NCBI GenBank assembly: GCA_903871465.1
Contig: CAIQHB010000013.1
Coordinates: 1-64,000 of the forward strand
Length of the DNA stretch: 64,000 nucleotides
Source: an uncultured Methanosarcinales archaeon
GTDB lineage: Archaea; Halobacteriota; Methanosarcinia; Methanotrichales; Methanotrichaceae
Reading direction: 5' to 3'
Within the stretch, counting starts at the first letter, position 1, and each line of letters opens with the position of its first letter. The notes beneath the pieces were generated by a model. The model saw nothing but the letters and a program-made list of their open reading frames with translations. It made no database searches and was not told where the DNA came from. Shown here one piece after another: positions 1 through 64,000 of the stretch. Both the position numbers and the translations under genes were made by a program.

Positions 1-890
1 ATGATGTCCTTTCAGACGGCCTTGTGTTGTCAATTTCTCAATCCTGCCAGGCACTTGAAGTAAGTCGCAGCGGCTACTACAAATGGCGGATACAGCCTGA
101 AATGGTCCCATCTGTGAATATGGATCTAAGAAACCAGATTCAAGAGATTGCTCTGGAATTTACCGGCTATGGTTACAGGAGGATGACTGCAGAACTCCAA
201 AACCGAGGCTTTGAGGTTAACCGCAAGAGAGTTCTGAGACTGATGCGACAGGATAACCTTCTGTGCAAAAAGAAGAGATTTAAGCCGATAACAACCGATT
301 CCAGTCATGGATTACCTGTATATCCAAACCTTCTGAAAAACGCCGAGATCAATGGACTGAACCAGGTTTGGGCATCTGATATCACATACGTTCAGTTGTC
401 GCATGAGAACATCTATCTCGCGGTGATCCTGGATCTCTACAGCAGAAAATGCATCGGCTGGGAGCTGAGCAGAAACATAGACAGCTAACTGGCCATGAAT
501 GCTCTGGACAAGGCAATAGAAAATCGTTGGTCAGAATCTACTCATGAACTTGTTCATCATTCTGATCAGGGCGTTCAGTATGCATCTCACGATTATGTAG
601 ATTGTCTCAAAGAGCATAACATCCAAATCAGCATGTCCAGAAAAGGAAATCCATACGACAATGCATTTGCAGAGAGCTTTATGAAAACCCTAAAGGTTGA
701 GGAGGTATATCTGAATGAATACGGAACATTTGAGGACGCCTATAGAAATATTTGGCGTTTTATTGAGACGGTGTACAACAAGAAGAGGCTGCATTCAGCT
801 CTTGGCTATAGATCTCCAGAACAGTTCGAAGTGGAGCTCGCTTTAAATACTGTTGCTTAACTAACTGTCTACTAGCAGTGGTGCAGTCCA
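1..890 (+). mobile_element. IS3-family insertion sequence, right part
   Basis: This is the right portion of an IS3-family element; the left end lies beyond the window edge. The transposase frame is followed by 30 nt that end in GTGGTGCAGTCCA (878-890). Read from the other strand this begins TGGACTGCACCAC, which fits the 5'-TG...CA-3' ends of IS3 elements. From 891 onward the sequence matches the interior of the neighbouring secreted-protein gene (about 3152-3228), so the element boundary can be placed near 890. The left inverted repeat and the target duplication are not visible. Confidence 0.8.
3..860 (+). pseudogene. IS3-family transposase (OrfB type), broken by one nonsense codon
   Basis: The frame is open from the left edge and carries the IS3 OrfB layout: an N-terminal SRSGYYKW motif, then the DDE integrase core with first Asp in WASDITYV, second Asp in HHSDQGVQYAS and Glu in FAESFMKTL. 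A TAA at 486-488 splits it in the same frame: the first part ends ...RNIDS, and LAMNALDKAI follows two codons before the next ATG (495). Homologues usually have a residue such as Gln, Glu or Thr here, so CAA to TAA is the simplest explanation. No frame shift is needed. A product from either half would lack part of the DDE triad, so the copy is probably inactive. A separate OrfA is not in the window. Confidence 0.88.
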
Positions 891-969
891 ATATCGTTCT
901 TTATCACAGAGAGAATTATCCCAAAGTCCCTCCAAGATTGCCTGAAAAAACCCAATAAGCCGCCCAAAC
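891..969 (+). pseudogene. Remnant of a secreted transglutaminase-like paralogue cut by the IS element
   Basis: These 79 bases align almost base for base with about 3152-3228 of the downstream gene, the stretch encoding NIVLYIRENYPKVPLRLPEK. Differences seen are a few substitutions (TTTATCACAGAG against TTTATATCAGAG) and one extra A in the run GAAAAAACCC, which shifts the frame. Similarity stops around the ATATAGATGG at 971. The element therefore inserted in a member of this gene family. The 5' part should lie left of the window, and the 3' part beyond the first Ig-like boundary has been lost or replaced. Confidence 0.8.
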
Positions 970-1064
970 TATATAGATGGGAGATAGGAGCCTCGCACGC
1001 CATAACTGGATTGCAGGGGCAAAATGTTTAAGATGGTCCAGTATGTCTATGCCTTTGTGCTCAA

Positions 1065-2255
1065 ATGAATTCGCAATTGATAATCCCCGCGTGTGGCGTA
1101 TTTGTCACTATCTTAGGTTTTGCACTCGACTTGTATATAATGCACAAAGATATTTTTAATAAAAAAATAAAAGTTATATTTGCAATTTTATTATTCGTAG
1201 ACCTCATTGTTTTGGGATATGCTTTGAGTTCTTCTCCTGACGGAGTAAATTCGCCGCCAATGGTTATTAGTCTGATGCCAGATAAAACGAATCCACAGGA
1301 AGCCGGAACTACGATAAAATGGACTGCTTCGGCATTAGATCCAGAAAAAAATTTGGTTCAATACAAATTCTCTCTTGATGGTCAGCAAAGGACTGATTGG
1401 TCTTATGATTCAACTTGGTACTGGGCTACATCGAGTGCCGATATAGGATCTCATACAATCGAGATCAAAATAAGGGATAACAACCATAATGCAGATGGCG
1501 ATGACTCCAAGGATATTGATTTTTCTATTTCCCCCAATGCAATAGCCTGGAACGACAAAGGCGATGCCCTATATTACCAGCGCAAGTACGACGATGCCCT
1601 CCTGGCTTATGAAAAGGCAATCGATCTGGATTCAAATATGGCAGTTGCCTGGAACGGCAAAGGCGCTGCCCTCATTAGTCTGGGCAGATATGATGAGGCA
1701 CTACAGGCTTGCGACAGGGCCCTCGGGCTTAAGCCGAATTTTGCAGAGTCCTGGAACAACAAAGGCTCTGCTCTCAATAGTCTAGGCAAATATGATGAGG
1801 CCCTGCAGGCTTTTAATAAAGCCATTGAGCTTAAGCCGGATTTTGCAGAGTCCTGGTACAACATTGGAGCTGCTCTCAATAATCTTGGCAGATATGATGA
1901 GGCTCTTCAGGCTTGGGATAAGGCCCTCGAGCTTAAGCCGGATTATCCAGAGGCTTGGGGCGAAAAAGGCTATGTATTCGGTAAACAGGGCAAGTGGGAT
2001 GAGGCTCTGCAGGCTTGCGAAAAGGCCATCGAGCTTAGGCCGGATTATCCAGAGGCTTGGGGCGAAAAAGGCTACGTACTCGGTCAACAGGGCAAATGGG
2101 AGGAGGATCTTCAGGCTTGCAATAAAGCCACTGAGCTGAAGCCAGATTATCCAGAGGCCTGGTACAACAAAGGTTGGGCTCTTAAGACACTCGGTCGGAC
2201 TACAGAAGCGGATGCAGCCTTTGCCAAGGCCCGTGAATTGGGTTATCCGAGCTAG
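1065..2255 (+). CDS. Membrane-anchored Ig-like/TPR protein
   Basis: The 396-residue protein has two hydrophobic segments (about residues 5-24 and 35-53) joined by a Lys-rich loop (HKDIFNKKIK). By the positive-inside rule the rest should face outward. Residues about 62-155 form one Ig-like unit of the neighbouring family (PDKTNPQEAGTTIKWTAS, then DPEKNLVQYKF and WYWATSSADIG). From about 160 to the end there are seven TPR units of 34 residues (consensus GRYDEALQAxxKAxELKPDxxE). The last TPR ends GRTTEADAAFAKARELG, nearly the same as the end of the protein encoded at 12190. It lacks the transglutaminase-like head. The start is the first ATG before the hydrophobic segment and no ribosome site is evident. 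Role unknown; a cell-surface scaffold is a guess. Confidence 0.82.
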   Translation: MNSQLIIPACGVFVTILGFALDLYIMHKDIFNKKIKVIFAILLFVDLIVLGYALSSSPDGVNSPPMVISLMPDKTNPQEAGTTIKWTASALDPEKNLVQYKFSLDGQQRTDWSYDSTWYWATSSADIGSHTIEIKIRDNNHNADGDDSKDIDFSISPNAIAWNDKGDALYYQRKYDDALLAYEKAIDLDSNMAVAWNGKGAALISLGRYDEALQACDRALGLKPNFAESWNNKGSALNSLGKYDEALQAFNKAIELKPDFAESWYNIGAALNNLGRYDEALQAWDKALELKPDYPEAWGEKGYVFGKQGKWDEALQACEKAIELRPDYPEAWGEKGYVLGQQGKWEEDLQACNKATELKPDYPEAWYNKGWALKTLGRTTEADAAFAKARELGYPS

Positions 2256-2278
2256 CTCCAGTTCTTTAGCCATCAATG

Positions 2279-2298
2279 CAAAATACATATAGTAGTCG
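2279..2298 (+). promoter_or_regulatory. TATA-box region of the first full secreted paralogue
   Basis: GCAAAATACATATAGTAGTC precedes the ATG at 2322 by about 40 nt. It closely matches the sequences in front of the genes at 4983, 7442, 10626 and 12190. The core resembles the ATAGATATA box in front of trpS (16250-16262), so it is read as a TATA box giving a short or absent leader. Confidence 0.65.
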
Positions 2299-2321
2299 AG
2301 GATATGACATTCGAGGTTGCT

Positions 2322-4898
2322 ATGTCGTCATTAGCTCTATGTGGGCTATGTATTATAATTCTCTTGATTGGATCAGCAGCAGCTGCTGACGTACCTTTCG
2401 TTTTTGATGGGGGGTCCTCAAACGTAGCTAGCTATACCTCTGCTCAGCTAGAACAGGCATATTTGGCTTCACCAGATCTCACGGGAGTGCCCCCAGTATC
2501 TTACGCAGCCGACAATGCAACCATAGAGTTTCCAATTGTAGGTGGCGGCAGTGCTCCGGGTGGCACGACAGTGAAAAAAGCAGAAGAACTCCGAAAATTG
2601 TTTGACTCCCGTGTGGAGCCGGATAATTCCAAAGTCCATGAAGAAGCTATTCATATCGGAATCAGTCATCCAGGAGATTATACAATTGAACAAGTCAGCG
2701 CAATTTTTAGCTATTTGATGAAAGGTGATAATCATAAAAACGGATGGAGTTATGTACGCGATCCAAGAGGTGTAAATAACTTCTTTTATGCCAATGAGAC
2801 TCTAACGCAGGGTGAAAATGCCGATCCCGAATGTGTAGGTGGAGGTGGCTGTGCGGATTTTGCCATTCTTATGTCTGCCCTTATGGAGTCCATCGGCGGA
2901 ACTACACGAATTGTTCTAGCCAGCAACAATACCACCGGAGGCCATGCCTATGCAGAAGTCTATCTCGGCCAGCTTAATGACCCAAATAGCCAAGTGGATG
3001 GCGTTGTTAATTGGTTGAAACAGGATTTCGAGACGGATAAGATTTTTGTAAATATCAATACAAGTACAAAAGAAGTCTGGCTCAACCTGGACTGGTGGGC
3101 AGATGAAAAAGGGAATCCGCATCCTGGCGGGCCTTTCTTCACAGGCGATAAGAATATCGTTCTTTATATCAGAGAGAATTATCCAAAAGTCCCTCTAAGA
3201 TTGCCTGAAAAACCCAATAAGCCGCCTAAACTAATTAGTCTAACATCGGACAAAACTAGCCCGCAGGATAATGGAACAGCTATAACATGGACCGCCGAGG
3301 CAAAAGATCCTGATAAAGATCCGGTCATCTATCGCTTCTTCCTGAACGACGATCCAGAAACAAAATGGATAAAGGAAAATAAGTGGGTCTGGAACACTAC
3401 AGGTGACGATATTGGCGATAACCGAATTGAGGTTAGATTAAGGGATGGAAAGCATGCCGGTCCAGATGGTTTTGATAGCAGGAGAATTGCTAACTTCACT
3501 GTAATCGAGCCAATAGAGAAATCCAATCCACCAGTGAATCAGGCACCGGTCATCGATAGCCTTACGTCCGATAGATACAGTCCAGCAGACGCAGGAACCG
3601 CTATAACCTGGATCACAGTGGCTAAAGATGCTGACAACGATACGATACTTTACCACTTCTTCTTGAATGATATACCTATGACCGAATGGATGAAGGATAA
3701 TATTTGGGTTTGGAATACTACTGGTGAGGATCTGGGTCACAATCAAATCGAGGTCCAGGTAAGAGATGGAAAGCATACTGGTCAAGACAGCTTTGATAAT
3801 AACAAAACGGCCAGCTTCACCATAATCGAGCCAAGGCCGGTCCCTCAGGCACCTTCGAACCAGACTCCTGTCATTGAGAGCCTGGGGGTGGACAAATCAA
3901 GCCCGCAGGATGCCGGAACATCCATAACCTGGACCGTGTTGGCCTACGATCCCGAAAATGATTCCCTATTCTACAGATTCTTATTGAATGGCAGATCGGT
4001 AACAGACTGGACTTCCGATAATGTCTGGCACTGGCTTTCATCAGAGAATGATGCGGGGAAAAATCAGATCGATGTCCAGGTGAGGGACGGCAAACACGCC
4101 GGTCCTAAAGCCTGCGATGATAGTGCGGCTGCCGACTTCGAAATAGAGATTCCAAACCAGCCGCCTACATTAACTGGATTTGAATCCAGTCCGACAAGTT
4201 CGCAACCATCCGGGACAATGGTGAGATGGATTGCATCAGCCACAGATCCTGATAGCGATGCTCTATTTTACCGTTACTGGCTGAAAGGGCCCTCGACCAA
4301 TGATATCATGACAATAGTCCGTGATTGGTCCAACGAGAATACATGGATATGGACAACATACGCTACAGATATCGGCCGGAACCAGATTCAGGTTTGGGTC
4401 AGAGACGACCATCATGCTGGAACAAATGGATCGGATGATCAGAATGATGCTTACTTCATAGTGCAACCCACGAACAAGCCCCCGAATTTGGCCAGCTTGA
4501 ACCCGGATCATCCCAGCCCTCAGGATACCGGAACGGATATTGTCTGGACGGCTTCAGCTTCTGATCCAGATGGCGATCCGGTACTCTATAGGTTCCTGCT
4601 AAATGGCAAGCCGGTCACTGATTGGAATATCGAGAATACCTGGACATGGACGACTGCCAAAGACGATGAAGGTGAAAACCAGCTAGAAGTGCGCGTTAGG
4701 GACGGAATGCATGCCGGTTCTGAAGACTTCGATGATAAGATGTCTGTGAGCTTTATGATAAATAAGATTGAAAAGCAATCCAATGCTGTTGTTCTAGGTG
4801 GTAGTAAAACCTACAGCTACGTTCCCGGCCCTGCCTTCACCTCTTACAAGCCTAGTTACAGACCCGGTACCGGTGCTTACCCAATCGGCGGTATTTGA
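2322..4898 (+). CDS. Secreted transglutaminase-like protein with five Ig-like repeats
   Basis: An 858-residue exported protein. The start chosen is the ATG at 2322 (MSSLALCGLC) rather than 2304: it aligns with the starts of the paralogues and sits about 40 nt behind the TATA box. A signal peptide ends near ...GSAAAADVPF. The head is a transglutaminase-like fold with a candidate triad of Cys177 (GGGGCADF), His208 (GGHAYAEV) and Asp257 (LNLDWW). Next come five Ig-like units of about 95 residues, each with PQDxGTxITWT, DPxxDxxxYRFxLN, a WxW pair and RDGKHAGPxxFD. The tail is Tyr/Pro-rich. Acidic DPDxD motifs suggest possible calcium binding (inference). Substrate unknown; a peptidase or a protein cross-linker is possible. 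Confidence 0.85.
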   Translation: MSSLALCGLCIIILLIGSAAAADVPFVFDGGSSNVASYTSAQLEQAYLASPDLTGVPPVSYAADNATIEFPIVGGGSAPGGTTVKKAEELRKLFDSRVEPDNSKVHEEAIHIGISHPGDYTIEQVSAIFSYLMKGDNHKNGWSYVRDPRGVNNFFYANETLTQGENADPECVGGGGCADFAILMSALMESIGGTTRIVLASNNTTGGHAYAEVYLGQLNDPNSQVDGVVNWLKQDFETDKIFVNINTSTKEVWLNLDWWADEKGNPHPGGPFFTGDKNIVLYIRENYPKVPLRLPEKPNKPPKLISLTSDKTSPQDNGTAITWTAEAKDPDKDPVIYRFFLNDDPETKWIKENKWVWNTTGDDIGDNRIEVRLRDGKHAGPDGFDSRRIANFTVIEPIEKSNPPVNQAPVIDSLTSDRYSPADAGTAITWITVAKDADNDTILYHFFLNDIPMTEWMKDNIWVWNTTGEDLGHNQIEVQVRDGKHTGQDSFDNNKTASFTIIEPRPVPQAPSNQTPVIESLGVDKSSPQDAGTSITWTVLAYDPENDSLFYRFLLNGRSVTDWTSDNVWHWLSSENDAGKNQIDVQVRDGKHAGPKACDDSAAADFEIEIPNQPPTLTGFESSPTSSQPSGTMVRWIASATDPDSDALFYRYWLKGPSTNDIMTIVRDWSNENTWIWTTYATDIGRNQIQVWVRDDHHAGTNGSDDQNDAYFIVQPTNKPPNLASLNPDHPSPQDTGTDIVWTASASDPDGDPVLYRFLLNGKPVTDWNIENTWTWTTAKDDEGENQLEVRVRDGMHAGSEDFDDKMSVSFMINKIEKQSNAVVLGGSKTYSYVPGPAFTSYKPSYRPGTGAYPIGGI

Positions 4899-4937
4899 GT
4901 GTGAAAAGATGCAGTCCAGCGAATTCCAATCGTCGAT

Positions 4938-4957
4938 GAAAAATAGATATAGTAGTC
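4938..4957 (+). promoter_or_regulatory. TATA-box region, second paralogue
   Basis: GAAAAATAGATATAGTAGTC lies about 40 nt before the ATG at 4983. It is nearly the same as the region at 7400-7419 and very close to the other three family promoters. Confidence 0.65.
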
Positions 4958-4982
4958 AAGTGCATGTTGGTCTTGATCCTTC

Positions 4983-7367
4983 ATGTCCTCTTTGACACTC
5001 TGGTTCTGCGTGATCATTCTCATTGGATCGGGAGCAGCCGCAGACGTGCCGTTCGTCTTCGGCGAGGGATCATCAGGCATGGCTGGTTATACCTCTGCTC
5101 AGCTAGAGCAGGCATCTATTGCTTCACCAGATCTCACGGGTGTGCCTGCAGTATCCACCCCACCAGACAATGCGACCCTGGACTTTCCAATTGTAGGTGG
5201 TGGCAGTGCTCCAGGAGGCACGACAGAAAAACGGGCAGACGATCTCAGAAAGTTGTTCGATGCCCGGGTGGAGCCACTTCAACCCAAAGTGAGTGAAGAA
5301 GCTATGCATATCGGATTAAGTCATCCGGGAGATAATACCATTGAACAAGTCAGCGCAATTTTTAGCTATATGTTGAACGGTGATAGCCGCAAGAAAGGAT
5401 GGGGATATGTACATAATACAAGAGGTGTAAATAACTTCTTTTATGCCAATGCGACTCTAAGGGAGGGTGAAAATGCTGATCCACCATGTGTGGGTGGAGG
5501 CGGATGTGCTGATTTTGCCATTCTCATGTCCGCCCTTGTGGAGTCCATAGGGGGTACTACACGAATTATTCTAGCCCATAACAATACCTCAGAAGGCCAT
5601 GCATTTGCAGAAGTATATGTGGGCAGACTCAATTCTCCCGATAGTCAAGTGGATGCCGTTATCAATTGGCTTAGGCAGGATTTCGAGACAGATAAGATTT
5701 TTGTAAATATCAATACGAGCACAAAAGAAGTCTGGCTCAACCTGGACTGGTGGCCTGACCAAGCGGGCAATCCACACCCTGGAGGGCCGTTCTTCACAGG
5801 TGACCAGAATATAGTTCTTTATATCAGAGAGAATTATCCAAAAGCTACTTTGAATTTGCCTGGAAAAGCGAATAAACCGCCTAAATTAATTAGTCTAACT
5901 TCAGACAAAACTAGCCCTCAGGATGCTGGAACGACTATAACCTGGACTGCTAAGGCCAAAGATCTGGATAAAGATCAGATATTTTACGCGTTCTTCCTGA
6001 ATGACAATCATGTAACCAAATGGGTAAAGGATAACACATGGGTCTGGACAACAACAGATAACGATACTGGTGAAAATCAGATCGAAGTCCACATAAGAGA
6101 TGGAAAGTATGGACATGCTCTTCAAAATGGGTTTGATGATCACAGGTCTTCTAGCTTCAATATAACTACGCCTGAGATCAAACCGATTGTAACAACAACA
6201 ACAATAACCAAACCTAGCCCAGCTGCCCAGGCCCCAGCAACTCAGCTTGCACCAACTATCGAGTCTCATGTCGAATCATGGCAAAAGACTTTCATAGGGT
6301 CTGGCAACGGTTCAGTCTCTTCTGTTCGGCAGACGAACGATGGTGGATACATAATCGCTGGGAGTACCAATTCGTCTGCCTGGCTGATCAAAATCGATTC
6401 CACAGGGAACAAGCTATGGGACAAGACCATCGGCGGATCGAAAGATGATGAGGCGTATTCGGTCCAGCAGACGAACGATGGAGGATACATAACCGCTGGG
6501 TGTACCTATTCGTGGAGTAATTCGTATGGTGTAGGCACCTTTGAACATGCCTGGCTGATCAAGACAGATGCATCAGGCGACATGATATGGGACAAGACTT
6601 TAGGAGGATCGGGCTTGGATAAGGCGTATTCGGTCCAACAGACGAACGATGGTGGATACATAACCGTTGGGATTACCTTTCCTGATAAAGGCGGCTTTGA
6701 TGATGTCTGGCTGGTCAAGACAGATGCATCAGGCGACATGATATGGGACAAGACCTTCGGTGGACCGGGTTATGATGAGGCGGAATCAGTCCAGCAGACG
6801 AACGATGGTGGATACATTATAGCGGGCCAAATAGACTACTTCGAGGGTGGTGATGCTTGGCTGATCAAGACAGATGCATCAGGAAATGAGCTATGGAACA
6901 AGACTTTCGACGAATTGGGCATCGATGAGGCGAGATCGGTCCAGCAGACGAACGATGGTGGATACGTAATAGCTGGTTATACTAGTTCGTCTGGTGCAGG
7001 CAAAACGGATGCCTGGCTGATCAAGACAGATGCATCAGGAAATAAGCTCTGGGACAAGACTTTCGGCGGATCTGGCATCGATCAGGCGTATTCGGTCCAG
7101 CAGACGAGCGATGGTGGATACATAATCGCTGGACTTACCGGGTCGTATGGTGCAGGCAAAACGGATGCCTGGCTGATCAAGACAGACGCATCAGGGAACA
7201 AGCTCTGGGACAAGACTTTCGGCGGATCGGGCATCGATCAGGCGTATTCGGTCCAGCAGACGAGCGACGGCGGATACATAATCGCTGGTTCTACTCAGTC
7301 GTCTGGCGCAGACGTCTTAGATGCCTGGCTGATCAAGACCGATGCCAATGGGCAGGTACAGGGCTAG
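4983..7367 (+). CDS. Secreted transglutaminase-like protein with a seven-bladed beta-propeller tail
   Basis: A 794-residue exported protein starting MSSLTLWFC with a signal peptide to about residue 20. The head matches the previous gene, with candidate triad Cys175 (GGGGCADF), His206 (EGHAFAEV) and Asp255 (LNLDWW). One Ig-like unit follows (about 300-393), then a Thr/Pro/Ala-rich linker. From about residue 430 to the end there are seven repeats of about 50 residues, each with VQQTNDGGYIIAG, DAWLIKTDASG and WDKTFGGSG, which is the number needed to close a seven-bladed propeller. The repeats are also near-identical in DNA, pointing to recent expansion. Propellers of this type occur in surface proteins of methanogens. 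Function of the whole is unknown. Confidence 0.86.
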   Translation: MSSLTLWFCVIILIGSGAAADVPFVFGEGSSGMAGYTSAQLEQASIASPDLTGVPAVSTPPDNATLDFPIVGGGSAPGGTTEKRADDLRKLFDARVEPLQPKVSEEAMHIGLSHPGDNTIEQVSAIFSYMLNGDSRKKGWGYVHNTRGVNNFFYANATLREGENADPPCVGGGGCADFAILMSALVESIGGTTRIILAHNNTSEGHAFAEVYVGRLNSPDSQVDAVINWLRQDFETDKIFVNINTSTKEVWLNLDWWPDQAGNPHPGGPFFTGDQNIVLYIRENYPKATLNLPGKANKPPKLISLTSDKTSPQDAGTTITWTAKAKDLDKDQIFYAFFLNDNHVTKWVKDNTWVWTTTDNDTGENQIEVHIRDGKYGHALQNGFDDHRSSSFNITTPEIKPIVTTTTITKPSPAAQAPATQLAPTIESHVESWQKTFIGSGNGSVSSVRQTNDGGYIIAGSTNSSAWLIKIDSTGNKLWDKTIGGSKDDEAYSVQQTNDGGYITAGCTYSWSNSYGVGTFEHAWLIKTDASGDMIWDKTLGGSGLDKAYSVQQTNDGGYITVGITFPDKGGFDDVWLVKTDASGDMIWDKTFGGPGYDEAESVQQTNDGGYIIAGQIDYFEGGDAWLIKTDASGNELWNKTFDELGIDEARSVQQTNDGGYVIAGYTSSSGAGKTDAWLIKTDASGNKLWDKTFGGSGIDQAYSVQQTSDGGYIIAGLTGSYGAGKTDAWLIKTDASGNKLWDKTFGGSGIDQAYSVQQTSDGGYIIAGSTQSSGADVLDAWLIKTDANGQVQG
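6280..7350 (+). repeat. Seven near-identical coding repeats of about 150 bp
   Basis: The propeller region contains seven copies of a unit that includes GGTCCAGCAGACGAACGATG or a close variant and GCCTGGCTGATCAAGACAGA. The last two units (about 7015-7345) are the most alike. Such repeats are open to unequal crossover, so blade number may vary between strains. Confidence 0.8.
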
Positions 7368-7399
7368 ACCCGAGCATTGCCTATCACATTGTCTTCGAT

Positions 7400-7419
7400 G
7401 AAAAATAGATATAGTTGTT
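7400..7419 (+). promoter_or_regulatory. TATA-box region, third paralogue
   Basis: GAAAAATAGATATAGTTGTT precedes the ATG at 7442 by about 39 nt. A TTG at 7415 is in frame with the gene but lies within this element, which argues against it as the start. Confidence 0.65.
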
Positions 7420-7441
7420 AGTACAAGATACTCTGATCTCC

Positions 7442-9583
7442 ATGTCACCGTTGGCACTCTGGCTCTGCATAGTTCTTCTCGTTGGATCAGGTGCAGCAGT
7501 AGATGTGCCTTTCATCTTTGACACGAAAACCTCCGGTGTATCCAACTATACTTCTGCTCAGCTAGAACAGGCATCTATCGCTTCACCAGATCTCACGGGA
7601 GTGCCTGCAGTATCCACGCCACCAGACAATGCGACCCTGGACTTTCCAGTTGTAGGTGGCGGTAGCACTCCTCAAGGAACAACCGAGAAAAAGGTTGCTG
7701 ATCTCAGAAAGTTGTTCGACTCTCGGGTGGAGCCAGATAAAGTTCATGATACGGCTATTGACATATCAGCTGCTACCCCAGGAGAGTATGCTGTAAATCA
7801 GGTTAGCGCAATTTTTAGCTACCTAATAAGCGGTGATAATCAGAAGAAAGGCTGGAGCTATATATCAGATCCACGTGGTGTAAATGACTTCCTTTATGCT
7901 AACGATACCTTAAAGAGAGGAGAAAAGGCAAAATGTGTGGGTGTTGGTGACTGCGGTGATTTTGCTATCCTCATGTCTGCACTTGTGGAGTCCATTGGTG
8001 GAACTACAAGGATTGTTCTGGCCAGCAACAATACCACCGGTGGCCATGCCTATGCTGAAGTTTATCTTGGCCTGCTCAATGACCCAAATAGCCAAGTGGA
8101 TGGTGTTATTAATTGGTTGAAACGGACTTTCGAGACAGATAAGATTTTTGTAAATATCAATACGAGTACAAAAGAAGTCTGGCTCAACCTGGACTGGTGG
8201 CCGGATGAAAAAGGGAAACGCCCAGGCGGGCCGTTCTTCACAGGTGATAAGAATACAGTTCTTTATATTAGAGAAAACTATAAAAAATATCCTTTAAATT
8301 TGCCTGAAAAAGCGAATAAACCACCTAAATTAATTAGTCTGACTTCAGACAAACTTAGCCCTCAGGATGCTGGAACGACTATAACCTGGACTGCTAAGGC
8401 TAGAGACCCGGAAGACGATCAGATATTTTACAAGTTCTTCCTCCGTGACGATCCTGTAACTAACTGGACAAAGAACACATGGGTCTGGACAACTACCGAG
8501 AATGATGAAGGTGATAATAAAATAGAGGTTCAAATCAGGGACGGAAAACATGCACTTCTAAATGGATTCGATTGTAATATAGTTGCTAATTTCACGATAA
8601 CTGAGCCTAAGCCGATATCTCAGGAATTGACAAATCAACCGCCAATTATCACCAGTCTTGTATCGGACAGACCTGGCCCTCAAGACGTAGGTACGGTCGT
8701 GACCTGGACCGTAAAGGCTGAAGATCCTGATAATGATCAAATACTCTATCGCATCCTCTTAAATGGTGAGCCGCAAGGCGTTTGGACCGGACATAATTCG
8801 TGGAATTGGGATATTACTGATGCCAATGTTGGGGATAATCAGGTAGAGGTATGGGTCAGGGATGGAAAGCATAAAGATCAAAATGGATTCGACGATCGCA
8901 AGTCCATGAGCTTTGCTGTAACCGCGTCTAAGCAGGAAGTGGCTAGTGGAGAGTCTGGTACCTATGATCCATCGAAGTGGACTGAGAATGGCAATGCACT
9001 ATTCAAAGAGGGATCTTATGAAGAAGCTTTGAAGTGTTTTGAAAAGGCGATACAGATCTCCCCATCATATGCTGATGCCTGGTACGGAAAAGCCAATGTG
9101 CTAGGTACGCAAGGCAAATATGAAGAATCGCTGGCCAGTCTGGACAAAGTCATGAAGATCGACCCATCGAATCTTGCAGCATTAAATAATAAAGGCGCCG
9201 CTCTATATGAATTGGGAAGATATGAAGATGCATTAGCATGCTATGATGAATCCATAAAAAAGGATCCCACATATTCGACCCCCTGGGCTAACAAAGGAGA
9301 AGTTCTCCTCAAATTGGGTAAGAACAGTGAAGCCCTTGATTGCAGCGAAAAATCCCTGAATATTGATTCCGCTGATGCATTTACGTGGGCCATAAAAGGC
9401 AAAGCACTTACTGCATTAGGAAAACATACTGAAGCACTGGAATGCTTCGCACAATCAATCAAACTGAACCCACAGGATGCTGACGCATGGAACAATAAGG
9501 GCATTGTTCTGGAGAAATTGGGGCGATCATCAGAGGCTGGTAATGCATATGCCAAAGCAAAGGAGCTTGGTTACGCTGCATAA
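7442..9583 (+). CDS. Secreted transglutaminase-like protein with two Ig-like units and a TPR tail
   Basis: A 713-residue exported protein from ATG 7442 (MSPLALWLC), with a signal peptide. The head has candidate catalytic residues Cys171 (GVGDCGDF), His202 (GGHAYAEV) and Asp251 (LNLDWW). Long stretches of the head are nearly identical in DNA to the genes at 2322 and 4983. Two Ig-like units follow, then about six TPR units from near residue 515. The final unit ends GRSSEAGNAYAKAKELGY, like the ends of the TPR tails at 2255 and 14415. The gene at 9619 follows after 35 bp and may be cotranscribed. Confidence 0.85.
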   Translation: MSPLALWLCIVLLVGSGAAVDVPFIFDTKTSGVSNYTSAQLEQASIASPDLTGVPAVSTPPDNATLDFPVVGGGSTPQGTTEKKVADLRKLFDSRVEPDKVHDTAIDISAATPGEYAVNQVSAIFSYLISGDNQKKGWSYISDPRGVNDFLYANDTLKRGEKAKCVGVGDCGDFAILMSALVESIGGTTRIVLASNNTTGGHAYAEVYLGLLNDPNSQVDGVINWLKRTFETDKIFVNINTSTKEVWLNLDWWPDEKGKRPGGPFFTGDKNTVLYIRENYKKYPLNLPEKANKPPKLISLTSDKLSPQDAGTTITWTAKARDPEDDQIFYKFFLRDDPVTNWTKNTWVWTTTENDEGDNKIEVQIRDGKHALLNGFDCNIVANFTITEPKPISQELTNQPPIITSLVSDRPGPQDVGTVVTWTVKAEDPDNDQILYRILLNGEPQGVWTGHNSWNWDITDANVGDNQVEVWVRDGKHKDQNGFDDRKSMSFAVTASKQEVASGESGTYDPSKWTENGNALFKEGSYEEALKCFEKAIQISPSYADAWYGKANVLGTQGKYEESLASLDKVMKIDPSNLAALNNKGAALYELGRYEDALACYDESIKKDPTYSTPWANKGEVLLKLGKNSEALDCSEKSLNIDSADAFTWAIKGKALTALGKHTEALECFAQSIKLNPQDADAWNNKGIVLEKLGRSSEAGNAYAKAKELGYAA

Positions 9584-9618
9584 TCTCATCTCATTTCCGC
9601 TGCGAGGTTCGATTTAGC

Positions 9619-10461
9619 ATGATTTGTAGAAAATTTGTCGTAGCCGTCATTCTATCATTGCTATGCATTGGAGTTGTTGAATCTGCGCAATGGACAGCGA
9701 CAAGCCATAAAATGGTTAAATCACCGATAAACTCCTCCGAAACGAAAGGGCATGAAGATGCCACAAGCAAGAACCAATTGCCAAGCATAATCAGCATCTA
9801 TCCAAGTCTTGATAGTCCTCAACAGATTGATATGCCCATCGGTTGGAAGGTGACCGCGTCAGATCCCGATAATGATAGCATTTACTATAGATTCTGGCTA
9901 AAAGGTCCTAGAACTGGAGGAAAATGGCAGATACTGCAAGATTGGAGTCCGACCAATGTGTGGTACTGGAGGACTGACGAGAAAGATGTTGGCCTATCCG
10001 ATGTACGAGTAGAGATAAAAGATGGTAAGCATACTGATGCCGAAGATATGGATGCGTCTAAGGATTATATCGGATATCAAATAGCTCAGGAGCCAGGTAA
10101 TTTAAATGTAGAGGTGTCTAGCGATGTTTATTCCGATAGGGATCGAAACGTATACTATTGCCCGAAAGGAAACATCATGACAGTATATAATAGAATTTTT
10201 TTGATGGGTTCTGATATTGATAAAATTAAAGAAGTGCGATATTTTCTTCACGAATCATTTAATCAACCAGAAGGAGTTTTAGGAGATCCAGAAAACAGTT
10301 TCGAAATTTGGATATGGACCTGGGGCGGATTTCCGATTAAGGTGGTTATCACAACAAAAACCGGACCGCAAATAGAGAAACATTATCAATTTAATTTCAA
10401 GTCCAAGTACGATGAATCACAGAAAAAGGGGATACCACTTATCGAGAATTGTGAAGGATAA
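9619..10461 (+). CDS. Secreted Ig-like plus YEATS-like domain protein
   Basis: A 280-residue protein with a signal peptide (MICRKFVVAVILSLLCIGVV), one Ig-like unit (about 55-155, with DPDNDSIYYRFWLKG and KDGKHTDAEDMD), and a C-terminal domain (about 165-265). That domain contains VRYFLHESFNQPEG, then FEIWIWTWGGFPIKVVIT. The YxLHxSFxxP followed by F-x-W-x-W-G-x-F pattern resembles YEATS domains, and the same domain closes the protein encoded at 10626. There is no transglutaminase-like head. YEATS folds are best known as intracellular acyl-lysine readers, so an exported copy is unusual. The fold assignment rests on pattern only. Confidence 0.78.
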   Translation: MICRKFVVAVILSLLCIGVVESAQWTATSHKMVKSPINSSETKGHEDATSKNQLPSIISIYPSLDSPQQIDMPIGWKVTASDPDNDSIYYRFWLKGPRTGGKWQILQDWSPTNVWYWRTDEKDVGLSDVRVEIKDGKHTDAEDMDASKDYIGYQIAQEPGNLNVEVSSDVYSDRDRNVYYCPKGNIMTVYNRIFLMGSDIDKIKEVRYFLHESFNQPEGVLGDPENSFEIWIWTWGGFPIKVVITTKTGPQIEKHYQFNFKSKYDESQKKGIPLIENCEG

Positions 10462-10583
10462 AACTGCAAGCTTCTTTGTGATATCATCGAGTCCTTCAAT
10501 ATATCAGGGCGTTTGGCACAGGAAGTGGCAATTCTGAGTAAGCAGCCTCCTTCAGCCAAAGAGCTAGTTTTAGTTTTTGATGT

Positions 10584-10603
10584 AAGATACATATAGTAGT
10601 AGA
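10584..10603 (+). promoter_or_regulatory. TATA-box region, fourth paralogue
   Basis: AAGATACATATAGTAGTAGA stands about 40 nt before the ATG at 10626, with the same spacing and core as the other family promoters. Confidence 0.6.
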
Positions 10604-10625
10604 AGCAATACGCGCTTGACTTGTC

Positions 10626-12095
10626 ATGTCCTCTTTGGCTCCCTGGCTCTACGTGATTCTTCTCATAGGATCGGTGGCAACCGCAGACATCCCTTGCGGC
10701 TACAACGAAACGGGCTTTCACGAGATCGCACCACCTGACAAATCAGGTGGAGCATCCGACAGAGTCACTTTTGGCGCTTTCTCTCAGTACCAAGGAGCTC
10801 CCTTAGTAGGCGTTCCTCCCATATCCGAACCTGCCCAGGAAGTTAAGGGCACTATAGATCTTATTGAGAACGCTGTTGACCCAGAGAACACACTCACGCG
10901 CAACACGGCAGTGGAAGTTGCTGCCGACGCCCCGGGGCCGTACAACATCGATCAGATCTGCTACATCTATAAATATCTCAGGGATAACTGGGAGTATGTA
11001 TCCGATCCCAGGGGCATCGATTACATTAGCTCGGGAAACAATACCATAAAGGTTGCTGAAAAGATTGCCGCTCGCCAGAATAAGAGCGTGGCGGGTGCAG
11101 GTGATTGTGACGATTATGCGGTGCTCACCGCGTCCCTCATTGAAGCTATCGGCGGTGCCACGCGTGTAGTGCTGGCTCATGGCGAAGGGCAGGGCCACGT
11201 CTACACCGAGGTATACCTTGGCAGCATAAACACCAACTCCACCAAGGCGATACTCAACTTGCTGAGGAACAAATTCAACTGCGACCTGGTTTATGGCCAT
11301 CTGGCCGATGAGAATAAGAGCTTCTGGCTCAACCTCGACTGGAACAGCACACATCCGGGTGGCCCATTCTTCAAGTCCCAGAAACAGTCCATAGCCTATG
11401 TGCGACAGAATTACGTTAAAACCTCTGTAGGTCTTCCTCCTCAGTACGCTCCTCTAATCAAAGCAGGTGTATTGGCCTGCACAGTGAAGGACGGGGAGGG
11501 CAATCCACTAGCATCCACTATGCTCGTCTCTGGCAACGGCAAGCAGATTCCCATCAGCGTCGATCTCTCAGGCGGAATTAGAGAGAAGCTTCCAGTAGGG
11601 GACTATAAAGTAACAGCCAGCAAGCCCGGCTACGAGTTCGAAACAAAGACGGTGACTGTGCTGGAGGACCTGGAAGCATCGATCGATCTAGAAGGTGTAC
11701 ATAAAAGTGTACCCAATATCCAGATCATCACCGAAGCAACGGACCCTGCAAAACGATGTGTCTATTACACCAAAGATACCGAAGGACATCAGGTCTTTAA
11801 GATAAGGGTTTACATAACCGGACAGGATCTCGACCAAATCAAATCGGTCAAGTATTCTCTTCACCAAACATTTGAGAAACCGGAGCACGTCAGCACCGAT
11901 CCATCTAGCAACTTCGAAATGATCATTTGGTCCTGGGGGCGCTTCGTGATGCCCATCACCGTTACGACGATAGATGGAAATGAGTACGAGTACATGTATC
12001 CGTTTACCTTCCGCGCTCAGCTTGAAGATGCCCAGAGAAGCGGATACAGGTTCATAGATGCAACAAGTTCATGGGATGTAATCGGAGGGTATTGA
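10626..12095 (+). CDS. Secreted transglutaminase-like protein with a YEATS-like tail
   Basis: A 489-residue exported protein (MSSLAPWLYVILLIGSVATA). It is the most divergent head of the family but has the clearest transglutaminase-like active site: Cys161 (GAGDCDDYA), His191 (GHVYTEVYL) and Asp238 (LNLDWN). About residues 280-355 form a carboxypeptidase-regulatory-like beta domain (VKDGEGNPLAS, VGDYKVTASKPGYEF). Residues about 360-475 form the same YEATS-like domain as the gene at 9619 (VKYSLHQTFEKPEH, then FEMIIWSWGRFVMPI). No Ig-like unit is present. A shared binding tail on two neighbours suggests a common extracellular ligand; this is inference. Confidence 0.83.
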   Translation: MSSLAPWLYVILLIGSVATADIPCGYNETGFHEIAPPDKSGGASDRVTFGAFSQYQGAPLVGVPPISEPAQEVKGTIDLIENAVDPENTLTRNTAVEVAADAPGPYNIDQICYIYKYLRDNWEYVSDPRGIDYISSGNNTIKVAEKIAARQNKSVAGAGDCDDYAVLTASLIEAIGGATRVVLAHGEGQGHVYTEVYLGSINTNSTKAILNLLRNKFNCDLVYGHLADENKSFWLNLDWNSTHPGGPFFKSQKQSIAYVRQNYVKTSVGLPPQYAPLIKAGVLACTVKDGEGNPLASTMLVSGNGKQIPISVDLSGGIREKLPVGDYKVTASKPGYEFETKTVTVLEDLEASIDLEGVHKSVPNIQIITEATDPAKRCVYYTKDTEGHQVFKIRVYITGQDLDQIKSVKYSLHQTFEKPEHVSTDPSSNFEMIIWSWGRFVMPITVTTIDGNEYEYMYPFTFRAQLEDAQRSGYRFIDATSSWDVIGGY

Positions 12096-12147
12096 AGCTC
12101 AAAGAAGTTGCAAATCCCATGGGTTGCCATTCGTTGTGGTCCTCAAT

Positions 12148-12167
12148 GCAAAATAGATATAGTAGTC
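12148..12167 (+). promoter_or_regulatory. TATA-box region, fifth paralogue
   Basis: GCAAAATAGATATAGTAGTC lies about 40 nt before the ATG at 12190 and differs at one base from the element at 2279-2298. Confidence 0.65.
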
Positions 12168-12189
12168 ATAACATGTTGTCTTGATCCCC

Positions 12190-14415
12190 ATGTCTACTTG
12201 GCCTCTATGGCTGTGCGTGATTCTTCTCATCGGATCAGGAGCAGCGGCAGACGTACCTTTCGTTTTTGACGAGACCACGTCGGGCGTGGCTAGCTACAAT
12301 TCGGATCAGATAGAACAGGCTCGTACCTCCTCTCCTGAACTCGTAGGGGTGCCCATTGTATCCTCGCCATCTGACAACGAGATCCTGGAGTTTCCAGTTA
12401 CAGGGGGCGGCAACACCCCCGGCGGCTCAGACGAGAAGAATGTAGGGGATTTCAAGAAGGTTTTTAACGCCAGAGTAGAGCCGAGCAATTCGCGGGTCCA
12501 TGATGAAGCCCTCATGCTGGTAGCCAAATTTCCCGGGGATCTCACCCTTGGCCAGATTTGCTCCATTTACGATTATTTGAAAAATGGCGAAAGCTCAATC
12601 GAAGGCTGGAGTTATGCCCGTGATCCGAGAGGCATTGACTACTTCATGTACGCCAATGAATCTTTAAGTATTGGCGAGAAGTCGAACTGCGTAGGCGTAG
12701 GTGATTGCGATGATTTCGCCATTCTCATGTCTGCGCTAGTGGAATCCATCGGCGGAACGACTAGGATTATTCTGGTCAGCAACAATACTACGAGAGGACA
12801 TGCTTATACTGAAGTTTACTTGGGCCAACTAGGCACCAAAAACAGCCAAGTCGAAGAGATCATCAACTGGCTGAAGCAGAAGTTCAACACGGATAAGATC
12901 TATACTCATATTGATACTGACACCAAAGATGTCTGGCTCAATATGGATTGGGGACCGGATGAGAAAGGAAATGCTCATCCTGGCGGGCCTTTCTTCCAGG
13001 GGGATATGCACATCGTGCTATGCATCAGAGACACGTTCGTAAAGACTCCATTAAAGCTACCTGAGAAATCCAATAAACCGCCCAAGCTGACCAGCCTGAC
13101 TCCAGAAAAGCCTAGCCAACAGTATGCAGGAACTGCCGTAACCTGGACGGCCGAGGCCAGAGATCCAGATAACGATCAGATACAATACCAATTTTTCCTG
13201 AACGACGAGCCTGTGACCAAATGGCAAAAGGAAAGAACTTGGGCTTGGGCAACTACCGAGAACGATGCTGGTGAAAACCAGATAGAGGTTAAGGTACGAG
13301 ATGGAAAGCATGCCGGTCCGGATAGCTTTGATAGCAAAAAGGCTACCAGCTTTACTATAACTACGCCTGAAACCAAACCGATCGCAACAACAACAGTAAC
13401 CCAACCATCTACAAATCAATCTAATCTGGCAGAGGACTGGGTCAAAAAAGGCAACATTTTTCTTAACGAGAGTCTTTACGATTTAGCCATCAAAGCTTTT
13501 GATGAAGCCATATTGATTGACCCCAACCTTCCCGAAGTCTGGTACAACAAAGGCAGGGCATTAGACGGTCAGCTAAACTACGATGAAGCCATCAAGTGCT
13601 ATGACGAGGCCGTCAAGTGCTATGACGAGGCCATTAGGCTAAATCCCAAAAATGACGAACTCTGGTACAAAAAAGGCATTGCTTTCGACAACAAAGGCTG
13701 TGCTCTCCTGAACCAGAAAAACAGCAACTACGATGATATCACAATGGCATGGGACGAGGCTGTCAAGGCCTATGACGAGGCCATTAGGCTAAATCCCAAC
13801 TATGCCGAGGCCTGGTACAAAAAAGCCGTTGCTTTAATGATAAATCAAAAGGGTGACGAGGCCATCAAAGCATTCGATGAGGCTACTCGACTGGATCCCA
13901 AAAATGCTCAAGTCTGGTATGAAAAAGGCTCAAATTACATGACGATTTTGGGCGACCACTACGATGAAGCGATCAAGTGCTATGACGAGGCCATCAGCAT
14001 AGATCCCAATTTTGCGGGAGCTTGGTCCGAGAAAGGCAATGCTCTCAGAGTGCAGGGCAAGTATGATGAGGCCATCAAATGCTTTGATGAGGCCCTCAGG
14101 ATAGATCCCAAAGATAGCTGGACCTGGGGCGTCAAAGGCTGGGCTCTCTTCGACCAGGGCAAGTACGATGAATCCACCAAGGCTTACGATGAAGAGATTA
14201 GGCTAAATCCCAATTCCGATGCTTGGAGCAAAAAAGCGGAGGCTCTCGATAAGCAGGGCAAATACGATGAGGCCTTACAAGCTTACGACGAAGCTATCAA
14301 AATAAGTCCTGATGCTGGTGTATATTGGGAAGAAAAAGGCAATGAACTTAATGCACTTGGGCGAACTACAGAAGCAGAAGCCGCCTTCGCCAAGAGCAAA
14401 GAGCTGTTTGGGTGA
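12190..14415 (+). CDS. Secreted transglutaminase-like protein with Ig-like and long TPR tail
   Basis: A 741-residue exported protein. ATG 12190 (MSTWPLWLC) is preferred to TTG 12181 because it matches the paralogues and the TATA spacing. The head has Cys173 (GVGDCDDF), His204 (RGHAYTEV) and Asp253 (LNMDWG). One Ig-like unit follows (about 298-390), then a Thr-rich linker (TTVTQPSTNQSN) and about nine TPR units to the end. The array is irregular: a short duplication (CYDEAVKCYDEAI) and an insert around residues 495-515 break the 34-residue period. The end, GRTTEAEAAFAKSKEL, matches that of the protein encoded at 1065. The 3' end of this gene closes the array. Confidence 0.85.
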   Translation: MSTWPLWLCVILLIGSGAAADVPFVFDETTSGVASYNSDQIEQARTSSPELVGVPIVSSPSDNEILEFPVTGGGNTPGGSDEKNVGDFKKVFNARVEPSNSRVHDEALMLVAKFPGDLTLGQICSIYDYLKNGESSIEGWSYARDPRGIDYFMYANESLSIGEKSNCVGVGDCDDFAILMSALVESIGGTTRIILVSNNTTRGHAYTEVYLGQLGTKNSQVEEIINWLKQKFNTDKIYTHIDTDTKDVWLNMDWGPDEKGNAHPGGPFFQGDMHIVLCIRDTFVKTPLKLPEKSNKPPKLTSLTPEKPSQQYAGTAVTWTAEARDPDNDQIQYQFFLNDEPVTKWQKERTWAWATTENDAGENQIEVKVRDGKHAGPDSFDSKKATSFTITTPETKPIATTTVTQPSTNQSNLAEDWVKKGNIFLNESLYDLAIKAFDEAILIDPNLPEVWYNKGRALDGQLNYDEAIKCYDEAVKCYDEAIRLNPKNDELWYKKGIAFDNKGCALLNQKNSNYDDITMAWDEAVKAYDEAIRLNPNYAEAWYKKAVALMINQKGDEAIKAFDEATRLDPKNAQVWYEKGSNYMTILGDHYDEAIKCYDEAISIDPNFAGAWSEKGNALRVQGKYDEAIKCFDEALRIDPKDSWTWGVKGWALFDQGKYDESTKAYDEEIRLNPNSDAWSKKAEALDKQGKYDEALQAYDEAIKISPDAGVYWEEKGNELNALGRTTEAEAAFAKSKELFG

Positions 14416-14893
14416 TGATTCTAACTTCAATCGGTGTGTGTAACCTGTAATCCATCCCCACTTTTTTCGCCATGCATTAAACCACCGATATTTTTATAAG
14501 GATACATTCCGGCTCAAACCCCATTTACGTTGCGTTCCAAGTTCCGCATTTGCGGAATCGATAGCATTAAGATCAATTGATCGATATCAGAAACCACTCA
14601 GTTTTGCTTGATCTCCATTCAAACCGGAGTTTATAAGATATCCAAAAAATGAGCCGATACGCTACGATTTTTCCTGGGTATAGTAAAAATTAAATCAAGC
14701 CGGTATGAATTGTCCGAGTTGAAGTTTGCTGAATATCTCTGCTCTGCACCTGTTCATGTCTTCGATGACGAAATTGGCCCTATTTTTTCCTTCGCCGACG
14801 TAAGCCAATCCAAGCCTCATTTGATCCAGATATTGAGCAAGTTGTTTCAGGGATATGGTAGGATTGAACATTATGCCCTGGTTGGCAAAGCTC
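14416..14893. other. Non-coding stretch between the surface-protein array and trpS
   Basis: About 480 bp with no convincing gene; the frames crossing its right part are shadows of trpS. It contains a near-palindrome at 14542-14557 (TTCCGCA, two bases, TGCGGAA) and AT-rich runs such as ATATTTTTATAAGG (14488-14501) that could be a promoter for an unseen transcript. No tRNA or C/D-box RNA was recognised. Confidence 0.5.
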
Positions 14894-16228
14894 TCAGACT
14901 TTTATCCCAAACTCCGGCAACCTTTCGCGCGCCGCCTCACGGGCCTGTTGGTGCTCACGCAGGAATATTTCGATCCTCTCCGCCACATCCTTCTTGCAAG
15001 TTCCGCACATGCGCCTGCCGCTGCGGCATTCGGCATCCAGCTCCAGGAGCTCTTTATCATCGTCTGAGAGATGGAAGACCAGGAACTCATAGATGGAGCA
15101 CTTTTCCGGCTCGCCACCCAGCTTCTTTTGCTCTGAAAGGCTCTGGCGGCCACCGGTGATAGCCCGCATGATCTTTTTGCCTGCCTCTTTGGGGTCTTCA
15201 GTCAGGGCGATGTGGCTCTCCGGCTTGGAGGAGGACATCTTGCCACCGGTAAGGCCCGTCATGAATCTGTGGTAGATGGAGGCAGGAGGTATGAAGCCGT
15301 ATTCTCCGTGCTCCGTCTCCAGCGTTATGATCAGATGTTCGATCTCTTCCTGGAGGTCTTTGATGCCAATAGCTTCTTTGACGCAAAGATTCGTAACATC
15401 AATATGCTCCTCGTACCTTTTCACCGTTCCAAAATCCCTCTTCTGCAAGGCCGATTCGGCCTCCTGCATCAGCTCCTGGCTCGCCAATTTTCCCCGGATG
15501 CTGATGTAATCTCCTCTCCTTTCTACCAGGAATTTTCTCATGCGATAGGCAAGATCGCGGGTGAGCTTGATGTGAGGATCTTGATCGGCACCTACAGGGA
15601 TGACGACCGGCTTTGGTCCGCCAAACTCTTTTAATTGAGGATGGAGGATGTCGGCGCTCTGGGCCATGACGCTTTCCATGTGGGAGATATGGGTCTCGCC
15701 GGTGAATCCATAGATGGCGCTGACCTCGGAGAAGTTTGCCTCACGGCCCAGCTCAAAGGCCAGATTCCTCATCTTATAGTTCTCGGACTGAAAGTAGATG
15801 TGGCTGTTCTCTTTCGGCTGGAAGCCCAGGGCAATGAGGCTGAGGATGTATTCGTTTATGCCAAGCGTCCTGCACTTCTCCCAGCTTATGCCCCGCACGG
15901 CATGAGCCTCCATGTCGGCAATAGCGGCAAATGCATCCGCACCCTGCTTCTGATGCCAGATGATCTCGTTCATGACCATCATATGGCCAAAATGAGCTCT
16001 GCCGGAGGGCATGAAACCGCTCATGACCGCGAATGGCTCGTGCCTCTCCATGGCGCGGAGGACCGAGTCGTAATTTCTGTGGCCGAAGATGATCTTTCGT
16101 CTCATGTAGGGGTGAGGCTCTCTTAGCACGGGGAGTATATCTTCGAAGCTCGATATCCCAAACTCTTCAAAGAGCTTGCTGTAATCTTCTACATGAACTA
16201 TGCCCCAGGGATCAAGCTTCGTTTCCAT
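14894..16228 (-). CDS. trpS: Tryptophan--tRNA ligase, archaeal type
   Basis: A 444-residue class I aminoacyl-tRNA synthetase that charges tRNA-Trp in the cytoplasm. The HIGH-type motif is SGRAHFGHM (about residues 75-83) and the KMSKS-type loop is [10 protein letters not shown] near residue 330. The long N-terminal part before the HIGH motif and the [13 protein letters not shown] form are typical of archaeal and eukaryotic TrpRS. A TATA box ends about 22 nt upstream, so the ATG at 16228 is probably near the 5' end of the mRNA. It is a single gene, transcribed toward the array. Confidence 0.95.
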
Positions 16229-16249
16229 GGCCCATGGGAGTGAAAATGA

Positions 16250-16262
16250 TGATATATCTATC
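16250..16262 (-). promoter_or_regulatory. TATA box of trpS
   Basis: On the minus strand the sequence reads AGATAGATATATC, 22-34 nt before the trpS start codon. This supports a leaderless or nearly leaderless transcript, and shows that ATAGATATA is a TATA form used in this genome outside the paralogue array. Confidence 0.6.
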
Positions 16263-16470
16263 TTCTTATCGCCATTTTGATGCTTCTTCTTTGTTACATA
16301 TTTCTTTAGACAGACGAGTTTTGCCTTCTAATCAAGACGCCGCGACTTCCATGCATTCAGATCTATGAATTGGAGGATATATTATCGTTGTGCGGAAAGA
16401 TCATCTTCACTGAGTTGCATATTGATAACATAATTTTAGGATCACAAAAAGCATGTGACATCGAAATAAC

Positions 16471-16499
16471 TATTTATATCATATGGTAGTTGTTATATA
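16471..16499 (+). promoter_or_regulatory. Promoter region of the winged-helix gene
   Basis: Two TATA-like runs, TATTTATATC (16471-16480) and TTATATAC (16492-16499), flank a CATATG palindrome (16480-16485). A GAGGT ribosome site (16512-16516) precedes the ATG at 16521. The first run gives the better spacing for a short leader that keeps the ribosome site. The second could be part of an operator for self-control by the encoded regulator, which is speculative. Confidence 0.45.
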
Positions 16500-16520
16500 C
16501 AAAAATAGAATGAGGTCGAT

Positions 16521-16916
16521 ATGAGACAATTTTCTGTGAAAGTTTTGGATGATGCTGACAGGGAGTTTGTAGAAGTTCTCCGAGAGCTCGGCATTCCCAG
16601 AAATGTGGCCAGCATGATCACCTATCTGGCCAATGTGGAGGAAGCCACTTCCAGAGAGATAGAGATCGGTTCAAATCTCCGGCAGCCGGAGGTAAGCATA
16701 GCGATGCGCACGCTGCGCAATAACAACTGGGTGGAGGAAAGAGAGATCAAGAAGGACGGAAAAGGCCGGCCCATGAAGGTCTATAGGCTAACCATATCCT
16801 TAGGGGATATCATGAAGCACTTCGAGGATGAGAAGCGAAAAGAATCGGCCAAGACCATGGAGAGCATTGAAAAGCTCAAGGAGTTGAGTCGGGGCTTGAG
16901 CGTCACGCCGACGTAG
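16521..16916 (+). CDS. Winged-helix transcriptional regulator (ArsR/TrmB-like)
   Basis: A 131-residue protein with a helix-turn-helix core: EEATSREIEIGSNLRQPEVS (about 52-71) is the DNA-binding part, followed by a basic wing (REIKKDGKGRPMKVYRL). The C-terminal 40 residues are charged and probably helical (dimer interface). No metal-binding cysteines or effector domain are visible. Proteins of this size and shape are common in methanogens as predicted transcription factors; the targets are unknown. It stands alone, divergent from trpS. Confidence 0.8.
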   Translation: MRQFSVKVLDDADREFVEVLRELGIPRNVASMITYLANVEEATSREIEIGSNLRQPEVSIAMRTLRNNNWVEEREIKKDGKGRPMKVYRLTISLGDIMKHFEDEKRKESAKTMESIEKLKELSRGLSVTPT

Positions 16917-17186
16917 TGTTAAAAAATTCGCCTATAAAAACTGGGTTATATGAGACGATCGTATGAACCGCTCACACAGAAATGCATATTCTTCACAAGT
17001 GGGAGTGTATTCTGGGGGTGAGATGGCAAAAGGCATACCATCTCCCCATCGTTCGTATGTGCTTTGGAAAATACGTTTTGGCTATTGAAAAACTTTTAGA
17101 AAAATATCTGCTAGTCAAGCACTATCCCTGGCTTAGCAGAATAAGTCAAGCCGCCCGGGCCTTGGATGGATCCTTTTTTGCCGGTT
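16917..17186. other. Intergenic stretch with no clear gene
   Basis: A TATA-like CTATAAAAA lies at 16932-16940. A strong GGGGGTGAG immediately before an ATG near 17023 opens only a 21-codon frame. No RNA gene was recognised. Confidence 0.35.
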
Positions 17187-17309
17187 TTATTTTTCTTCTT
17201 CTCCCCTACCCCTCAGATCATCGAGGTTCTCTTCCATGAGCTTCTTGCTTTTGATCTCTTCCTTCTTGTCACCCTTTCTCTCCGTTTCTCGCTTTTTAAA
17301 ATCAGCCAA
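17187..17309 (-). CDS. Possible 40-residue highly charged protein
   Basis: On the minus strand a TTG at 17309 stands 4 nt behind a GGTGAG ribosome site and opens a 40-codon frame rich in Lys and Glu (MADFKKRETERKGDKK..., ending RGRGEEEK). A GTG at 17318 is an alternative, longer start. TATAAATTAA lies just upstream (17320-17329), rather too close for a leader. The composition is protein-like but low in complexity, so this may be chance. It would be downstream of the methyltransferase gene on the same strand. Confidence 0.3.
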   Translation of the reverse strand: MADFKKRETERKGDKKEEIKSKKLMEENLDDLRGRGEEEK

Positions 17310-17359
17310 GAATCTCACCTTAATTTATACGTTCGCGGGATGAGTAATTAACCTTTCCA

Positions 17360-18259
17360 TCATTCTTCTCTAGTCCCCAAGTAGGCCCACTGATCATAAA
17401 TTCCAAAAGAATCGCGATTATCGATTACCTTGCCCTTCCATCCGGCTTCGCCGAGTGCCTTCGCGATGAGTTCTGCTTCCTTATGAGTGTAAACAGTGAA
17501 CAGAACCATCTTCTCGGCGAGGCTTGAGGCCTTGAGTAGAATATCCTTCCAGAGGGGCCAGTTAAAATCGTCGATCAGTCCCACCATGAATCCGAGAACG
17601 GTATGAAACGACTGAATGGGAAAGACGCGAGGCAAGAGCCTGGCATCCAGGACGAAGCACTTCTCTGGGTCCATAAGTCCGCTCTTCAGGGACAAACAGA
17701 GGTCGCAGCGATCGGAATCCATAGCGAGAGGATGCTGCCCCAGGCGGAGAAGCGCTTGGGTGGCCATGCCGCTGCCGCAGCAGATCTCCAGAATTCGGTC
17801 TTCAGGGGCGAGTACCGGCTCCAGGAGGTCGACCAATCGCTCGATCCTCTCTTCTACAAAATAAATTGCTCCCGATGTTTGGCATCTCTCGCATAGCAGC
17901 TCTTCTGCCAGAGAATCGGCAAAGTATTCCGTCAAAGCCAGAAAAAATTCGCGATCATTTGCCTGAACGGTCTTTAAGGTCTTCGATTTCCACATTCCTG
18001 CATAATCCTGCAAGATCTTGCGCGACGAATATTTATCCGTTAGCAGCAGCCAGAATTCGGTCGGAAAAGACAGATGCAGGGCCACACCGATACCTCTGAT
18101 TTCTATACAGGCATCTGCGTTCAAACCATCCTCCCGCCACTCCTGCAGGATCTCAGCGGTAACGGGCAGATCTAATAGGTCTTGTAGGGACTCTTCGGCT
18201 AGAAATAGGCTCTCATTCTCTCCTATGTCAAGAATTCGATTTAGCAGCACATGGACCAT
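17360..18259 (-). CDS. SAM-dependent methyltransferase, unknown substrate
   Basis: A 299-residue protein. ATG 18259 is preferred to TTG 18265 because GGGGGA stands 6 nt before it. The C-terminal half is a class I methyltransferase fold: motif I is ILEICCGSGMATQAL (about 157-171), followed by an acidic AMDSD at the end of the second strand that would bind the ribose of SAM. The N-terminal 130 residues are not recognised and may bind the substrate. The neighbour upstream is the divergent MutS-family gene. No pathway can be assigned. Confidence 0.75.
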   Translation of the reverse strand: MVHVLLNRILDIGENESLFLAEESLQDLLDLPVTAEILQEWREDGLNADACIEIRGIGVALHLSFPTEFWLLLTDKYSSRKILQDYAGMWKSKTLKTVQANDREFFLALTEYFADSLAEELLCERCQTSGAIYFVEERIERLVDLLEPVLAPEDRILEICCGSGMATQALLRLGQHPLAMDSDRCDLCLSLKSGLMDPEKCFVLDARLLPRVFPIQSFHTVLGFMVGLIDDFNWPLWKDILLKASSLAEKMVLFTVYTHKEAELIAKALGEAGWKGKVIDNRDSFGIYDQWAYLGTREE

Positions 18260-18308
18260 TTTCAATCCCCCTGAATATCAAGCTTCTCAGAGATCGCGCG
18301 CCGGAACA

Positions 18309-18320
18309 GATATATTATAT
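18309..18320 (+). promoter_or_regulatory. TATA box of the MutS-family gene
   Basis: GATATATTATAT ends 20 nt before the TTG at 18341. That spacing places the transcription start close to the start codon and supports a leaderless mRNA beginning with TTG; the nearby ATGs at 18331 and 18337 are out of frame. Confidence 0.55.
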
Positions 18321-18340
18321 TCGAGGCAAAATGCGCATGT

Positions 18341-20338
18341 TTGAAACTTGTAGATCTGCCGGGCGTAGGCTCTCGCATAAGAGAGCGCCTTTTGGAGCAT
18401 TATGGGGATGAAGAGAAAGCCCTGCAGGCCGTCTTGAATGGAGATACGCCTGGCTTGTGTAAGGCCTTGAGCGAGCGCCAGGCTCTCCTTCTTGTGCAGT
18501 ATGCCAGGGGTCAGAAATACAAGGTGGTGCCTGATGAATTTCTGGCTACTGATGAGGCTGTCAAGATCTATTCCATGCTGATCTCCAAAATGGCAGGCTT
18601 TGCTCGTACTGAATATGCCCGGCTGAAGATCGGAACTCTTTTTCCCTCATCGTCTTTAGAGCTGCTGGACGAGAACCGCATAGTAGCGTCCAGAGCACTA
18701 GAGACGGCAAGGAAGGCTCGCGGCCATGGGCTGGAGGATTTGCTGAAGTTGATCCGGCCTCTGCGGGAAAAGGCATCTTCGAGGGTCAGGGAACGAGCTG
18801 TGGCCACCACCTCTGCAGAGGCCTTCCAGAAGCTAAAAGCGAGAGGGCTGGATAAATTGATAGATCTCCATCTGGCTGAAAGCCCTCCGGAATTGATGGA
18901 CCTCGCCAAGAGCTACAATCACGTCAGTCTTGTGGGCGAAGATATGGAAGGTGCAGATGGTCTGGAGCTGGCCGAGTCTCTGGAGGAATGGTATCTTGTG
19001 CCAGAAGTGGTCCTGGGATTCTATAAGGAAAACCTTGAGACCTTGCTCGCGGCAGTCGAAGCGGCTTCAAGGTTGCGGGCGGTGGACGTAACTGATTTTT
19101 TGGAGTGGCAAGACCTTGAAAAGCTGATCGTCATGTTGAATGAAAGCGGCGACGGTGAGGGGGCGCGGCTCGCCAGATTGGCTTCGCGGCTGGGCGGGTG
19201 CGTGAGTGAGGCCGCCTCCTTTGCCAATGAAGAGCTGAAGAGGAAGATCGAGAAGAGCTCCCTTACGTTAGGCGGAACAGATCTTCTCCTGGTCATGAGC
19301 CGGGGTGAAGGCATCCGGGAGCTTTTCGAGATGCAGATGAAGGGGGTCTTCCAGGAGGTCTTGCAGGAGGCAAAAGCGCGTGCTGCCAAGGATCTGGAGC
19401 TGGAGGGATCGGAGACCGTCTGGCTGGATGAGATTTTTTCCTCTGAAGTCAGCTATCCTCTGGAGCTGGATCGACAGGCTTTGCGGTCATTTGAGCAGGA
19501 TCTGAGAAGCCGGATGGAAGGAAGGGGGTTGAGGGCAAGGAGGGAGCTGGCCAGGAGCCTTTATGGCCAGAAGGAAAGGGCGACATCCCTGGTCCATGCT
19601 CTCATGGAGTTTGACTTTGCCAATGCCATTGGAAGCTTTGCACTGGCGGAAGATCTCTCTTTTCCCGAGATCACAAAGGAGCCATGCCTCTGTTTTGAGG
19701 AGGGACACCATCTCTTTTTAGAAAAGCCAGATAGAGTGAGCTATTGTCTCGGCGGGAAGGAACACATAGAGATGGTGGCCCTGCTCAGCGGCGTAAACTC
19801 GGGCGGCAAAACATCATTGTTGGATCTTATCGCTCAGATTGTCATTCTGGCGCACATGGGCCTGCCCACGCCCGCTCGAGCCTGCCGGCTTTGTCTATTT
19901 CAGGAGATGTACTACTTCAGCAAGAGCCGCGGCACTCTATCAGCAGGAGCCTTCGAGACGGCCATGAGAAAGTTTGCCGTGGTTGAGAATCCGAAGAGAA
20001 AGCTGGTCCTGGCGGATGAGCTGGAGGCCATCACCGAGCCGGGAGCCTCGGCGCGCATCATCGCCTGCATGCTGGATGAGCTGAACAGGCGCGACTGCGT
20101 TGCCATCTTTGTCAGCCACCTGGCCGAAGACGTGCGGCGCTACGCCGAAACACCGGTTCGAGTAGACGGGATCGAAGCGGAGGGACTGGACGAGAACAAC
20201 TGCCTCTTGGTAAATCGCAGCCCGAGATACAATTATCTGGCGCGCAGCACTCCCGAGCTGATACTGGACCGGCTGGTGCGAACCACCAAAGGGCCGGAGC
20301 GGGAGTTTTATGCGAGACTTCTCGCGAAATTCAGGTGA
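18341..20338 (+). CDS. MutS-family ATPase with N-terminal helix-hairpin-helix
   Basis: A 665-residue protein. Residues 3-22 are a helix-hairpin-helix motif (DLPGVGSRIRERLLEHYG), a non-specific DNA-binding element. The middle is helical, like the MutS core and lever region. The C-terminal domain is a MutS ABC-type ATPase: Walker A GVNSGGKTS (484-492), and Walker B VLADELEA near residue 559. The mismatch-recognition domain I of true MutS is absent and the Walker A differs from the usual GPNMGGKS, so this belongs with MutS2/MutS5-like archaeal proteins rather than MutS1. It may act on recombination or branched DNA; this is inference from the family. The Smr nuclease of MutS2 is not visible. Confidence 0.85.
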   Translation: MKLVDLPGVGSRIRERLLEHYGDEEKALQAVLNGDTPGLCKALSERQALLLVQYARGQKYKVVPDEFLATDEAVKIYSMLISKMAGFARTEYARLKIGTLFPSSSLELLDENRIVASRALETARKARGHGLEDLLKLIRPLREKASSRVRERAVATTSAEAFQKLKARGLDKLIDLHLAESPPELMDLAKSYNHVSLVGEDMEGADGLELAESLEEWYLVPEVVLGFYKENLETLLAAVEAASRLRAVDVTDFLEWQDLEKLIVMLNESGDGEGARLARLASRLGGCVSEAASFANEELKRKIEKSSLTLGGTDLLLVMSRGEGIRELFEMQMKGVFQEVLQEAKARAAKDLELEGSETVWLDEIFSSEVSYPLELDRQALRSFEQDLRSRMEGRGLRARRELARSLYGQKERATSLVHALMEFDFANAIGSFALAEDLSFPEITKEPCLCFEEGHHLFLEKPDRVSYCLGGKEHIEMVALLSGVNSGGKTSLLDLIAQIVILAHMGLPTPARACRLCLFQEMYYFSKSRGTLSAGAFETAMRKFAVVENPKRKLVLADELEAITEPGASARIIACMLDELNRRDCVAIFVSHLAEDVRRYAETPVRVDGIEAEGLDENNCLLVNRSPRYNYLARSTPELILDRLVRTTKGPEREFYARLLAKFR

Positions 20339-20433
20339 ATTGCAGCGAAAGGGATGGCGATAGGCCGAAGAGTTCTGTTTCTTTGAGATCTGCTCAAGGA
20401 GTTCCTTATATATTCTTGAGCAGAGCTATATTT

Positions 20434-20655
20434 ATGCAAATCTGGCAGATAGTCGTGATCTGTATTCTGATGATCCCTCTCTTCCTGGCGGCCAACTACT
20501 TCATAGTAAAGAAGATGGCTGCAGACAGGATGTCACGCGAAGACCGGATCGAGAGGGCCGTCTCCGACAGCGTAGCGGCGAGCTACGCTGAGAAGGGGTT
20601 GCCCCGTCGGAGCTGGCCCAAGTATAAGGCGGCGAGGAAGAATAAGAAAGAATAA
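20434..20655 (+). CDS. Small single-pass membrane protein
   Basis: The ATG at 20434 gives a 73-residue protein with one hydrophobic helix at the N-terminus (MQIWQIVVICILMIPLFLAA) and a basic, charged tail ending in KAARKNKKE. The longer frame from 20335 is less likely because TTATATATTC (20405-20414) forms a TATA box about 25 nt before the ATG. The basic tail suggests that it stays inside the cell. No family recognised. Confidence 0.6.
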   Translation: MQIWQIVVICILMIPLFLAANYFIVKKMAADRMSREDRIERAVSDSVAASYAEKGLPRRSWPKYKAARKNKKE

Positions 20656-20865
20656 GGTTTTCGGGTTGTATAGCAGTTTTGAACCTCTCTTGCACCCTCA
20701 ATGATCCGGTGATCCGGCATTTTCTGACCGATAGATATATAGTCCTGAAGGTGTCTCCTTAATAGGCTTCATTGCATTGATTCAAAAAATCTGTTGAGAT
20801 GTTTTTGCGGCACCATCGGTTCTTTGCAATCGAGAAAAAAAGCGCGTAAAAGGTACGTAATATAG

Positions 20866-20970
20866 ATGGAACGATTTGGAAATAGCAGAGGCAGCTTCAA
20901 TTCCGGTTTCAATAGTGATGACCAACATGAAGCTTCCTTAAACGAGACGGATCTTATTAAAACGACTTGA
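20866..20970 (+). CDS. Possible 34-residue Gly/Ser/Asn-rich peptide
   Basis: ATG 20866 opens a short frame beginning MERFGNSRGSFNSGFN and ending LNETDLIKTT before TGA. The start resembles the disordered, glycine-rich ends of small RNA-associated proteins, but there is no clear ribosome site. It may instead be a leader peptide or chance. Confidence 0.25.
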   Translation: MERFGNSRGSFNSGFNSDDQHEASLNETDLIKTT

Positions 20971-21133
20971 TCATTATATTATCACTTCAGTTTTAAAAAT
21001 AGCATTCTTCGTTTAGCGCCTCTGCATCCGGTTGGAGTATCTATCTGGAAGGCAATACGACAGATAGGCTCAAACTTGTTTTCAGATCCTCGCGGATCAA
21101 TAACGGAATGTATCAGGAAACGCTATCGTGAAA

Positions 21134-21145
21134 GTTTCATGAAAC
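21134..21145. promoter_or_regulatory. Perfect 12-bp palindrome upstream of the helicase
   Basis: GTTTCATGAAAC is its own reverse complement and lies 88 nt before the helicase start. It sits inside a larger imperfect inverted repeat (CAGGA near 21116 and TCCTG near 21150). It could be an operator or part of a leader stem. Confidence 0.35.
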
Positions 21146-21232
21146 GGTATCCTGCGATCTCTTCCCTGATCCACTCAGTAGAGCTTCAACCAAATCTGAG
21201 GGCACCGCCCTAAAATCATTAAGAGGCAATAA

Positions 21233-22501
21233 ATGTCATTTGCAAATTTAAATATCATAGATCCGCTCTTGCGAGCACTGGCCAAAGAAGGATACACCAC
21301 GCCCACACCCATACAGATGCTGGCTATACCACCTCTGCTGGATGGAAAAGACCTGGTGGGCATAGCTCAGACGGGCACAGGCAAGACCGCAGCATTCGTG
21401 CTGCCCATACTGCAAAGAATGATGGCGGAGCGCAAGTCTTCTCCACCAGGAGTTCCGCGAGTGCTTGTGCTTGCGCCCACTCGAGAGCTGGCTGCCCAGA
21501 TAGGCCAGAGCTTTGCTACATACGGTCAGTTTCTTCGCTTCAGGCACCTGGTTATATTCGGTGGCGTCCGCCAGGGGCCGCAAGTGCAGATGCTCTCCCG
21601 GGGCGTCGATATCCTCATCGCCACACCAGGTCGGCTCCTCGACCTGATGAACCAGGGTTACATAGAGCTGAAGGGCGTGGAGTTCTTCGTTCTTGATGAG
21701 ATAGACCGAATGCTTGACATGGGTTTCATCAAGGATGTGCGGAGAGTTGTCTCAGCTTTGCCAAAGAAAAGGAACTCCCTTTTCTTCTCAGCCACAATGT
21801 CAAAGCAGACTGGCGAGTTCGCTGAGAGCTTCCTATGCGATCCGGTACATGTAGAGGCCGCTCATTCTACGTGCACTTTGGACTGCATAGATCAGAGTAT
21901 CTTCTTTGTGGACCAGAACTCCAAGAATTCCCTGTTGCTGGAGCTTATCCGAGAGGGGGATATGGAACGTGTTCTGGTCTTCGCCAGGACGAAACATAGG
22001 GCGGATAAGGTAGCGCTGATGCTCGAAAAGAATAGAATCCGGGCTGATGCCATACACGGCAACAAGTCGCAAAACCAGCGCGAAAAGGCCATGCATAATT
22101 TCAAGTCCGGCCATATACAGGTGCTGGTGGCAACGGATATTGCTGCGCGTGGCATCGATATTGATGACATAACTCATGTCGTGAACTACGATCTGCCCAA
22201 TGAGCCGGAGAGCTATGTTCACCGCATCGGTCGCACGGGTCGAGCTGGAGCGAGCGGCACGGCATTTTCATTCTGCGCTGCAGACGAGCGCAGCTTCCTG
22301 AGGGATATCGAGAGGCTCACCCGGGAACAGATAAAGGTCGCAGAACACCAATTCCATTCCGAAAAGGCCGAGAGTGCGGTGGGTGCAGCGGCAAAGCCGG
22401 TCCCTCCCAATAGATCGAGGGTCACGCAGAGATCCATCCAGACGAAGAGCATGGGGAAACCTGCTCCTCGCAGGTCGCACACGGCCAGAGTCGGCTACTG
22501 A
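21233..22501 (+). CDS. DEAD-box family RNA helicase (DEID variant)
   Basis: A 422-residue ATP-dependent RNA helicase. Motifs in order: Q motif TPTPIQ; I AQTGTGKT; Ia PTRELA; Ib TPGRLL; II DEID in place of DEAD; III SAT; IV VLVFART; V TDIAARGIDI; VI HRIGRTGRAG. The two RecA-like domains fill residues 1-360. A basic, low-complexity tail (SRVTQRSIQTKSMGKPAPRR) probably aids RNA binding. The closest functional group is RhlE/CsdA-like helicases for ribosome assembly or cold growth. It has a long upstream region and a hairpin terminator right behind it, so it is probably transcribed alone. Confidence 0.93.
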   Translation: MSFANLNIIDPLLRALAKEGYTTPTPIQMLAIPPLLDGKDLVGIAQTGTGKTAAFVLPILQRMMAERKSSPPGVPRVLVLAPTRELAAQIGQSFATYGQFLRFRHLVIFGGVRQGPQVQMLSRGVDILIATPGRLLDLMNQGYIELKGVEFFVLDEIDRMLDMGFIKDVRRVVSALPKKRNSLFFSATMSKQTGEFAESFLCDPVHVEAAHSTCTLDCIDQSIFFVDQNSKNSLLLELIREGDMERVLVFARTKHRADKVALMLEKNRIRADAIHGNKSQNQREKAMHNFKSGHIQVLVATDIAARGIDIDDITHVVNYDLPNEPESYVHRIGRTGRAGASGTAFSFCAADERSFLRDIERLTREQIKVAEHQFHSEKAESAVGAAAKPVPPNRSRVTQRSIQTKSMGKPAPRRSHTARVGY

Positions 22502-22518
22502 TTGGGCTGCTTTAGATG

Positions 22519-22553
22519 GGCTATTTCATAGCTGAGAAATAGCCAACTTTTTT
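22519..22553 (+). terminator. Hairpin terminator of the helicase gene
   Basis: GGCTATTTC and GAAATAGCC form a perfect 9-bp stem with an 8-nt loop, followed after three bases by six T. It lies 17 nt behind the helicase stop codon. Confidence 0.8.
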
Positions 22554-22880
22554 ATAATGCATTTTTAAATTTTTTGATTAAGGGTCTCGCACGTGCGTGC
22601 GCGTGGGGGCGCGGGCCAGTTTCGGTCGAGCGTGGAGGCTGCTGTTGTGGAGGAGTATGAGCTCATGAGGCTGTCTCAGTTGTCCCAGCTTCCTTTGACT
22701 TGGCGAAAGCTTCATAAGATCGATCAAGTACAGGCGATTTACGTATCTTGCGGTTCCCAAGGATCTGTAGTTATCCCGGCCATAAAGGAGCTTCGAGCTA
22801 TGAGTCTGAAAACGCCTGACAAAGTTTAAAATGCTGTTAAACCCGGTACAAAAAAAGTGGGCACTATGCTAATATTTTTA
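22554..22880. other. Intergenic stretch with a Pu/Py-alternating tract
   Basis: No gene is supported here. A 78-codon frame at 22593-22829 has no start signals and no recognisable family. A strictly alternating purine-pyrimidine run of 18 nt lies at 22588-22605 and includes the palindrome CGCACGTGCG (22588-22597). Confidence 0.4.
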
Positions 22881-23207
22881 TTAATATTGAATTACAGTCG
22901 TCGTTGCTGGGGTAGCATCCATTTTGTGAACAGGCTTCAGTGAGCTCATGGTTGTTGTGGTGTCCGGAATGGTATTGTTAACGGCAATCTTCGGCAGCCA
23001 CATCAGCGACGCATTGGTTTTGTATGTTTGATTCAACTGATCATTGAATTGCTGAACAGCCAGATTATATTGATTTACATTATTCCCCATCAGTCCAAGC
23101 TTCAGACCTTCCTTCACGCCGTCCGTGTACGCCTGCTCAACAGGAGACAAAGCCATGCTCGGCAAGACAAGTGCCAGCAATAAAGTCATTGCGATTATAG
23201 TTCTCAT
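22881..23207 (-). CDS. Small secreted protein, unknown
   Basis: A 108-residue protein with a clear signal peptide (MRTIIAMTLLLALVLPSMAL, cleavage near residue 20). The mature part is about 88 residues, Asn/Gln/Thr-rich, with several N-glycosylation sequons (NQT, NAS, NNT) and no cysteine. No family recognised. It probably acts at or outside the cell surface. Confidence 0.65.
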   Translation of the reverse strand: MRTIIAMTLLLALVLPSMALSPVEQAYTDGVKEGLKLGLMGNNVNQYNLAVQQFNDQLNQTYKTNASLMWLPKIAVNNTIPDTTTTMSSLKPVHKMDATPATTTVIQY

Positions 23208-23274
23208 CCAGGTATAGTTAATTGTCGATGATTTAAACGTTTTGAGCCTACAATATTGAGATTAAATCTAAGCA

Positions 23275-23516
23275 TATGGAGACATCTATCCGGTGACGCC
23301 GTGGGGCAAGTTCATCGGCTCGATCGTGGTAATTTTGGTATCGGCCTATTCGCCCTGCCTACGGGCGTATTGGCCTCCGGCTTTGCCGAGGTGCTAGCCA
23401 AAAGAAAAGAGGCGCAAGAGAAAGCTGAAATGATCTGCCCCCACTGCGGCCGCCATATCGGAGATGTCGCCTGCCGGTCCGGCATCGACGGCCCGGAAGA
23501 GATGAGGGCAAAATAG
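23275..23516 (+). pseudogene. Decayed potassium-channel pore fragment
   Basis: Reading from 23275 gives YGDIYPVTPWGKFIGSIVVI, the end of a K+ selectivity filter and the start of the inner helix. The expected continuation, GIGLFALPTGVLASGFAEVL, is present but in the next frame. The bases TTTTGGTATCGG near 23334-23345 would keep the frame if one more G were present, so a single-base deletion is inferred. A stop codon stands just before the YGD, so the pore helix and all upstream parts are missing. The C-terminal part runs on into a CPHCGRHIGD zinc-knuckle-like motif and stops at 23516. This is a gene remnant. Confidence 0.8.
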
Positions 23517-23543
23517 TTTAGATCCCACGAGAATTGGTCCGGC

Positions 23544-23720
23544 ATGAAAGCGTCTCTGGATATCATCAAGATCGAGTTGGCGGAAGAGTTCAGGATCTGT
23601 CCCCAATGCGGCTACGAGCTGGGATTTCACAGCTCATTTTTGCGGTCGGATAACGGCCACAGGATCATTCTCATCTGCCCGGAGTGCGGGGCGAGATACG
23701 ATGTGGGATGGAGAATGTAA
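23544..23720 (+). CDS. 58-residue zinc-ribbon protein
   Basis: ATG 23544 opens a 58-codon frame with two CxxC knuckles, CPQCGYELGF (about residues 19-28) and CPECGARYDVGW (about 46-57), spaced as in a rubredoxin-like or transcription-factor zinc ribbon. The region before the first knuckle is a short amphipathic helix (IIKIELAEEFR). It follows the channel remnant by 27 bp. No specific role can be assigned; small zinc ribbons often bind nucleic acid or protein partners. Confidence 0.7.
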   Translation: MKASLDIIKIELAEEFRICPQCGYELGFHSSFLRSDNGHRIILICPECGARYDVGWRM

Positions 23721-23766
23721 GGGCAATAATGTTGCCTGTAATTCGCTGCAAAATAAAGTGATCTAG

Positions 23767-23904
23767 ATTTCCACTTTTATCATTAAGGAAGCATTGCAGG
23801 CATATCTTGAGGACTATCTAGATTACCTGATCGCCCCCTACCGTTTGAACGACAAAGTGGTATCCTGCAACGAGTTGAGGGAACTGGTAGGCCTGCAGGA
23901 TTGA
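23767..23904 (+). pseudogene. Possible fragment of a decayed coding sequence
   Basis: The frame between stops at 23764 and 23902 reads as protein-like sequence (for example LQAYLEDYLDYLIAPYRLND) and ends in TGA, but its only usable start is a TTG at 23794 without a ribosome site. It may be the last part of a lost gene. No family recognised. The remaining sequence up to the end of alkD holds nothing clear. Confidence 0.3.
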
Positions 23905-23954
23905 GTACAAATCTTCTGTGACCGTATGCAGGTCGACGGTATTGGCAGAACCGT

Positions 23955-24665
23955 CTATCTCTCCATTGCCCTTCTTCTCATCTCCATAGACATCTTCTCG
24001 ATGGCATACCGCAGCGCCGTCCGCGGCATCTTTGCCTTCCACTTCATCACGTAGTCGAAGACCTCCTGCTGATGCTTCTTGCTTGCCTCCTTGAGCATCC
24101 AGCCGTAGCCCTTCTGCACCATGTCGTCCTTGTCCAAGAGGAGAATGTCAGATATCTCAAAAACTTCCTTCAGAAACAGGCCCTTTCTGGCGGGAAGGAT
24201 GAGCGTCACGGCCGAGGCGCGTCTCAGCCATCTGTTCTCCGACCGGGCCCATTCCGCCAGGCACTCGATAAATTCAGGATACATCTCCACGAAGCAACCA
24301 ATGGTATGGTTGCAGAGTGTATCGCATTTCGCCCAGTTGTCCACATACAGATCCACCCATCTCTCGAATACCTGGAAGTCCCCAGGTTCATACGCTCGTC
24401 GCAGGGAGTAGGCCCATTCAAAGGCGATAAAGGCCTCTTCCCCGTACTCGGCCTGCAGGAGATTTTCGCATAGAGTGAAAATTTCATTCTTATCTCGATC
24501 TTTTATCTCGCGAAAATATTTGGCGGCAATTTTCTTGACCTGGGCGCTCTTCACCCCGTGAAACTTGACCTCTTCTTTGAAGAAACGTTTGGCGCTCTCC
24601 CGGGCCTTCTCGTCTATGCTCTGTAGCAGCTCTTGCCGCACGGCCTCCAGGACATCTTTTTTCAT
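23955..24665 (-). CDS. DNA alkylation repair protein, AlkD-like
   Basis: A 236-residue all-helical protein built of HEAT-like repeats, as in the AlkD DNA glycosylase family, which removes positively charged alkylated bases without flipping them. Family features seen: FFKEEVKFHGVKSAQVKKIA near the N-terminus, the WAKCDTLCNH stretch that holds the active-site Asp, and the RWLRRASAVTLI helix. GGTGA lies 3 nt before the ATG at 24665. It is a single gene flanked by a NosD-like gene on the same strand. Confidence 0.9.
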   Translation of the reverse strand: MKKDVLEAVRQELLQSIDEKARESAKRFFKEEVKFHGVKSAQVKKIAAKYFREIKDRDKNEIFTLCENLLQAEYGEEAFIAFEWAYSLRRAYEPGDFQVFERWVDLYVDNWAKCDTLCNHTIGCFVEMYPEFIECLAEWARSENRWLRRASAVTLILPARKGLFLKEVFEISDILLLDKDDMVQKGYGWMLKEASKKHQQEVFDYVMKWKAKMPRTALRYAIEKMSMEMRRRAMER

Positions 24666-24911
24666 ATTTCACCATTTAGATTATCTTCATCAAAAATTCT
24701 TCGGTAATACTATGAGGCAGCTCATCCTCATGCCATTGTGAATGCCTGATACTGATAGGCAACCAGCGTGGCTGAACAGTTGGCGCGTTTCTGTCCGGTG
24801 TACGTGAAAAAAGAGAGCGTCCCATCCTGCCCGTGGGACGGGAAAAGCGCATTCCTGGCGATTTGATGGAGCTGGCCACCAGTCTATTCGAGGATCTTTC
24901 TCAGATTGCAT

Positions 24912-25613
24912 TCAAATATTTATCGGGGAGATCGAGGGATACTTGTCGACGTTCGGACCATCCCCGATCTTCCGGGGCACATCGCAGAATCCATCGTTGT
25001 TGGTGTCATTGCAGCCTTGACCCGGCTTTTCATAATCGCTGTAATGGTTTCCGTATACCTTCGCCCCTGTTATCAGTTCTAAAAGGCCCTGCAAGCCTCC
25101 TGCCTTCTCGCCCTCGCTCCAATGATTGAGGCTTGTATCGTTTAATGTTATCTGGTTATCCAGGAGGTCGTTTGACAGGAACGTGTTATTCGTCTTTCCC
25201 GGCCGGACGTATATGCCGTACTTATTCTTGAGAATAATGTTATTCTTGATCGTATTATTGTTTGACTCCACCAGTATGCCGGCGTTACCGCACCCGCAAT
25301 GGCCGGAGTTTGTCAGGTTGAAGCCGCTAACCGTCGTACCATTGGAGATTACGGTAATGGCGCTTGCCGATCCCCCTGCATCCACCACAGGTAGTCCCTT
25401 GCCGGTGTTGACGCCCTGGAGTGTTACGGTATGGAAGAGATAAACATTCTCGTGATAGGTTCCACTCTGAACTTCAATAAGATCTCCCTTGCTGGCATTA
25501 TCTGCTGCCTGCTGAATTGCGGAATAGTTTGCATCCGCTGGCCCAACTGTTATCTTGGCAGCATTCGCAAATCCCAGGATCAGTATTAGTATTATTATTA
25601 AGCTTCCTCGCAT
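24912..25613 (-). CDS. Secreted NosD-like parallel beta-helix protein
   Basis: The start is the ATG at 25613, giving 233 residues with a strong signal peptide (MRGSLIIILILILGFANA). The upstream part of the open frame is not coding-like. The mature protein has repeated short strands with Asn ladders (GGSASAITVISNGTTVSGFN, NNNTIKNNIILKNKYGIYV, NTFLSNDLLDN), the pattern of right-handed parallel beta-helices in NosD/CASH proteins. The C-terminus has a DTNNDGFCDVP motif that resembles a calcium-binding loop. It is likely a surface carbohydrate-binding or carbohydrate-cleaving protein; no catalytic site is evident. Confidence 0.8.
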   Translation of the reverse strand: MRGSLIIILILILGFANAAKITVGPADANYSAIQQAADNASKGDLIEVQSGTYHENVYLFHTVTLQGVNTGKGLPVVDAGGSASAITVISNGTTVSGFNLTNSGHCGCGNAGILVESNNNTIKNNIILKNKYGIYVRPGKTNNTFLSNDLLDNQITLNDTSLNHWSEGEKAGGLQGLLELITGAKVYGNHYSDYEKPGQGCNDTNNDGFCDVPRKIGDGPNVDKYPSISPINI

Positions 25614-25795
25614 AAGCTCTCTCCTAGTAGCGTTTGCTATTAGAACTTTTTCGTTAAACATTATCGGGAACCTATATTCTGCATATAATACGCGCCATTG
25701 ATATGCGAACGGTCTTGCCGAAAGATAGGGAAGCAGATCCAGTCGGGTGCGATGATTTAAGCCAAGAGGATGATTGTAAGATGAGGTAGACGAAA

Positions 25796-26173
25796 ATGTC
25801 GGACGGGATAAAGTGCCAGAACTGCGGCAAAGAGGTCTCAGAGGCTGAAGTCTTCGCGACAGATGGCAAGACACTCTGCGAGGATTGCTACATCGACGTC
25901 GGCCATAGAATCCGCATTTGTGACCCCTGGGGAGAGAGATCAAAGACGATCTTCCGGAAAAGCCATGGACTGGAAGGGACTGAAGGGCTGACAGATCTGC
26001 AAAAGGAGATCTACGAATTTATTCGGACCAGGGGCAAGGCCACCAGGATGGAGCTCATGGAGGAGTTCAAGCTGCCTGCGACGGAACTGGATAACCAGTT
26101 TGCCATTCTCCGCCATTGCCGGCTTCTGAAGGGCTGGAAAGAAGGAGACAATGTGTATATTGTGCTCTGGTAG
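25796..26173 (+). CDS. Zinc-ribbon plus winged-helix protein
   Basis: A 125-residue protein. Residues 7-31 contain two CxxC pairs (CQNCGKEV and CEDCYID) forming a LIM-like or zinc-ribbon knuckle. Residues about 60-125 form a winged helix (LTDLQKEIYEFIRTRGKATR, then MELMEEFKLPATELDNQFAI). A GAGGTAG ribosome site lies about 7 nt before ATG 25796. The layout suggests a DNA-binding regulator whose zinc part may mediate contacts or sense metal or redox state. The target is unknown, and it is not clearly in an operon. Confidence 0.75.
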   Translation: MSDGIKCQNCGKEVSEAEVFATDGKTLCEDCYIDVGHRIRICDPWGERSKTIFRKSHGLEGTEGLTDLQKEIYEFIRTRGKATRMELMEEFKLPATELDNQFAILRHCRLLKGWKEGDNVYIVLW

Positions 26174-26213
26174 CACAACGATTCGCAAGAACTGTGATCT
26201 GATGGAATTATGA

Positions 26214-26500
26214 TCGCCTCTAGCCGTTCTGCCCGCATGGCAGGCCAGGGTATCGGCATACTCCTGGTCGAGCAAGGGATAGATATCCTAAAGAGCGAGG
26301 GATGTCCCTTTATCATCGTCCTCGGCCGCCCGGAGTACTATCCTCGCTTCGAATTTGAGCGTACTTCAGGCTACAACATCTGCAGCCAGTGGGAAGGAGT
26401 GCCAAACGAGGCTTTCATGATCCGAATTCTGGGCCCGGCTGCCATGGCAGGAGTGCAAGGCGCGGCACGGTATCGAGACGAATTCGATGCGACGATTTAA
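26214..26500 (+). pseudogene. Truncated, frameshifted GNAT acetyltransferase
   Basis: The frame from 26214 reads SPLAVLPAWQ, the beta4 strand before the acetyl-CoA loop. The loop GQGIGILLVEQGI follows in another frame. TGGCAGGCCAGGG at 26238-26250 would be in frame with one more G, so a single-base deletion is inferred. A TGA directly precedes the fragment, so the N-terminal half of the fold is gone. The rest (GRPEYYPRFEFERTSGYNI, MAGVQGAARYRDEFD) is typical of the YhbS-like group of GNAT N-acetyltransferases. Confidence 0.8.
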
Positions 26501-26513
26501 AAAGTTTTTTTAA

Positions 26514-26530
26514 GTACTTATTATAAGTAC
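26514..26530. promoter_or_regulatory. Perfect 17-bp inverted repeat upstream of the superoxide dismutase gene
   Basis: GTACTTAT, one T, ATAAGTAC: an 8-bp perfect inverted repeat about 120 bp before the start codon. It also follows a run of seven T behind the GNAT remnant, so it might be a distant operator or part of a terminator-like structure. Confidence 0.45.
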
Positions 26531-26594
26531 AAATGAAAAAAATCGCGAAGATCAATGGTTTATTATCGTCGGGTGATGGTTTGATCCCTCGCGA

Positions 26595-26608
26595 AAAAGG
26601 ATAAATAG
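26595..26608 (+). promoter_or_regulatory. Promoter of the superoxide dismutase gene
   Basis: AAAAAGGATAAATA is the best TATA-like run. It implies a start near 26630 and a short leader carrying GGTGA (26640-26644), 7 nt before ATG 26652. Confidence 0.5.
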
Positions 26609-26651
26609 TCAGCAGTCCAAAACAATATGTTATTCTAAAGGTGATTAAACT

Positions 26652-27266
26652 ATGGCCGATACGAAATTTTATTCCTTGCCGGAACTGCCCTATGCCTACG
26701 ATGCTCTCGCTCCGCAGATCTCTGAGGTCCAGCTCCGGCTGCACCATGACAAACACCATGCTGCCTACGTAAACGGTGCCAATGCCATCCTGGAAAAGCT
26801 GGACAAGGCCCGCCAGGCGGGAACTGATGTGGATATGAAAGCCACCCTGAAAGAGCTCTCCTTCCAGGTAGGCGGCCATAAGCTGCACAGCCTCTTCTGG
26901 AAGAATCTCGCTCCCGCGACCAAGACCGGCAAAGAGCCCAGCGGCGCCCTGGCAGATGTCCTGAAGAAGGAGTTCGGCTCAATTGAGCGCTTCAAAAAGG
27001 AATTTACTGCTGCGGCAAACAGCACAGAAGGATCCGGCTGGGCGGCGCTTGCCTGGTGCAACCATACCAAGAGGCCGCTTCTCATGCAGATCGAGAAGCA
27101 TAATGTGAACGTAATCCCGACATATAAGATCCTCATGGTCCTGGATGTCTGGGAGCATGCTTACTATCTGGACTACAAGAACGAGCGGGCGAAGTTCACA
27201 GAGGCCTTCTGGAGCATAGTGAATTGGGAAGAGGCGAACACGAGGCTGGAGGCGGCCCTGAAGTAG
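26652..27266 (+). CDS. Superoxide dismutase, Fe/Mn family
   Basis: A 204-residue cytoplasmic enzyme that converts superoxide to O2 and H2O2. The four metal ligands are visible: His31 ([11 protein letters not shown]), the His in [10 protein letters not shown], and Asp165 and His169 (DVWEHAYY). The two-domain alpha/alpha-beta layout and length are standard. Methanogens of this type usually carry the iron form, but the metal cannot be settled from sequence. A clear ribosome site (GGTGA) precedes the ATG. It is one of few oxidative-stress genes in the window and is probably monocistronic. Confidence 0.95.
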
Positions 27267-27281
27267 GGGCGCCATGGTCTA

Positions 27282-27299
27282 AATTTTTTTGACGTTTTT
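27282..27299 (+). terminator. Oligo-T terminator of the superoxide dismutase gene
   Basis: Runs of seven T (27284-27290) and five T (27295-27299) begin 17 nt behind the stop codon, without a stem. This is the usual form of an archaeal terminator. Confidence 0.55.
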
Positions 27300-27708
27300 G
27301 TGATTCAAACATATCTTTAGCGGGCCTCTTAACTGATACACCAGTTGTTCGCGAAATGCTTTTTACTATTTCTGGACCCCATTTATATCCTGTAGTCTAT
27401 ACACATTACAACTCATTTGATAGAATACCGATTCAGACTGTTTCATGAATGCATAACTCGAGATCTTTGGCAATTGATCCATACAGCAGATAGGTTCTGA
27501 ATACTTTCGCCACACGCAAGGACCATGGTTAATAACTTTGTCGGGGAGATGTCAAGCGTTTACTTTATAACTTAGTGGAGACACATAATTGTCAAAAGAT
27601 TTTGAGGGAGTTCGGAGCGCAAAGCGAATAAACTCAGAACGAAATATTAGTCCATTAGTTGATTTGTCGAGGATGCGTTATGTCGCTTTATCGTAGAAGG
27701 GATGGGCG
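27300..27708. other. Non-coding region upstream of nrdD
   Basis: About 410 bp without a credible gene on either strand. AT-rich boxes occur at about 27384-27392 (CATTTATAT) and 27571-27578 (CTTTATAA), so a transcript of 100-300 nt ahead of nrdD is possible. No known riboswitch fold was recognised. Confidence 0.4.
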
Positions 27709-29985
27709 TTGAGCAGCAGAATAGTGCAGCAGACCCTGGAAGGGTTAGCCGTTTCTGCTATGCCCAGGGTTAGAACCACAGATGGTCATCTGCTGGACTG
27801 GGACAGAGAGGCCATAGCCAAGCAGCTCCTGAAGGAGACCAAACTATCTGAACAATTCTATAAAGAACCAGGTATAACCGAAGAAGAGGCCAAGGACATA
27901 GCAAAAGAGGTGGAACGCCGGGTGAGGTGGATGAACGTCCGTTACCTGAGCGGTCCCCTGGTCAGGGAGATCATGAACGTGGTCCTTCTGGAGAGGCACC
28001 ACACGGAGTGGCGAAACATCTGCACCCGCGTCGGGACCCCTGTCTACGATGCTCACCTCATCGACATTGGCACTGGTTTCGAGTCCAAGGAGAACGCTAA
28101 CCTCCAGGAGAATGCCGAGACCAGCCACAAGAAGAAAGCAGACAAGATCAGCAAGGAGCAGTACCTGCTACTGCTGCCGCCCTATCTGGCCGACCGCCAC
28201 CTCGCCGGCGATCTTCACATCCACGACCTGGAGTATTTTGGAACCAGGCCGTTCTGCCAGGATTGGGATCTGCGTTACTTCCTCTACTACGGCCTTATGC
28301 CCGACGGTCTTGGCACCAAGGCCAGCGTAGCCGGGCCTGCCAAGAAACCGGAGGTTGCCATTCTGCATGCCGTCAAGGCACTGGGCAGCGCCCAGACCAA
28401 CTTTGCCGGAGGCCAGGGCTTCTACAATTTCCTCACCTTCATAGCGCCCTATTTCGAGAGCCGCAATTACGCCGAGATCGTGCAGCTCATGCAGATGTTT
28501 GTCTACGAGATGACGCAGATGATGGTTGCTCGCGGCGGCCAGCTGGTCTTCTCTTCAGTCCAGCTTACTCCGGGGGTTCCCAAACTCTGGAGGGACAAGC
28601 CTGCAGTCTATGCTGGAAAGGTCTGGAACGGCTCGTCTCCCGAGGCGCCGCTGAAGACCTACGGCCAGTTCGAGCGCGAGGTGCGCCTGGCGTTTAAAGC
28701 CCTCATGGAGGTCATGCTGGCAGGCGACTACTGGGGCAAGCCCTTCAACTTCCCCAAGCCCGAGATCAGCATTGAGCCTGACTTCATGATAGAAGACGAG
28801 GCCTTCAATGCCGCCCACCCGGATCTTCCCACCTATCAGGACCTCTACCTCATGACATTCAAGCTGGCAGCCGAGTATGGTACCCCTTACTTCGATAACC
28901 AGCTTCCAGCTTATCGCGGGGCGGGGGAAGGAATCTCCTGCTATCAATGCTGCGCGTATCAATTTGCCGCCACCTCGGACACAGATGACCAGTTTGAGGA
29001 TAAGCTGTACTTTAAAGACGGCAAGCACTTCTCCATGGGCTCCTGGCAGGTTGTATCCCTCAACTGTCCTCGCGCTGCCTATCTCGCTCGCGGAGACGAC
29101 GAGCTGCTCTTCGAGTACCTGCGAGAGCTGATGGACACTTCTGTTGAGATCTTTAAGATAAAACGTGAATGGATGAGCCAGATCATCAAGAATCATCGCA
29201 TGCCCTTTGCCACGCAGCAGCCCAAAGATCCTATCACGGGCGAGAAAGGCTCAGTCGCCGTCGGCCTGGAAGGGCTGGTTTATACCATTGGCGTGGTAGG
29301 CGTCAACGAGATGGTTCAGTTCCATACGGGAAAGCAGATGCACGAATCCCGGGAGTCCTGGAAGCTCGCCGTACGTGCCATGACGGAGATGGAGATCTAT
29401 TCCAAGAAGCTCTCCCAACAGCATGCCATGACCATCGCCCTGGCGCGCACGCCTGCAGAGACCACTGCTCAGCGTTTCGCGGTATCTGACCTGATCCATG
29501 AGGAGTTCAGGGACTGCGCCGAGCGGGTTGTGAAAGGCGATCTGGATGCCGTGAAGAAGAACGTGCATAAGACGCGCGACTTGCCCGTCTACTACACCAA
29601 TGGCACTCATCTGCCGCCCAGCGCAGATGTGACCATCTTCGAGAGGGCAAAGCTTGAGCATGTCTTCTTCCCCATAGTCGACGGTGGCAACATCTTCCAT
29701 GTCTTCATGGGCGAGGCCACCCCTGACCCCAAGGGCCTGATGGACTTCGGTATGCGCCTGGCCAGAGAGACCCAAATCGGCTACTTCACCTTCACCAAGG
29801 ACATGACGGTATGTCTCGGCTGCTCCCAGGTCTCAGGCGGTCTGGAGGACAACTGCCCCAACTGCGGATCGGAAGATGTAGACCACATCAGCCGAATTAC
29901 CGGGTACTTGCAGGCTGTGAGCGGATGGAACAGCGCCAAGCGCCAGGAGCTAAAAGACCGAAAAAGATACAACGAACTGGCATAG
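27709..29985 (+). CDS. nrdD: Anaerobic ribonucleoside-triphosphate reductase
   Basis: A 758-residue class III ribonucleotide reductase that makes deoxynucleotides with a glycyl radical. The N-terminus holds an ATP-cone regulatory domain (PRVRTTDGHLLDWDREAIAK). The body is the ten-stranded barrel, with an active-site cysteine region around SCYQCCAY. The C-terminus has a zinc ribbon (CLGC and CPNC, near residues 705-725) and the radical Gly732 in RITGYLQAV. The partner activase NrdG is not in the window. TTG 27709 is given as the start; ATG 27760 would remove 17 residues and leave the ATP cone intact. Confidence 0.96.
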   Translation: MSSRIVQQTLEGLAVSAMPRVRTTDGHLLDWDREAIAKQLLKETKLSEQFYKEPGITEEEAKDIAKEVERRVRWMNVRYLSGPLVREIMNVVLLERHHTEWRNICTRVGTPVYDAHLIDIGTGFESKENANLQENAETSHKKKADKISKEQYLLLLPPYLADRHLAGDLHIHDLEYFGTRPFCQDWDLRYFLYYGLMPDGLGTKASVAGPAKKPEVAILHAVKALGSAQTNFAGGQGFYNFLTFIAPYFESRNYAEIVQLMQMFVYEMTQMMVARGGQLVFSSVQLTPGVPKLWRDKPAVYAGKVWNGSSPEAPLKTYGQFEREVRLAFKALMEVMLAGDYWGKPFNFPKPEISIEPDFMIEDEAFNAAHPDLPTYQDLYLMTFKLAAEYGTPYFDNQLPAYRGAGEGISCYQCCAYQFAATSDTDDQFEDKLYFKDGKHFSMGSWQVVSLNCPRAAYLARGDDELLFEYLRELMDTSVEIFKIKREWMSQIIKNHRMPFATQQPKDPITGEKGSVAVGLEGLVYTIGVVGVNEMVQFHTGKQMHESRESWKLAVRAMTEMEIYSKKLSQQHAMTIALARTPAETTAQRFAVSDLIHEEFRDCAERVVKGDLDAVKKNVHKTRDLPVYYTNGTHLPPSADVTIFERAKLEHVFFPIVDGGNIFHVFMGEATPDPKGLMDFGMRLARETQIGYFTFTKDMTVCLGCSQVSGGLEDNCPNCGSEDVDHISRITGYLQAVSGWNSAKRQELKDRKRYNELA

Positions 29986-30008
29986 GCTTGACGACATAGG
30001 CTAACGAA

Positions 30009-30023
30009 AAGTATATATCGGAT
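30009..30023 (+). promoter_or_regulatory. Promoter of the ferredoxin gene
   Basis: AAGTATATATCGGAT provides a TATA box about 30 nt before the likely transcript start, with GGAGG at 30058-30062 and ATG at 30071. The 13-bp core GTATATATCGGAT recurs at 50407-50419. Confidence 0.55.
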
Positions 30024-30070
30024 ATACTAACAGGTGGGTTTGCCAGCGAGCAAAATTGGAGGATTCAATA

Positions 30071-30247
30071 ATGCCTGCAGTTGTTAACCGAGAAGAATGC
30101 GTAAGCTGTGGAACTTGCGTCGAGGAGTGCCCGGAAGAAGCCATCAGCTTGGATGACGAGGAAATAGCAGTTGTAAATAAGGAAAAGTGCACTGAGTGCA
30201 AGACATGCGTTGAGGCTTGCCCATCGGAAGCTATCAGCATGGAGTGA
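30071..30247 (+). CDS. 2[4Fe-4S] ferredoxin
   Basis: A 58-residue clostridial-type ferredoxin with two CxxCxxCxxxCP motifs ([14 protein letters not shown] and [14 protein letters not shown]), an internal duplication, and no extra domain. It is a low-potential electron carrier; in aceticlastic methanogens such ferredoxins accept electrons from CO oxidation by the CODH complex. The ATG at 30071 is 8 nt behind GGAGG; an in-frame TTG at 30056 overlaps that site and is not the start. It follows nrdD by 85 bp but has its own promoter. Confidence 0.95.
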
Positions 30248-30266
30248 GCACTTTCAGCACATCTTT

Positions 30267-30968
30267 TTAGATTTCTTTTTCTCTTGGTTGACTTGCAACA
30301 ATGTCTTTTGGCGTTGATTCTTTGTCCGTTATGGCTTCATAGAACTGCTCCCAGTCCAGTGTAGTGGCCACACATCCTGCGGTGGTGAGGGGCACTCCTC
30401 GAGCCGGTATGGCATGGCTGTGGCATAGGTCCAGGCCTTCTTTTATCTCCATATGGCAGCCCACTCCTACAATGGCTCCCGGCCGGTATTTTTTGATGAT
30501 TCTCTTGATGAAGCTGGAGCCGGGGACGATGAAGAATCTATAGCCCATAGTCTCAGCATAATTCTTGGCCTCACCAATACTGCAGCGCCCACAATTCACG
30601 CATTTTATGCCCTCTGGAGTGAGTTTGGCCGGGCACTCTGTGCTGCGAACACATTGGGGCATGAAGATGAAGCGTCTCTCGCAGGGAGTTTTTAAAAACT
30701 CCTTCTCGTTGATGTAATTTCGGAGGCGCACACCGACATCGTCCACCATGGAATCGTCCACTCTGGTTGCCCAGAAGAGAGCCTTTATTACGCTCTCGAG
30801 GAGAATGATGCCCAAGAGCATAGTTCGTGCCGCGAAGAAGTTGCCAGTCTTAAAGGAGTAAAGGATGAGCAGAGCCACAAAAATCGAGAGAATCAGAACG
30901 AATACGGCCATAAAAACTACGGCCTCGCCCACGAAATAGAATAGCTGGTTCAAGTACTCTGGGAACAT
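30267..30968 (-). CDS. DUF116 membrane protein
   Basis: A 233-residue protein with two N-terminal hydrophobic segments (about 10-37 and 45-62) followed by a cytoplasmic Cys-rich domain. The cysteines in CERRF, MPQCVRSTECPAKL and CVNCGRCSIGEA, together with GCHMEIKEG and TTAGCVATTLDW further on, match the DUF116 family, which probably binds an Fe-S cluster or metal. The reaction is unknown. The gene converges on the ferredoxin gene with only 19 bp between the stop codons, and is divergent from the S15 operon. Confidence 0.85.
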   Translation of the reverse strand: MFPEYLNQLFYFVGEAVVFMAVFVLILSIFVALLILYSFKTGNFFAARTMLLGIILLESVIKALFWATRVDDSMVDDVGVRLRNYINEKEFLKTPCERRFIFMPQCVRSTECPAKLTPEGIKCVNCGRCSIGEAKNYAETMGYRFFIVPGSSFIKRIIKKYRPGAIVGVGCHMEIKEGLDLCHSHAIPARGVPLTTAGCVATTLDWEQFYEAITDKESTPKDIVASQPREKEI

Positions 30969-31093
30969 GATTGGATCTTCAACCCTTTCCGGCTTATAAA
31001 TCTGTTACCGACGAAGAACGGCGCAAGTTTTTTATCCCACCTGACATTGAGCATTACACCTTCGCCCTTATGAAACTTAATGAGGATTGAAAA

Positions 31094-31549
31094 ATGGCAA
31101 AGATGCACAGCAGAAAAAAGGGCTCTTCTCGATCCCGACCACCCACGGTTGCAAAAACACCCGCGTGGTTTGATGTATCCAAAGAAGAGCTGGAAAAGAC
31201 AATCATGAAACTGCACGATAGCGGTCTTCCCACCAGCCGCATTGGTCTGACATTGAGAGACCAGTATGGAGTGCCCAGCACCAAGCTGGCATTGGGAAAG
31301 AGCATGAACAGCTTCCTGATAGAGAACAAGGCCCTACCGGATATTCCGGAGGATCTGGGCAACCTGATGAGAAAAGCTCTTCATGTCCGCAAGCATATCA
31401 AAGCTAACAAGAAGGATGTCCACAACAAGAGAGCTTTGCAGCTAACCGAAAACAAGATCAGAAGATTGGTTAAATACTATCATGACTCCGGGCGGCTGGC
31501 ACCGGATTGGACCTATTCGCCCGAGACGGCTGAGATTCTCGTCTCATGA
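31094..31549 (+). CDS. rps15: Small ribosomal subunit protein uS15
   Basis: A 151-residue protein with the archaeal/eukaryotic N-terminal extension (MAKMHSRKKGSSRSRPP) before the S15 four-helix core, including LGKSMNSFLIENK and the rRNA-binding segment KIRRLVKYYHDSGRLAPDW. GAGGATTG gives a ribosome site. It heads the operon uS15, RecJ-like, Pcc1, SerRS, with 4-nt overlaps between each pair. That order is partly conserved in archaea. Confidence 0.96.
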   Translation: MAKMHSRKKGSSRSRPPTVAKTPAWFDVSKEELEKTIMKLHDSGLPTSRIGLTLRDQYGVPSTKLALGKSMNSFLIENKALPDIPEDLGNLMRKALHVRKHIKANKKDVHNKRALQLTENKIRRLVKYYHDSGRLAPDWTYSPETAEILVS

Positions 31550-32883
31550 AACGGCTCGACAAGGCTGCAGAAGCTATTGCCAAGTCGATACTGCATTGCG
31601 ACAGCATGCGTGTGATCTCGCATAACGACGCGGACGGGATCACATCAGCAGGGCTGATTTGCAATGCGCTCCTGCGCGCAGGAATACCTTTTCAGGCCTC
31701 GCTTCTGAAAAGGCTTGATGAATCTGTGATCAATGGTCTGACGGGACCTGTGGTATTCTGCGACATGGGCAGCGGCAAGCCGGAGCTGATCTCTCGCATC
31801 AAAGACGATTGCTTCGTTCTTGACCATCACCGTCCCGTGGGAACATTGAGCTGTATGCATCTCAATCCCCATCTCTACGGTATAGACGGGGCCTTTGAAC
31901 TGTCCGCGGCGGGCACGGTATACTCCGTGGTGCGTCACATGGGCGACAATTTCGATCTGGCAGGCCTTGCGTTGGTCGGTGCCATGGGAGACCGCCAGGG
32001 CATGATTGGTGCGAACAGAACTATTCTGGAAGATGCCATTGCCAGCGGCGCCGTAGAGGTGAAACCAGGTCTGAAGATGTCCGAAGACGGTCCACTGGAA
32101 GATGTGTTTCAAAATAGCATCGAGCCTCTTCTGGACTTTACCGGCGATCCGGAAAAGACTCGCAAATTTCTGGATGATTTGAAGATAAAGGGCAATGTAG
32201 AGAGCCTGGAAAAGGACGACCTATCGAGGCTATGCACGGCCCTTACACTGAAATTGCTTATCCAAGGAAGCTTTGCCGCCGATTCTATTTTGGGAGATGT
32301 GATCCGGCTCCGGCATGAGGTGGTGGAGAACTCACTGCAGATGGTGCAGCTCCTCAACGCCTGTGGCAACAGAGATGTTCCGGGCCTTGGTCTGGCTCTA
32401 TGCCTCCGGGACCGGAGCGCTTTGGGTGAAGCTCGGAAGCTGGCCCAGGAATACAAAAGCCACATCTTGCGGGAGATGAATCTACTTAGAGTGCAAAATA
32501 AGGTAATGGCGAATATTCGCTATCTGATGAGGGAAAATATGGAAGCGGGATCGATTGTATCGGGTCTCGGAATTCGATACCTATACACTGATATGCCCCT
32601 CATCACCTTGAATCACAAAGATGATATGGTTAAGATATCGGCGCGCGGAACCAAGCCGCTCATAGCCAGGGGACTGGATCTTTCTGTTGCCATGCGAAAA
32701 GCGGCAGAGGCCGTGGGAGGTACAGGTGGAGGCCATACCATTGCCAGCGGGGCCTCCATCCCGCCGGGCGCAGAGGAGAGGTTTCTGGGCCTGCTGGACG
32801 AGATAGTGGGCGAGCAGCTGCATGGAACTGCAAAAGTCGAGGCTCTTGTCTCCAGCGCACCGAGCCGCAGTGATGCGGCATGA
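31546..32883 (+). CDS. DHH/DHHA1 phosphoesterase, RecJ-like
   Basis: A 445-residue protein of the archaeal RecJ-like group. DHH motifs: I SHNDADGITSAG (about 25-36), II VVFCDMGSGK, III VLDHHRP (about 102-108), and the DHHA1 substrate-binding motif GGTGGGHTIASGA (about 391-403). These coordinate two metal ions for 5'-3' exonuclease or phosphodiesterase activity. Archaeal homologues include the GINS-associated nuclease (GAN) and RNA-active relatives; which type this is cannot be decided here. The start overlaps the uS15 stop by 4 nt, indicating coupled translation. Confidence 0.9.
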   Translation: MKRLDKAAEAIAKSILHCDSMRVISHNDADGITSAGLICNALLRAGIPFQASLLKRLDESVINGLTGPVVFCDMGSGKPELISRIKDDCFVLDHHRPVGTLSCMHLNPHLYGIDGAFELSAAGTVYSVVRHMGDNFDLAGLALVGAMGDRQGMIGANRTILEDAIASGAVEVKPGLKMSEDGPLEDVFQNSIEPLLDFTGDPEKTRKFLDDLKIKGNVESLEKDDLSRLCTALTLKLLIQGSFAADSILGDVIRLRHEVVENSLQMVQLLNACGNRDVPGLGLALCLRDRSALGEARKLAQEYKSHILREMNLLRVQNKVMANIRYLMRENMEAGSIVSGLGIRYLYTDMPLITLNHKDDMVKISARGTKPLIARGLDLSVAMRKAAEAVGGTGGGHTIASGASIPPGAEERFLGLLDEIVGEQLHGTAKVEALVSSAPSRSDAA

Positions 32884-33101
32884 TCCGGGTCCGGCTGGTC
32901 TTCTATGGAGAGACTGCTGGGCTGGTGGCGAGTGCCATTGAGCCAGATAACCTGCCCAATATGAGTCTTCAGAGAGATACAGATCGCATTTGCCTGCAAT
33001 TCTCGACCGAGAAGATAGGTACCCTGCTTTCCACAGCTGACGATCTATTGATGAACATTAAAATAGCGGAAGATACACAATCTTGCGCGGAGGAGAGATG
33101 A
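32880..33101 (+). CDS. pcc1: KEOPS complex subunit Pcc1
   Basis: A 73-residue protein. Pcc1 forms the dimer at the centre of KEOPS, which makes the t6A modification of tRNAs that read ANN codons. Features: short beta-alpha-beta-beta-alpha layout, [20 protein letters not shown] at the start, and the family's hydrophobic helix near the end ([15 protein letters not shown]). ATG overlaps the RecJ-like stop (ATGA), and its own stop overlaps the SerRS start (ATGA). Its place directly before a tRNA synthetase fits a shared tRNA role. The other KEOPS subunits are not in the window. Confidence 0.88.
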
Positions 33102-34600
33102 AATTCCACTTAGAGGCAAGCTTTCGGCTTAGCGCCGATGCCGGCAATGCAGAAGCTGCCATTTCTGATTTCTTTAGGGAAGCCGGGCCATTACTGCAGA
33201 AGGGCGCGCCCGATGGGCAAGGCGCAAAGATAACCGAGTGGAAGCTGGCCGGAAATAAAATCGATCTGGTCATTGATAGTGATCGGTTTGTGCGAGCCCA
33301 TGATGCGTTGCTCAGGCTGCGCCGGCCGCTTTCTGAGCTATTGGGGAAGCAATTTCGCATCGGCGTGCGTGGCCTGGATGTGAGCCGGTTCGAGATAGAG
33401 GTTGAGTCCGAGAGAGCCATCGAGCACAAGATACCCTACGTTCGGGAGATAAAGTTCGAGAGCGGCAAGCTGCACCTTTCCTTGGATGTGGGCCCGAGCG
33501 GCACTCTGGGCCAGGCTGAGATCGAAAACCGCATACCCGATAGGATAATCAGCCTCCTGGAGGAGAAGATGCAGAGTGGCTACGGAGGCAAGACTGAGCA
33601 CTGGGAGCTGCTCTGGGAAAGCCAGGCCCGCGAGCCGAAGAGCCGTCGCGACCCCACCGATGAGATGCAAAAAGCGGGATGGATCAAGCATGGCTCCAGC
33701 CGTGGCCAGTGGATCTATGGGCCGGAGGCAACGCACGTCTTCCGGACCTTCGAGCAGATCGTTTTGGAGGAGATAATCAGGCCATTAGGCTATCAAGAGA
33801 TGATCTTTCCCAAGCTCGACACCTGGGACGTCTGGAAGAAGAGCGGTCACGCCCAGGGTGTTTACCCGGAGATCTATTTCGTCTGCCCGCCCAAGACCCG
33901 CGATCCTGCCTACTGGGAAGAGGTCATGGACCACTACAAGGTCACCCATGAGGTGCCTCTGGAGCTGATCAAGGATAAGATCGATCTGCCCATCGGAGGG
34001 ATGTGCTACGCGCAGTGCCCCACGTTCTGGGGATTCTTGCAGGGAATGACTCTGCCCGGGAGTGAGCTGCCCATCACGGTCTTCGATCGCTCCGGCACGA
34101 GCCACCGCTATGAGTCCGGCGGAATTCACGGCATCGAGCGCGTGGACGAGTTCCACAGAATTGAGATCGTCTGGCTGGGGACCAAAGCCCAGGCCCTGGA
34201 GGAAGCGGAGAAGCTGAAGAGCTGCTACAAGCATATCTTCGAGGACATCTTGGAGCTGCACTGGAGGACGGCTTGGGTCACGCCCTGGTTTATGGCGCAG
34301 GAGGGAAAGACCGGCCTCTCAGAGATGTCTGGCGCAGGCACAGTGGACTATGAAGCCGTCTTGCCCTACAATGGAAACTGGATAGAGTTTCAGAATCTAT
34401 CCGTGAACGGGGAGAAGTATCCCAAGGGCTTCACTGTAAAAGCACAATCAGGAGATGCCCTCTGGTCTGGCTGCAGCGGCGTGGGCCTGGAACGCTGGGC
34501 TTCGGCATTCTTGAGCCAGAAGGGCCTCGACCCTGAGAACTGGCCCGCAGAGTTTCGCCAACGCTTCGGGGAGATGCCCAAAGGGATCAGATTCCTCTGA
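33098..34600 (+). CDS. serS2: Type-2 (methanogen-type) serine--tRNA ligase
   Basis: A 500-residue class II synthetase of the rare type known from methanogenic archaea, which uses an active-site zinc and a different tRNA-binding domain from bacterial SerRS. The N-terminal domain (1-165) begins [19 protein letters not shown]. The catalytic core has Cys in [12 protein letters not shown] and in [12 protein letters not shown], and Glu in the [19 protein letters not shown] region, as expected for the Cys-Glu-Cys zinc site; motif 3 is [10 protein letters not shown] 33098 follows GGAGG and overlaps the Pcc1 stop; the frame's GTG/TTG codons upstream lie inside pcc1. This gene is a strong marker of a methanogen. 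Confidence 0.94.
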
Positions 34601-34628
34601 TCCGAATTGGTATTCTTTCCCTTTTTTT
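34584..34628 (+). terminator. Hairpin and T-run ending the uS15-SerRS operon
   Basis: GGATCAG and CTGATCC form a perfect 7-bp stem with a 6-nt loop that overlaps the serS2 stop codon. T-rich runs follow, ending in seven T. Confidence 0.65.
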
Positions 34629-34670
34629 AATTTAAAAATCTTTAAGTACTAATATTACATATTACGTGAT

Positions 34671-35018
34671 ATGAAATTTCGAAATGCTTCGGTGATTTTA
34701 ATGCTGGCCGTGTTGCTGCTGGCCAACAGTGCTGCCGCTACAAAATGCGTAATTTATGTTACAGATGAACACAAGATGACGATCAATAATGCGAGAATAT
34801 ATCTTGACAATTCATCGCTGCCAATTGGCACGACCGCTTATAATTCCGGATTGGGAAGAAATGCCTGGGTCGGCGACATCAGTCAATCGGGCGAGCACAC
34901 ACTAACTGCGAAATGGGTGCAAGCGAGACCAAATGTTATCTATCACCAAGGGTCAGCGACGGTCGATATTGCAGGAAATTCCACGATGCGCATAACCATA
35001 GCGACACACAAAGTATGA
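34671..35018 (+). CDS. Small secreted protein with a beta-sandwich-like domain
   Basis: A 115-residue protein with a signal peptide (MKFRNASVILMLAVLLLANS). The mature part (KCVIYVTDEHKMTINNARIY, GTTAYNSGLGRNAWVGDIS, GEHTLTAKW) resembles a short carboxypeptidase-regulatory or PEGA-like beta domain, as used in surface proteins. TTTAAAAATC about 30 nt upstream can serve as a TATA box for a leaderless mRNA. Function unknown. Confidence 0.68.
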   Translation: MKFRNASVILMLAVLLLANSAAATKCVIYVTDEHKMTINNARIYLDNSSLPIGTTAYNSGLGRNAWVGDISQSGEHTLTAKWVQARPNVIYHQGSATVDIAGNSTMRITIATHKV

Positions 35019-35241
35019 TTTTCGAAAGAGGATTTCGCTCGCTCCTGGAGTCGTGCGACCTCCGCCTCCGTAGTGCCATCCGGTAGATGCACCTCCTGGT
35101 GGGCGGCCTGATGTTGGATGAGGACGGCATCCCGGATCAGGGCATTCTTTTCCGCCATCTCCCCTTCACGGGCCGCCCGAGCAGGGCTAACACGGGGACT
35201 GGCAATCCTTTAAATGCCAGGCGGCTCCCAACAATAAGCAG

Positions 35242-35670
35242 ATGATTCCCTTCGAGTACCTGGAGCATACCGCTGACGTGAAGTTTCGCGCTTACGGTGT
35301 GACTCCGGAAGAGATGCTCTCCAATGCCGCAGCCGCTCTCTTCAAGACCATGGTGGACCCGGCCACGGTGCAGATCCTGGAGACCTGGATGGTAGTGCTG
35401 GAGGCTCCGGAGCTGGAGGATCTGGCTTACCAATGGCTCTCGGAGATCGTGTTCCTCTTTGAGACTGAGTCGGCGGTATTCGCCTCCTTCAGGGTTCAGC
35501 TCCGTCAGAACGGGTCCTGGAAGCTTGCGGCTGAAATTGGCGGCGAGAGAATAGACCTCAAGAGACATTCCTTCGAGAACGAGGTCAAAGCCATCACTAT
35601 GCACCAGTTTCAGATAAAGAAGAACGAGAAGAGCGATCTCTGGTGCATCCAGGTGATTTTGGACGTGTGA
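35242..35670 (+). CDS. Archease
   Basis: A 142-residue protein that promotes the guanylylation and turnover of the RNA ligase RtcB. Archease motifs: FEYLEHTADVKFRAYG at the N-terminus (with the metal-binding Asp), LYQWLSE-type helix (seen as YQWLSEIVFLFE), and IKAITMHQ-like segment (seen as VKAITMHQFQI). A TATA-like TTTAAATG about 30 nt upstream suggests a leaderless transcript. rtcB starts 2 nt after the stop, so the two are cotranscribed. Confidence 0.93.
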   Translation: MIPFEYLEHTADVKFRAYGVTPEEMLSNAAAALFKTMVDPATVQILETWMVVLEAPELEDLAYQWLSEIVFLFETESAVFASFRVQLRQNGSWKLAAEIGGERIDLKRHSFENEVKAITMHQFQIKKNEKSDLWCIQVILDV

Positions 35671-35672
35671 TT

Positions 35673-37100
35673 ATGGCAGACATCAATAAGATCGACGATA
35701 ATATTTATGAGGTGCCCATCGGCTACCGGCCGGGCATGCGTGTGCCGGGGCGAATCTTTGTCTCCGAGGCGCTGCGCGCGATGGTGGAGCCGGGAACAGT
35801 AGATCAGGTGGCCAATGTAGCCACCCTGCCTGGCATTGTCAAATACTCCATGGCCATGCCCGATGCTCATCTGGGCTACGGCTTTCCCATCGGCGGAGTG
35901 GCGGCTTTTCAAGAAGATGGCGGCATCATCAGCCCTGGTGGCGTGGGCTTTGACATCAACTGCGGCGTGCGTCTTCTCCGCACCGACCTGGACTCAACGC
36001 TGGTGCAGCCGCTCATCAACACCTTGATAGATGCGCTCTTTGAGGCCATACCATCCGGACTCGGCGCCACCGGCCGGCTGCAAGCCAGCGATCAGCAGCT
36101 CACCGAGGCCTTTATCTCTGGGTCCAAGTGGGCCGTGGAGCAGGGCTACGGTGTGGAAGCAGACGTGACTCACTGTGAAGAGAACGGCCACATGGAAGGT
36201 GCAGATCCGGCCCAGGTGAGCGCAAAGGCCCGCAAGAGAGGCCGCCCTCAGCTGGGGACCCTGGGCAGCGGCAACCACTTCCTGGAGATCCAGCGAGTGG
36301 AAGAGATTTTTGACGAGGAAAAGGCAAAGCAGTTCGGCCTATTCAAAGGCCAGATTACGATCATGATCCACTGCGGCTCACGGGGGGCCGGCCACCAGAT
36401 ATGCACCGATCATCTGGAGGTCTTGAACCAGGCGGTGAAAAAGTACAATATCGAGATTCCAGACAAGCAGCTTGCCTGCGCGCCATTAGGCTCTCCGGAG
36501 GCGGAGCGTTACTTTGGAGGAATGGTCTGCGCCGCCAACTACGCCTGGGCCAACCGGCATATCATCGCCCACTGGACGCGAGAGGTCTTTGAAAGGTACT
36601 TCCCCGAGGCATCGCTGGATCTGGTATACGACGTGGCTCACAACGTGGCCAAGATCGAGGAGCATGATGTGGATGGCCAGCGCATGCGCCTCTACGTGCA
36701 CCGCAAGGGCGCGACCCGGGCCTTTGGTCCCAGCCGCAAAGAGGTGCCGGCGACCTACAGAAGCGTGGGCCAGCCTGTGCTCATTCCGGGAAGCATGGGA
36801 ACGGCTTCTTATGTTCTATGCGGCAATGACAATGCTCTGAATGTTTCTTTCGGCTCCGCCTGCCATGGTGCAGGCCGGGTCATGAGCCGAAGCCGGGCCA
36901 CCAGATTGTTCAACGGCAAAGACGTGAAGGCTGCTTTGAATCTGCAGGGAATCGTGGTCAAGGCCACATCGCCTGCCATGCTGGCAGAAGAGGCTCCCCA
37001 GGTCTACAAGCCCTCCGGAGATGTGGTGGACGTGGTGCACAACCTCAAAATCGCCACAAAAGTCGCCAAGCTTGTGCCCATCGGAGTATCCAAGGGATGA
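35673..37100 (+). CDS. rtcB: tRNA-splicing ligase RtcB
   Basis: A 475-residue GTP- and Mn-dependent RNA ligase that joins 2',3'-cyclic phosphate and 5'-OH ends in tRNA splicing and RNA repair. Motifs: PDAHLGYGFPIGGVAA, the metal-binding Cys in FDINCGVRLLRT, GSGNHFLEIQ, HCGSRGAGHQ, YDVAHNVAK and the C-terminal HGAGRVMSR with the guanylylated His. No intein is present, although many archaeal RtcB genes have one. ATG 35673 is chosen; the frame's earlier GTG lies within the archease gene. Confidence 0.96.
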   Translation: MADINKIDDNIYEVPIGYRPGMRVPGRIFVSEALRAMVEPGTVDQVANVATLPGIVKYSMAMPDAHLGYGFPIGGVAAFQEDGGIISPGGVGFDINCGVRLLRTDLDSTLVQPLINTLIDALFEAIPSGLGATGRLQASDQQLTEAFISGSKWAVEQGYGVEADVTHCEENGHMEGADPAQVSAKARKRGRPQLGTLGSGNHFLEIQRVEEIFDEEKAKQFGLFKGQITIMIHCGSRGAGHQICTDHLEVLNQAVKKYNIEIPDKQLACAPLGSPEAERYFGGMVCAANYAWANRHIIAHWTREVFERYFPEASLDLVYDVAHNVAKIEEHDVDGQRMRLYVHRKGATRAFGPSRKEVPATYRSVGQPVLIPGSMGTASYVLCGNDNALNVSFGSACHGAGRVMSRSRATRLFNGKDVKAALNLQGIVVKATSPAMLAEEAPQVYKPSGDVVDVVHNLKIATKVAKLVPIGVSKG

Positions 37101-37837
37101 ATCTGCGGGTCGTCCTGGTCGAGCCGCTGTACGAAGGCAATGTGGGCTCCGTGGCCCGGGCCATGAAGAACTTCGGCTTTCATGATCTGGCGATGGTCAA
37201 CCCGTGCAAGATCGAGGACTATGGCTCCGCCATGGCCTCACATGCCAGGGACGTACTGCAGATGTCTAAGAGCTTCTCATCTCTGCAGGAGGCCCTGGAG
37301 GGCGCCAACCTGGTGGTGGGCACAACCGGCAAGAGATTGGAGACGGAGCAGCACCACCTGCGACTGCATCTGCGCGTGCCGTGCTTTACACCCGCAGAGC
37401 TGGCAGCGAAGCTGAACGGAAAAGATGGGACTGTAGCGCTGCTGCTGGGCAGGGAGGACTGCGGCCTCAACAGTGAGGAGCTGGCCATCTGCGATATGGT
37501 GGTCTCCATCCCCACCAGCGGCGAGTATCCGGTCATGAACCTCTCTCATGCGGCTGCAATCCTGTTCTATGAGCTCTCCGCATCTGAGTCAGGAGCCACG
37601 GAAATGGCCAGCCGGCAAAGCCTCAATCTACTCCAAGCAGGGGCGAATTCGCTGCTCCTGGACGTCTGCTACCCCGATCATAAGGCGGATTTTGCAGATC
37701 TGATGCTGCGGCGCATCTTCGGCAGGGCCGAGCTGACGGAAAGGGAAGCGCGCAGCCTTTTGGGCATTATAAAGAGAATTCGCTGGAGGATAACTCACGG
37801 CCAGGAAAATGGGATGGGGGCGGAAGATAATGCCTAG
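37097..37837 (+). CDS. SPOUT RNA 2'-O-methyltransferase, TrmJ-like
   Basis: A 246-residue protein of the SpoU/TrmJ group, which methylates the ribose of a nucleotide in tRNA (position 32 in studied TrmJ enzymes). Motifs: LVEPLYEGNVGSVARAMKNF (1), LLLGREDCGLNSEEL (2) and SGEYPVMNLSHAAAILFYEL (3), which form the knotted SAM site. The C-terminal helical part begins near residue 165. Its start overlaps the rtcB stop by 4 nt, so the operon joins RNA ligation and tRNA methylation. Confidence 0.9.
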   Translation: MNLRVVLVEPLYEGNVGSVARAMKNFGFHDLAMVNPCKIEDYGSAMASHARDVLQMSKSFSSLQEALEGANLVVGTTGKRLETEQHHLRLHLRVPCFTPAELAAKLNGKDGTVALLLGREDCGLNSEELAICDMVVSIPTSGEYPVMNLSHAAAILFYELSASESGATEMASRQSLNLLQAGANSLLLDVCYPDHKADFADLMLRRIFGRAELTEREARSLLGIIKRIRWRITHGQENGMGAEDNA

Positions 37838-37902
37838 GGGCAACTCTCAAAAGGCTTTAAATATTGGACAGAGATAGAGATATCTTACTAAGGGCTAGTT
37901 AT

Positions 37903-38058
37903 ATGGAAGAGATTGCAGAACCTCGCGAATTCATTAAAGATCTGTTGCCGTACGGTGGAGCTGTGAATATTCGCGGCGAAATTGTCTGGCGAATCACTAA
38001 GGAAGTGCACGAGGCAATGAAGACCAGAGTTTTAAGTCTCTTCGAAAACGATGATTAG
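37903..38058 (+). CDS. Putative antitoxin of the PIN-domain pair
   Basis: ATG 37903 gives a 51-residue protein (MEEIAEPREFIKDLLPYGGA, then IRGEIVWRITKEVHEAMKTR) lying directly before, and overlapping by 8 nt, a PIN-domain gene. The TTTAAATATT at 37856-37865 would be its TATA box, which makes the earlier in-frame TTG at 37864 unlikely. Size and position fit an antitoxin; no DNA-binding motif is certain. Confidence 0.6.
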   Translation: MEEIAEPREFIKDLLPYGGAVNIRGEIVWRITKEVHEAMKTRVLSLFENDD

Positions 38059-38536
38059 ATTAGCAGTCGACTCTAATATCTTTTTCTTTTCTCTAAAATC
38101 CCATCGCAGAGATGTTAATCCCAGAGATGTAGAACGTCTACTGAGAAAACTAAGTGGCGATCCAAGGGTGGAGCTCTTCGTGCCTATCACAGTCTTGGGT
38201 GAGAGCGTAATTGAAAGCCTGTTGGGCGAGGGCGGCGGTGAACACGACCTAAGTGAGCTTTACCGGTTGATCGGTCTTTGGGGTGCCTTAGATCTCTTGT
38301 TTCTCTATCCAAACGATGTTGTCGCAGCCGTATGTTATCAGTTGTCGAAAAGAAAAGAGGAAAGAGATGACTTCAGGCTAAATGATACCGATCTGGTCCA
38401 CTTGGGATATGCCCTGGCGCATGAAATGGATTATTTCCTGACAGAGGATAAAGCTTTGAAGCATGTCGAACCCTATATTCCCAAGAAAGCAAAGCTTCAG
38501 GTAATTGGGCTGGAAGATGTTAGAAATATAACTTAG
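38051..38536 (+). CDS. PIN-domain protein, likely toxin ribonuclease
   Basis: A 161-residue PIN domain. Acidic metal-binding residues: Asp7 (LAVDSN), Glu in TVLGESVIE (about 57), Asp in LNDTDLVHLGYA (about 116-119) and Asp in YFLTEDKALKH (about 135). PIN toxins of VapC type cut tRNA or rRNA; this one is somewhat longer than the usual 130 residues. It overlaps the putative antitoxin gene. A housekeeping RNase role is the main alternative. Confidence 0.8.
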   Translation: MIRLAVDSNIFFFSLKSHRRDVNPRDVERLLRKLSGDPRVELFVPITVLGESVIESLLGEGGGEHDLSELYRLIGLWGALDLLFLYPNDVVAAVCYQLSKRKEERDDFRLNDTDLVHLGYALAHEMDYFLTEDKALKHVEPYIPKKAKLQVIGLEDVRNIT

Positions 38537-38663
38537 AGGTTGTCTTCTACGGTTTGCCGGAGCAGGCATGAGCCTCGGATTTGCTAATGGTTAAGGCTTA
38601 GGGACAATTCTAAGGAAGCCTCCCGGAGGGCTGCGAAAGCTGCATATCCTTGATGTATCTGAT

Positions 38664-38843
38664 CTAATGCTCGGGAATCCATCTCAACTTCTGGATGATT
38701 ACGGCTTCTGCATTCTCAATCAGTGTGATGCTCTGCGCCCTATGTCTGCCGCTCTTTACAATAACTACTGGCCCCGTTATCTTTCGGGACTCCGCGTAGA
38801 TCTTTGCTCCGTGCAACGCATCGCCCTCTTCGTAGCCATCCAT
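38664..38843 (-). CDS. 59-residue partner of the ribbon-helix-helix gene
   Basis: ATG 38843 overlaps the stop of the RHH gene (TGATG), so the two are translated together. The product (MDGYEEGDALHGAKIYAESR, TGPVVIVKSGRHRAQSITLI, ENAEAVIIQKL) is a small beta-rich protein of no recognised family. Its position behind an RHH protein suggests the second half of a toxin-antitoxin-like pair; this is inference only. Confidence 0.5.
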   Translation of the reverse strand: MDGYEEGDALHGAKIYAESRKITGPVVIVKSGRHRAQSITLIENAEAVIIQKLRWIPEH

Positions 38844-39184
38844 CAAACAGCCTCCAGACGGCCCTCTTTCTTCAGCTCGGAAGTAATCCGGCGCACCAGG
38901 TCAAAATCCAGCTCCAGATCTTGAGAGATCTCATCAGGATAAGCTTCATGTTTTCTCTGGAAGTATCCTATGATCTCCTTTTTTGCCGTCTCATAATCGA
39001 CGTTCCGGCATTTTATCACCTTTATGGCAGCCAGCTTGTTACGGATTGCTTCTCGCACGAAGTCCGATGCGTTGAGGTAGACACCGGCATCAATCAGATC
39101 TTGTATCTGCGCGAGCTCGCTCTGCGTGATCTTCGATCCGATAACACATCCATGAGATTCCTTCGGTCTTGCTGCGCCAGCCAT
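38843..39184 (-). CDS. Ribbon-helix-helix DNA-binding protein
   Basis: A 113-residue protein. Residues about 15-52 (SKITQSELAQIQDLIDAGVY, NASDFVREAIRNKLAAI) match the RHH fold of CopG/ParD-like antitoxins and regulators. The C-terminal half is charged and helical, suited to binding a partner. It is followed with overlap by a 59-codon gene. The pair converges on the antitoxin/PIN pair, leaving about 130 bp between. Confidence 0.75.
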   Translation of the reverse strand: MAGAARPKESHGCVIGSKITQSELAQIQDLIDAGVYLNASDFVREAIRNKLAAIKVIKCRNVDYETAKKEIIGYFQRKHEAYPDEISQDLELDFDLVRRITSELKKEGRLEAV

Positions 39185-39364
39185 ACGTTAAACTGGGTTA
39201 ACTTCGATTAAAAAACTTTTGCCCCTGAGATTTGATTTTGTCACGCTTGGGCTCGGATAAGATTGATTGCTAGGAGACTATATTTTAAAATTGTTTGTGT
39301 GTAAATTATTAACCTCATGATATTAGTGCCATATCGCGTGCTCGTCTTGCATTATTGAAGAAGC

Positions 39365-40483
39365 TCATTTCCCGTTTTCGTAGACTCTCTCCGCCCTTTC
39401 GCATATCTCATCCCAGTCGTACTTTCTCGCCATCTCTATGCACTGCCCTCGCATGTCATCCCCCTTTTGAAGCGCCCGGCAAAGCCCCTCTCCCAGATCT
39501 TCCACTGTGGGCTCGCAGACTATTCCCGTCTGCTCTGTAACAAGATCCATCACTGCATTCATTCTGTGCTTCACCGTGACCACGGGCAGACCGCAGGCGT
39601 TTGCCTCCAGGGCCGCCATGCCGAAGCCCTCTCTTGTGGACGGCGAGGCGAATAATCGAGAGGATTTCATGAGCGCCAGGGCATCACTGTAATTCTCCAG
39701 AAAGCCGCAAAACTCAATATTCTTTTCCAGTCCTCTCTCGCGAACCAGGGATTTCAGAGCTGAATTCTCCGGACCGTCTCCGATTATCAGGGCTTTAACG
39801 TCCGGAATTTCCGACTTCACCATTTCCAATGCCTGGATGAGAAGGTCCACGTTCTTGTGCCGAACAAGCCTTCCGGCACAAATTATATCCGACTGCTTCT
39901 CTGAGGGTATTATCCGCTCAATTTTCTGCCAGTCGATGCCGTTTGGCACAACCTGTACCGCCTTTGCTCCCAGCCTTTCCAGATCCCTTTGTGTCCTCTC
40001 CGAGACGGCGATGTTCTTATCCGTTAGCCTGGATGCTGCCTTTTCAATATACTTGCCAAAGGCGCCTTTCCTTCCCATGTACTCGTACCAGTAGTCTCCC
40101 CAGACCTCATGCCAGGTGATGAACAAATCCCGCCTATTGACGCTCGCAAGGAGCTTTGCCGAGAAGCAGGAGAGATACGGGAAGTTCTGGCAATCGACGA
40201 TCTCGCATTCTACTCCGGCGGATAGTACCTTGCCTGCAAAGTAGGCCGCCTCCGTCATCGATCTCTTGCCGCCGGAGTAAAGCGGCATGGGTTGGCAGAT
40301 GCCGTGCAGGTGCACGCCATCTATTTGGATATCGTTCTCTCCCTCCCACCACTTCATGCCATAGCAGTGGACCGCGTGGCCGCGCGCAGCCATCCTTTGC
40401 GAGAGCTCATAAATCCTCTTCTCGGCGCCACCCTTCACCCAGGGATAGACTGCATCATAGAGGTAGGCGATCTCCAACTTCAA
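39365..40483 (-). CDS. Glycosyltransferase family 4
   Basis: A 372-residue GT-B glycosyltransferase. The N-terminus has the acceptor-side loop YPWVKGGAEKRIYELSQRM. The C-terminal domain has the donor-binding features VVPNGIDW, ICAGRLVRHKNVDLLIQAL and the EX7E motif in TREGFGMAALEANACGLPVV. It would transfer a sugar from a nucleotide donor, probably for surface glycan or glycoprotein assembly. The start is TTG 40483. The gene lies 13 bp behind the GT2 gene and is likely cotranscribed with it. Confidence 0.88.
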   Translation of the reverse strand: MKLEIAYLYDAVYPWVKGGAEKRIYELSQRMAARGHAVHCYGMKWWEGENDIQIDGVHLHGICQPMPLYSGGKRSMTEAAYFAGKVLSAGVECEIVDCQNFPYLSCFSAKLLASVNRRDLFITWHEVWGDYWYEYMGRKGAFGKYIEKAASRLTDKNIAVSERTQRDLERLGAKAVQVVPNGIDWQKIERIIPSEKQSDIICAGRLVRHKNVDLLIQALEMVKSEIPDVKALIIGDGPENSALKSLVRERGLEKNIEFCGFLENYSDALALMKSSRLFASPSTREGFGMAALEANACGLPVVTVKHRMNAVMDLVTEQTGIVCEPTVEDLGEGLCRALQKGDDMRGQCIEMARKYDWDEICERAERVYENGK

Positions 40484-40496
40484 ACACCTTCAACCT

Positions 40497-41618
40497 TCAG
40501 TCGTCCTGATGGCCGTTGCATAGCAAGAGCAGGCTGATGAACATTCCCGAGAAGATTGTCTGGATTCCGAGGATTGATAAGATCATGGCGATCATGGCAT
40601 TCTGGGCGGCATCCAGTGCCCCAAAGCCCGATCCCCCCCATCTCAAGAGGACGCTCAAACCAAGAGTAACGCCTGCTGCAAGCAGTACCACCCCTAAAGT
40701 CAGCTCTTTTTCCAGGGAATGGTAGCTTATCAGTTTTTTGATTCTCCCGGGGCTGGAGAGACCATATGTGACGCCAAATGCACCAAAATAGAGTCCCGCC
40801 AAGAGCATCTGATACCCTATGATGAGCAAGAGGCCGCCAAGGATCAGAGAATGCATCCTCGATCCACCTTGCAGATATACACCTACCGCCAGGACCAGCC
40901 CAAAAACAAGAGCCAGCAGCCCGGGAAAGAGCAGGAAAGGCACCGGACGGTAGAGCATCATAAAACGCAGGTGTCTCCAGCCGTCAGTAAAGGAATGAAG
41001 CTTGGAATTCCCTTTGCGCGGCCGATACGTGATTGGAACTTCAGCGATTCTCAGACCCTTGGAAGAGGCTTCGATCACCATCTCCGAAGCGAATTCCATT
41101 CCACCCGACCTGAGCCGTAGCTTTTTCAGTCCTTCGCGTGTGATGGCACGCAGTCCGCAATGGGCATCCGAGATGCCGGCAGAAAAGAGCTGATTCAGCA
41201 CCCAGGTGAGGATCGGGTTTCCAATATAGCGATGGAGGGCGGGCATTGCCCCGGGAAGAATCTCTCCTTTCAGCCTTGATCCGATCACCATGTCGTAGTT
41301 GCCGCTTTTCAGGAGGACCAGCATATCCTGGATGGCTTCAGGATCGTAAGTCAGATCGCCGTCCATGAGAACGACATAATCCCCTCGCGCCTCCCCAAAT
41401 CCAGCCAGATAGGCATTTCCGTATCCCAGTTTTTCGGGCCGGATAACTCTGGCGCCAGAGGATGCGGCAATATTTGGAGTTTGGTCGCTCGAGCTGTCTG
41501 AAACTATGACCTCTCCCACGAGACCGCTCTTCGCGAAGGCCAGTTGAGCTTTCTGTATGCATTCGCAGATGGTCTCGGCTTCGTTTTTGGTGGGGATAAT
41601 CAGGCTGATCTCGGGCAC
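40497..41618 (-). CDS. Membrane glycosyltransferase family 2 (polyprenyl-phosphate type)
   Basis: A 373-residue protein. The GT-A catalytic domain (1-220) begins ISLIIPTKNEAETICECIQ and has the DxD-like VVLMDGDLTYDPEA and GSRLKGEI. Four or so hydrophobic segments follow (about 230-370). The layout matches dolichol- or polyprenyl-phosphate sugar transferases that load lipid carriers for N-glycan or surface polymer synthesis. The start is GTG 41618. It is probably in one operon with the GT4 gene. Confidence 0.87.
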   Translation of the reverse strand: MPEISLIIPTKNEAETICECIQKAQLAFAKSGLVGEVIVSDSSSDQTPNIAASSGARVIRPEKLGYGNAYLAGFGEARGDYVVLMDGDLTYDPEAIQDMLVLLKSGNYDMVIGSRLKGEILPGAMPALHRYIGNPILTWVLNQLFSAGISDAHCGLRAITREGLKKLRLRSGGMEFASEMVIEASSKGLRIAEVPITYRPRKGNSKLHSFTDGWRHLRFMMLYRPVPFLLFPGLLALVFGLVLAVGVYLQGGSRMHSLILGGLLLIIGYQMLLAGLYFGAFGVTYGLSSPGRIKKLISYHSLEKELTLGVVLLAAGVTLGLSVLLRWGGSGFGALDAAQNAMIAMILSILGIQTIFSGMFISLLLLCNGHQDD

Positions 41619-41764
41619 AATTCATAGCGACGGCGGTTTCATCTGTTAAGCCTTTCCTTAGCAGAAGGTGCTTGACCCTGGGCAGAGGTGGCCGAATGCG
41701 GCAAACGATGAGAATCCGGTCTCATGCGCCCTTTTCAAAGAGGAAAATGGCGGCGGCGAACCTG

Positions 41765-41778
41765 CGCAGCAAGCTGCG
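41765..41778. terminator. Short inverted repeat behind the dodecin gene
   Basis: CGCAGC, AA, GCTGCG: a perfect 6-bp inverted repeat 22 bp beyond the dodecin stop, near AT-rich sequence. It may help to end the dodecin transcript, but the loop is too tight for a strong claim. Confidence 0.3.
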
Positions 41779-41800
41779 GTTTAATCATTTTAAAATAGAA

Positions 41801-42037
41801 TCAGAGCGTCTCAGGCTCGACTTCATGCTTGAAGGAGAGCCTGACCCGGGCCCGGTACTCCATGACACTTCCATCAGCAAGGTTTGTGTCCAGCTTCACG
41901 ACCTCGGCGATCCTCATGTTTGTCAGCTTCTTGTCTGCGGTTTCCATTGCAGTCTTGACGGCTTCTTCCCAGCTTTTTGTTGAGGTTCCCACTAACTCGA
42001 TAGCTTCGTAGGCGCTGTTGCCAATTGGGCTTTCCAT
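41801..42037 (-). CDS. Dodecin family flavin-binding protein
   Basis: A 78-residue protein with the dodecin layout: AIELVGTSTKSWEEAVKTAM, then NMRIAEVVKLDTNLADGSVM and YRARVRLSFKHE. Dodecins assemble into hollow dodecamers that store riboflavin or FMN and related ligands. It is slightly longer than the usual 65-70 residues through an N-terminal extension. A single gene. Confidence 0.88.
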   Translation of the reverse strand: MESPIGNSAYEAIELVGTSTKSWEEAVKTAMETADKKLTNMRIAEVVKLDTNLADGSVMEYRARVRLSFKHEVEPETL

Positions 42038-42150
42038 GCTAATAAAAGGCGCTTTTACTTGATATATCTTGTCCGGTAAAACCGTTTCCCCAGTACCTGG
42101 ACGTCATCCGCCGGGAAAGAAAAAGCTGAAAAAAGGGGATTTGCGATTTT

Positions 42151-42783
42151 TCACTCAGCAGTCTCCTCTTTTACTTCCTCAGGTTCTGCGGTCTTTGCTT
42201 CCTCAGGTTCTGCGGTCTTTGCATCATCGACTTCTACCTTTCGAGCTTCCTTCTTCGGACCTCTGCCCATAGTCACCAGGGACGCTTTAGCCTGAATCCT
42301 GGCCAGAGGATAATCGTCCTTGGCCACCTTCTCCAGGGCCACAATGGCTCGGTTGTCCTTCAGCTCACCGACTATCCAGGCAGCGCCTGCTCGCACGTCC
42401 TTGTCCGCGTCTCCCAGGGCCTGGATTATGCGATCCGAGACCTGCTTTCCGTATGCTGCGATGGCCACCATGGCATTGCTCTTGACCAGGTACTCTTCGT
42501 CCTTAAGGGCATCAATGAGAGCCTCCAGGGACTCAGAGGCCTCGCGTTTGGAGAGGAGGATGATGGCGTTGGAGCGCACCAGCATGTGCTTGTCCTTGGT
42601 AGCTGCGATCAGCTTCTCTGTGGACCAGCTCGGATCGGGGAGCACCGCGGGCATGGAAGGCGCTTCTGCGCCACAGGTCGGACAGGCTTCCTCCATCATG
42701 GAACGGGTAACTATGGGGGCCGCGTTGTCCTCGCTTTTCTTCTCTTCAGTCGTAATCTCATCTGCTTTCTTTTCTTCTTCCAT
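42151..42783 (-). CDS. HEAT-repeat protein with acidic ends
   Basis: A 210-residue protein. The first 30 residues are Lys/Glu-rich and disordered, followed by a lone CPTCGAE knuckle. Residues about 50-165 are four HEAT-like repeats (for example DKHMLVRSNAIILLSK, DEEYLVKSNAMVAIAAYG, DADKDVRAGAAWIVGELKD), a scaffold for protein binding of the PBS-lyase/HEAT group. The C-terminal tail repeats AKTAEPEE. No enzyme activity is evident. It lies 17 bp behind iorB and may belong to that transcript. Confidence 0.8.
   Translation of the reverse strand: MEEEKKADEITTEEKKSEDNAAPIVTRSMMEEACPTCGAEAPSMPAVLPDPSWSTEKLIAATKDKHMLVRSNAIILLSKREASESLEALIDALKDEEYLVKSNAMVAIAAYGKQVSDRIIQALGDADKDVRAGAAWIVGELKDNRAIVALEKVAKDDYPLARIQAKASLVTMGRGPKKEARKVEVDDAKTAEPEEAKTAEPEEVKEETAE
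42177..42224. repeat. Two perfect 24-bp tandem repeats in the HEAT-protein tail
   Basis: The units 42177-42200 and 42201-42224 are identical and encode the repeated TAEPEEAK-type tail. This is a simple coding microduplication that may vary between strains. Confidence 0.85.
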
Positions 42784-42800
42784 GCCATTTTCTTTTGCGG

Positions 42801-43388
42801 CTATTCTACTTCAGCTTTTCCCAAAGAAAAGGCCTTTCTATTTGCATCCAGGTACTTGGATGGCACCACATCGCAAAGTGCCCCCAGGATGAGCTCCTCC
42901 TTCAGTGGAATATACCTCGCCAGAGCCCCGAGCATTACCACATTCATGGCCTGGGCTGTGCCCGCCTTCTTCGCTATTGCCGTGGCGTCCATGGGCACCG
43001 CCCTCCGGCAAAGACCCTCAAAGGGGGCGAGAATCTCTTCCAGCGGGGGGTAGCGAGCCGCGCCTGTGGTCACGGTAACCGGTAGTACCGGCCTGGTGTT
43101 GATCAGAGCCACTCCATTTGGAGAAAGGAAGTGGGCGAAGCGCAGGGCTTCCGCCGGCTCCAGGGCTACCAACACATCCGCTCCGCCGGAGGCGACCATG
43201 GGACTGAAGCGGCATCCTATGCGGGTATGATTGATCACACTGCCTCCTCTCTGGGCCATGCCGTGCGTTTCAGCTCCGCGCACAGGTTTTCCGGCCATAA
43301 CTCCGGCCCGGCCGATAACATCCGAGATCAGTATGACTCCCTGCCCACCCACACCTACGATTACTATGTCGCATTCAGATGTCCTCAT
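42801..43388 (-). CDS. iorB: Indolepyruvate ferredoxin oxidoreductase, beta subunit
   Basis: A 195-residue gamma-type domain of 2-oxoacid:ferredoxin oxidoreductases. Motifs: IVIVGVGGQGVILISDVIG at the N-terminus and GAETHGMAQRGGSVINHTRI. With IorA it decarboxylates aryl pyruvates to aryl acetyl-CoA and reduces ferredoxin (the reverse reaction can serve aromatic amino acid synthesis). ATG 43388 overlaps the iorA stop (ATGA). Confidence 0.93.
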   Translation of the reverse strand: MRTSECDIVIVGVGGQGVILISDVIGRAGVMAGKPVRGAETHGMAQRGGSVINHTRIGCRFSPMVASGGADVLVALEPAEALRFAHFLSPNGVALINTRPVLPVTVTTGAARYPPLEEILAPFEGLCRRAVPMDATAIAKKAGTAQAMNVVMLGALARYIPLKEELILGALCDVVPSKYLDANRKAFSLGKAEVE

Positions 43389-45169
43389 CTTCTCACCTCC
43401 TGGATGCTGGAGCCGGGACAGATCTCGGCACAGACCCCGCAGCCGGTGCATAGATTATTTATCTTTGCCTTATCGCCTTCGAATTCTATAGCAGGGCAGC
43501 CAAAGTCCACGCAGATCCCGCATCCCTGGCATTCCTCGCCGACCTGGAAGGCCCTGGGGCGGGCTCCGCTCCTGCGGGCTTTGATCACACAGGGTTGTCT
43601 CGCGATGACTACAGACAGACCGGGAAACTCCTTCGCTCTCTGGAAGCATTGGAGAGTCTTTTCCAGATCATACGGGTCGACGACCTCCACCTGGCCGGCG
43701 CCCAATGCTCTTGCCAGCGCTTCCAATGAGACCAGGACCGTCGATTCTCCAGTGGCTGTCACTCCCGTGCCCGGATGGGGCTGATGGCCGGTCATGGCCG
43801 TGGTGCTGTTGTCAAGGATGGCCACGGTAATTCTTGCCCTGTTGTAGGCCGCGTTCAAGAGTCCCGTCATGCCCCCATGCAAGAATGTCGAGTCGCCCAA
43901 ACTGCAACAGATGCCTTCCGTCTCCCCGCCGAATCTGATGCCGCTGGCAAGCGTTATGCTCGCGCCCATGCACAGACACGTGTCCACCGTCCCCATGCCT
44001 ACGGCCATGGTGTAGCAGCCGATGTCGCTCGGATAGACTGCCTTCTTGCCGAAGACCTTTCGCATGGCATAAAAGGTGGCACGGTGGCTGCAGCCTGGAC
44101 AAAGCGCAGGAGGCCGGGGTGGCAGGATCCCGGCGGCAGTGTTCGGCAATGCCGCCTTTTCCTGAATGCCCTGCATACGGGCTATGGCGTTTCGAACCCG
44201 CAAGAAGTCGAGTTCTCCCTCGCGGGAGATAGACTCATTCTTCCCCAGGATCTCGACCGCCGGATTGACAATCCTTGCCAGCCTCTCCACCTGTTCTTCC
44301 ACTACCGGCTCCAGCTCCTCCGCAACCATGACCCGTGTGACATGCTCCAGCATGCTGCAAATCATCTTTGCGGGCACGGGATAGGTTCCTATGCGAAGCA
44401 TTGAGACCTCCAGGTCCAGATCCCTGATGGCCTCCTCGGCGTACAGTCCTGCGATTCCTGAGGCGATGATTCCCACGTTCCCTCGCAGGGTGAGCTTATT
44501 CCAGGGAGCTGTCTCCAGGGCTTCTTCGATGGCCTTCTGTTTTGCGATCAGCTCAGTGTGCAGCGCCCGGGCGTGCACAGGCAGAGCAACACGTCGCGCA
44601 GGATTCTTGACAAACTGCCCTCCTGCACGAACGGGCGGAATCGCACCCGTTTCCACGTCCGCCCGGGCATGAGAGACGCGCGTGGTGGGCCTGAGCATGA
44701 CAGGGATATTGAACTTCTCAGAAAGCTCAAAGCCATAGATCGTCATATCTTTTGCTTCCTCTGGGTCGCCGGGGTCCAGGCATGGCACTGATGCGAATTG
44801 GGCGTAGCGTCGTGAATCCTGCTCATTCTGAGAGGAATGGCAGAAAGGATCATCGGCACAGATCAAAAGCAGTCCCGCGCCCACGCCAAGGTAGGCCAGG
44901 GTCATAAAGGGGTCTGCAGCCACATTCAGACCCACATGCTTCATGGTTGCTACTGCGCGTGTGCCCGTCCAGGAGGCACCCGCCGCCACCTCCAGGGCCA
45001 CTTTCTCGTTCACGGACCATTCCACATGCATAGATCGGTCGCCTTTGAGGTCCACAAGCGTCTCGATGATCTCTGAGGAGGGTGTACCGGGGTAGCCGGC
45101 AGCGAGCCCTACCCCCGCCTCCAGGAGTCCTCTGGCAATTGCTGCGTTTCCGAGGAGATATTCTCTCAC
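43385..45169 (-). CDS. iorA: Indolepyruvate ferredoxin oxidoreductase, alpha subunit
   Basis: About 594 residues. The N-terminal pyrimidine-binding domain has AAGYPGTPSSEIIETL. The C-terminal half has the thiamine diphosphate domain (ALCPGCSHRATFYAM, DIGCYTMAVG, GDSTFLHGGMTGL and DNSTTAMTGHQPHPG). It ends in two [4Fe-4S] motifs, CQGCGICVDFGCP and CTGCGVCAEICP. GTG 45169 is preferred as the start because it is 7 nt behind GGATGG; TTG 45175 is possible. Two AATATATT boxes upstream (45185-45192, 45196-45203) give the promoter. Confidence 0.94.
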   Translation of the reverse strand: MREYLLGNAAIARGLLEAGVGLAAGYPGTPSSEIIETLVDLKGDRSMHVEWSVNEKVALEVAAGASWTGTRAVATMKHVGLNVAADPFMTLAYLGVGAGLLLICADDPFCHSSQNEQDSRRYAQFASVPCLDPGDPEEAKDMTIYGFELSEKFNIPVMLRPTTRVSHARADVETGAIPPVRAGGQFVKNPARRVALPVHARALHTELIAKQKAIEEALETAPWNKLTLRGNVGIIASGIAGLYAEEAIRDLDLEVSMLRIGTYPVPAKMICSMLEHVTRVMVAEELEPVVEEQVERLARIVNPAVEILGKNESISREGELDFLRVRNAIARMQGIQEKAALPNTAAGILPPRPPALCPGCSHRATFYAMRKVFGKKAVYPSDIGCYTMAVGMGTVDTCLCMGASITLASGIRFGGETEGICCSLGDSTFLHGGMTGLLNAAYNRARITVAILDNSTTAMTGHQPHPGTGVTATGESTVLVSLEALARALGAGQVEVVDPYDLEKTLQCFQRAKEFPGLSVVIARQPCVIKARRSGARPRAFQVGEECQGCGICVDFGCPAIEFEGDKAKINNLCTGCGVCAEICPGSSIQEVRR

Positions 45170-45184
45170 AAACAACCATCCTTT

Positions 45185-45203
45185 AATATATTTTGAATAT
45201 ATT
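45185..45203 (-). promoter_or_regulatory. Doubled TATA-like element upstream of iorA
   Basis: Two copies of AATATATT separated by TTG. Each is its own reverse complement. One can serve as TATA box for iorA. The repeat might also be a regulator site in this divergent intergenic region. Confidence 0.45.
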
Positions 45204-45348
45204 CTTTCTCTAGAAAGATTAATGCCCTTCTCTCTGATAACCGTTTTGATGCGCCTTCTCCAGTTGGTCGCGACCGGGGTTGATTGAACTGATGGCCCTG
45301 CCGAGAGATCACAAAATTAATTAACTCCCAGGATTGGTCTCACCTATT

Positions 45349-46389
45349 ATGGTCGAGTGGCAATCCGATTCAGTGGGGTCGATTTACAACTATCTGCCGC
45401 CAGGCTGCCTGATCTGCCGGCAGGGGGCGGGACTGGTGCTCTTCGTTACGGGAAGGTGCGAGCGCAGCTGTTTCTACTGCCCCATCTCCGAGGAGCGGAG
45501 GGGCCAAGACGTCGTATTTGCGGATGAGCAACCGGTGCAAAAGATGGAGGATATCCTGGAAGAAGCCCGGGCAATTGGTGCCCTGGGGACGGGAATCACC
45601 GGCGGAGAACCCCTTCTGAGGCTGGACTATGTCCTGGAATGCGTCACTGCTTTGAAGCTGGAGTTCGGGCCGGAGCACCACATTCACCTCTATTCCGGAA
45701 TTCTTCCCAAAAAAGGTGTTTTAGAGAAGCTAAAGCAGGCCGGTCTGGATGAGATCCGCTTTCATCCGCCTGTCTCGGAATGGTCCAATCCTGCCGGCCT
45801 GAAGGAAGCCCTGCAGGAGGCCAAAGCCAGTGGACTGGAGGCGGGAGTGGAGATACCCGCCCTCTGGTCTGCGCCAAAGATCGTTGAGGCCGTGCGGGAT
45901 GCGGATGCCTTTCTGAACCTCAATGAGCTGGAGTTCTCTGAGACAAACTTCGCCGGCCTTATTGATGCAGGTTTCTTGCCGGAGGATCTTGGATGCGCGG
46001 CCAACGGCAGCGAAGATGTTGCTAAAGAGCACTTTCTCAAAGAGGGCATCAAAGTGCACTTCTGTCCCTCTCGCTTCAAGGACGCAGTGCAGCTAAGGGA
46101 GCGATTGCGGCGCAGGGCAGATCACACGGCTCGTCCCTTTGATTATGTGAGCTCTGAGGGCACCATAATTCACGGCATAATCGAAGGCGATCTGGAAAAG
46201 GCTCTGCAGATTCTTGGGGATCTGGAGGTTCCTGTGGAGATGTATTCCTGTCGGGATGGCAAGATAGATATCGCCGCTTCCATCTTGGAGGACATATCGG
46301 AAGAACTGAAGTGCGCAAGATGTATTCTCAGTATAATTGAGAAGTATCCTCTAGAGAACGGGCTGGTCGTAGATAGAATACCTTTATAA
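45349..46389 (+). CDS. Radical SAM protein (COG2108-like)
   Basis: About 346 residues from ATG 45349; AT-rich sequence about 30 nt upstream supports this over TTG 45334. The radical SAM cluster motif CERSCFYCP lies near residues 33-41, followed by TGITGGEPLLR. An N-terminal CLICRQGAG adds two cysteines, and CARC occurs near the C-terminus. It cleaves SAM to form a 5'-deoxyadenosyl radical; the substrate is unknown. It is followed by a small helix-turn-helix gene, 38 bp away, probably in the same operon. Confidence 0.85.
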   Translation: MVEWQSDSVGSIYNYLPPGCLICRQGAGLVLFVTGRCERSCFYCPISEERRGQDVVFADEQPVQKMEDILEEARAIGALGTGITGGEPLLRLDYVLECVTALKLEFGPEHHIHLYSGILPKKGVLEKLKQAGLDEIRFHPPVSEWSNPAGLKEALQEAKASGLEAGVEIPALWSAPKIVEAVRDADAFLNLNELEFSETNFAGLIDAGFLPEDLGCAANGSEDVAKEHFLKEGIKVHFCPSRFKDAVQLRERLRRRADHTARPFDYVSSEGTIIHGIIEGDLEKALQILGDLEVPVEMYSCRDGKIDIAASILEDISEELKCARCILSIIEKYPLENGLVVDRIPL

Positions 46390-46427
46390 TCCTTAAATTC
46401 ATTCTTTCAGGGCGGTGATTTTGCCGG

Positions 46428-46730
46428 ATGGAGAGCGCAGAAGAACGAATCCAGGAGAGACTCAGAAATTATCTTAAGCGGGACGGTATAGGAATCCGGA
46501 AGGCCGTCTTAAAGCTGTTTTTAAGCGATGGGGCTTACACCACTGAGGACGTCTTCACGTACCTCGCGAAGGAGGGTTTTGACGTCAGCTACCGCGGTGT
46601 TTCGGCTATGGTGGGGCTTATGAATACTCGCCTGGGCATTCTGAGCATTGATGTTTCCGGAGACCATAACGTCTATTCCCTCAAGGGGGACCACAAGGGC
46701 GTGGTGAGGTCCGTTCTAGAGAACTATTAA
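46428..46730 (+). CDS. Small winged-helix protein (DUF2551-like)
   Basis: A 100-residue protein, probably a winged helix: IRKAVLKLFLSDGAYTTEDV, then LAKEGFDVSYRGVSAMVGLM and NTRLGILSIDVSGDHNVYSL. It resembles the archaeal DUF2551 family of predicted transcription regulators. GGTGA precedes the ATG. The partner radical SAM gene upstream could be its target or simply share its transcript. Confidence 0.7.
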   Translation: MESAEERIQERLRNYLKRDGIGIRKAVLKLFLSDGAYTTEDVFTYLAKEGFDVSYRGVSAMVGLMNTRLGILSIDVSGDHNVYSLKGDHKGVVRSVLENY

Positions 46731-46840
46731 TCAGCTAGATTATCGATCTGGTGGCATCGATATCTAAATAATCCCGGCGCTATTTGTTGTGATGTTGCGA
46801 GGCCGTGATGGACGGCCCGTCTCTAAAAACATCAAAACTC

Positions 46841-48343
46841 TCAGTTGGGCGGCTCGCCTCTTTTCATTCTCTTCATGTACTTATTCAGGAAAACCTCTGC
46901 CATGAGATTTATTCCTGTAAGAGCCGCGTGTTCCAATGGGCTCGCTGTCATTCTCTCGCTGTAGAGACGGTGCAGTTTCTTGAGGTGCCGGAGGTTATAA
47001 TCCAGACACAATCCCACCAGCTGCCAGTGCTCAGGCAGAGCGTCCTGCTTACTAAAACCTCTTGTGCCGCCTAGCTTTGTATCGGCGATGGTGGTGAAGA
47101 AGAGTGGAAGAATGAGTCCGGTATAGTTCATCAGAGACTCCACTAGCTCTGTAGTCTGGATGACATCCTCTCTGCCCTCTCCCGGCAGACCCAGGACGAG
47201 GCTGGCGACGGGAAGCCATGACTCCTCCTCGAAGAGACGATAGCAATCCCTCACAATCTCAGGCCAGTTTCCGGTCTTTCCCGGAAGTGCTTTGCGCGGC
47301 ATATGCATATCCAGTATGCGGCAGCTCCCTGTCTCAATGCCGATCCAGGCCGACATGTGATTCTGATCGGAGCCGACGCCTACAATTCTCGAGATCTTGC
47401 GCAAGAGCCCCTGGTTATGATGGATTGCAGCCAGGCTCAAGTGCGAGACGTCCATGGTCTTTGGCCCGAGCTGTTTTACGGCAGACACCAGCTTCAGCAC
47501 CTTTTCCTCATTGGAATTCATCCCGCCCGAGCCGTAAGAGAAGAAATCCTCGCTGTGAAGTATGATGTCCCTCTGGCCTGCGGCCAGGTTTACTCGCACA
47601 TCTTCCAAGATATTTTTCAGAGGCCGGTGGCGCATGGTGCGCATAGCTGGCGAGCAGAAGGCGCACCCTCTCCAGCAGCCTCTGCCGATCTCTACGATGC
47701 CCCCAATGGTAGCTCCACGGTTCGTTGGAATCCGCTCTCCGGGGACCGCTGTCCCCCTGATCACATTTGGAACAGCCTCTTTGCGTATGATCTTACGGCA
47801 TATCTCGGGAAAATCGCTCTCCCCTTCGCCGAGGTAGATGTGGTCGACGCCCACGTCTTCGCCCATCACCTCCCAGGCGCCGTTGCCTCCTACTACTATC
47901 TTGGGACGGTGCCTCCTTATGAGTGGGTGGCGAACAAGTTCCAGAAACTTGGAACGGTTGAAAGGCGGGCCGCGGCCTATAATCTCCTCTATTTCACGAA
48001 ACGCTATCTTTCCCATGGGGTCGTCATGAGTTATCCCCACGATCTCCGTTTCCGGGCCGATGGCCCTGTCCAGGTGATCGGGATGGGCCACAATCACCTC
48101 CTCTCTGGAGAAGCCCGCATCCAGCAATGATGCCTCCACTTTTCTCATGCCGCAGGGGGCATAGGCAGCGGAGCCGTCCTCAAATGCGGGCACGGGCGGG
48201 CAGAAAAGTTTCTGGAATATCCAGTCAGGCAGCATAGCTCTCGGCATGATTGCGGCAAAGCCGAGCATCACACCGCCGTGATAGCTGCTCATCATGGTGG
48301 AGTCGCTGGTGAGAACAATTCTCTTGCCTGGCATCTGTTGCAT
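46841..48343 (-). CDS. Radical SAM protein with cobalamin-binding-like N-terminal domain
   Basis: ATG 48343, 8 nt behind GGAG, gives 500 residues. The first 190 residues look like a B12-binding Rossmann domain (IVGITHDDPMGK, PKIVVGGNGAWEVMG), without a certain DxHxxG. The radical SAM motif is GRGCWRGCAFCSPA (about 215-228), followed by SAM-binding segments and AWIGIETGSCRIL, ASLVLGLPGEGRED. Such B12-radical SAM proteins act as methyltransferases or cyclases; archaeal members of this type are not assigned a reaction that I can name. It diverges from the homocysteine pair, with about 90 bp between the start codons. Confidence 0.82.
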   Translation of the reverse strand: MQQMPGKRIVLTSDSTMMSSYHGGVMLGFAAIMPRAMLPDWIFQKLFCPPVPAFEDGSAAYAPCGMRKVEASLLDAGFSREEVIVAHPDHLDRAIGPETEIVGITHDDPMGKIAFREIEEIIGRGPPFNRSKFLELVRHPLIRRHRPKIVVGGNGAWEVMGEDVGVDHIYLGEGESDFPEICRKIIRKEAVPNVIRGTAVPGERIPTNRGATIGGIVEIGRGCWRGCAFCSPAMRTMRHRPLKNILEDVRVNLAAGQRDIILHSEDFFSYGSGGMNSNEEKVLKLVSAVKQLGPKTMDVSHLSLAAIHHNQGLLRKISRIVGVGSDQNHMSAWIGIETGSCRILDMHMPRKALPGKTGNWPEIVRDCYRLFEEESWLPVASLVLGLPGEGREDVIQTTELVESLMNYTGLILPLFFTTIADTKLGGTRGFSKQDALPEHWQLVGLCLDYNLRHLKKLHRLYSERMTASPLEHAALTGINLMAEVFLNKYMKRMKRGEPPN

Positions 48344-48434
48344 CTGATCGGCTCCTTTTTGGTTAAGGCAGATAACGTTGTTGGACACGAAAAGCCCAAT
48401 AAGTTTTTATCGGATTGCCGACTTTTGAGCCAAT

Positions 48435-49937
48435 GTGCAAGAGAAGTCGTTATCGGAGATCAACGAACGCATTCGCGACGGCTCGGCCCGCGTCGTAACC
48501 GCAGAGGAGATGCCAGACCTTGTGGACGAGCTGGGACCTGCCGGAGCGGTGCGCGAGGTGGATGTAGTAACCACTGGAACCTTCGGGGCCATGTGCTCCT
48601 CAGGGGTCTTTCTCAATCTTGGCCATAGCGACCCACCCATAAAGATTGCCCGAGCTATGCTCAACAAGGTGGAGGCTTATGGCGGCGTCGCCGCAGTCGA
48701 TCTCTTCCTTGGAGCAACGCAGCCTTCAGAGGATAGAGGAATCGAGTATGGTGGTGCCCACGTCATGGAAGATCTGGTATCCGGAAAGCAGATCGAGGTT
48801 GAAGCCCAGGGAGCCCCCACGGACTGCTATCCCCAGAGGGAACTGGAAACCTGTCTGCGTCTGGAGGACTTCAACCAGGCTATCATGGTCAATCCTCGCA
48901 ACGCTTATCAGCGGTACAATGCAGCCACCAATTCATCCGATCGGACGATGTATACCTACATGGGGACACTTCTTCCGGGCTTTGGCAATATTCACTATAG
49001 CGGTGCGGGAGTGCTCTCGCCCATATCCAATGATCCAAACTTCGAGGCCATCGGCATCGGCACACGCATCTTTCTCGGCGGAGCACAGGGCTATGTCATT
49101 GGTCCCGGCACGCAGCATAATCCCCAAAATAACTTCTCCACGCTCATGGTCACGGGTGACATGAAGAAGATGAGCAACCGTTTTCTGCGGGCGGCAACGT
49201 TTCATAAATACGGCCCCAGTCTGTATCTGGGGGTAGGAATTCCCATACCGATCCTGAATGAGAAGCTTGCCAGGAGCACTGCAATAAGAGATAGAGATAT
49301 CACCGTTCCTGTAGTGGATTACGGCATTCCGCGCCGGGACCGTCCTTCCCTCCGAATGGTCAGTTACGAGGATCTGAAGTCGGGAACGATCGAATTGAAT
49401 GGGAAGGAGGTCGCCAGCTCTTCCCTCTCCAGCTTCCAGATGGCAAGGGAGGTTGCCCGGACTCTAAAGGAAGAAGTAGAGAAGGGCGAGTTTCTGCTCA
49501 GTCAGGCAGTTGAGCCTCTATCTGGTGTGGGCAGTGCCAGGCCCATGAAGCAGACCAAGCAGTCGCCGAACGTGGGAGACGTCATGAGCCGCGATGTGGT
49601 CACGGTTCTGGAGGACATACCTGTGGAGAAAGCGGCCAAGCTGATTGTAAGCGGCAGCTTCGATCATCTGCCGGTTGTATCCAAGGATGGACGGCTGATG
49701 GGTATTATCACCGCCTGGGATATATCCAAAGCAGTGGCCAGCGGCAAGCCATCACGTATTGCAGAGATCATGACCCGGCGAGTTCATTCTGCTCGATTGG
49801 ATGAGCCAATTGAGCTTGCTGCTCGAACTCTGGATACGCATAGCATTTCGGCGTTGCCTGTGGTGGATAAAGAGGATAAGGTGATCGGAATGATTACCAG
49901 CAATCATCTTTCCCGGCTTTTTGCACGGAGGCGGTAG
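48435..49937 (+). CDS. L-aspartate semialdehyde sulfurtransferase (homocysteine synthesis, DUF39 plus CBS)
   Basis: A 500-residue protein. Residues 1-365 are the DUF39 domain, with VVTTGTFGAMCSSGVFLNLG and GAPTDCYPQRE holding likely catalytic cysteines. Residues about 380-500 are a CBS pair (VGDVMSRDVVTVLEDIPVEK and IAEIMTRRVHSARLDEPI). In Methanosarcina the homologue, with a NIL-ferredoxin protein, makes homocysteine from sulfide and aspartate semialdehyde. The start is GTG 48435; TTTTTATC about 30 nt upstream suggests a leaderless mRNA. Confidence 0.92.
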   Translation: MQEKSLSEINERIRDGSARVVTAEEMPDLVDELGPAGAVREVDVVTTGTFGAMCSSGVFLNLGHSDPPIKIARAMLNKVEAYGGVAAVDLFLGATQPSEDRGIEYGGAHVMEDLVSGKQIEVEAQGAPTDCYPQRELETCLRLEDFNQAIMVNPRNAYQRYNAATNSSDRTMYTYMGTLLPGFGNIHYSGAGVLSPISNDPNFEAIGIGTRIFLGGAQGYVIGPGTQHNPQNNFSTLMVTGDMKKMSNRFLRAATFHKYGPSLYLGVGIPIPILNEKLARSTAIRDRDITVPVVDYGIPRRDRPSLRMVSYEDLKSGTIELNGKEVASSSLSSFQMAREVARTLKEEVEKGEFLLSQAVEPLSGVGSARPMKQTKQSPNVGDVMSRDVVTVLEDIPVEKAAKLIVSGSFDHLPVVSKDGRLMGIITAWDISKAVASGKPSRIAEIMTRRVHSARLDEPIELAARTLDTHSISALPVVDKEDKVIGMITSNHLSRLFARRR

Positions 49938-49939
49938 AA

Positions 49940-50326
49940 ATGAAACTGATGCTTCACGTTGCCCCAGGTATCGTGCGCTATCCACTCATCGCCTCGGTCA
50001 TTCTGGAGACCTCGGCCCTGGTGAATATAGAGAGGGCCAGCATCGATGCCGTGAGCGGGGAGATCGTTCTGGAAGTTCCCACTGAGAAGTGCGTGGAGGT
50101 AAAGGAGGCCTTCGAGAGGCGGGGCGTAAGGGTCGTGCCCCTGGAAATACCTGTCATCAGGGACGAGAATGAATGTGTCCACTGTGGGGCATGTGTCTCC
50201 ATTTGTCCCACGAGGACCTTTCGTTTTGAGGATTGGCGCGTTGTTGCCGATTCGGGTAAGTGCATTCAGTGCGGAGCCTGTGTCATGGGATGCCCCCAGC
50301 GTGCATTGAAGCTGGTACTGAAGTAG
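49940..50326 (+). CDS. NIL-domain ferredoxin, partner of the homocysteine enzyme
   Basis: A 128-residue protein. Residues 1-75 are a NIL domain (ACT-like ligand-binding fold, as in methionine transporters), and residues 78-128 hold two [4Fe-4S] motifs, CVHCGACVSICP and CIQCGACVMGCP. It starts 2 nt behind the DUF39 gene, with GGAGGCGGTAG as ribosome site. It is known in methanogens as the reductant or sulfur-transfer partner of DUF39 for homocysteine formation. Confidence 0.92.
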   Translation: MKLMLHVAPGIVRYPLIASVILETSALVNIERASIDAVSGEIVLEVPTEKCVEVKEAFERRGVRVVPLEIPVIRDENECVHCGACVSICPTRTFRFEDWRVVADSGKCIQCGACVMGCPQRALKLVLK

Positions 50327-50715
50327 CTTCGGGGTCCTCCGGGGCCAATCCCTCGATCATGCAAATGATCTCCAGTTTTTGACCCGAATCTGCAGGCTTC
50401 GGGTTTGTATATATCGGATCGATTTCTTATTTAAACAATATTGATTTTTTTATGTTAGGTAGTTAACATTCAAAAGAAATCGAAGAATTTATATGTACGG
50501 ACAGTTTATACAGATAGAATAAGTTAGTGTTAATATTCAGGTAGTTTTAGGGGGAATAAGTGCTGATTGATCTCGATGGTCTCACAGATGTGAAGAATTT
50601 TGGTTTTCTTTCCTGCATACGTTTCTTCTCCGAGCCATCTGATTCTCATACAGTCACTCGAAGATATCTTCTTGACTTTTTCTTCATTGTACCTGTTATC
50701 GGGAGGTGGAAATAA
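50327..50715. other. AT-rich region upstream of the giant TPR gene
   Basis: About 390 bp. It contains GTATATATCGGAT (50407-50419, shared with the ferredoxin promoter), a run of seven T, GAATTTATATGTAC (about 50487-50500), which is the best TATA box for the TPR gene with a leader of nearly 200 nt, and a small minus-strand frame. Confidence 0.5.
50530..50649 (-). CDS. Possible 39-residue protein
   Basis: ATG 50649 on the minus strand opens MRIRWLGEETYAGKKTKILH and ends LFPLKLPEY. The composition is protein-like and the frame stays open upstream, but no ribosome site or family is visible, and it lies in the leader of the TPR gene on the other strand. Confidence 0.28.
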   Translation of the reverse strand: MRIRWLGEETYAGKKTKILHICETIEINQHLFPLKLPEY

Positions 50716-53700
50716 ATGTCTGCTGACCGCATTGTCACCTGCCTCGGGTCTTTTGCCGAGATCCTTTCTGACCCGGGCGGATATGAACCGGAGCGGCTGA
50801 AGAGCCTCTCCAGAAATGTGCCCGATATAATCTCCTCTTTCATCGAGGCCATCCTCGCATCGGATGAAGATATTATGCAGGAAAAGCTTGTTGAGCTGGC
50901 CGACTATGCCACTCACATCAACAGCTTTCAGGCCTGGTTCAACCTGGGCTTTTTGGCCCAGCGCTTGTTCTTTCATCAGGCCGCCATCGAATATTATGAG
51001 AAGAGTGCAAGCCTGGCTCGTGTCCAGGGAGACGATGAGAATGTCTCGCGTGTTTTGTTCCGCCTTGGGAGCCTGTACGGTGAAGAAGAAGACTGGAATC
51101 GCGCTTGCGAGTGTTATGAAAAGGCTTTGCTGGCACTAAAAGGTTGCGAAAAATCCTCTCTTATGCGGCCGATTTTGGGAAATCTCGGCAGCATCTATCG
51201 CCTGCAAGGAGAGTATCATCAGGCAGCCAGCTGCTATTCTCGGGTCCTGGATGTGCTCGACTCTGATGACCGAATTGGCCGTGCAGATGCGCTCGACAAT
51301 TTGGGAGACCTATACCAGATGACGGGAGACCTTTCCAGGGCCGAGGAATGCTATCACAAGTGCCTGAGTGAGCGGGAGTTGGCCCACGATTTAAATGGCA
51401 CAGCCAAAGCTCTGGCCGCCCTATCTTCGATTTATCAGCTAACCGGTAATGGCAAACGAGCAGAAAGCTGCCTGGAGGCTGCCCGTCATCATCTGGACGA
51501 TCTGGATGATAAGGCAGGCTCGGCCGGGATGCAAAACCGCTTAGGCGATATGTACTTCCAGGAAGGCAGGTTCAGAGAAGCCCTGGATAGCTATGAGAAA
51601 TGTACATTGGCCTTGCAGGAAAGCGATCCGTCTCTGGCTTCCCAGGCGCTCTGCCGCATGGCTCAATGCTTCCTGGAGCAGGGCGAATTGATCCCGGCAG
51701 AAGACCATTTGCAGAGGAGCATCGCAATCATGGAGGGTCTGGGCGATTCGTGTGCCATGGCCGATGCGCTCCTCCTATTGGCGGGCGTCCACCGTCGACA
51801 GGATCTCACGGAGGAAGCATTGCTGTGCTCTCGGCATTGTCTGGAGATCAAGGAGCAACTGAAGGATCGCAGTGGTGTTGTAGCCGCGCTTAATTATGTG
51901 GGGCTGATCCAGATCGAGCGCCAAGATTTTGCGATGGCCGAAGAGTGCTACCAAAGGGTTGCAGTTCTGTCTATGGAAAATGGCGAATCCCTGCTGGAGG
52001 CCGAGGCCCTGTCCAACCTCGGAAGCATACATCATTTGCAGGGCGAGCTGGAAACTGCCATGGATTACTATGGCCGTGCGCTGGAGATTTTCGATCGTCT
52101 AGGCAATAATCAGGGGTCAAGCCAGACCCAATCCAATCTGGGGCTGATCTACCAGAGGAAGGGCGACCTTTCCCTGGCCCAAGATTATTTCCAAAAGAGC
52201 ATTGACGTGAAGGAGCAACTGGGGGATGATCAAGGTGCGGCCACTACAAAGCTGAACCTGGGCCTGGTTCTCCAGATCAAGGGCGAATGGGATTTGGCAA
52301 AGTCAAATTTCGAGGAAGCATCTCTGGCTTTTGAGGATCTGGGAGATGTCCGCGGGGTTGCCGCAGCGCAAAACAATCTGGGTAACTTACACTCCGATCG
52401 GGGCGATAGCCTGCAGGCCGTTTTATGCTACAATCTGAGCCTGGAGGCCAACAGCGCCGAGAATGATAAGCACGGCATAGCGACAACGCTTGGCAATCTG
52501 GCCGGGGTGTATTTCCGGTCCGGTCAAATGGAAAAAGCGCGAGAGACGTATCGCCAGAGCCTGGAGGGCTTCAGAGAGGCAGGGGACTCCAGAGGGGAGG
52601 GCAGATCATTGCTTGGCCTGGCAAGGGTCATGGCAGAAGGAGGCGATCTGGAGGAAGCTATGCAGCACCTCCGGGATTGCTTATTGATGGAGATAGAAAG
52701 AGATGACTCACATGCCATGATTGAGGTTCTGGAAACACTGGTGAATGTAAGCCTGCGGCGAGGACAGTGGCAGGAGGCAGAAGCCAGGTACTCCCAGGTT
52801 TTGAATGCACTTCGGTTCATGGGTGACTCTCAGGCTGTGGCGACGGTCTTGTGCTCCAGCGGCAACCTTCAAGCTGATCTCGGCCAATGGGATGATGCCA
52901 TGGAGAGCTACGATGAGTGCCTGACAATCCTGGAGCGGCTGGGTGATACCTATGGATTGAGCGTGGCCAGGAACAACCTGGGCAATATCTGTTATCGACG
53001 TGGCGACTGGACACGAGCGTTGCAGAACTACCGCCACAGTCTGGAAGGCTTTGAGAAGGTGGGCGATTCCCAGAGCGAGGCCTCCGTCTTGAGCAATGTG
53101 GCCAGCCTATGCTATAAAAGAGGAGAATGGTCAGCTGCTCTGGAGAGCTACCAGCGGAGCTTGGACATCTTCGAGAAGCTGGACGATCTGGCAGGCGAGG
53201 CTCAGGTATTTGGCAATCTAGGCCTCTTCTATCACCGCAGGGGCGAGCGTAATCTGGCTATGGAGCATTTCCAGAGGGGTTTGGAAATTCAGAGGCGCCG
53301 GGCGGATCGAGAGGGTGCGGCTGAGATGCAGGCCAGCATAGACATGATCAAGGCCGGGCGGGGAGACATTCCTCCAACCATCGATGAATACCAAAAGCAG
53401 CTAGGTGAGCTGGAGTCAGCGGGTGACCTCTCAGGCCGGGCCGAGGTGCTCTCGGCATTGGCAGGCAGCTACACAGATCGATGCCAGTGGGAATTGGCCC
53501 TCTCCACCTACAAAGAGAGCCTGGAGCTCTTCAGCAAGACCGGAGAGATTTATAACCGTGCCCAGGTGGTCTTCAACATGGCCCTGGTCTATAAGGACAA
53601 GGGCGATCTGGTCAGGGCTCACGCGATGTTTGAAGAGGCCCTGAATCTATTTCAGAATCTTGATGCGGTTCCCTGTATCGCCCTGTCCAAATTAAACCTG

Positions 53701-54576
53701 GCAATCATTCTCGGCCAAATGGGTCAATTGATCGAAGCGGATGAGCTATTTTGCGAGGCTATAAGTCTCCTGGAAGGTCTCGGTGCACTGCCCGACTTGT
53801 GCGAGGGTTATCTGGCGGCGGCTCTATTCAAGATTCGAGTGGGAAGATCTCTGGAGGGCAGGTTCTATCTCTCCCAGGCCGAGACCCTGATATCTCGCAC
53901 CGATTGCCAACCCCTGAAGATCCAGCTCTACAATATCCAGGGTGAACTATACCAGAGGGATGCTCTCTATGTCGAGGCACAAGGCTGCTTTGAGAAGGCT
54001 TTATCTTCGGCCCGGAGGCTTTCCAACCTCTACGAGGAGGCAAAAGCTATTGCCAATCTGGGGAGGCTGGCCATGGTCAAGACGGATTATGCGGAGGCTC
54101 TCGTCAAGCTGCAGAAAGCACTGGCTGATTTCGGCCGACTGGGTGCTTTGTTTGACGTCATCACCCTCTACAGCGATCTGACATTTCTCTTCCTGGCTCA
54201 GAAGGACTATGCGCGAGCTGAGGAGATGGCTGTCTTGCGGCAGCGCCAGGCGAGAATGCTGGGTTATGTCGATCTCGGCATCAAAGCCCTAACCGATCTG
54301 GCAGAATGCGAGGCGCATACCGGTCGCGAGGGAGAAGCCATGGCAGACTATATTGATGCCTTGCGTATGGCCTGGAATGAAGGGGATAAATTCCCCTCCA
54401 CCACACTCCATCGTATCGCAGGAAAAGCCATTGATTTCCTGGAAACGACGGCTGCTCCCCAGTCTGAGGATGGGCATCAAGCCGGCATCTTGCGAGAGAA
54501 GCTAGAGAATGGGGACTATGAGGAGCTGTTAATGGATCTGTCTGGTAAATCGGATTGCTGCAAAAGAATCTGTTAG
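50716..54576 (+). CDS. Giant cytoplasmic TPR-repeat protein
   Basis: A 1286-residue protein made almost wholly of TPR-like units with a 40-residue period (for example ALDNLGDLYQMTGDLSRAEE, then CYHKCLSE), about 28 to 30 in all, of the long-helix TPR_12 type seen in LGN- and kinesin-light-chain-like proteins. There is no signal peptide, membrane segment or catalytic domain. GGAGGTGG gives a strong ribosome site 6 nt before ATG 50716. It would form a long superhelix for binding peptides or partner proteins. The partner is unknown; it converges on an unknown gene whose stop codon overlaps its own. Confidence 0.88.
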   Translation: MSADRIVTCLGSFAEILSDPGGYEPERLKSLSRNVPDIISSFIEAILASDEDIMQEKLVELADYATHINSFQAWFNLGFLAQRLFFHQAAIEYYEKSASLARVQGDDENVSRVLFRLGSLYGEEEDWNRACECYEKALLALKGCEKSSLMRPILGNLGSIYRLQGEYHQAASCYSRVLDVLDSDDRIGRADALDNLGDLYQMTGDLSRAEECYHKCLSERELAHDLNGTAKALAALSSIYQLTGNGKRAESCLEAARHHLDDLDDKAGSAGMQNRLGDMYFQEGRFREALDSYEKCTLALQESDPSLASQALCRMAQCFLEQGELIPAEDHLQRSIAIMEGLGDSCAMADALLLLAGVHRRQDLTEEALLCSRHCLEIKEQLKDRSGVVAALNYVGLIQIERQDFAMAEECYQRVAVLSMENGESLLEAEALSNLGSIHHLQGELETAMDYYGRALEIFDRLGNNQGSSQTQSNLGLIYQRKGDLSLAQDYFQKSIDVKEQLGDDQGAATTKLNLGLVLQIKGEWDLAKSNFEEASLAFEDLGDVRGVAAAQNNLGNLHSDRGDSLQAVLCYNLSLEANSAENDKHGIATTLGNLAGVYFRSGQMEKARETYRQSLEGFREAGDSRGEGRSLLGLARVMAEGGDLEEAMQHLRDCLLMEIERDDSHAMIEVLETLVNVSLRRGQWQEAEARYSQVLNALRFMGDSQAVATVLCSSGNLQADLGQWDDAMESYDECLTILERLGDTYGLSVARNNLGNICYRRGDWTRALQNYRHSLEGFEKVGDSQSEASVLSNVASLCYKRGEWSAALESYQRSLDIFEKLDDLAGEAQVFGNLGLFYHRRGERNLAMEHFQRGLEIQRRRADREGAAEMQASIDMIKAGRGDIPPTIDEYQKQLGELESAGDLSGRAEVLSALAGSYTDRCQWELALSTYKESLELFSKTGEIYNRAQVVFNMALVYKDKGDLVRAHAMFEEALNLFQNLDAVPCIALSKLNLAIILGQMGQLIEADELFCEAISLLEGLGALPDLCEGYLAAALFKIRVGRSLEGRFYLSQAETLISRTDCQPLKIQLYNIQGELYQRDALYVEAQGCFEKALSSARRLSNLYEEAKAIANLGRLAMVKTDYAEALVKLQKALADFGRLGALFDVITLYSDLTFLFLAQKDYARAEEMAVLRQRQARMLGYVDLGIKALTDLAECEAHTGREGEAMADYIDALRMAWNEGDKFPSTTLHRIAGKAIDFLETTAAPQSEDGHQAGILREKLENGDYEELLMDLSGKSDCCKRIC

Positions 54577-55223
54577 AGGCCGGACCCCATCATCGATGGC
54601 AGTAGGCTGAGCTGGAAATCGATCTCTGCCAGATCGTGCCTTATCTGCGGCTCCTGGAGAAGAAGATCCAGTTCAGTTAGGCGGCCGATCACTTCACCAA
54701 TCTGGGCATATTTATGCTCGCTCCTGGATCGAATCGGTGCATAGTAGATTTCTGCTCTGGCACAGTCTGCATCCACACCAAAGAAATCCTTGCCGAAGAA
54801 GCCCTTAAACTGCATGATGATGGGTTTGTAGACATTCCTTAAGGCCGGGATATAGAACTCTTCCAGCATCATCTGCTGCATCCGATTCTTCGTATCTGCT
54901 ACTCGAAGGCGGATATAACCCTGGCCATGGATATAGTTCCCGTAATGGATTCCGTATCTTATTCGTGAGCACAGATTTGTTTTCAAGCCGAAGATAAACT
55001 CGCAGGTATCATCCGTTTCTGTGGGGTCCAGGTTGAGGAAATATTTGATGGTTAGCATATACCCATTTTCGAAGACTATGAAGATGTGAGTCTCATCGTT
55101 TTGCGTGCCCATAACCCGGAACTCCACAACATTCCAACCAAAGAGCTTCTGGGCCTCTTCCTTTGTGAAACAGTACGATGCAAACTCGCGAACCTTTTCC
55201 AGGAGATCTCCCATGGTTTCCAT
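54573..55223 (-). CDS. Uncharacterised cytoplasmic protein
   Basis: A 216-residue mixed alpha/beta protein (METMGDLLEKVREFASYCFT, FEFIFGLKT-like strands, and a C-terminal Leu-rich helix LIGRLTELDLLLQEP-like). No family is recognised, and no signal or membrane segment is seen. ATG 55223 is chosen over TTG 55229. Its 3' end overlaps the TPR gene on the opposite strand by 4 bp, which forces convergent transcription. Confidence 0.7.
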   Translation of the reverse strand: METMGDLLEKVREFASYCFTKEEAQKLFGWNVVEFRVMGTQNDETHIFIVFENGYMLTIKYFLNLDPTETDDTCEFIFGLKTNLCSRIRYGIHYGNYIHGQGYIRLRVADTKNRMQQMMLEEFYIPALRNVYKPIIMQFKGFFGKDFFGVDADCARAEIYYAPIRSRSEHKYAQIGEVIGRLTELDLLLQEPQIRHDLAEIDFQLSLLPSMMGSGL

Positions 55224-55360
55224 TTGCAAAGGCTTTTCTCTCGAATCGGATAAACATTATGGTGGCAACTCACCTCCGATGAATAAGCAGGGCCTGGACC
55301 GGCCGGGCTCCAAAGATCAAGATATTGGATTCATCATTTCAACCTCCGCCTGAGCATCAT

Positions 55361-56125
55361 TCATGTAGAGCATGCACACCATCTCTCCCATCCCATGAGG
55401 TAAGCAGTTCCCGCGATGGTGGTCCCATAGAACACCACCCTTTTCTTATGGCGCTTTGCATTCTCCATAAGACCATTAATGGTACCGTTCGCAAGAGTGG
55501 ATCCAGTCATCAAAATGAGCTGGCAACGCTCGAACATTTCCGACGAATCCATGCCGTCCAGCACCTTCACACCACAGTGCACTGATCCGGCCTCTGCCAG
55601 GTCCGAGACCATGACTCTCTCGGGACCCAGGGTTTGGACCAGGGCATCCAGAAGTGCAGGCTGCATGCCCACGAGCCCAACCATGCCGGAACCTTGCCCG
55701 GTTATCCACTCCGCCAGGGAGGCTGCGCATCTCTTGGGGCCGTCATCTTTGCAGTGCACCGTCTTCTCAATAAGACCAAGGTTCCGAAGCACGGCATTCA
55801 TAGTTGAGATCAAGACGGCACGCCTGAAGCTCCCGCTTAGGGGCAGCTCCAGCACATCGCCTAAAGTCCCTTTAAAGCATCCTGAAACTGATGTAAACGC
55901 CTGACCTGCTGAACCTCTATAAACAGCCTGCATGAGAACCTCTTTCCCTCTCAGAAGCGGAAAGTCGTCTCTATCCAGCTCTCCTATGGCTTCTCGAGAG
56001 CTAAGTGGACTGCCCACAACTACCTCGTCGTTCAATTCATTGCGATCATTGCGTTCTTTACACCACAAATCCAATCTGACGACAAAGCGCCTCTTTGCCT
56101 CCTCCAATATGTCACATTCGTTCAT
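55361..56125 (-). CDS. DUF364 protein, putative metal-chelation family
   Basis: A 254-residue protein. The C-terminal two thirds form a Rossmann-like domain of the DUF364 family: GMVGLVGMQPALLDALVQTL, VMVSDLAEAG and ILMTGSTLANGTINGLMENA. The N-terminal part (EVVVGSPLSSREAIGELDRD) is the enolase-N-like section. The family is predicted to chelate heavy metals, including molybdenum or iron, but no reaction is proven. It lies 72 bp behind a ModA-type gene on the same strand, which fits metal handling. Confidence 0.84.
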   Translation of the reverse strand: MNECDILEEAKRRFVVRLDLWCKERNDRNELNDEVVVGSPLSSREAIGELDRDDFPLLRGKEVLMQAVYRGSAGQAFTSVSGCFKGTLGDVLELPLSGSFRRAVLISTMNAVLRNLGLIEKTVHCKDDGPKRCAASLAEWITGQGSGMVGLVGMQPALLDALVQTLGPERVMVSDLAEAGSVHCGVKVLDGMDSSEMFERCQLILMTGSTLANGTINGLMENAKRHKKRVVFYGTTIAGTAYLMGWERWCACST

Positions 56126-56197
56126 CCGTTATCGCCTACCAATGATAAATGCATCAAGCCTCCACATATGCTTCGCTGAATTGGAAACGTTAGCTAC

Positions 56198-57004
56198 TTA
56201 CTCTATTGCCGTTACAGGGATGAATCCGTACTTTTTCAGGATAGCTTGACCCTTTGCAGACATCACGAGATCAATGAATTCCCGGGACTGCTGGGGATAA
56301 TTGGATTGCTTCAGCACACCAATAGGAAAATCCCCTAATACGTTAAACCTGTCTGGAATGAATATCCTGGTGACTTTGCCCGCTATCTGAGGACTGACAT
56401 CGGATATAAAAGCAAATCCTGCATCTGCTTCGCCTAAGGCGACCTTGGACATGATGAGGCTTACCGTCGTCTCCTCGGAGACGATGTTGGCCATGACCTT
56501 TTCCTTATACACAGGGCCATATTCCGAATCATTGGCGAGTTTATCCAGAACCTGGCGTGCATAATCTCCCGCAGGCAGCTCCTTTGTTCCTATGGAAATC
56601 TTGATGCCCGGCCTCGTCAAATCCATTAAGTTCGTAATATTTGCGGGATTGTCTTTGGGAACTATTACTGCCACCTTATTTTTGGCAAAGATCCTTACCG
56701 TGTCGTTGTCGATATAACCTTCTGCCTTCAGGGCATTCATATGTTTGAGATTTGCAGACACCAGTACATCTGCATAGGCTCCCTGTTCAATCTGGGCACG
56801 GAGCGCCGGAAGGCCATCGAAGTTGAATCCGATGCGAAAGTTGCTTGTGTTCTTGTGTAATTGTTCAATCTCATTGAAAGCGCCGGTAAGGCCAGCTCCG
56901 CAGAAGACGGTAAGCTCTTTCGGTTCTTCAGCACAGACACACAACATCGCAGTGGTCATTGCCAGAACCAAACAAAGCATTACATATACAATTTTATTGC
57001 TCAT
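56198..57004 (-). CDS. Molybdate/tungstate-binding protein, ModA/WtpA-like
   Basis: A 268-residue exported binding protein. The signal peptide is MSNKIVYVMLCLVLAMTTAM, followed by CVCAEE with a possible lipidated cysteine. The type II periplasmic-binding fold shows LTVFCGAGLTGAFNEIEQLH at the anion site and YADVLVSANLKHMNALK. GGGAGGT is a strong ribosome site. The usual ModB and ModC transport genes are not adjacent, so it either works with a distant ABC transporter or as a sensor. It is likely cotranscribed with the DUF364 gene. Confidence 0.88.
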   Translation of the reverse strand: MSNKIVYVMLCLVLAMTTAMLCVCAEEPKELTVFCGAGLTGAFNEIEQLHKNTSNFRIGFNFDGLPALRAQIEQGAYADVLVSANLKHMNALKAEGYIDNDTVRIFAKNKVAVIVPKDNPANITNLMDLTRPGIKISIGTKELPAGDYARQVLDKLANDSEYGPVYKEKVMANIVSEETTVSLIMSKVALGEADAGFAFISDVSPQIAGKVTRIFIPDRFNVLGDFPIGVLKQSNYPQQSREFIDLVMSAKGQAILKKYGFIPVTAIE

Positions 57005-57263
57005 ATATTTACCTCCCGTAGCAATCGTGCATGAAGCGCAGGTTGTTATTATGCTTTTTGAGAAAAATTAAGAGAATTTCGGCTAATAGAACCCACATCT
57101 TTGGGCATTGTCCCAGGCTGGCATAGTGGGAAGAATGCCAGCGAGTTGCGCAGCTGCCGTCTGACTGCCTAAAAGAGAGAAACGAGATTGATTGCATTGG
57201 GCCACGATGGCCGAAACGTGCCTGCCATCAATCTCATATTTTCGTTTCGGTTATGTATCGCTT

Positions 57264-58025
57264 TTAAGATATTGCATGTACCGGCTTCGTTGACCCTGTT
57301 GCAGCCTGGGAAAAGACATCCACAACGACAACATTGCTGGGCTGATTGTTCACCACAAAGTACAGCGTATGTCTTCCCACCTTGTCGGCCTGGAAGTTCA
57401 TAGTGTTGTAGCCCTGGTTGAACTGGTAAGTCTTGTACTGAGAGGCGCTCTTGTCGGTCTGAATCATCTCATAGAAGCCTGCAGGCCCTCCAACCGGCGC
57501 GTTGGCTACCAGCTGCAGCCAGGTTCCCAGTGGAGTTACCACATACTGTGTCCAGTTGGTTGCTCCTTGAATCCAGAGGTCGTTGGTCTTGGACGGTACT
57601 ATGGATTTATACTGGGAGTATGCCAACCCTACACCTGCTCCGTAGTACACGCTGGAAGGCGTTTTCTTCGTTATATCGAACTTGGTCGGATTGCTTATTA
57701 TCCCACCAACGATCGGCGTACCTGTGGTTGTATAATACTGTGTGAAGGGCGAGAATGTAGTGTCCGGAACCGCTTGGTTATAGAAGGCTGTTTCGGAGCT
57801 GTACCAGGGGAAGTTCGGGACGGGCTCATTTAGCCAATGCAACATGCCAGCCAGCCCTTCATCATTTGTTCCGCTGGACACACCCATGTTGGGGCTGATA
57901 TAATCGCCGCTAGATCCCATTGTGCCGCCGCTGGAACCTGTGCCCAGGGGGTCTGACTGCGCGCATGCCTGAAATGCCAGGCATACAAACACCGTCATGC
58001 AAAGTAAAATTTTGCTATATTTCAT
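57264..58025 (-). CDS. Secreted protein of unknown family
   Basis: A 253-residue protein with a signal peptide (MKYSKILLCMTVFVCLAFQA) and cleavage near CAQS, followed by a Gly/Ser-rich linker. The rest is Tyr/Thr/Val-rich and probably beta-structured (VYYGAGVGLAYSQYKSIVPS, GWLQLVANAP-like, HTLYFVVNNQPSNVVVVDVF). The last segment resembles a jelly-roll or Ig-like strand pair. No catalytic residues are obvious. It is likely a surface protein of this lineage. The flanking gaps (57005-57263 and 58026-58292) hold no gene. Confidence 0.72.
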   Translation of the reverse strand: MKYSKILLCMTVFVCLAFQACAQSDPLGTGSSGGTMGSSGDYISPNMGVSSGTNDEGLAGMLHWLNEPVPNFPWYSSETAFYNQAVPDTTFSPFTQYYTTTGTPIVGGIISNPTKFDITKKTPSSVYYGAGVGLAYSQYKSIVPSKTNDLWIQGATNWTQYVVTPLGTWLQLVANAPVGGPAGFYEMIQTDKSASQYKTYQFNQGYNTMNFQADKVGRHTLYFVVNNQPSNVVVVDVFSQAATGSTKPVHAIS

Positions 58026-58292
58026 CTCATCACCAAATTATTGCTTTAGCCGTCTTCTCATACTCTCTAAATGTTTTCAAAGTTTTGCGGGGAGACCAAG
58101 AGAATGGCGAAAAGGATGCCAAAAGTCTCTTAGATGAAACTTTTGCCTCCTCCCCTTTATGATTCCAGACCTAGCAGGATGTCATTGAATAAATAGCTTT
58201 GGGAATCAAAATATTAAAGTGTCATATGTTATCTGCATATCAAATATAGTGCTGACTCAAAACAACATTGAACCTATCCGATCTCCTGTGAG

Positions 58293-59240
58293 TTAGAGTC
58301 CGCTGGATCCGGAGATCAGCGCCCAATAAAACAGTATCATTAACGCTGCCGCCAGGGTCAGGGCAATGGCAGCTTGCATGAGCCGGAGGGCGCGGGGCAC
58401 ATCCAACGTATCCGGTTCCTTTCCGTTCACCAGGAGCACATAGTAGCCGGGCTTCTCCAGGCGAATTCCCAGAGCACCGGCACAGGCAGCCATGGGCCAA
58501 CCAGAATTGGGGCTGGGCGTGGCGTTATGATATTGGAAGGCCGAACGCAAGGCCGCGCTCGCTCTCGCAGGCCGGGCCAGAGCAATCAGAATAATGCTCA
58601 GACGTGCCGGAATGAAGTTGGCCAGATCGTCGAGCCTGGCTCCGGCATATCCCAATTCCAATAATCCCCGGGTCTTGTAGCCGAGCATGGAATCCATGGT
58701 GCTGATGGCTTTGAAGGCCAGAGCCGCTTCCAGGCCCAGGCCAACTGGCGCGAAAGCCAGGTAGTAAAAGATGGGGGAGAGTATGGAGTCCACATAGTTC
58801 TCTGATAGCGACTCTATCACTGCAGATGCGGCCTGGGCGCGAGTGAGCGGAGCGGTGTCCCGTCCTACCAGTGCAGGAAGCATCTTTTTGGCTTCATCGA
58901 TGTCCTGATCTATCATCTTCCCGATATCGCATGAGACCTCCAAAAGACAACGAATCGCGAAGGTGGACTTGAGGAGGTATGCACCGACCAATAGGGGTAG
59001 AAATGGAACCGGGCCTGCCGCATAGACCAGAAAGTGGCCAGCCAGAACGCTTGAAGAGATTACAGTCAGCGCCAGGGCAATGCCCTGCACCCGGCTCGGT
59101 CCGGCCCGGGCGCGCAGAAAGGCGATCAATTTGCCGATCCAGACCACAGGGTGGAGCTTTGCCGGCGGCTCGCCGAGGAGGATGTCGAAGGCTATGGCCA
59201 GCAGAAAAACCGTCAGGCTCTCCTGGATCATGGGAATCAC
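58293..59240 (-). CDS. cbiB: Adenosylcobinamide-phosphate synthase CbiB
   Basis: A 315-residue integral membrane protein that joins aminopropanol phosphate (or ethanolamine-type equivalent) to adenosylcobyric acid. Family features: FDILLGEPPAKLHPVVWIGK at the N-terminus, ALVGRDTAPLTRAQAASAVI, ESLSENYVDSILSPIFYYL and the TPSPNSGWPMAACAGALG motif. About five membrane segments are seen. GTG 59240 overlaps the upstream stop (GTGA); ATG 59231 is an alternative. Third gene of a cobalamin operon. Confidence 0.94.
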   Translation of the reverse strand: MIPMIQESLTVFLLAIAFDILLGEPPAKLHPVVWIGKLIAFLRARAGPSRVQGIALALTVISSSVLAGHFLVYAAGPVPFLPLLVGAYLLKSTFAIRCLLEVSCDIGKMIDQDIDEAKKMLPALVGRDTAPLTRAQAASAVIESLSENYVDSILSPIFYYLAFAPVGLGLEAALAFKAISTMDSMLGYKTRGLLELGYAGARLDDLANFIPARLSIILIALARPARASAALRSAFQYHNATPSPNSGWPMAACAGALGIRLEKPGYYVLLVNGKEPDTLDVPRALRLMQAAIALTLAAALMILFYWALISGSSGL

Positions 59241-59479
59241 AGCAGCTCCTCCAGCGTCTTCCAGACCAGGGGGACGGATTGGCCTTCCATCAGAGCATCT
59301 ACGATCATCTCAGCAACATTCGGGCGGTGAATGATAAGGCAATCCGCACAGCTCCAGGAGCCTTCCTTCTCTCTGCCGCCCGTTCTCTCATCCCGGCAGG
59401 GATAGAAGGGGCAGAAGCAGAGGGAACAGTCCTGTTCGGGAATGTGACAGGGAAAATTCTCGCAATTCAGTCTCTGCAT
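59237..59479 (-). CDS. Cysteine-rich small protein of the cobalamin operon
   Basis: An 80-residue protein with eight cysteines in two groups: CENFPCHIPEQDCSLCFCPF and PCRDERTG ... CADCLIIH. It matches the cysteine-rich small domain often fused to, or beside, archaeal and bacterial cobalamin genes, probably a metal- or Fe-S-binding knuckle. It overlaps the aminotransferase-like gene by 13 bp and the cbiB gene by 4 bp, so all three are tightly coupled. The exact role is unknown. Confidence 0.85.
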   Translation of the reverse strand: MQRLNCENFPCHIPEQDCSLCFCPFYPCRDERTGGREKEGSWSCADCLIIHRPNVAEMIVDALMEGQSVPLVWKTLEELL

Positions 59480-60561
59480 GACAATTCCTGCCTCAAGGCG
59501 GCGATAAGCCGCTCGTTCTCGCTATGGCCTCTTACGGCAACCCGGATGAAGCTCTTTCCCAGGCCAAAGGACTGGCAGTCCCGCACCAGTATGCCCTGGG
59601 CCATAGTGCGCTCAGCCAGAACATCCGAGTCGATGCCCGAAGGAACAACATTCACCAGAATGAAGTTGACTTGGCTCGTCAGCGGCTCGAGGCCCAGGCT
59701 TTGCAGGGCAGGAATGAGATAATTCAGCTCTTCTCTTATGACAGTTCGGGATCTCTCCAGATGCTCCTCGCATCCCAGCAGGTATTCCGCAGCAGCTGCG
59801 GCTATAGAGCCGACGGACCAGGGAATTCTGGCCCGGTTCATGATCTTTGCCAGGGTTGGATTGGTCACGCCGAAGCCCAGCCGCAGGCCCGGCACTCCGA
59901 AGGACTTGGTCAGGGACCTCATGACAAACAAGAAATCCCTTTTGGGTGCAAGATCGGCCACGCTCTGGTGGGGATCGGATAGCTCTATGAAGGCCTCGTC
60001 CACAAGCAGAAAGACTTCCGCTTCCTCGCATCTATCTGCCAGACTGATTACCTGATCACGGGAAAGGAGCCTTCCCGTGGGGTTGTTGGGGTTGCAGACA
60101 AAGAGCAATCTTGCCCGGGCCAGGTCTGAGTCGCGAAATACGGGCAGGCCAGATTGGTCTATTTGCAGCTTCTCAACCCGGGCCCCGGCAAGAAGAGATT
60201 GATTCTCATATTCGCCGAAGGTGGGAGTTGGTATCAGAGCCAGGCCGCCCTCTTCCAGCGCCGCCTCCGCGAAGAGCCTGATCAGCTCTGAGGAGCCGTT
60301 TCCGGGAACGATGCACTCCTTCTCCACACCCGTGAACCGGGCCGCTGCACGGCAAAAGCCTGAGTAGCTGTTGTCCGGGTAGTGGCCGATATGCTTCAGC
60401 TCTTCCAATACGAGCTTCTCCAGGGGGGGCGAACCCAGGGGATTAATGTTGGCGGAAAAGTCCAGCGGCTCTGCTCCCAAACGCTTTGCCGCTTCCTGCA
60501 CTTTGCCTCCGTGCTTGCACACCTCGGCCAAGGCAAAGCTCTTCCGTACCCGGTTTATCAT
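59467..60561 (-). CDS. Threonine-phosphate decarboxylase, CobD-like (HisC family)
   Basis: ATG 60561 gives 364 residues, the usual length; the frame's extra 42 residues upstream are not conserved-looking. It is a fold type I PLP enzyme: the substrate loop is LDFSANINPLGSP, the PLP-phosphate region is VPGNGSSELIRLFAEA, NPNNPTG is present, DEAFIEL holds the Asp, and the Schiff-base Lys is in MRSLTKSFGVPGLRLG. It is related to histidinol-phosphate aminotransferase; the operon with cbiB points to CobD, which makes the aminopropanol phosphate side chain of B12. Confidence 0.9.
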   Translation of the reverse strand: MINRVRKSFALAEVCKHGGKVQEAAKRLGAEPLDFSANINPLGSPPLEKLVLEELKHIGHYPDNSYSGFCRAAARFTGVEKECIVPGNGSSELIRLFAEAALEEGGLALIPTPTFGEYENQSLLAGARVEKLQIDQSGLPVFRDSDLARARLLFVCNPNNPTGRLLSRDQVISLADRCEEAEVFLLVDEAFIELSDPHQSVADLAPKRDFLFVMRSLTKSFGVPGLRLGFGVTNPTLAKIMNRARIPWSVGSIAAAAAEYLLGCEEHLERSRTVIREELNYLIPALQSLGLEPLTSQVNFILVNVVPSGIDSDVLAERTMAQGILVRDCQSFGLGKSFIRVAVRGHSENERLIAALRQELSCRD

Positions 60562-60793
60562 AAACTGCTGTGGCCTTCTCTTGTGTTTGCATTTCAAACT
60601 TGTGGGCAGAAATCCTCCATTAACGATCGTGACCCGACAGGCAACTGCGCTCTGGTGATGGATATATAAAATTACTACTATGAACATAAGACAGATTCTT
60701 AAAATTTTATATTAATTAGTATCCGAAAGTGTTTTATCTACTCTATGCGAACTCAAGCGGCGTATATCAAAGGAAGAGGAGGCTAAGAACCCG
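60562..60793. promoter_or_regulatory. Divergent promoter region, cobalamin operon and cdh operon
   Basis: TTTTATATTAA (60705-60715) is a TATA box for cdhA with a leader of about 50 nt, and GGAGG (60778-60782) lies before its ATG. On the other strand TTTTATATATC (60662-60672) can serve the cobD-like gene with a leader of some 75 nt. The two boxes are about 35 bp apart, so the operons may influence each other. Confidence 0.55.
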
Positions 60794-63211
60794 ATGGCAA
60801 CAAACCAAGGCAGCTTCTCGGTTGAGGACATGAAGAACGTCCAGATCAACATTGGAGCTGTCGTTAAGGAAGCGGATGAGTGGGACCAGGAGATGGGTCC
60901 ATTCCCAAAGCCCGGCGTGGCAACGCTCCGGTCCTGGGATCATATGATTGCCAATAGATACAAGATCATGTATACGCCAGCGGATGATACTTGTACTCTG
61001 TGTACCTATGGTCCGTGCGACCTTACAGGCAACAAGCGCGGAGCATGCGGCATTGATCAGGCCGGAGCCTGTGGCAAGATTGTTTTGATTGCTTGCCTGA
61101 TGGGGTGCTGTGCACATGCCGCCCATGGAAGACATCTCTATCATTGGTGCATGGACAAGTTCGGCGACATGAAGTTCGACATGGGCGATGAGATTCTGGT
61201 GGATTCTCCCCTATACCAGACAATCATGGGCAGCAAGCCCAAGACCTTCAAGGACTTCAATGAGGGACTCTACTACCTTGAGGAAGAGGTCGTGCAGCTT
61301 CTGGCAGCTACTCACACCGGCCAGGAGAGCGCTTTCATAGATTTCGAGTCCAAAGCTCTACATGCCGGCATGTTGGACCTGCTGGGCATGGAGATCTGCG
61401 ATATGTTGCAGATCGTGGCCTACGACATGCCACGCGGTGCTGCAGATGCTCCGCTCATTGAGATAGGCATGGGAACCCTGGACCAGAACAAGGGCGTTCT
61501 CATCGCTTACGGCCACAATCTGGCTGCCGGCGCTGAAGCCATGATCTACGCCGAGAACAACAATCTCTGGGACAAGGTGGACATTGGCGGCGTTTGCTGT
61601 ACCGCTCATGACCTGAACCGGATCGGTCTCGGAAATGGCGAGCTGAAGGTGCCCAAGGGCATAGGAACCAAGCCCAAGGTCGCTGGAGCTATGGGCTGGT
61701 GGAGAAAGATGATCCGCTCCGGTGTCATGGACTGCGTCATGGTTGACGAGCAGTGCGTCTTCTGCGACGTTCTTGCAGATGCCGAGAAGCGCAAGATCCC
61801 TGTCATTGCTACCACAGACAAGATCATGCTTGGTCTGCCAGATAGGACCAATGACCCGATTGATGCCATAGTAGATGACTTGGTCAACTTCAAGATGCCT
61901 GGCGTTGCCGTATTGGACCCGACTAAGGCTGGCGAAATAGGCATACGTGTTGCCATAGCCGTGAAGCCCAAGCGTGCTGAGGCCAAGATTCAGAACCTGC
62001 TCACCGAAGAGCAGTTCCAGGAAGGCATCAAGAAGTGCACTACCTGTAACGAGTGCGCTTTCGTCTGTCCCCCGCATATAAGGATCAGCAGCCTGATTGG
62101 AGATGCAATGAAGGGCAACCTGCTTTCATTCTCCAATATGTATGAGGTTTGCGTAGGATGCGGAAAGTGCGAGCAGAGCTGTCCCCAGGGCATAAACATC
62201 CTCGATCTCTTCGAGTATGCCAACCGGCAGTATATCAAGACCCAGAAGTTCAAAATGAGAGCTGGCCGTGGACCTGCAAGAGACACTGAGATCCGAGCTG
62301 TAGGTGCGCCAATTGTGCTGGGCACAATTCCCGGAGTTATCGCTCTGGTAGGATGCAGCAACTATCCCAATGGAACCAAGGAGTGCTACGACATCGCCAA
62401 GGAGTTCGTAGACCGCGGCTACATCGTCGTCACTTCCGGATGCATGGCCATGGATATGTCCCTCTACACCGATGTAGACGGCAAGACCATATGGGAGCAG
62501 TATCCCGGCGGGTTTGACGGTCGCAATATCTGCAACACTGGCTCGTGCGTCTCCAACGCCAATATCGGCGACGCGGCCATCAAGGTAGCAACGATCTTCG
62601 CCCACAGAAACCATAGGGGCAACTTTGACGATATAGCAGACTATATCCTGAACAAAGTTGGTGCCTGCGGCGTGGCCTGGGGAGCATATTCTCAAAAGGC
62701 CGCTTCTATCGCAACCGGTTGCAATAGGTTAGGCATTCCTGTGGTTGTTCAGCCTCATTCCGTCATGTATCGCCGCACATTCATCGGCAGGGCGGACAAG
62801 CCTGAGGACTGGATGGTCATCGATGCCCGCGACGGCAAGATGCAGCAGATCGAGCCAGCACCTGAGGCTATGCTCTACATTGCCGAGACCAAGGAAGAGG
62901 CTATGGTAGAAATGGCCAAACTCTGCTTCCGGCCTTCCGATAACAGCATCGGCAGATCGATCAAGCTGACCCACTACTGCGATATCTCCATGAAGTACTG
63001 CGGCAAGCTGCCTGACGACTGGCACATCTTTGTCCGTGACACGAAGGATCTTCCCCTCGTTTATAAGGATCAGATGATGAAGGAGCTGGAGTCTAAGCAC
63101 GGCTGGACGATCGACTGGAAGAACAAGAAGTTCATCTCCGGCCCGCTGCGGCCCGCCGATGTGAGCTTCGACCCGACCAACCTGGCAAGGAAGATCAGGA
63201 CCAAGAAGTGA
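60794..63211 (+). CDS. cdhA: Acetyl-CoA decarbonylase/synthase alpha subunit (CO dehydrogenase)
   Basis: An 805-residue Ni-Fe-S enzyme that oxidises the CO released from acetyl-CoA to CO2 and reduces ferredoxin, the key energy step of aceticlastic methanogenesis. Seen: CTLCTYGPCDLTGNKRGACG (B and D cluster ligands), two ferredoxin-type motifs CTTCNECAFVCPP and CVGCGKCEQSCPQG that mark the archaeal subunit, and GSCVSNANIGD and CGVAWGAYSQK in the C-cluster domain. It begins the operon cdhA-cdhB-cdhC. Confidence 0.97.
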   Translation: MATNQGSFSVEDMKNVQINIGAVVKEADEWDQEMGPFPKPGVATLRSWDHMIANRYKIMYTPADDTCTLCTYGPCDLTGNKRGACGIDQAGACGKIVLIACLMGCCAHAAHGRHLYHWCMDKFGDMKFDMGDEILVDSPLYQTIMGSKPKTFKDFNEGLYYLEEEVVQLLAATHTGQESAFIDFESKALHAGMLDLLGMEICDMLQIVAYDMPRGAADAPLIEIGMGTLDQNKGVLIAYGHNLAAGAEAMIYAENNNLWDKVDIGGVCCTAHDLNRIGLGNGELKVPKGIGTKPKVAGAMGWWRKMIRSGVMDCVMVDEQCVFCDVLADAEKRKIPVIATTDKIMLGLPDRTNDPIDAIVDDLVNFKMPGVAVLDPTKAGEIGIRVAIAVKPKRAEAKIQNLLTEEQFQEGIKKCTTCNECAFVCPPHIRISSLIGDAMKGNLLSFSNMYEVCVGCGKCEQSCPQGINILDLFEYANRQYIKTQKFKMRAGRGPARDTEIRAVGAPIVLGTIPGVIALVGCSNYPNGTKECYDIAKEFVDRGYIVVTSGCMAMDMSLYTDVDGKTIWEQYPGGFDGRNICNTGSCVSNANIGDAAIKVATIFAHRNHRGNFDDIADYILNKVGACGVAWGAYSQKAASIATGCNRLGIPVVVQPHSVMYRRTFIGRADKPEDWMVIDARDGKMQQIEPAPEAMLYIAETKEEAMVEMAKLCFRPSDNSIGRSIKLTHYCDISMKYCGKLPDDWHIFVRDTKDLPLVYKDQMMKELESKHGWTIDWKNKKFISGPLRPADVSFDPTNLARKIRTKK

Positions 63212-63230
63212 GGGTGAGGAGGAGATAAAA

Positions 63231-63794
63231 ATGGCAGCAGAAGTTAAGAAGGGCATTGACACAACCAAGAACCCCATTCCCTTTGAGATGGCCCAGGTTC
63301 CCGGACCGGAGCAGGCCAAGTGCTACATGCCGAAGGTTATGGGCGCAATAATCAGGAAGGCCAAAAGGCCTCTGCTCGTAGTAGGAGCGGAGCTTTTTGA
63401 CGACCCCATCATGTTCGACAAGATGATCGAGATGGGCAAGATGGGCATACCCATTGCCGCTACCGCACACAGTGTGAAGGGTTTCGTAGACAGGGGCTAC
63501 ATGACCGACGTCTATCAGATTGGCCTGCATCCCCTGACCAACTATCTCCGCTTCCCGGACTATATGGGATTGGACGGAAAGGGCCAGTATGATGCCGTTA
63601 TATTCATGGGCATCTTCTACAAGTTCGCCAACGCTATGTTCTCCGCGCTTAAGAATTTCAACCGGGACATCAAGCGCATATCCATTGATAGGTATTATCA
63701 TATCAATGCGAATATGACCTTTGGCAACATGGCCTTCACTCCGGACGACTACCACGACGCTGTGGACGAAGTAATAGCAGCGATGAAGAAATAA
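63231..63794 (+). CDS. cdhB: Acetyl-CoA decarbonylase/synthase epsilon subunit
   Basis: A 187-residue protein that binds the alpha subunit in the alpha2-epsilon2 CO dehydrogenase. It has the epsilon Rossmann-like fold: RPLLVVGAELFDDPIMFDKM, AATAHSVKGFVDRGYM and YDAVIFMGIFYKFANAMFSA. No metal ligands are expected or seen. GGTGAGGAGGAG provides the ribosome site, 20 nt behind cdhA. Confidence 0.95.
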   Translation: MAAEVKKGIDTTKNPIPFEMAQVPGPEQAKCYMPKVMGAIIRKAKRPLLVVGAELFDDPIMFDKMIEMGKMGIPIAATAHSVKGFVDRGYMTDVYQIGLHPLTNYLRFPDYMGLDGKGQYDAVIFMGIFYKFANAMFSALKNFNRDIKRISIDRYYHINANMTFGNMAFTPDDYHDAVDEVIAAMKK

Positions 63795-63826
63795 AATTTA
63801 TCTTATAACTAGAAGAGGTATATTAA

Positions 63827-64000
63827 ATGGCAGATGTAAAGTTGGACATATCCCCTATGTATGAGGGCGAGCGCATCAGAAAGGACGATCTATGGGTAGA
63901 GCTGGGCGGCCCCAAGGCAGACGGATTCGAGCTATCCCTGGCCACCCCGATGGATCAGATCGTGGATGGACGGGTCACCGTAATCGGTCCGGATCTCAAG
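63827..64000 (+). CDS. cdhC: Acetyl-CoA decarbonylase/synthase beta subunit, N-terminal part
   Basis: The first 58 codons (MADVKLDISPMYEGERIRKD, then ELGGPKADGFELSL) match the start of CdhC, the A-cluster subunit that cleaves or forms the C-C and C-S bonds of acetyl-CoA. The gene runs off the right edge. It follows cdhB by 32 bp, with an AGAAGAGG ribosome site about 9 nt before the ATG. The corrinoid subunits CdhD and CdhE would be expected nearby outside the window. Confidence 0.93.
   Translation, partial: MADVKLDISPMYEGERIRKDDLWVELGGPKADGFELSLATPMDQIVDGRVTVIGPDLK

Follow-up and report, generated by a model that had tools for sequence, protein, structure and literature searches.

What a YEATS domain might do outside the cell is the question raised by two neighbouring genes of an uncultured Methanosarcinales archaeon of the Methanotrichaceae (GenBank assembly GCA_903871465.1, contig CAIQHB010000013.1, of which the first 64,000 nucleotides were analysed and are called here the window). 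YEATS domains are readers of lysine acylation in chromatin, and the host family comprises acetate-using methanogens. According to an initial annotation of the window, two adjoining reading frames with signal peptides end in a YEATS-like domain, which would be extracellular and would lie beside a transglutaminase-like enzyme. The two genes, named 9619 and 10626 after their first positions, and their surroundings are listed in Table 1.

Table 1. Features of the two pYEATS genes and of the array around them (window coordinates; aa, protein residues)
Feature	Position	Strand	Basis
Array paralog: transglutaminase-like + 5 Ig	2304..4898	+	
Array paralog: transglutaminase-like + Ig + delta-60-type repeats	4983..7367	+	
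Array paralog: transglutaminase-like + 2 Ig + TPR	7415..9583	+	
Ig-pYEATS protein, predicted exported, 280 aa	9619..10461	+	ORF list, profile matches
Predicted signal peptide MICRKFVVAVILSLLCIGVVESA of the Ig-pYEATS protein	9619..9687	+	hydropathy 3.10 over 13 residues; cleavage site by eye
Ig-like domain of the array type, aa 54-138	9778..10032	+	local profile match; AlphaFold pLDDT <50 here
pYEATS domain, aa 160-279 (Pfam stretch 200-256)	10096..10455	+	profile; YEATS fold, pLDDT 79-90 in ten-residue means
Pocket residues H211, S213, F214, W235, G236, F238 of the 9619 protein	10249..10332	+	profile alignment, motif
Transglutaminase-like / transthyretin-like / pYEATS protein, predicted exported, 489 aa	10626..12095	+	profiles, model
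Predicted signal peptide MSSLAPWLYVILLIGSVATA of the 10626 protein	10626..10685	+	hydropathy 2.25 over 13 residues; cleavage site by eye
Transglutaminase-like module, putative triad C161-H191-D238	10677..11429	+	PF01841, structure matches
Transthyretin-like (CarboxypepD_reg-like) beta domain, aa 277-361	11454..11708	+	structure match Z 12.9
pYEATS domain, aa 360-481 (Pfam stretch 391-458)	11703..12068	+	profile; Taf14 YEATS match Z 9.1
Pocket residues H413, T415, F416, W437, G438, F440 of the 10626 protein	11862..11945	+	profile alignment, motif
C-terminal tail WDVIGGY	12072..12092	+	identical in 8/8 aligned fusion proteins
Array paralog: transglutaminase-like + Ig + TPR	12181..14415	+	

Domain organisation and predicted fold

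Both reading frames are present with hydrophobic leaders predicted as signal peptides, and the motif ascribed to them, YxLHxxFxxP followed by FxxxxWxWGxF, was located as YFLHESF...TWGGF in the 9619 protein (aa 208-238) and as YSLHQTF...SWGRF in the 10626 protein (aa 410-440). The proposed likeness to YEATS has been borne out by profile search. Against PF20305, the profile of the pYEATS family that Burroughs and Aravind are said to have defined in 2020, the two proteins scored 54.2 bits (E 1.4e-14) and 61.5 bits (E 7e-17), respectively, with a curated cut-off of 26.9, and both also exceeded the cut-off of PF03366 (YEATS; E 1.5e-7 and 3e-7). In the AlphaFold model of the mature 9619 protein, the ten-residue means of pLDDT are 79-90 from residue 141 and below 50 upstream. 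When this model was compared with the PDB by Foldseek, all 50 matches listed were YEATS entries (best E 2.5e-4; TM-score normalised to the target about 0.5), and a second aligner gave YEATS in 50 of the 50 matches listed, with Taf14 at Z 9.5 (3.2 Å over 98 residues). The model of the 10626 protein has a mean pLDDT of 78 and three recognisable parts, the last of which matches the YEATS domain of Taf14 (5d7e) with a Z of 9.1 (3.2 Å over 97 residues, 24% identity). In neither model did the YEATS beta-sandwich give way to another fold, and the models indicate that the C-terminal domain of both proteins is a genuine YEATS domain. As to kind, the structural matches are clear, but their scores are modest, and the 9619 model cannot be relied upon in its N-terminal half.

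The 10626 protein carries transglutaminase-like, transthyretin-like and pYEATS domains in that order in one polypeptide. The placing of a transglutaminase beside the YEATS domains thus holds for the neighbouring genes, but falls short for 10626, in which the enzyme is also part of the same chain. Membership of the transglutaminase-like superfamily is indicated by a match to PF01841 (E 1.6e-7, 32.0 bits, cut-off 23; aa 94-198) together with the Cys-His-Asp triad, and the enzyme part resembles 3kd4 (Z 10.3, 2.9 Å over 135 residues) and 3isr (Z 9.4, 4.9 Å over 147 residues). The members of PF01841 and these two putative cysteine proteases share fold and triad with the putative 10626 enzyme, which differs from them in its fusion to pYEATS. 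A likeness to pseudomurein endoisopeptidase was also considered, and no clear whole-enzyme match was found in a viral structure library. Of the 17 enzyme modules aligned, 16 keep the putative catalytic Cys and all keep the His and Asp. In one transglutaminase-like paralog (L023:11190-12227) Gly replaces this Cys, and the protein is probably not an active enzyme. The middle domain of 10626 superimposes on a transthyretin-like structure with 1.7 Å over 84 residues; its match to PF13620 is under the cut-off (E 3.2e-5), and that of the ortholog L026 is over it. The tail WDVIGGY was not seen in other pYEATS types in the alignments.

Predicted export and distribution

Extracellular location, as proposed in the initial annotation, is supported by two kinds of computed evidence. 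The first is the leader score, that is, the best 13-residue hydropathy at the N-terminus, on which the export call rests: it ranges from 2.25 to 3.34 in the six proteins of the array, compared with 0.38 to 1.67 in 17 window ORFs taken as cytosolic, and is at least 2.1 in 20 of the 20 pYEATS reading frames of the Methanotrichaceae. Outside the family, scores of 1.42, 0.84 and 2.55 were obtained for a TIR-pYEATS protein (L021) and for pYEATS proteins of Sinorhizobium and Stanieria, respectively. By hydropathy, both window proteins have an N-terminal leader and lack a later membrane span, and the leaders end in AxA-like sites as judged by eye. The second is the frequency of N-glycosylation sequons: the six array proteins have 1.16 per 100 aa (45 found versus 31.0 expected from shuffling), compared with 0.31 per 100 aa for the 17 ORFs taken as cytosolic (27 versus 26.3). 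Both window proteins are therefore predicted to be exported. The sole cysteines outside the leader of the 9619 protein, C181 and C278, are conserved as a pair in four of four domains of the Ig-pYEATS type and would fit a disulfide.

The opposite reading, in which the leader would be a membrane anchor and pYEATS would lie inside the cell as part of a conflict system, draws on the TIR and caspase-operon settings of other pYEATS domains and on the membrane-anchored pYEATS of Stanieria. Nevertheless, the AxA-like leader ends, the enrichment in sequons, the Ig and transthyretin-like domains that accompany pYEATS and the lack of any PADLOC match for either window protein make it very improbable.

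With regard to distribution, 20 pYEATS domains were found in 18 of 50 Methanotrichaceae genomes, the two window genes being the only matches in this genome, and none in 14 control genomes. The architectures, all with predicted export, are eight transglutaminase-pYEATS fusions, three Ig-pYEATS proteins, one short protein with pYEATS alone (L007) and eight others with a different exported N-terminal part, one of which is broken (L019). In L019 and in L035, from M. harundinacea 57_489, the family pattern is lost past approximately profile position 41, in a frameshift-like manner. In a scan of 294 genomes of the phylum, six matched pYEATS, namely five Methanotrichaceae and G204. The protein of G204, L021, joins pYEATS to an effector domain of TIR type (E 6.8e-11 with PADLOC) and has no leader. 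A genome scan for relatives retrieved 14 loci, all of them archaeal by title, of which 12 are named as Methanothrix, Methanocrinis or Methanotrichaceae and two only as uncultured archaeon or uncultured Methanosarcinales. The two window genes belong to a Methanotrichaceae-restricted set of pYEATS proteins that are extracytoplasmic by prediction.

Bacterial pYEATS examples were drawn from plasmids only. In Sinorhizobium (L037), the pYEATS gene adjoins a caspase gene; plasmid relatives in Rhizobium are annotated as FRG; and a Stanieria protein of 144 aa (L036:3782-4216) consists of a single membrane span and, after it, the pYEATS domain, which its charged N-terminus suggests would face outward. 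The window domains share with the PF20305 family the above-cut-off match, the core motif and the YEATS fold; however, these other members are joined to TIR, lie beside a caspase gene or are short and membrane-anchored, whereas the window domains stand at the C-terminus of leader-bearing proteins and, in one case, on an enzyme. The new setting anticipated for YEATS is indeed new as far as the literature searched goes, in which no publication dealing with YEATS domains of prokaryotes, whether archaeal or bacterial, or with exported ones was found (in PMC7159879 the word is only an author name, and it is absent from PMC8195603). A phage or plasmid origin of the two genes was rejected, with no tblastn matches in phages, none in plasmids (one unrelated chance match at E 10) and no relatives in viral contigs. 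Membership of the two proteins in a conflict system was rejected as well, PADLOC and PHROGs giving no matches.

The putative acyl-lysine pocket and its candidate ligands

In characterised YEATS domains, PMC9329655 describes an aromatic sandwich, formed by F62 and W81 in Taf14 and by F59 and Y78 in AF9, and an S58-lined cage in AF9 with F28, H56, F59, Y78 and F81; the acyl-lysine pocket is called end-open there. Mapping by profile alignment to Taf14 residues 53-92 aligned H59, T61, F62, W81, G82 and F84 of Taf14 with H413, T415, F416, W437, G438 and F440 of 10626, and all six pocket residues (His, Ser/Thr, Phe, Trp/Tyr, Gly, Phe) are present in both window domains. The His, Ser/Thr, Trp, Gly and second Phe are found in all 19 complete Methanotrichaceae domains (the twentieth, in L019, breaks off) and the first Phe in 18, the lone departure being a Leu in L020, an Ig-pYEATS protein. 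Since L021 and the Stanieria and Sinorhizobium proteins, the three non-family domains examined, keep the same residues, the pocket is a trait of pYEATS overall and is not particular to the exported ones. The eukaryotic readers Taf14, AF9, ENL, GAS41 and YEATS2 share with the window domains the predicted fold and the pocket His, Ser/Thr, Phe, Trp/Tyr and Phe, although identity in the structure alignments is 14-24% and the counterpart of the loop-1 aromatic AF9 F28 was not reliably placed by the profile alignments. Moreover, they work on acylated histones in the nucleus, whereas the window proteins are predicted to be exported.

The computed domain, fold, pocket residues, leaders, fusion and conservation are best explained if pYEATS is an exported module that recognises an N-epsilon-acyl-lysine-like ligand and would place a cell-surface enzyme, an explanation with about an even chance of being correct. 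Outside the cell, pYEATS would act as a recognition module in the way YEATS does inside cells: an N-epsilon-acyl-lysine-like amide would slot between the pocket Phe and Trp, and its binding would put the protein on a surface protein or a secreted one. In the case of 10626, it would deliver the transglutaminase-like cysteine enzyme, be it a protease, an isopeptidase or a cross-linker, to its substrate. A conserved exported YEATS with its pocket kept and with an enzyme acting on Gln/Lys or peptide bonds would carry the reading of lysine marks to the archaeal cell surface, and the small soluble pYEATS domain allows a direct test of the original ligand of the fold.

Alternatively, pYEATS might merely add another Ig-like unit to modular surface proteins, serving as a beta-sandwich spacer or in adhesion and not binding acyl-lysine. 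Sister genes do have Ig-like and other parts at the same position, and YEATS is an Ig-type fold according to PMC9329655. However, a spacer would be expected to drift, yet no other segment of the fusion, the enzyme included, is as conserved as pYEATS: among eight orthologs, mean pairwise identity is 81.6% for pYEATS (80 of 130 positions invariant), 70.6% for the enzyme (68 of 195), 59.3% for the middle domain and 51.6% for the N-terminal stretch. The pocket residues are among the invariant positions, although they may double as residues of the fold, and the spacer is considered rather unlikely. Another alternative is that the pocket holds a different planar surface ligand, such as a glycan acetamide, a cofactor or a small signalling molecule. 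The enzyme module (E 1e-10) is present in 10 of the 18 pYEATS genomes and absent from eight, in which the pocket is the same, so that the ligand does not have to come from the enzyme. Nothing positive speaks for any such ligand, however, and the Ser/Thr, Phe and Trp fit the acyl-lysine arrangement, which makes a non-lysine ligand quite unlikely.

The fused enzyme and its tandem array

A more specific form of the acyl-lysine explanation concerns the fused enzyme. The transglutaminase cross-link, epsilon-(gamma-glutamyl)-lysine, is itself an N-epsilon-acyl-lysine. For this reason, and because the pocket is end-open in known members, the transglutaminase-like domain might make or cut this isopeptide and the YEATS domain fused to it might hold the bond, as writer or eraser and reader of extracellular cross-links. 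If true, this would be the first known YEATS reading a cross-link, and an extracellular one. The eight pYEATS genomes without the module show that pYEATS can do without the transglutaminase and is not strictly tied to it, which counts against a strict isopeptide-enzyme link, and the proposal is regarded as quite unlikely.

Five transglutaminase-like genes stand in tandem (2304, 4983, 7415, 10626, and 12181) and differ in their C-terminal parts. At a threshold of E 1e-10, the array family has 12 transglutaminase-like modules in this genome and at least one in 20 of 50 Methanotrichaceae genomes. Seven of the eight fusion genes share a contig with another transglutaminase-like gene, and the contig of the eighth has only 3,067 bases. 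The fusion proteins form one clade with a support of 100/99, a reading taken from the enzyme tree only, as most forks of the pYEATS tree are open and its TIR-type outgroup sits on a very long branch. The DNA of the 10626 enzyme part is 47-51% identical to that of its array neighbours, compared with 63-82% among the neighbours themselves; with its own clade and these identities, the 10626 enzyme represents an old separate lineage and not a recent swap. Sister enzymes bear TPR, Ig, repeat or Cys-rich parts at the position of pYEATS, which gives the array the appearance of a single enzyme with exchangeable recognition parts.

Several smaller observations concern the same family. A paralog in this genome (L040:1447-2955) ends in a cysteine-rich stretch, which adds to the range of C-terminal parts. 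Three short proteins of 214-231 aa are predicted to be exported: in one (L031:3304-3999), the enzyme family's N-terminal stretch runs straight into TPR without the catalytic core, and the other two (L040:736-1386 and L041:2428-3069), mutually similar by eye, lie at partial matches to the enzyme family. Finally, 63 bases at positions 890-952 of the window, near a transposase-like ORF (24-488), match the end of the enzyme module of 2304 at 92% identity and are possibly the remnant of a broken enzyme copy.
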